A program made the position numbers and the translations under genes. Shown piece by piece: positions 1-5,086 of a stretch of 5,086 nt of DNA. The stretch comes from a bacterium (GTDB taxonomy: Bacteria > JAHJDO01). Under the pieces are notes generated by a model. The model was given only the letters and a program-made list of their open reading frames with translations. It did no database searches and was not told the origin of the DNA. The stretch's first letter is position 1; every line of letters starts with the position of its first letter. The stretch lies in NCBI GenBank assembly GCA_030611945.1, contig JAUWOV010000099.1:1-5086 (forward strand), given 5' to 3'.

Positions 1-69
1 AAACCAGGCATAAAACGTTCTTTGAGTGAATTATAGTGATTTGAAAGGAAATTCTTGGCAGAAATAAGT

Positions 70-100
70 AGATTAGGTAAAAACTAATCTCGAATTTTCT
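70..100 (+). terminator. Terminator-like hairpin
   Basis: A perfect 7-bp stem (AGATTAG at 70-76 pairing with CTAATCT at 84-90) with a 7-nt A-rich loop is followed by CGAATTTTCTTT. The stem is AT-rich and the T tract is interrupted, so it would be a weak intrinsic terminator. It would serve a gene lying to the left of the window. No coding end can be assigned with confidence before it. Confidence 0.4.
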
Positions 101-114
101 TTAGATCCCTGTGT

Positions 115-146
115 TTGCCGGTCTAAATAGGAATTTGGGCTATAAT
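115..146 (+). promoter_or_regulatory. Possible promoter for the release-factor-like gene
   Basis: A consensus -10 hexamer TATAAT is at 141-146. The best -35 candidate is TTGCCG at 115-120, giving a 20-nt spacer, which is longer than ideal. Transcription would start near 153, leaving a leader of about 59 nt before the ATG at 212 or 74 nt before the ATG at 227. The -10 is good and the -35 is doubtful. Confidence 0.4.
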
Positions 147-211
147 GTTATATTTTTTATTCATTCCGCAATATGTTACCATAAATATGATAAATGACCA
201 ATAATAAGTGA

Positions 212-631
212 ATGGATACAAGCTGTATGTTGAGCCAACGAAAAGAAAAGACGCTGCACGATAGGATGGAACGACTTGGCATTAATGAATCAGATATCAC
301 TGAACGTTTTGTCCGTTCCAGCGGCGCAGGCGGACAAAAAGTAAACAAGACCTCAACATGTGTTTATCTTAAACATATCCCTTCAGGTATTGAGGTCAAA
401 TGCCAGAAAGAGCGCTCACAGGTGCTTAACAGGTTCCTTGCCCGCAGGATACTGGCTGACAAAATAGAACAGGTTCAGCTAGGCAAGAAAAGCGAAGAAG
501 CGAAGCGCATTGCCAAAATAAAGCGACAGAAACGCAAGAGATCAAAGAGAGCAAAAGAGAAAATTCTCAGAGCAAAAAAAATTCAGTCGGAAAAGAAAAA
601 ATCCCGCTCGTTTAAATTAGAAGACGAATAA
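212..631 (+). CDS. Release-factor-like peptidyl-tRNA hydrolase (GGQ protein)
   Basis: This is a 139-residue member of the class I release factor superfamily reduced to the catalytic domain, comparable in plan to ArfB/YaeJ, PrfH and mitochondrial ICT1/C12orf65. The signature RSSGAGGQ..NKT is visible, with GGQ at residues 40-42. This loop enters the ribosomal peptidyl-transferase centre and promotes hydrolysis of peptidyl-tRNA. Following residues resemble RF2 (KCQKERSQ, then N.FLARR). The stop-codon-reading domain of RF1/RF2 is absent. From about residue 95 to the end the protein is extremely Lys/Arg-rich; in ArfB such a tail lies in the empty mRNA channel of stalled ribosomes, so a rescue role is inferred. 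The ATG at 227 (residue 6) is an equally plausible start: the following segment leading to ERLGI fits the family N-terminus, and neither start has a strong Shine-Dalgarno. The family call is secure; the exact substrate state is not. Confidence 0.9.
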   Translation: MDTSCMLSQRKEKTLHDRMERLGINESDITERFVRSSGAGGQKVNKTSTCVYLKHIPSGIEVKCQKERSQVLNRFLARRILADKIEQVQLGKKSEEAKRIAKIKRQKRKRSKRAKEKILRAKKIQSEKKKSRSFKLEDE

Positions 632-632
632 A

Positions 633-657
633 CCATTTCCAAACTTAATTGGTATGG
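633..657. promoter_or_regulatory. Imperfect inverted repeat upstream of hicA
   Basis: The left arm CCATTTCCAA (633-642) and right arm TTGGTATGG (649-657) are inverted copies, with a one-base gap and one mismatch. The repeat ends 3 nt before the predicted hicA -35 (661). That position suits an operator for autoregulation. It also lies just after the stop codon of the preceding gene, but no T tract follows the hairpin, so an intrinsic terminator is less likely. No binding protein is known. Confidence 0.3.
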
Positions 658-660
658 CTA

Positions 661-690
661 TTGAAAAAAGATACACAATTCTGATATAGT
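661..690 (+). promoter_or_regulatory. hicAB promoter, predicted leaderless
   Basis: The -35 is TTGAAA (661-666), the spacer is 18 nt and the -10 is TATAGT (685-690). Exactly six bases separate the -10 from the ATG of hicA at 697, so the expected transcription start falls on the A of the start codon. No Shine-Dalgarno sequence could fit. The minus-strand ychF-like gene has the same -10 hexamer, spacer length and 6-nt gap, which strengthens both calls. Confidence 0.65.
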
Positions 691-696
691 CTTGTT

Positions 697-963
697 ATGG
701 GAAGACATGAAAAGTTGTTACTAAAAATCCTGAGCGGTTCTTCAGACCGAAATATTGGTTTTAACGATCTTCGTAGTTTCCTGAAAAGAATGGGGTTTGA
801 AGAATATACTAGAAGTAGTCACCATATGTTTAGAAAAGAAGGTATTGAGGAGAAGATTAATCTTCAAAAGGAAGGCAATAATGCCAAACCTTATCAAGTT
901 AAACAAGTACGAAATGTTATCCAGAAATATGAGTTAGGAGGTTTATCTGATGCACAAGTATGA
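697..963 (+). CDS. hicA: HicA family toxin (mRNA interferase)
   Basis: This 88-residue protein is the toxin of a type II toxin-antitoxin pair. HicA proteins have a small double-stranded-RNA-binding-like fold and cut mRNA independently of ribosomes, halting translation until HicB neutralises them. It belongs to the longer HicA subfamily: an N-terminal helix-rich part (LLLKIL..SSDRNIGFNDL), then FLKRMGF, then the catalytic segment RSSHHMFRKEG with paired His at residues 42-43, and finally the KPYQVKQVR segment ending in a helix. Family members usually have Gly-Ser-His at the catalytic site; here it is Ser-Ser-His (S40-S41-H42), so the Gly is replaced. The ATG at 697 is preceded by a promoter-like sequence rather than a ribosome binding site. 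The 3' end overlaps hicB by 14 bp. Family assignment is strong; activity is inferred. Confidence 0.93.
   Translation: MGRHEKLLLKILSGSSDRNIGFNDLRSFLKRMGFEEYTRSSHHMFRKEGIEEKINLQKEGNNAKPYQVKQVRNVIQKYELGGLSDAQV
936..941 (+). promoter_or_regulatory. Shine-Dalgarno site of hicB inside hicA
   Basis: A full AGGAGG lies 8 nt before the hicB ATG at 950, within the hicA coding sequence. It settles the hicB start. It also contrasts with hicA, which has no such site, so the antitoxin may be translated more efficiently than the toxin from the shared message. Confidence 0.85.
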
Positions 964-1162
964 GGTCGTGATGTACTGGAGTGGCGAAGATGACGCGTTT
1001 GTTGCGGAAGTACCCGAACTTCCGGCTTGCATGGCTCATGGAAGCACTCAGGAGGACGCTCTAAAAAACATCAACGAAGCTATGCAACTTTGGATTGATA
1101 CAGCACGTAAGCACGGTGATCCTATTCCAGAACCAAGATGCCATCGTCTTATGTATGCATAA
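950..1162 (+). CDS. hicB: HicB family antitoxin
   Basis: This 70-residue protein is the partner of the upstream HicA. HicB antitoxins bind HicA and cover its active site through a partial RNase H-like fold. The typical pattern is visible: YEVVMYWSGEDDAFVAEVPELP near the N-terminus, then a Cys-Met-Ala-His-Gly turn (residues 27-31), the helix ST.EDALKNI.EAM..WID.A, and the ending GDPIPEP....RLMYA. This minimal form stops right after the RNase H-like part and lacks the C-terminal helix-turn-helix or ribbon-helix-helix domain that longer HicB proteins use to repress their own promoter. Self-regulation would therefore need another DNA-binding protein or none. Expression is coupled to hicA by the 14-bp overlap, and it has its own strong AGGAGG site. 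Confidence 0.94.
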   Translation: MHKYEVVMYWSGEDDAFVAEVPELPACMAHGSTQEDALKNINEAMQLWIDTARKHGDPIPEPRCHRLMYA

Positions 1163-1189
1163 AACAGCACTTTGAGAAAGCTGATTTTT
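1160..1189 (+). terminator. Terminator-like hairpin after hicB
   Basis: Directly after the hicB stop, CAG (1165-1167) and CTTT (1170-1173) pair with AAAG (1177-1180) and CTG (1181-1183), with a two-base bulge and a three-base loop. ATTTTT follows. The 30-nt segment starting at the stop codon matches 24 of 30 bases of the segment at 1943-1972 after the protease gene; all six differences are transitions, and one pair preserves the base pairing. A weak intrinsic terminator is the simplest reading. Confidence 0.5.
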
Positions 1190-1197
1190 GGCATTAT

Positions 1198-1273
1198 GCA
1201 AAAATTGAATAAAATTTAGAGAATAATCAAAATGTGTAGGGACAGGGCTTGCCCCTGTCCGATACAAAATAAT
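1198..1273 (+). repeat. Direct repeat copy 1 with REP-like palindrome
   Basis: This 76-bp block recurs at 2794-2869 in the same orientation and at the same length. The first 44 bases (GCAAAAATT..AATAAAATTTAGAGAATAATC...) differ at two positions. The block then carries TGTAGGG, a palindrome with 8-bp arms GGACAGGG (1240-1247) and CCCTGTCC (1253-1260) around a CTTGC loop, and ends with CGAT.CAAAATAAT. It lies between hicB and the orphan antitoxin-like gene, whose ATG is only 16 nt beyond it. The core resembles extragenic palindromes scattered through many bacterial genomes. Confidence 0.85.
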
Positions 1274-1289
1274 GAAAACAATATAAAAA

Positions 1290-1517
1290 ATGGGCGTGAT
1301 ATCTATCAGATTAAACAAAAACGAAGAGAATGTCTTGAAATATCTTACTAATTTATTTGACAAGGACAGATCTTCAATAATTAAAGATACTTTAGTTGAA
1401 AAATATGAAGATTTACAGGATTTAAAAGCTATAAAGAAATTTGAAAAAGACGAAAAGAGTGGTAACGCCTCTTTTATATCTGCGGAGGACGCTTTAAAGG
1501 ATATTTTGAAAAATTAA
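1290..1517 (+). CDS. Ribbon-helix-helix antitoxin-like protein, no toxin partner
   Basis: This 75-residue protein resembles the CopG/RelB-type antitoxins (DUF6290-like). The N-terminal strand GVISIRLN is followed by two predicted helices (NEENVLKYLTNLF and SSIIKDTLVEKYED), the standard ribbon-helix-helix DNA-binding layout that dimerises to bind an operator. The C-terminal half is charged (DLKAIKKFEKDEKSG) and ends with SAEDALKDIL, similar to the toxin-wrapping tail of RelB-like antitoxins. Such genes normally sit just upstream of a RelE/ParE toxin. Here only 46 nt follow before a retropepsin-like protease gene, and no toxin-like reading frame is seen. It has no clear Shine-Dalgarno. Its upstream region is mostly the 76-bp repeat, which may supply the promoter. 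It could be an antitoxin that lost its toxin, or a regulator of the downstream genes. Confidence 0.75.
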   Translation: MGVISIRLNKNEENVLKYLTNLFDKDRSSIIKDTLVEKYEDLQDLKAIKKFEKDEKSGNASFISAEDALKDILKN

Positions 1518-1553
1518 GAAAAAGGCTAAAATATTTTGCAAAACAAAACGAAA

Positions 1554-1560
1554 GAGGTGA
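1554..1560 (+). promoter_or_regulatory. Shine-Dalgarno site of the protease gene
   Basis: GAGGTGA lies 3 nt before the ATG at 1564. The spacing is short but the match is good. It supports this start and fits translation from an mRNA begun upstream of the 1290 gene. Confidence 0.7.
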
Positions 1561-1563
1561 AAA

Positions 1564-1950
1564 ATGGGAAGGATAGTGACAACAGTTGATATTGAGAACG
1601 TTTCTGATTCAGGCACATCAATGAAGCTTGACGCTCTTGTTGATACTGGCGCAAGTTATCTTACATTACCGCATGCTTGGAAAGAACGTTTTGGGAAATT
1701 CAGTTCGGAAGAAACTGTTGAACTTCAAACTGCTACGCAAGAGATAGTGAAAGGAACTGTATGCGGCCCGGTAAAAATAAAAGTTGAAGGATTTAGGGCA
1801 ATCTACAATGAGATTTTATTCCTGGATATGAAGCCGAATAACGGGGAATACGAACCACTTCTTGGGTATATTGCGCTTGAACAGTGCGGAGCCGCTGTGG
1901 ATATGATTGGTCATCGCTTATTACCAGTAAAGTACATGGATGTAAAATAG
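1564..1950 (+). CDS. Retropepsin-like (clan AA) aspartic protease
   Basis: This 128-residue protein has the layout of a single-domain retroviral-type aspartic protease, active only as a homodimer. The catalytic motif Asp-Thr-Gly-Ala-Ser is at residues 27-31, preceded by the hydrophobic strand LDALV and followed by YLTLP, as in the family. The middle (TATQEIVKGTVCGPVKIKVEG) fits the flap and following strands. Near the C-terminus LLGYIALEQCGAAVD corresponds to the hydrophobic-Gly psi-loop, and the protein ends with the family's HRLLPV-like strand. There is no signal peptide or membrane segment, so it should be cytoplasmic. Substrates of these small bacterial clan AA proteins are generally unknown. 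It is probably co-transcribed with the antitoxin-like gene 46 nt upstream. Family call is firm; function is not. Confidence 0.88.
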   Translation: MGRIVTTVDIENVSDSGTSMKLDALVDTGASYLTLPHAWKERFGKFSSEETVELQTATQEIVKGTVCGPVKIKVEGFRAIYNEILFLDMKPNNGEYEPLLGYIALEQCGAAVDMIGHRLLPVKYMDVK

Positions 1951-1972
1951 TGCTTTGAAAAAGCTAACTTTT
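1943..1972 (+). terminator. Terminator-like hairpin after the protease gene
   Basis: This is a second copy of the hairpin found after hicB. TAG (1948-1950, the stop codon itself) and CTTT (1953-1956) pair with AAAG (1960-1963) and CTA (1964-1966), followed by ACTTTT. Compared with the first copy, the outer C-G pair has become T-A, so pairing is kept. An alternative fold pairs GCTTT with AAAGC directly. The T tract is short, so termination would be weak. Confidence 0.45.
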
Positions 1973-2004
1973 ATGTGCAATAATTTTTAAAATAAAGAGC
2001 ATCT

Positions 2005-2010
2005 TATAAT
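2005..2010 (+). promoter_or_regulatory. -10-like hexamer before the single-pass membrane protein
   Basis: A perfect TATAAT lies 9 nt before the GTG at 2020 and 21 nt before the ATG at 2032. No convincing -35 is present at 17-18 nt upstream. If used, transcription would begin near 2017, leaving almost no leader before the GTG. AT-rich sequence makes chance matches common. Confidence 0.35.
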
Positions 2011-2019
2011 AATTGGTAT

Positions 2020-2280
2020 GTGAAAATAAAAATGAATAACGAATCTAAGAATATAAAAATAGAAAACTTACCGAAGACAAAAAATGACGCACTAAAAGTT
2101 GAGCTAGTTCCTATGCCCTCTGGCGATAACCCTTGGCATACTCAGGGAGAATACAGAAGAGAACAAAAACAGAACACTGCAAGATTTATACTTACAATTA
2201 TTTCTTTAATTGTGTCCATTATCGGTGTTCTTGCGACCTCGATAGTTGCGATAATAACCATAAGAAATTTAGCAAGATAA
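2020..2280 (+). CDS. Small single-pass membrane protein, unknown function
   Basis: This 86-residue product is not recognised. It has a hydrophilic N-terminal half rich in Lys and Asn, a segment reading ELVPMPSGDNPWHTQGEYRR (residues 28-47), then one strongly hydrophobic stretch of about 26 residues (from FILTIISLIV to IVAIITI) and a short RNLAR tail. This suggests a C-terminal membrane anchor with the N-terminus in the cytoplasm and no signal peptide. The first codon is GTG at 2020; the ATG at 2032 (residue 5) is an alternative. Neither has a good Shine-Dalgarno. The gene follows the protease gene by 69 nt, with a terminator-like hairpin and a TATAAT between them, so it may have its own promoter. 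The overall composition change from charged to hydrophobic supports a real protein. Confidence 0.6.
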   Translation: MKIKMNNESKNIKIENLPKTKNDALKVELVPMPSGDNPWHTQGEYRREQKQNTARFILTIISLIVSIIGVLATSIVAIITIRNLAR

Positions 2281-2334
2281 AAAGGGATTGCTATGAAAAT
2301 ATTGGTTTCCAATATTTTCTATTCTTTTCCCTTT
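2281..2334. terminator. Two-part hairpin between the two membrane protein genes
   Basis: An inner perfect 11-bp stem (GAAAATATTGG at 2295-2305 with CCAATATTTTC at 2309-2319, loop TTT) sits inside an outer 7-bp stem (AAAGGGA at 2281-2287 with TCCCTTT at 2328-2334). The internal loop is 7 nt on one side and 8 nt on the other. The element begins at the base after the stop codon at 2278-2280. TATTCTTTT after the inner stem makes an intrinsic terminator possible; the symmetry would also allow function in either direction. An RNA element acting on the next gene cannot be excluded. Confidence 0.55.
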
Positions 2335-2370
2335 GGCAGGTGGCTTTGATTTCTGTGTTATGAGAACAAA

Positions 2371-2712
2371 ATGAACATTTTGGTTAAATTAGTTATTTTG
2401 ATGTTTGTGAATGCTCTGTCTTTTGTTATCCATGATTTTCAAAACAAGAATATATCAGAACGCCCCCATTATGTTTGTTGTCCAAGTTTTGGCTCATTGA
2501 TAGGAGCTTTTTTAATGGCTCCACTATTTCCATTTATTATGCCGATGTTAAATTTAACAGCCGGAAAGCTTGGAAGAGGTGGGCTTGTAATGCTTGCCAT
2601 TAAAGTATTCTATACTGTTGCAATATATTATTTTGTTGTTAAAAAATTTTCGATTGGTTCAATTATAGCTTTTATTTTATCGTTAGTTATTTTGAGAAAG
2701 ACATTCAAATGA
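2371..2712 (+). CDS. Small multi-pass membrane protein, unknown function
   Basis: This 113-residue protein is not recognised. Hydrophobic stretches suggest about four membrane helices: near residues 3-20, 39-60, 71-90 and 93-109. The loop between the first two contains HDFQNKN and a Cys-Cys pair (YVCCPSF). The loop between the second and third holds the Gly/Lys turn AGKLGRGG. There is no domain signature for a transporter, enzyme or toxin. No Shine-Dalgarno precedes the ATG; a TATGAG hexamer lies exactly 6 nt before it, as in the two leaderless candidates, but its best -35 (TTGGCA at 2333-2338) has a 20-nt spacer. The gene is separated from the previous one by the hairpin at 2281-2334. Coding is likely because hydrophobic blocks alternate with charged turns. 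Confidence 0.6.
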   Translation: MNILVKLVILMFVNALSFVIHDFQNKNISERPHYVCCPSFGSLIGAFLMAPLFPFIMPMLNLTAGKLGRGGLVMLAIKVFYTVAIYYFVVKKFSIGSIIAFILSLVILRKTFK

Positions 2713-2793
2713 TAATTTATCCTCCTAATCATTCGCTTTAGAAGATTTTATCTCGCACCGAAAACAGTGCATGTCCCGTGATGTTGATGTTGC

Positions 2794-2869
2794 GCAAAAA
2801 TTAAATAAAATTTAGAGAATAATCAAAATATGTAGGGGACAGGTCGTGACCTGTCCGATGCAAAATAAT
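2794..2869 (+). repeat. Direct repeat copy 2 with REP-like palindrome
   Basis: This is the second 76-bp copy of the block at 1198-1273, in the same orientation. Its palindrome has arms GGACAGGT (2837-2844) and ACCTGTCC (2849-2856) around a CGTG loop. The innermost pair has changed from G-C in the other copy to T-A here, keeping the stem. It lies in the 264-nt gap between the convergent membrane protein gene and the dehydrogenase gene. Apart from repeats, nothing further is seen in that gap. Confidence 0.85.
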
Positions 2870-2926
2870 AATAAAGCGATAAAGGCATTAACTCGAAAAT
2901 CACGAAATCGTTTGGAAGATAATTAT

Positions 2927-2952
2927 CGGGAGGGGGCAAGCTCCTCCCCTAC
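2927..2952 (-). repeat. Inverted REP-like palindrome
   Basis: Read on the minus strand this is TGTAGGG-type sequence followed by a GC-rich hairpin with a CTTGC loop and then CGAT, the same core as the palindromes at 1236-1263 and 2831-2859, but inverted. On the plus strand GGGAGGGG (2928-2935) pairs with CTCCTCCC (2941-2948) with one G-U pair. The long AT-rich flank of the two 76-bp copies is missing. It lies 24 nt after the end of the dehydrogenase gene and could also help end that transcript. Confidence 0.65.
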
Positions 2953-2976
2953 AAAATCTGCTATCGTTGGTTCCGT

Positions 2977-3822
2977 TCAAATTCTTCCGTATTTCCTATT
3001 CAAATAAATAGTTGCTAGAACATCAAGCAGTTTATCTGGAAGAATACGTTTTAGATATGAGGCAAGGTAAGCCTCTTTAGTAACTAAATATCTGATCTTG
3101 GGTCTCTTACTCTCCAAAGCATGCTTAACTTTTTTATAAAGAGCATCAGGTCCGGGAATGTTCTTTTTTGTTTCCTTTGACCGCCTGTATTTACCCATTT
3201 TTTCGTATATGTCTTTGTAATGACTGTTCTCAGGCGGATTGACCTGGTTTTGAAAGATGGCTAAGGCGTTTTTACTGAAATCGCTTTTAATGGGACCGGG
3301 TTCAATAATAGAGACATTTATACCTGTGTTTCTAAGTTCAAGCCGCAATGCATCGGAGAGCGCTTCAAGAGCAAACTTTGATGCAGAGTACGCTCCCATA
3401 AACGGAGTGCTGAATCTTCCGGCAGCAGAACTTATATTAATAATACGGCCTGTTTTGTTCCTGCGGAATATTGAAATTATTTGATTAGTAAGTTCATGCA
3501 CTCCGAACACATTGACTTCAAACTGCTTGCGCATAGCGTCTCTTGTTATATCCTCAAGAGCTCCTGAATATCCGCATCCTGCATTATTAATCAGCGCATA
3601 CAGTTTTCCATCTGTTTTTTTGGAAACATCCTTAACCAGTTTTTCAATAGACTCTGAATTTGTTACATCAAGAAAAAAAGCATCAATTCCTTTGCTCTTC
3701 AAATTCTCAATATCCTCTTCCTTTCTCGCAGTGGCAAACACATTCCATCCATCCTTTTGCAAGGATTCAGCCATATACAACCCAAGTCCTGACGAACATC
3801 CTGTAATTAATACTGTTCTCAT
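2977..3822 (-). CDS. Short-chain dehydrogenase/reductase (classical SDR)
   Basis: This 281-residue NAD(P)-dependent oxidoreductase carries every classical SDR element. The N-terminal cofactor motif TGCSSGLG is at residues 7-14, and Arg33 after the second strand (FATAR) favours NADPH. NNAG is at 79-82, structural Asn at 104, catalytic Ser132 (NISSAAG), Tyr145 and Lys149 (YSASK), and then EPGPI. The C-terminal third (IPGPDALYKKV..AL, then a conserved-looking KIRYLV..EAYL...KRILPDKL) resembles the YbbO/retinol-dehydrogenase-like group, so a lipid-like or ketone substrate is possible but unknown. No signal peptide is present. I chose the ATG at 3822 rather than the in-frame ATG at 3870: the TGxxxGxG motif then starts at residue 7 as usual, and AAAGGA is properly placed. 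The extra 16 codons would translate a GGCACAAAG-type repeat. It lies 40 nt downstream of the ychF-like gene and is probably co-transcribed with it. Confidence 0.93.
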   Translation of the reverse strand: MRTVLITGCSSGLGLYMAESLQKDGWNVFATARKEEDIENLKSKGIDAFFLDVTNSESIEKLVKDVSKKTDGKLYALINNAGCGYSGALEDITRDAMRKQFEVNVFGVHELTNQIISIFRRNKTGRIINISSAAGRFSTPFMGAYSASKFALEALSDALRLELRNTGINVSIIEPGPIKSDFSKNALAIFQNQVNPPENSHYKDIYEKMGKYRRSKETKKNIPGPDALYKKVKHALESKRPKIRYLVTKEAYLASYLKRILPDKLLDVLATIYLNRKYGRI

Positions 3823-3862
3823 TTTCCTTTGTGCCTCTGTGCCTTTGTTACTTTGTGCCTTC
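3823..3862 (-). repeat. GGCACAAAG-type short repeat forming the dehydrogenase leader
   Basis: Reading on the minus strand, the whole gap between the two genes is built from degenerate copies of GGCACARAG: GGCACAAAG, TAACAAA, GGCACAGA, GGCACAAAGG. Sequences of this kind occur in intergenic regions of many environmental bacteria. The last copy ends in AAAGGA, which serves as the likely ribosome binding site 2 nt before AA-ATG of the dehydrogenase. Confidence 0.6.
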
Positions 3863-4930
3863 TTACACATTAAACCTTATATCTATTATATCTCCATCCT
3901 CTACAATATATTCCTTCCCTTTAACATAGCATTTCCCAGCTTCTTTTACTTTTGCTTCTGTGCTAAGTAATATCAAATCCTCGTATTTAATAACCTGCGC
4001 TCTTATAAAGCCACGCTGCAGATCGGTGTGAATTGCGCCGGCCGCTTCAGGAGCTGTGGAATTTTTTCTGACCATCCATGCCCGAACTTCGTCTTTGCCT
4101 ACAGTAAAGAACGATATTAATCCAAGTGTTTTATAAAATGATCTTGTCAGAGCATTGACTGCCGGTTCTTCTATCCCAAGCTCAGAAAGAAAGTCTTTTT
4201 GCTCTGCTTCCGGAAGAGAGGCTATTTCAGATTCTATCTTGGCAGAAACCTGCATTACTCCAATTTTCTGCTCCTCGTATTTTTGTTTTACAGAGTCAAG
4301 AAGACTCGTATCCTTTATATCTTCTTCTCCAATATTCAAAGCTATTATCATCGGCTTCATAGAAATAAACTGATACGCCAATATGAGTTTATTCTCTTCT
4401 TTATTCAGAGGCATGGTTCGGAGAGGCAGTTCTTTCTCAAGATGAACTTTTAGTTTTGAAAGGATTTCTTTGTCTTTTTCTCTTAATGTATCCTTTTTTC
4501 TTGAAAGCTCTTTATCTATTCTTTCAAGTCTCTTTTCTATAAATATCATGTCATTCAGAATTAGTTCTGAATTAACTGCGTCTATATCCCGAATGAGGTT
4601 AATTGAACCTTCCACATGATAAACTGATTCATCTTTAAATGAGCGGACTATATGACAGAGCGCATCCACATCCGATATCTTCGTAAATATCTCTCCGCTT
4701 GATACCGTTTCCTTTTCTATCTTAGGGAGAAGCGATATGTCTATTGTTGCAGGGACCTCGCTTTTTGGTGAATACATGGAAACAAGTTTATCAAATCTGG
4801 GATCCTTTACGCTTACAACCCCCAGGATTATGTCTCTTGAATTATCCGGTGTGTTGGATTTTTGTTGTGTCAGAACTTCAAATAGAATTTTTTTACCAAC
4901 CTGAGGAAGCCCTATGATTCCTATTTTCAT
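3863..4930 (-). CDS. ychF: YchF/OLA1-like protein with degenerate GTPase motifs
   Basis: This 355-residue protein is full length for the YchF/OLA1 family of translation-factor-related P-loop NTPases, which bind ribosomes and prefer ATP. The C-terminal TGS-type part (about 272-355) is almost textbook: FFTVG.DEVRAW, STAPEAAG.IHTDLQRGFIRA, then KEAGK..VKGKEYIVEDGDI..RFNV. The middle has the usual coiled-coil (about 125-170) and KP....LNIGEED, where N199-E202 matches the family's NxxE. The G domain is eroded: Walker A reads GLPQVGKK (7-14) where the family has GKS, the switch I Thr segment is missing, and the DxxG motif is DISL (64-67), without Gly or the usual Gly-rich loop. His105 occupies the position of the flexible-loop histidine proposed as catalytic in E. 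coli YchF. It may be a paralogue with weak or no nucleotide hydrolysis. The start at 4930 places the P-loop at the N-terminus and matches the promoter spacing; it leads the dehydrogenase gene. Confidence 0.9.
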   Translation of the reverse strand: MKIGIIGLPQVGKKILFEVLTQQKSNTPDNSRDIILGVVSVKDPRFDKLVSMYSPKSEVPATIDISLLPKIEKETVSSGEIFTKISDVDALCHIVRSFKDESVYHVEGSINLIRDIDAVNSELILNDMIFIEKRLERIDKELSRKKDTLREKDKEILSKLKVHLEKELPLRTMPLNKEENKLILAYQFISMKPMIIALNIGEEDIKDTSLLDSVKQKYEEQKIGVMQVSAKIESEIASLPEAEQKDFLSELGIEEPAVNALTRSFYKTLGLISFFTVGKDEVRAWMVRKNSTAPEAAGAIHTDLQRGFIRAQVIKYEDLILLSTEAKVKEAGKCYVKGKEYIVEDGDIIDIRFNV

Positions 4931-4936
4931 GCTGCT

Positions 4937-4966
4937 ACTATAACAAAGGTCTCTTGTTTTTGTCAA
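4937..4966 (-). promoter_or_regulatory. Promoter of the ychF-like gene, predicted leaderless
   Basis: On the minus strand a perfect -35 TTGACA (4966-4961), an 18-nt spacer and a -10 TATAGT (4942-4937) precede the ATG at 4930 by exactly six bases. The predicted start of transcription is the A of the ATG. There is no Shine-Dalgarno; the six bases are AGCAGC. This is the strongest promoter match in the window and probably also drives the dehydrogenase gene. Confidence 0.75.
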
Positions 4967-5086
4967 AAAAAGACACATAGACAGAGGAGTATCCCCAAAA
5001 AGAACACTTGGAAATGGTTGTCAGGCTGTCAAGAGAAAAGTGCATTTTCCAGAGAGAAAGCCAGCAAGCCCTCCCGCTACCGTTTT

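Follow-up and report, generated by a model that had tools for sequence, protein, structure and literature searches.

The window, a 5,086-nucleotide stretch of a bacterial contig (JAUWOV010000099.1), carries on its minus strand a gene for a YchF-family protein with GKK in its P-loop (Table 1). The ATG starts at 4930, the stop codon ends at 3863, and the frame of 355 codons is open; relatives do not start at a second in-frame ATG upstream, at 4978. The TIGR00092 YchF profile matches the product over its full length (residues 2–355, 301 bits; cut-off 279.2), and the PF06071 and TGS profiles match as well. A consensus sigma-70 promoter is predicted upstream of ychF, and four genomes of the genus have it in conserved form. 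Since its −10 element, TATAGT, ends just ahead of the ATG, the ychF mRNA is predicted to be leaderless; promoter-ATG arrangements of this kind were found 13 times in the genome and 0 times in a reversed-pattern control. E. coli YchF has been reported to repress translation of leaderless mRNA (PMC8138138). None of the neighbors of ychF is conserved past the genus, except for the downstream SDR gene, for which one further match was found, so the gene neighborhood gives no functional hint.

The spacer between ychF and the SDR gene contains the repeats GGCACAAAG and GGCACAGAG, and the SDR gene probably starts at an ATG near 3822 rather than at 3870. The plus strand of the window encodes a small GGQ protein of 139 aa that combines an RF-1 domain with a basic tail. 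It may be a ribosome rescue factor, although it scores under the cut-offs of the ArfB, PrfH, PrfA, and PrfB models. A HicA-like/HicB-like toxin-antitoxin pair with a 14-base overlap also lies on this strand, as does a DUF6290 small protein gene followed by one for a 128-aa clan AA (retropepsin-like) aspartic protease with a DTGA motif.

Table 1. Features of the window and of its YchF protein.
Feature	Position	Strand	Details
GGQ protein	212–631	+	
HicA-like/HicB-like pair	697–1162	+	
DUF6290 protein and aspartic protease	1290–1950	+	
ychF-SDR spacer	3822–3862	−	
GKK-type ychF gene	3863–4930	−	355 aa; no other YchF found in this genome
TGS/YchF C-terminal domain	3866–4120	−	residues 271–355; PF06071, 127.9 bits; dN/dS 0.03–0.10
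G5 motif SAK	4238–4246	−	residues 229–231
G4 motif NIGE	4325–4336	−	residues 199–202; ATP-type NxxE
Coiled-coil (helical) domain	4379–4597	−	residues 112–184; DSSP of AlphaFold model
His105	4616–4618	−	counterpart of E. coli YchF His114; 29/29 in GKK clade
Switch II replacement LLPKIEK	4712–4732	−	residues 67–73; new conserved motif
Switch I place	4823–4852	−	TIxPN motif missing; E. coli block FCTIEPN absent
P-loop GLPQVGKKI	4886–4912	−	residues 7–15; E. coli YchF, GLPNVGKST
Predicted sigma-70 promoter TTGACA-N18-TATAGT	4931–4966	−	−10 ends 6 nt before ychF ATG

In an AlphaFold model of the protein (13 sequences; pLDDT 86.8, pTM 0.81), a G domain with a helical insertion is followed by a TGS domain in the YchF fold. 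The best PDB matches of the model were YchF/OLA1 throughout, with Foldseek E down to 1e-34. In a VIA structure comparison, YchF/OLA1 structures aligned with Z of 32–35.5 across 315–347 residues and the next-best match, an archaeal GTP-binding protein, reached Z 20; other GTPases in the PDB comparison gave only generic G-domain matches ranked under YchF/OLA1. The window protein is thus predicted to fold as a complete YchF.

The motifs of the nucleotide site were assigned by sequence alignment to E. coli YchF. In P-loop GTPases and YchF, residues Ser16, Thr36, and Asp72 have a role in Mg2+ coordination, and His114 is catalytic. As the sequence-only reading had recognized, the Walker A Ser (Ser16) is replaced by Lys (Lys14, codon 4889–4891), so that GLPQVGKK departs from the GxxxxGKS/T of YchF/OLA1, and the block carrying the switch I Thr is absent. 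That reading had also noticed the lost Gly of DxxG, which is correct but incomplete: VDIAGLVKG of E. coli corresponds to SLLPKIEKE in the window protein, and both the Asp and the Gly of DxAG are gone. The YchF/OLA1 hallmarks of a switch I Thr in TIxPN and a switch II DxxG are therefore missing, and the EGLGNQF segment is deleted. The P-loop Gly-Lys, HIVRSF, the loop His, NIGE, SAK, and the TGS signature GAIHTDLQRGFIRA are retained, which bears out the earlier remark that the C-terminal region and the presumed catalytic-loop His are conserved in an open frame. ATP preference has been attributed to NxxE (PMC8779481). Compared to canonical YchF/OLA1 (TIGR00092; PDB 1jal, 8kie, 5ee0, and 2ohf), the window protein shares the three-domain order and fold, NxxE, the loop His, and the highly conserved TGS motifs, but has Lys in place of Ser16 and lacks the switch I Thr, the switch II Asp and Gly, and EGLGNQF; with Ser16, a phosphorylation site of E. 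coli YchF (PMC8779481) is lost. Because two motifs that define the active enzyme are not there, the GKK protein, a YchF member by descent and fold, is classed here as a variant form rather than an ATPase.

PseudoGTPases are characterized by non-conservative changes of key G-motif residues in a retained GTPase fold and by an experimentally shown absence of nucleotide hydrolysis. The window protein combines such changes with the retained fold and is a candidate pseudoGTPase. The p190RhoGAP domains and divergent septins, which belong to subfamilies unrelated to YchF, likewise have their catalytic motifs replaced. In the septin Spr28 (PMC10731463), G1 contains a Lys and the acidic residue of G3 has become a Leu, a parallel to GKK YchF at the level of the motifs. 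Pseudo-forms of septins are built into assemblies with other subunits of that family, whereas the GKK form of YchF replaces the active one.

The distribution of YchF types was surveyed with one genome per species, many of them MAGs. In the window genome (90.9% complete), no canonical YchF was found; the second TIGR00092 match there is a 47-residue P-loop match. Three genomes of the same genus (G002, G003, and G004; 91–96% complete) yielded GKK YchF only and no canonical copy, and no YchF was found in another (G001; 62% complete). It is unlikely but possible that a canonical copy was overlooked in an incomplete genome. We regard the gene as the organism’s YchF orthologue and its only YchF, belonging to a divergent bacterial branch of YchF/OLA1.

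Outside the genus, too, most of the sampled carriers have no YchF besides the GKK type. Around Desulfosediminicola, seven of the nine GKK carriers examined have it alone, and two (G062 and G064) have a canonical YchF in addition; the two types occur together in three genomes, two from Desulfosediminicola/Desulforhopalus and one from Omnitrophota (G096). In a set of 54 other bacterial genomes, a divergent YchF of full or nearly full length is the only one in 22. Counts by hand from the profile-search table for 117 Omnitrophota genomes gave ~46 with a canonical form, ~27 with bit scores typical of the basic-residue form, 23 with a form of ~230 aa, a few with divergent forms of other kinds, and 16 without a clear YchF. 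Nearly all of the ~27 were confirmed from their sequences, the exceptions being one truncated and one GKS divergent form. In three Omnitrophota genomes (G098 C95, G112 C189, and G114 C26), a canonical-like ychF pair lies adjacent in tandem.

Trees were built by quick searches, with SH-aLRT rather than bootstrap support. Canonical YchF and the divergent plus GKK sequences fall on opposite sides of one branch (SH-aLRT 99–100). The tree of GKK homologues that the sequence-only reading had suggested unites 44 of 45 basic-residue rows in one clade (SH-aLRT 94), nested in a wider divergent YchF clade; L239 represents a separate second origin of the basic residue. The window genus groups with GKK sequences from Omnitrophota MAGs, Desulfosediminicola, and Desulforhopalus, which makes horizontal transfer, in one direction or the other, likely. 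The divergent GKT/GKS branch, present in many bacterial families, resembles the GKK type in having lost the switch I motif, in its TGS, and in often being the sole YchF, but it still has the Ser/Thr of Walker A and, for the most part, the Asp of switch II. A further divergent YchF from the order of Desulfosediminicola (L234 and L238–L247) has GKS/GKT (once GRK, once GRA), EYLLP at switch II, and no His loop; it accompanies a canonical copy in some genomes.

Conservation was assessed in 29 non-redundant members of the GKK clade. The Ser position is K or R in all 29, the new switch II motif has its Pro in 28 and its Lys in 22, and NxxE has its Asn in 29 and its Glu in 27. The P-loop Gly-Lys is nearly invariant, and GKK and LLPK[IL]E are largely fixed. 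In an enlarged set, K, R, or H occupies the Ser position in 51 sequences, and the switch II Asp is absent from every one of them; it is missing from only 10 of 126 sequences with Ser/Thr at Walker A. This difference indicates that the loss of the two Mg2+ contacts is coupled, with a basic side chain in the ligand’s place. For the N-terminal G domain, the GKK clade has an entropy of 1.34 bits, compared to 1.11 in canonical and 2.10 in divergent GKT/GKS sequences, in samples that differ in breadth.

Selection was estimated by pairwise NG86 dN/dS in four genomes of the genus (dS of 0.13–0.51, few substitutions per region), which are identical in frame and GKK/LLPKIE motifs. The proposed test for purifying selection gave a positive answer, with whole-gene values of 0.12–0.19. 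According to the sequence-only reading, selection keeps the ribosome-facing part and relaxes the nucleotide site. The first half agrees with our data, since TGS is the most constrained region. The second half does not: residues 1–90, which include the altered motifs, have a dN/dS of 0.10–0.19, no higher than the whole gene, and the near-invariance of Gly-Lys, NxxE, and the loop His also contradicts relaxation, as does the fact that the new motifs are largely fixed. The G4/G5 segment is the least constrained within the genus (0.24–0.49). Since no basic-residue sequence has the switch II Asp, 44 of 45 tree rows form one clade, and residues 1–90 are under the constraint just given, the nucleotide site is re-specialized, not relaxed.

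The Omnitrophota forms of ~230 aa represent a more drastic reduction. In 23 of the 117 genomes, YchF has shrunk to about 226–236 aa (L169–L188 and L225–L227), beta-1 being joined directly to the region past switch I. The P-loop, switches, His loop, NxxE, and SAK are gone; what is left is the coiled coil and then a TGS that is well conserved, and PF06071 matches two examples with 101–119 bits. No additional YchF was found in these 23 genomes. L107 and L230 are also ~230-aa YchF proteins without nucleotide-binding motifs, and comparable short forms with a longer YchF alongside occur once each in G010 and G220. In a tree of the coiled coil and TGS, the ~230-aa forms lie inside the divergent clade and outside GKK, with weak support. 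Their derivation from the GKK type was considered and rejected on this placement, and we claim no single linear series for the same reason. As these sequences show, a YchF without the nucleotide site has been tolerated and kept by many species, through a loss independent of the GKK type. According to a survey, Omnitrophota have few ribosome biogenesis factors (PMC12641178).

We favor, with moderate confidence, the view that the window protein is a conserved non-hydrolyzing YchF that still binds an adenine nucleotide, has a Lys at the place of Mg2+, and works by way of the part that faces the ribosome. The sequence shows that the residues for Mg2+ and gamma-phosphate (Walker A Ser, switch I Thr, and switch II Asp/Gly) have been replaced by conserved new ones, most notably a basic residue at the Mg2+-binding Ser. 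It also shows retention of the P-loop Gly-Lys, of the NxxE that specifies adenine, of the loop His, and of the coiled coil and TGS. The adenine nucleotide would be held with the Lys side chain in the place of Mg2+, so binding would be Mg2+-independent and hydrolysis absent or negligible; the basic residue may be a metal mimic. By homology, the protein would act on the ribosome via its coiled coil and TGS as a permanently set factor instead of a cycling switch, and in related lineages the trend would have continued to full deletion of the nucleotide site. Motif conservation, clade structure, sole-copy status, purifying selection, the full fold, and the short Omnitrophota forms count for this proposal. 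So do the positively charged cleft, favoring RNA, that the coiled coil and TGS make (PMC8779481) and the YchF-50S structure in the PDB (8kie). Points against are the invariant loop His, unexpected in a protein that no longer hydrolyzes at all, and the constraint on the G4/G5 segment, the lowest within the genus. Some P-loop proteins, moreover, hydrolyze with shifted ligands.

Complete loss of nucleotide function, which would leave the G domain as a scaffold and all work to the coiled coil and TGS, appears unlikely. The loss of both switches and of the Mg2+ ligand next to a most constrained TGS agrees with it, as does the persistence of YchF without a G site in the short Omnitrophota forms, but the near-invariant Gly-Lys, NxxE, SAK, and loop His are hard to explain with nothing bound. 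We give less credence still to an active NTPase of a non-canonical kind, in which, e.g., Lys14 and the PK[IL]E loop would stand in for Mg2+ and switch II and His105 would position the water; such an enzyme could account for the invariance of His105 and the conserved new switch II motif, but not readily for the joint loss of Mg2+-site residues in all 51 sequences. The sequence-only reading had raised the possibility of a pseudo-GTPase paralogue competing or partnering with a canonical YchF. Although Desulfosediminicola, Desulforhopalus, and one genome of Omnitrophota contain canonical and GKK forms together, the canonical partner was not found in the window genome or in G002–G004, and such a role here is very improbable. 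Of the two conditions which that reading had named jointly as refuting it, a lack of canonical YchF elsewhere and measurable nucleotide hydrolysis, the first thus agrees with the genome searches. A decaying gene or an assembly artifact, for which the lost motifs speak and nothing further, is scarcely credible given the intact frame, dN/dS well under 1, the conserved promoter, motifs shared in the genus, and 50 homologues from several phyla that have a basic residue at this position, all of which also refute the isolated decaying gene that the earlier reading had allowed for.

Descriptions of YchF/OLA1 place it among eight universally conserved GTPases/ATPases, yet it is unclear what its ATPase cycle does. 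In the open-access literature, a part of the whole, we found no published account of an ATPase-less bacterial YchF, of the GKK clade, or of the short forms. If the non-hydrolyzing reading of the GKK protein is extended to the family, YchF may have ceased to be an ATPase in graded steps in several phyla, an idea that we put forward tentatively, as one with a little less than an even chance. Switch I would have been lost first; the switch II Asp and the Mg2+-binding Ser would then have been replaced, the latter by a conserved basic residue serving as a built-in metal. On a separate branch, in Omnitrophota, the nucleotide site would have been deleted to leave ~230 aa of coiled coil and TGS. Ribosome binding would then be the ancestral and universal function, and NTP cycling an optional control. 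Since the change is shared across phyla and the site is discarded in some Omnitrophota, the “universally conserved ATPase” may not need ATPase activity, and the automatic name “redox-regulated ATPase YchF” is probably wrong on activity for whole lineages. Natural YchF proteins that lack either the Mg2+ site or the entire nucleotide site, and that have no other YchF beside them, constitute a ready-made separation-of-function series and make the need for hydrolysis in the ribosome role of YchF directly testable.
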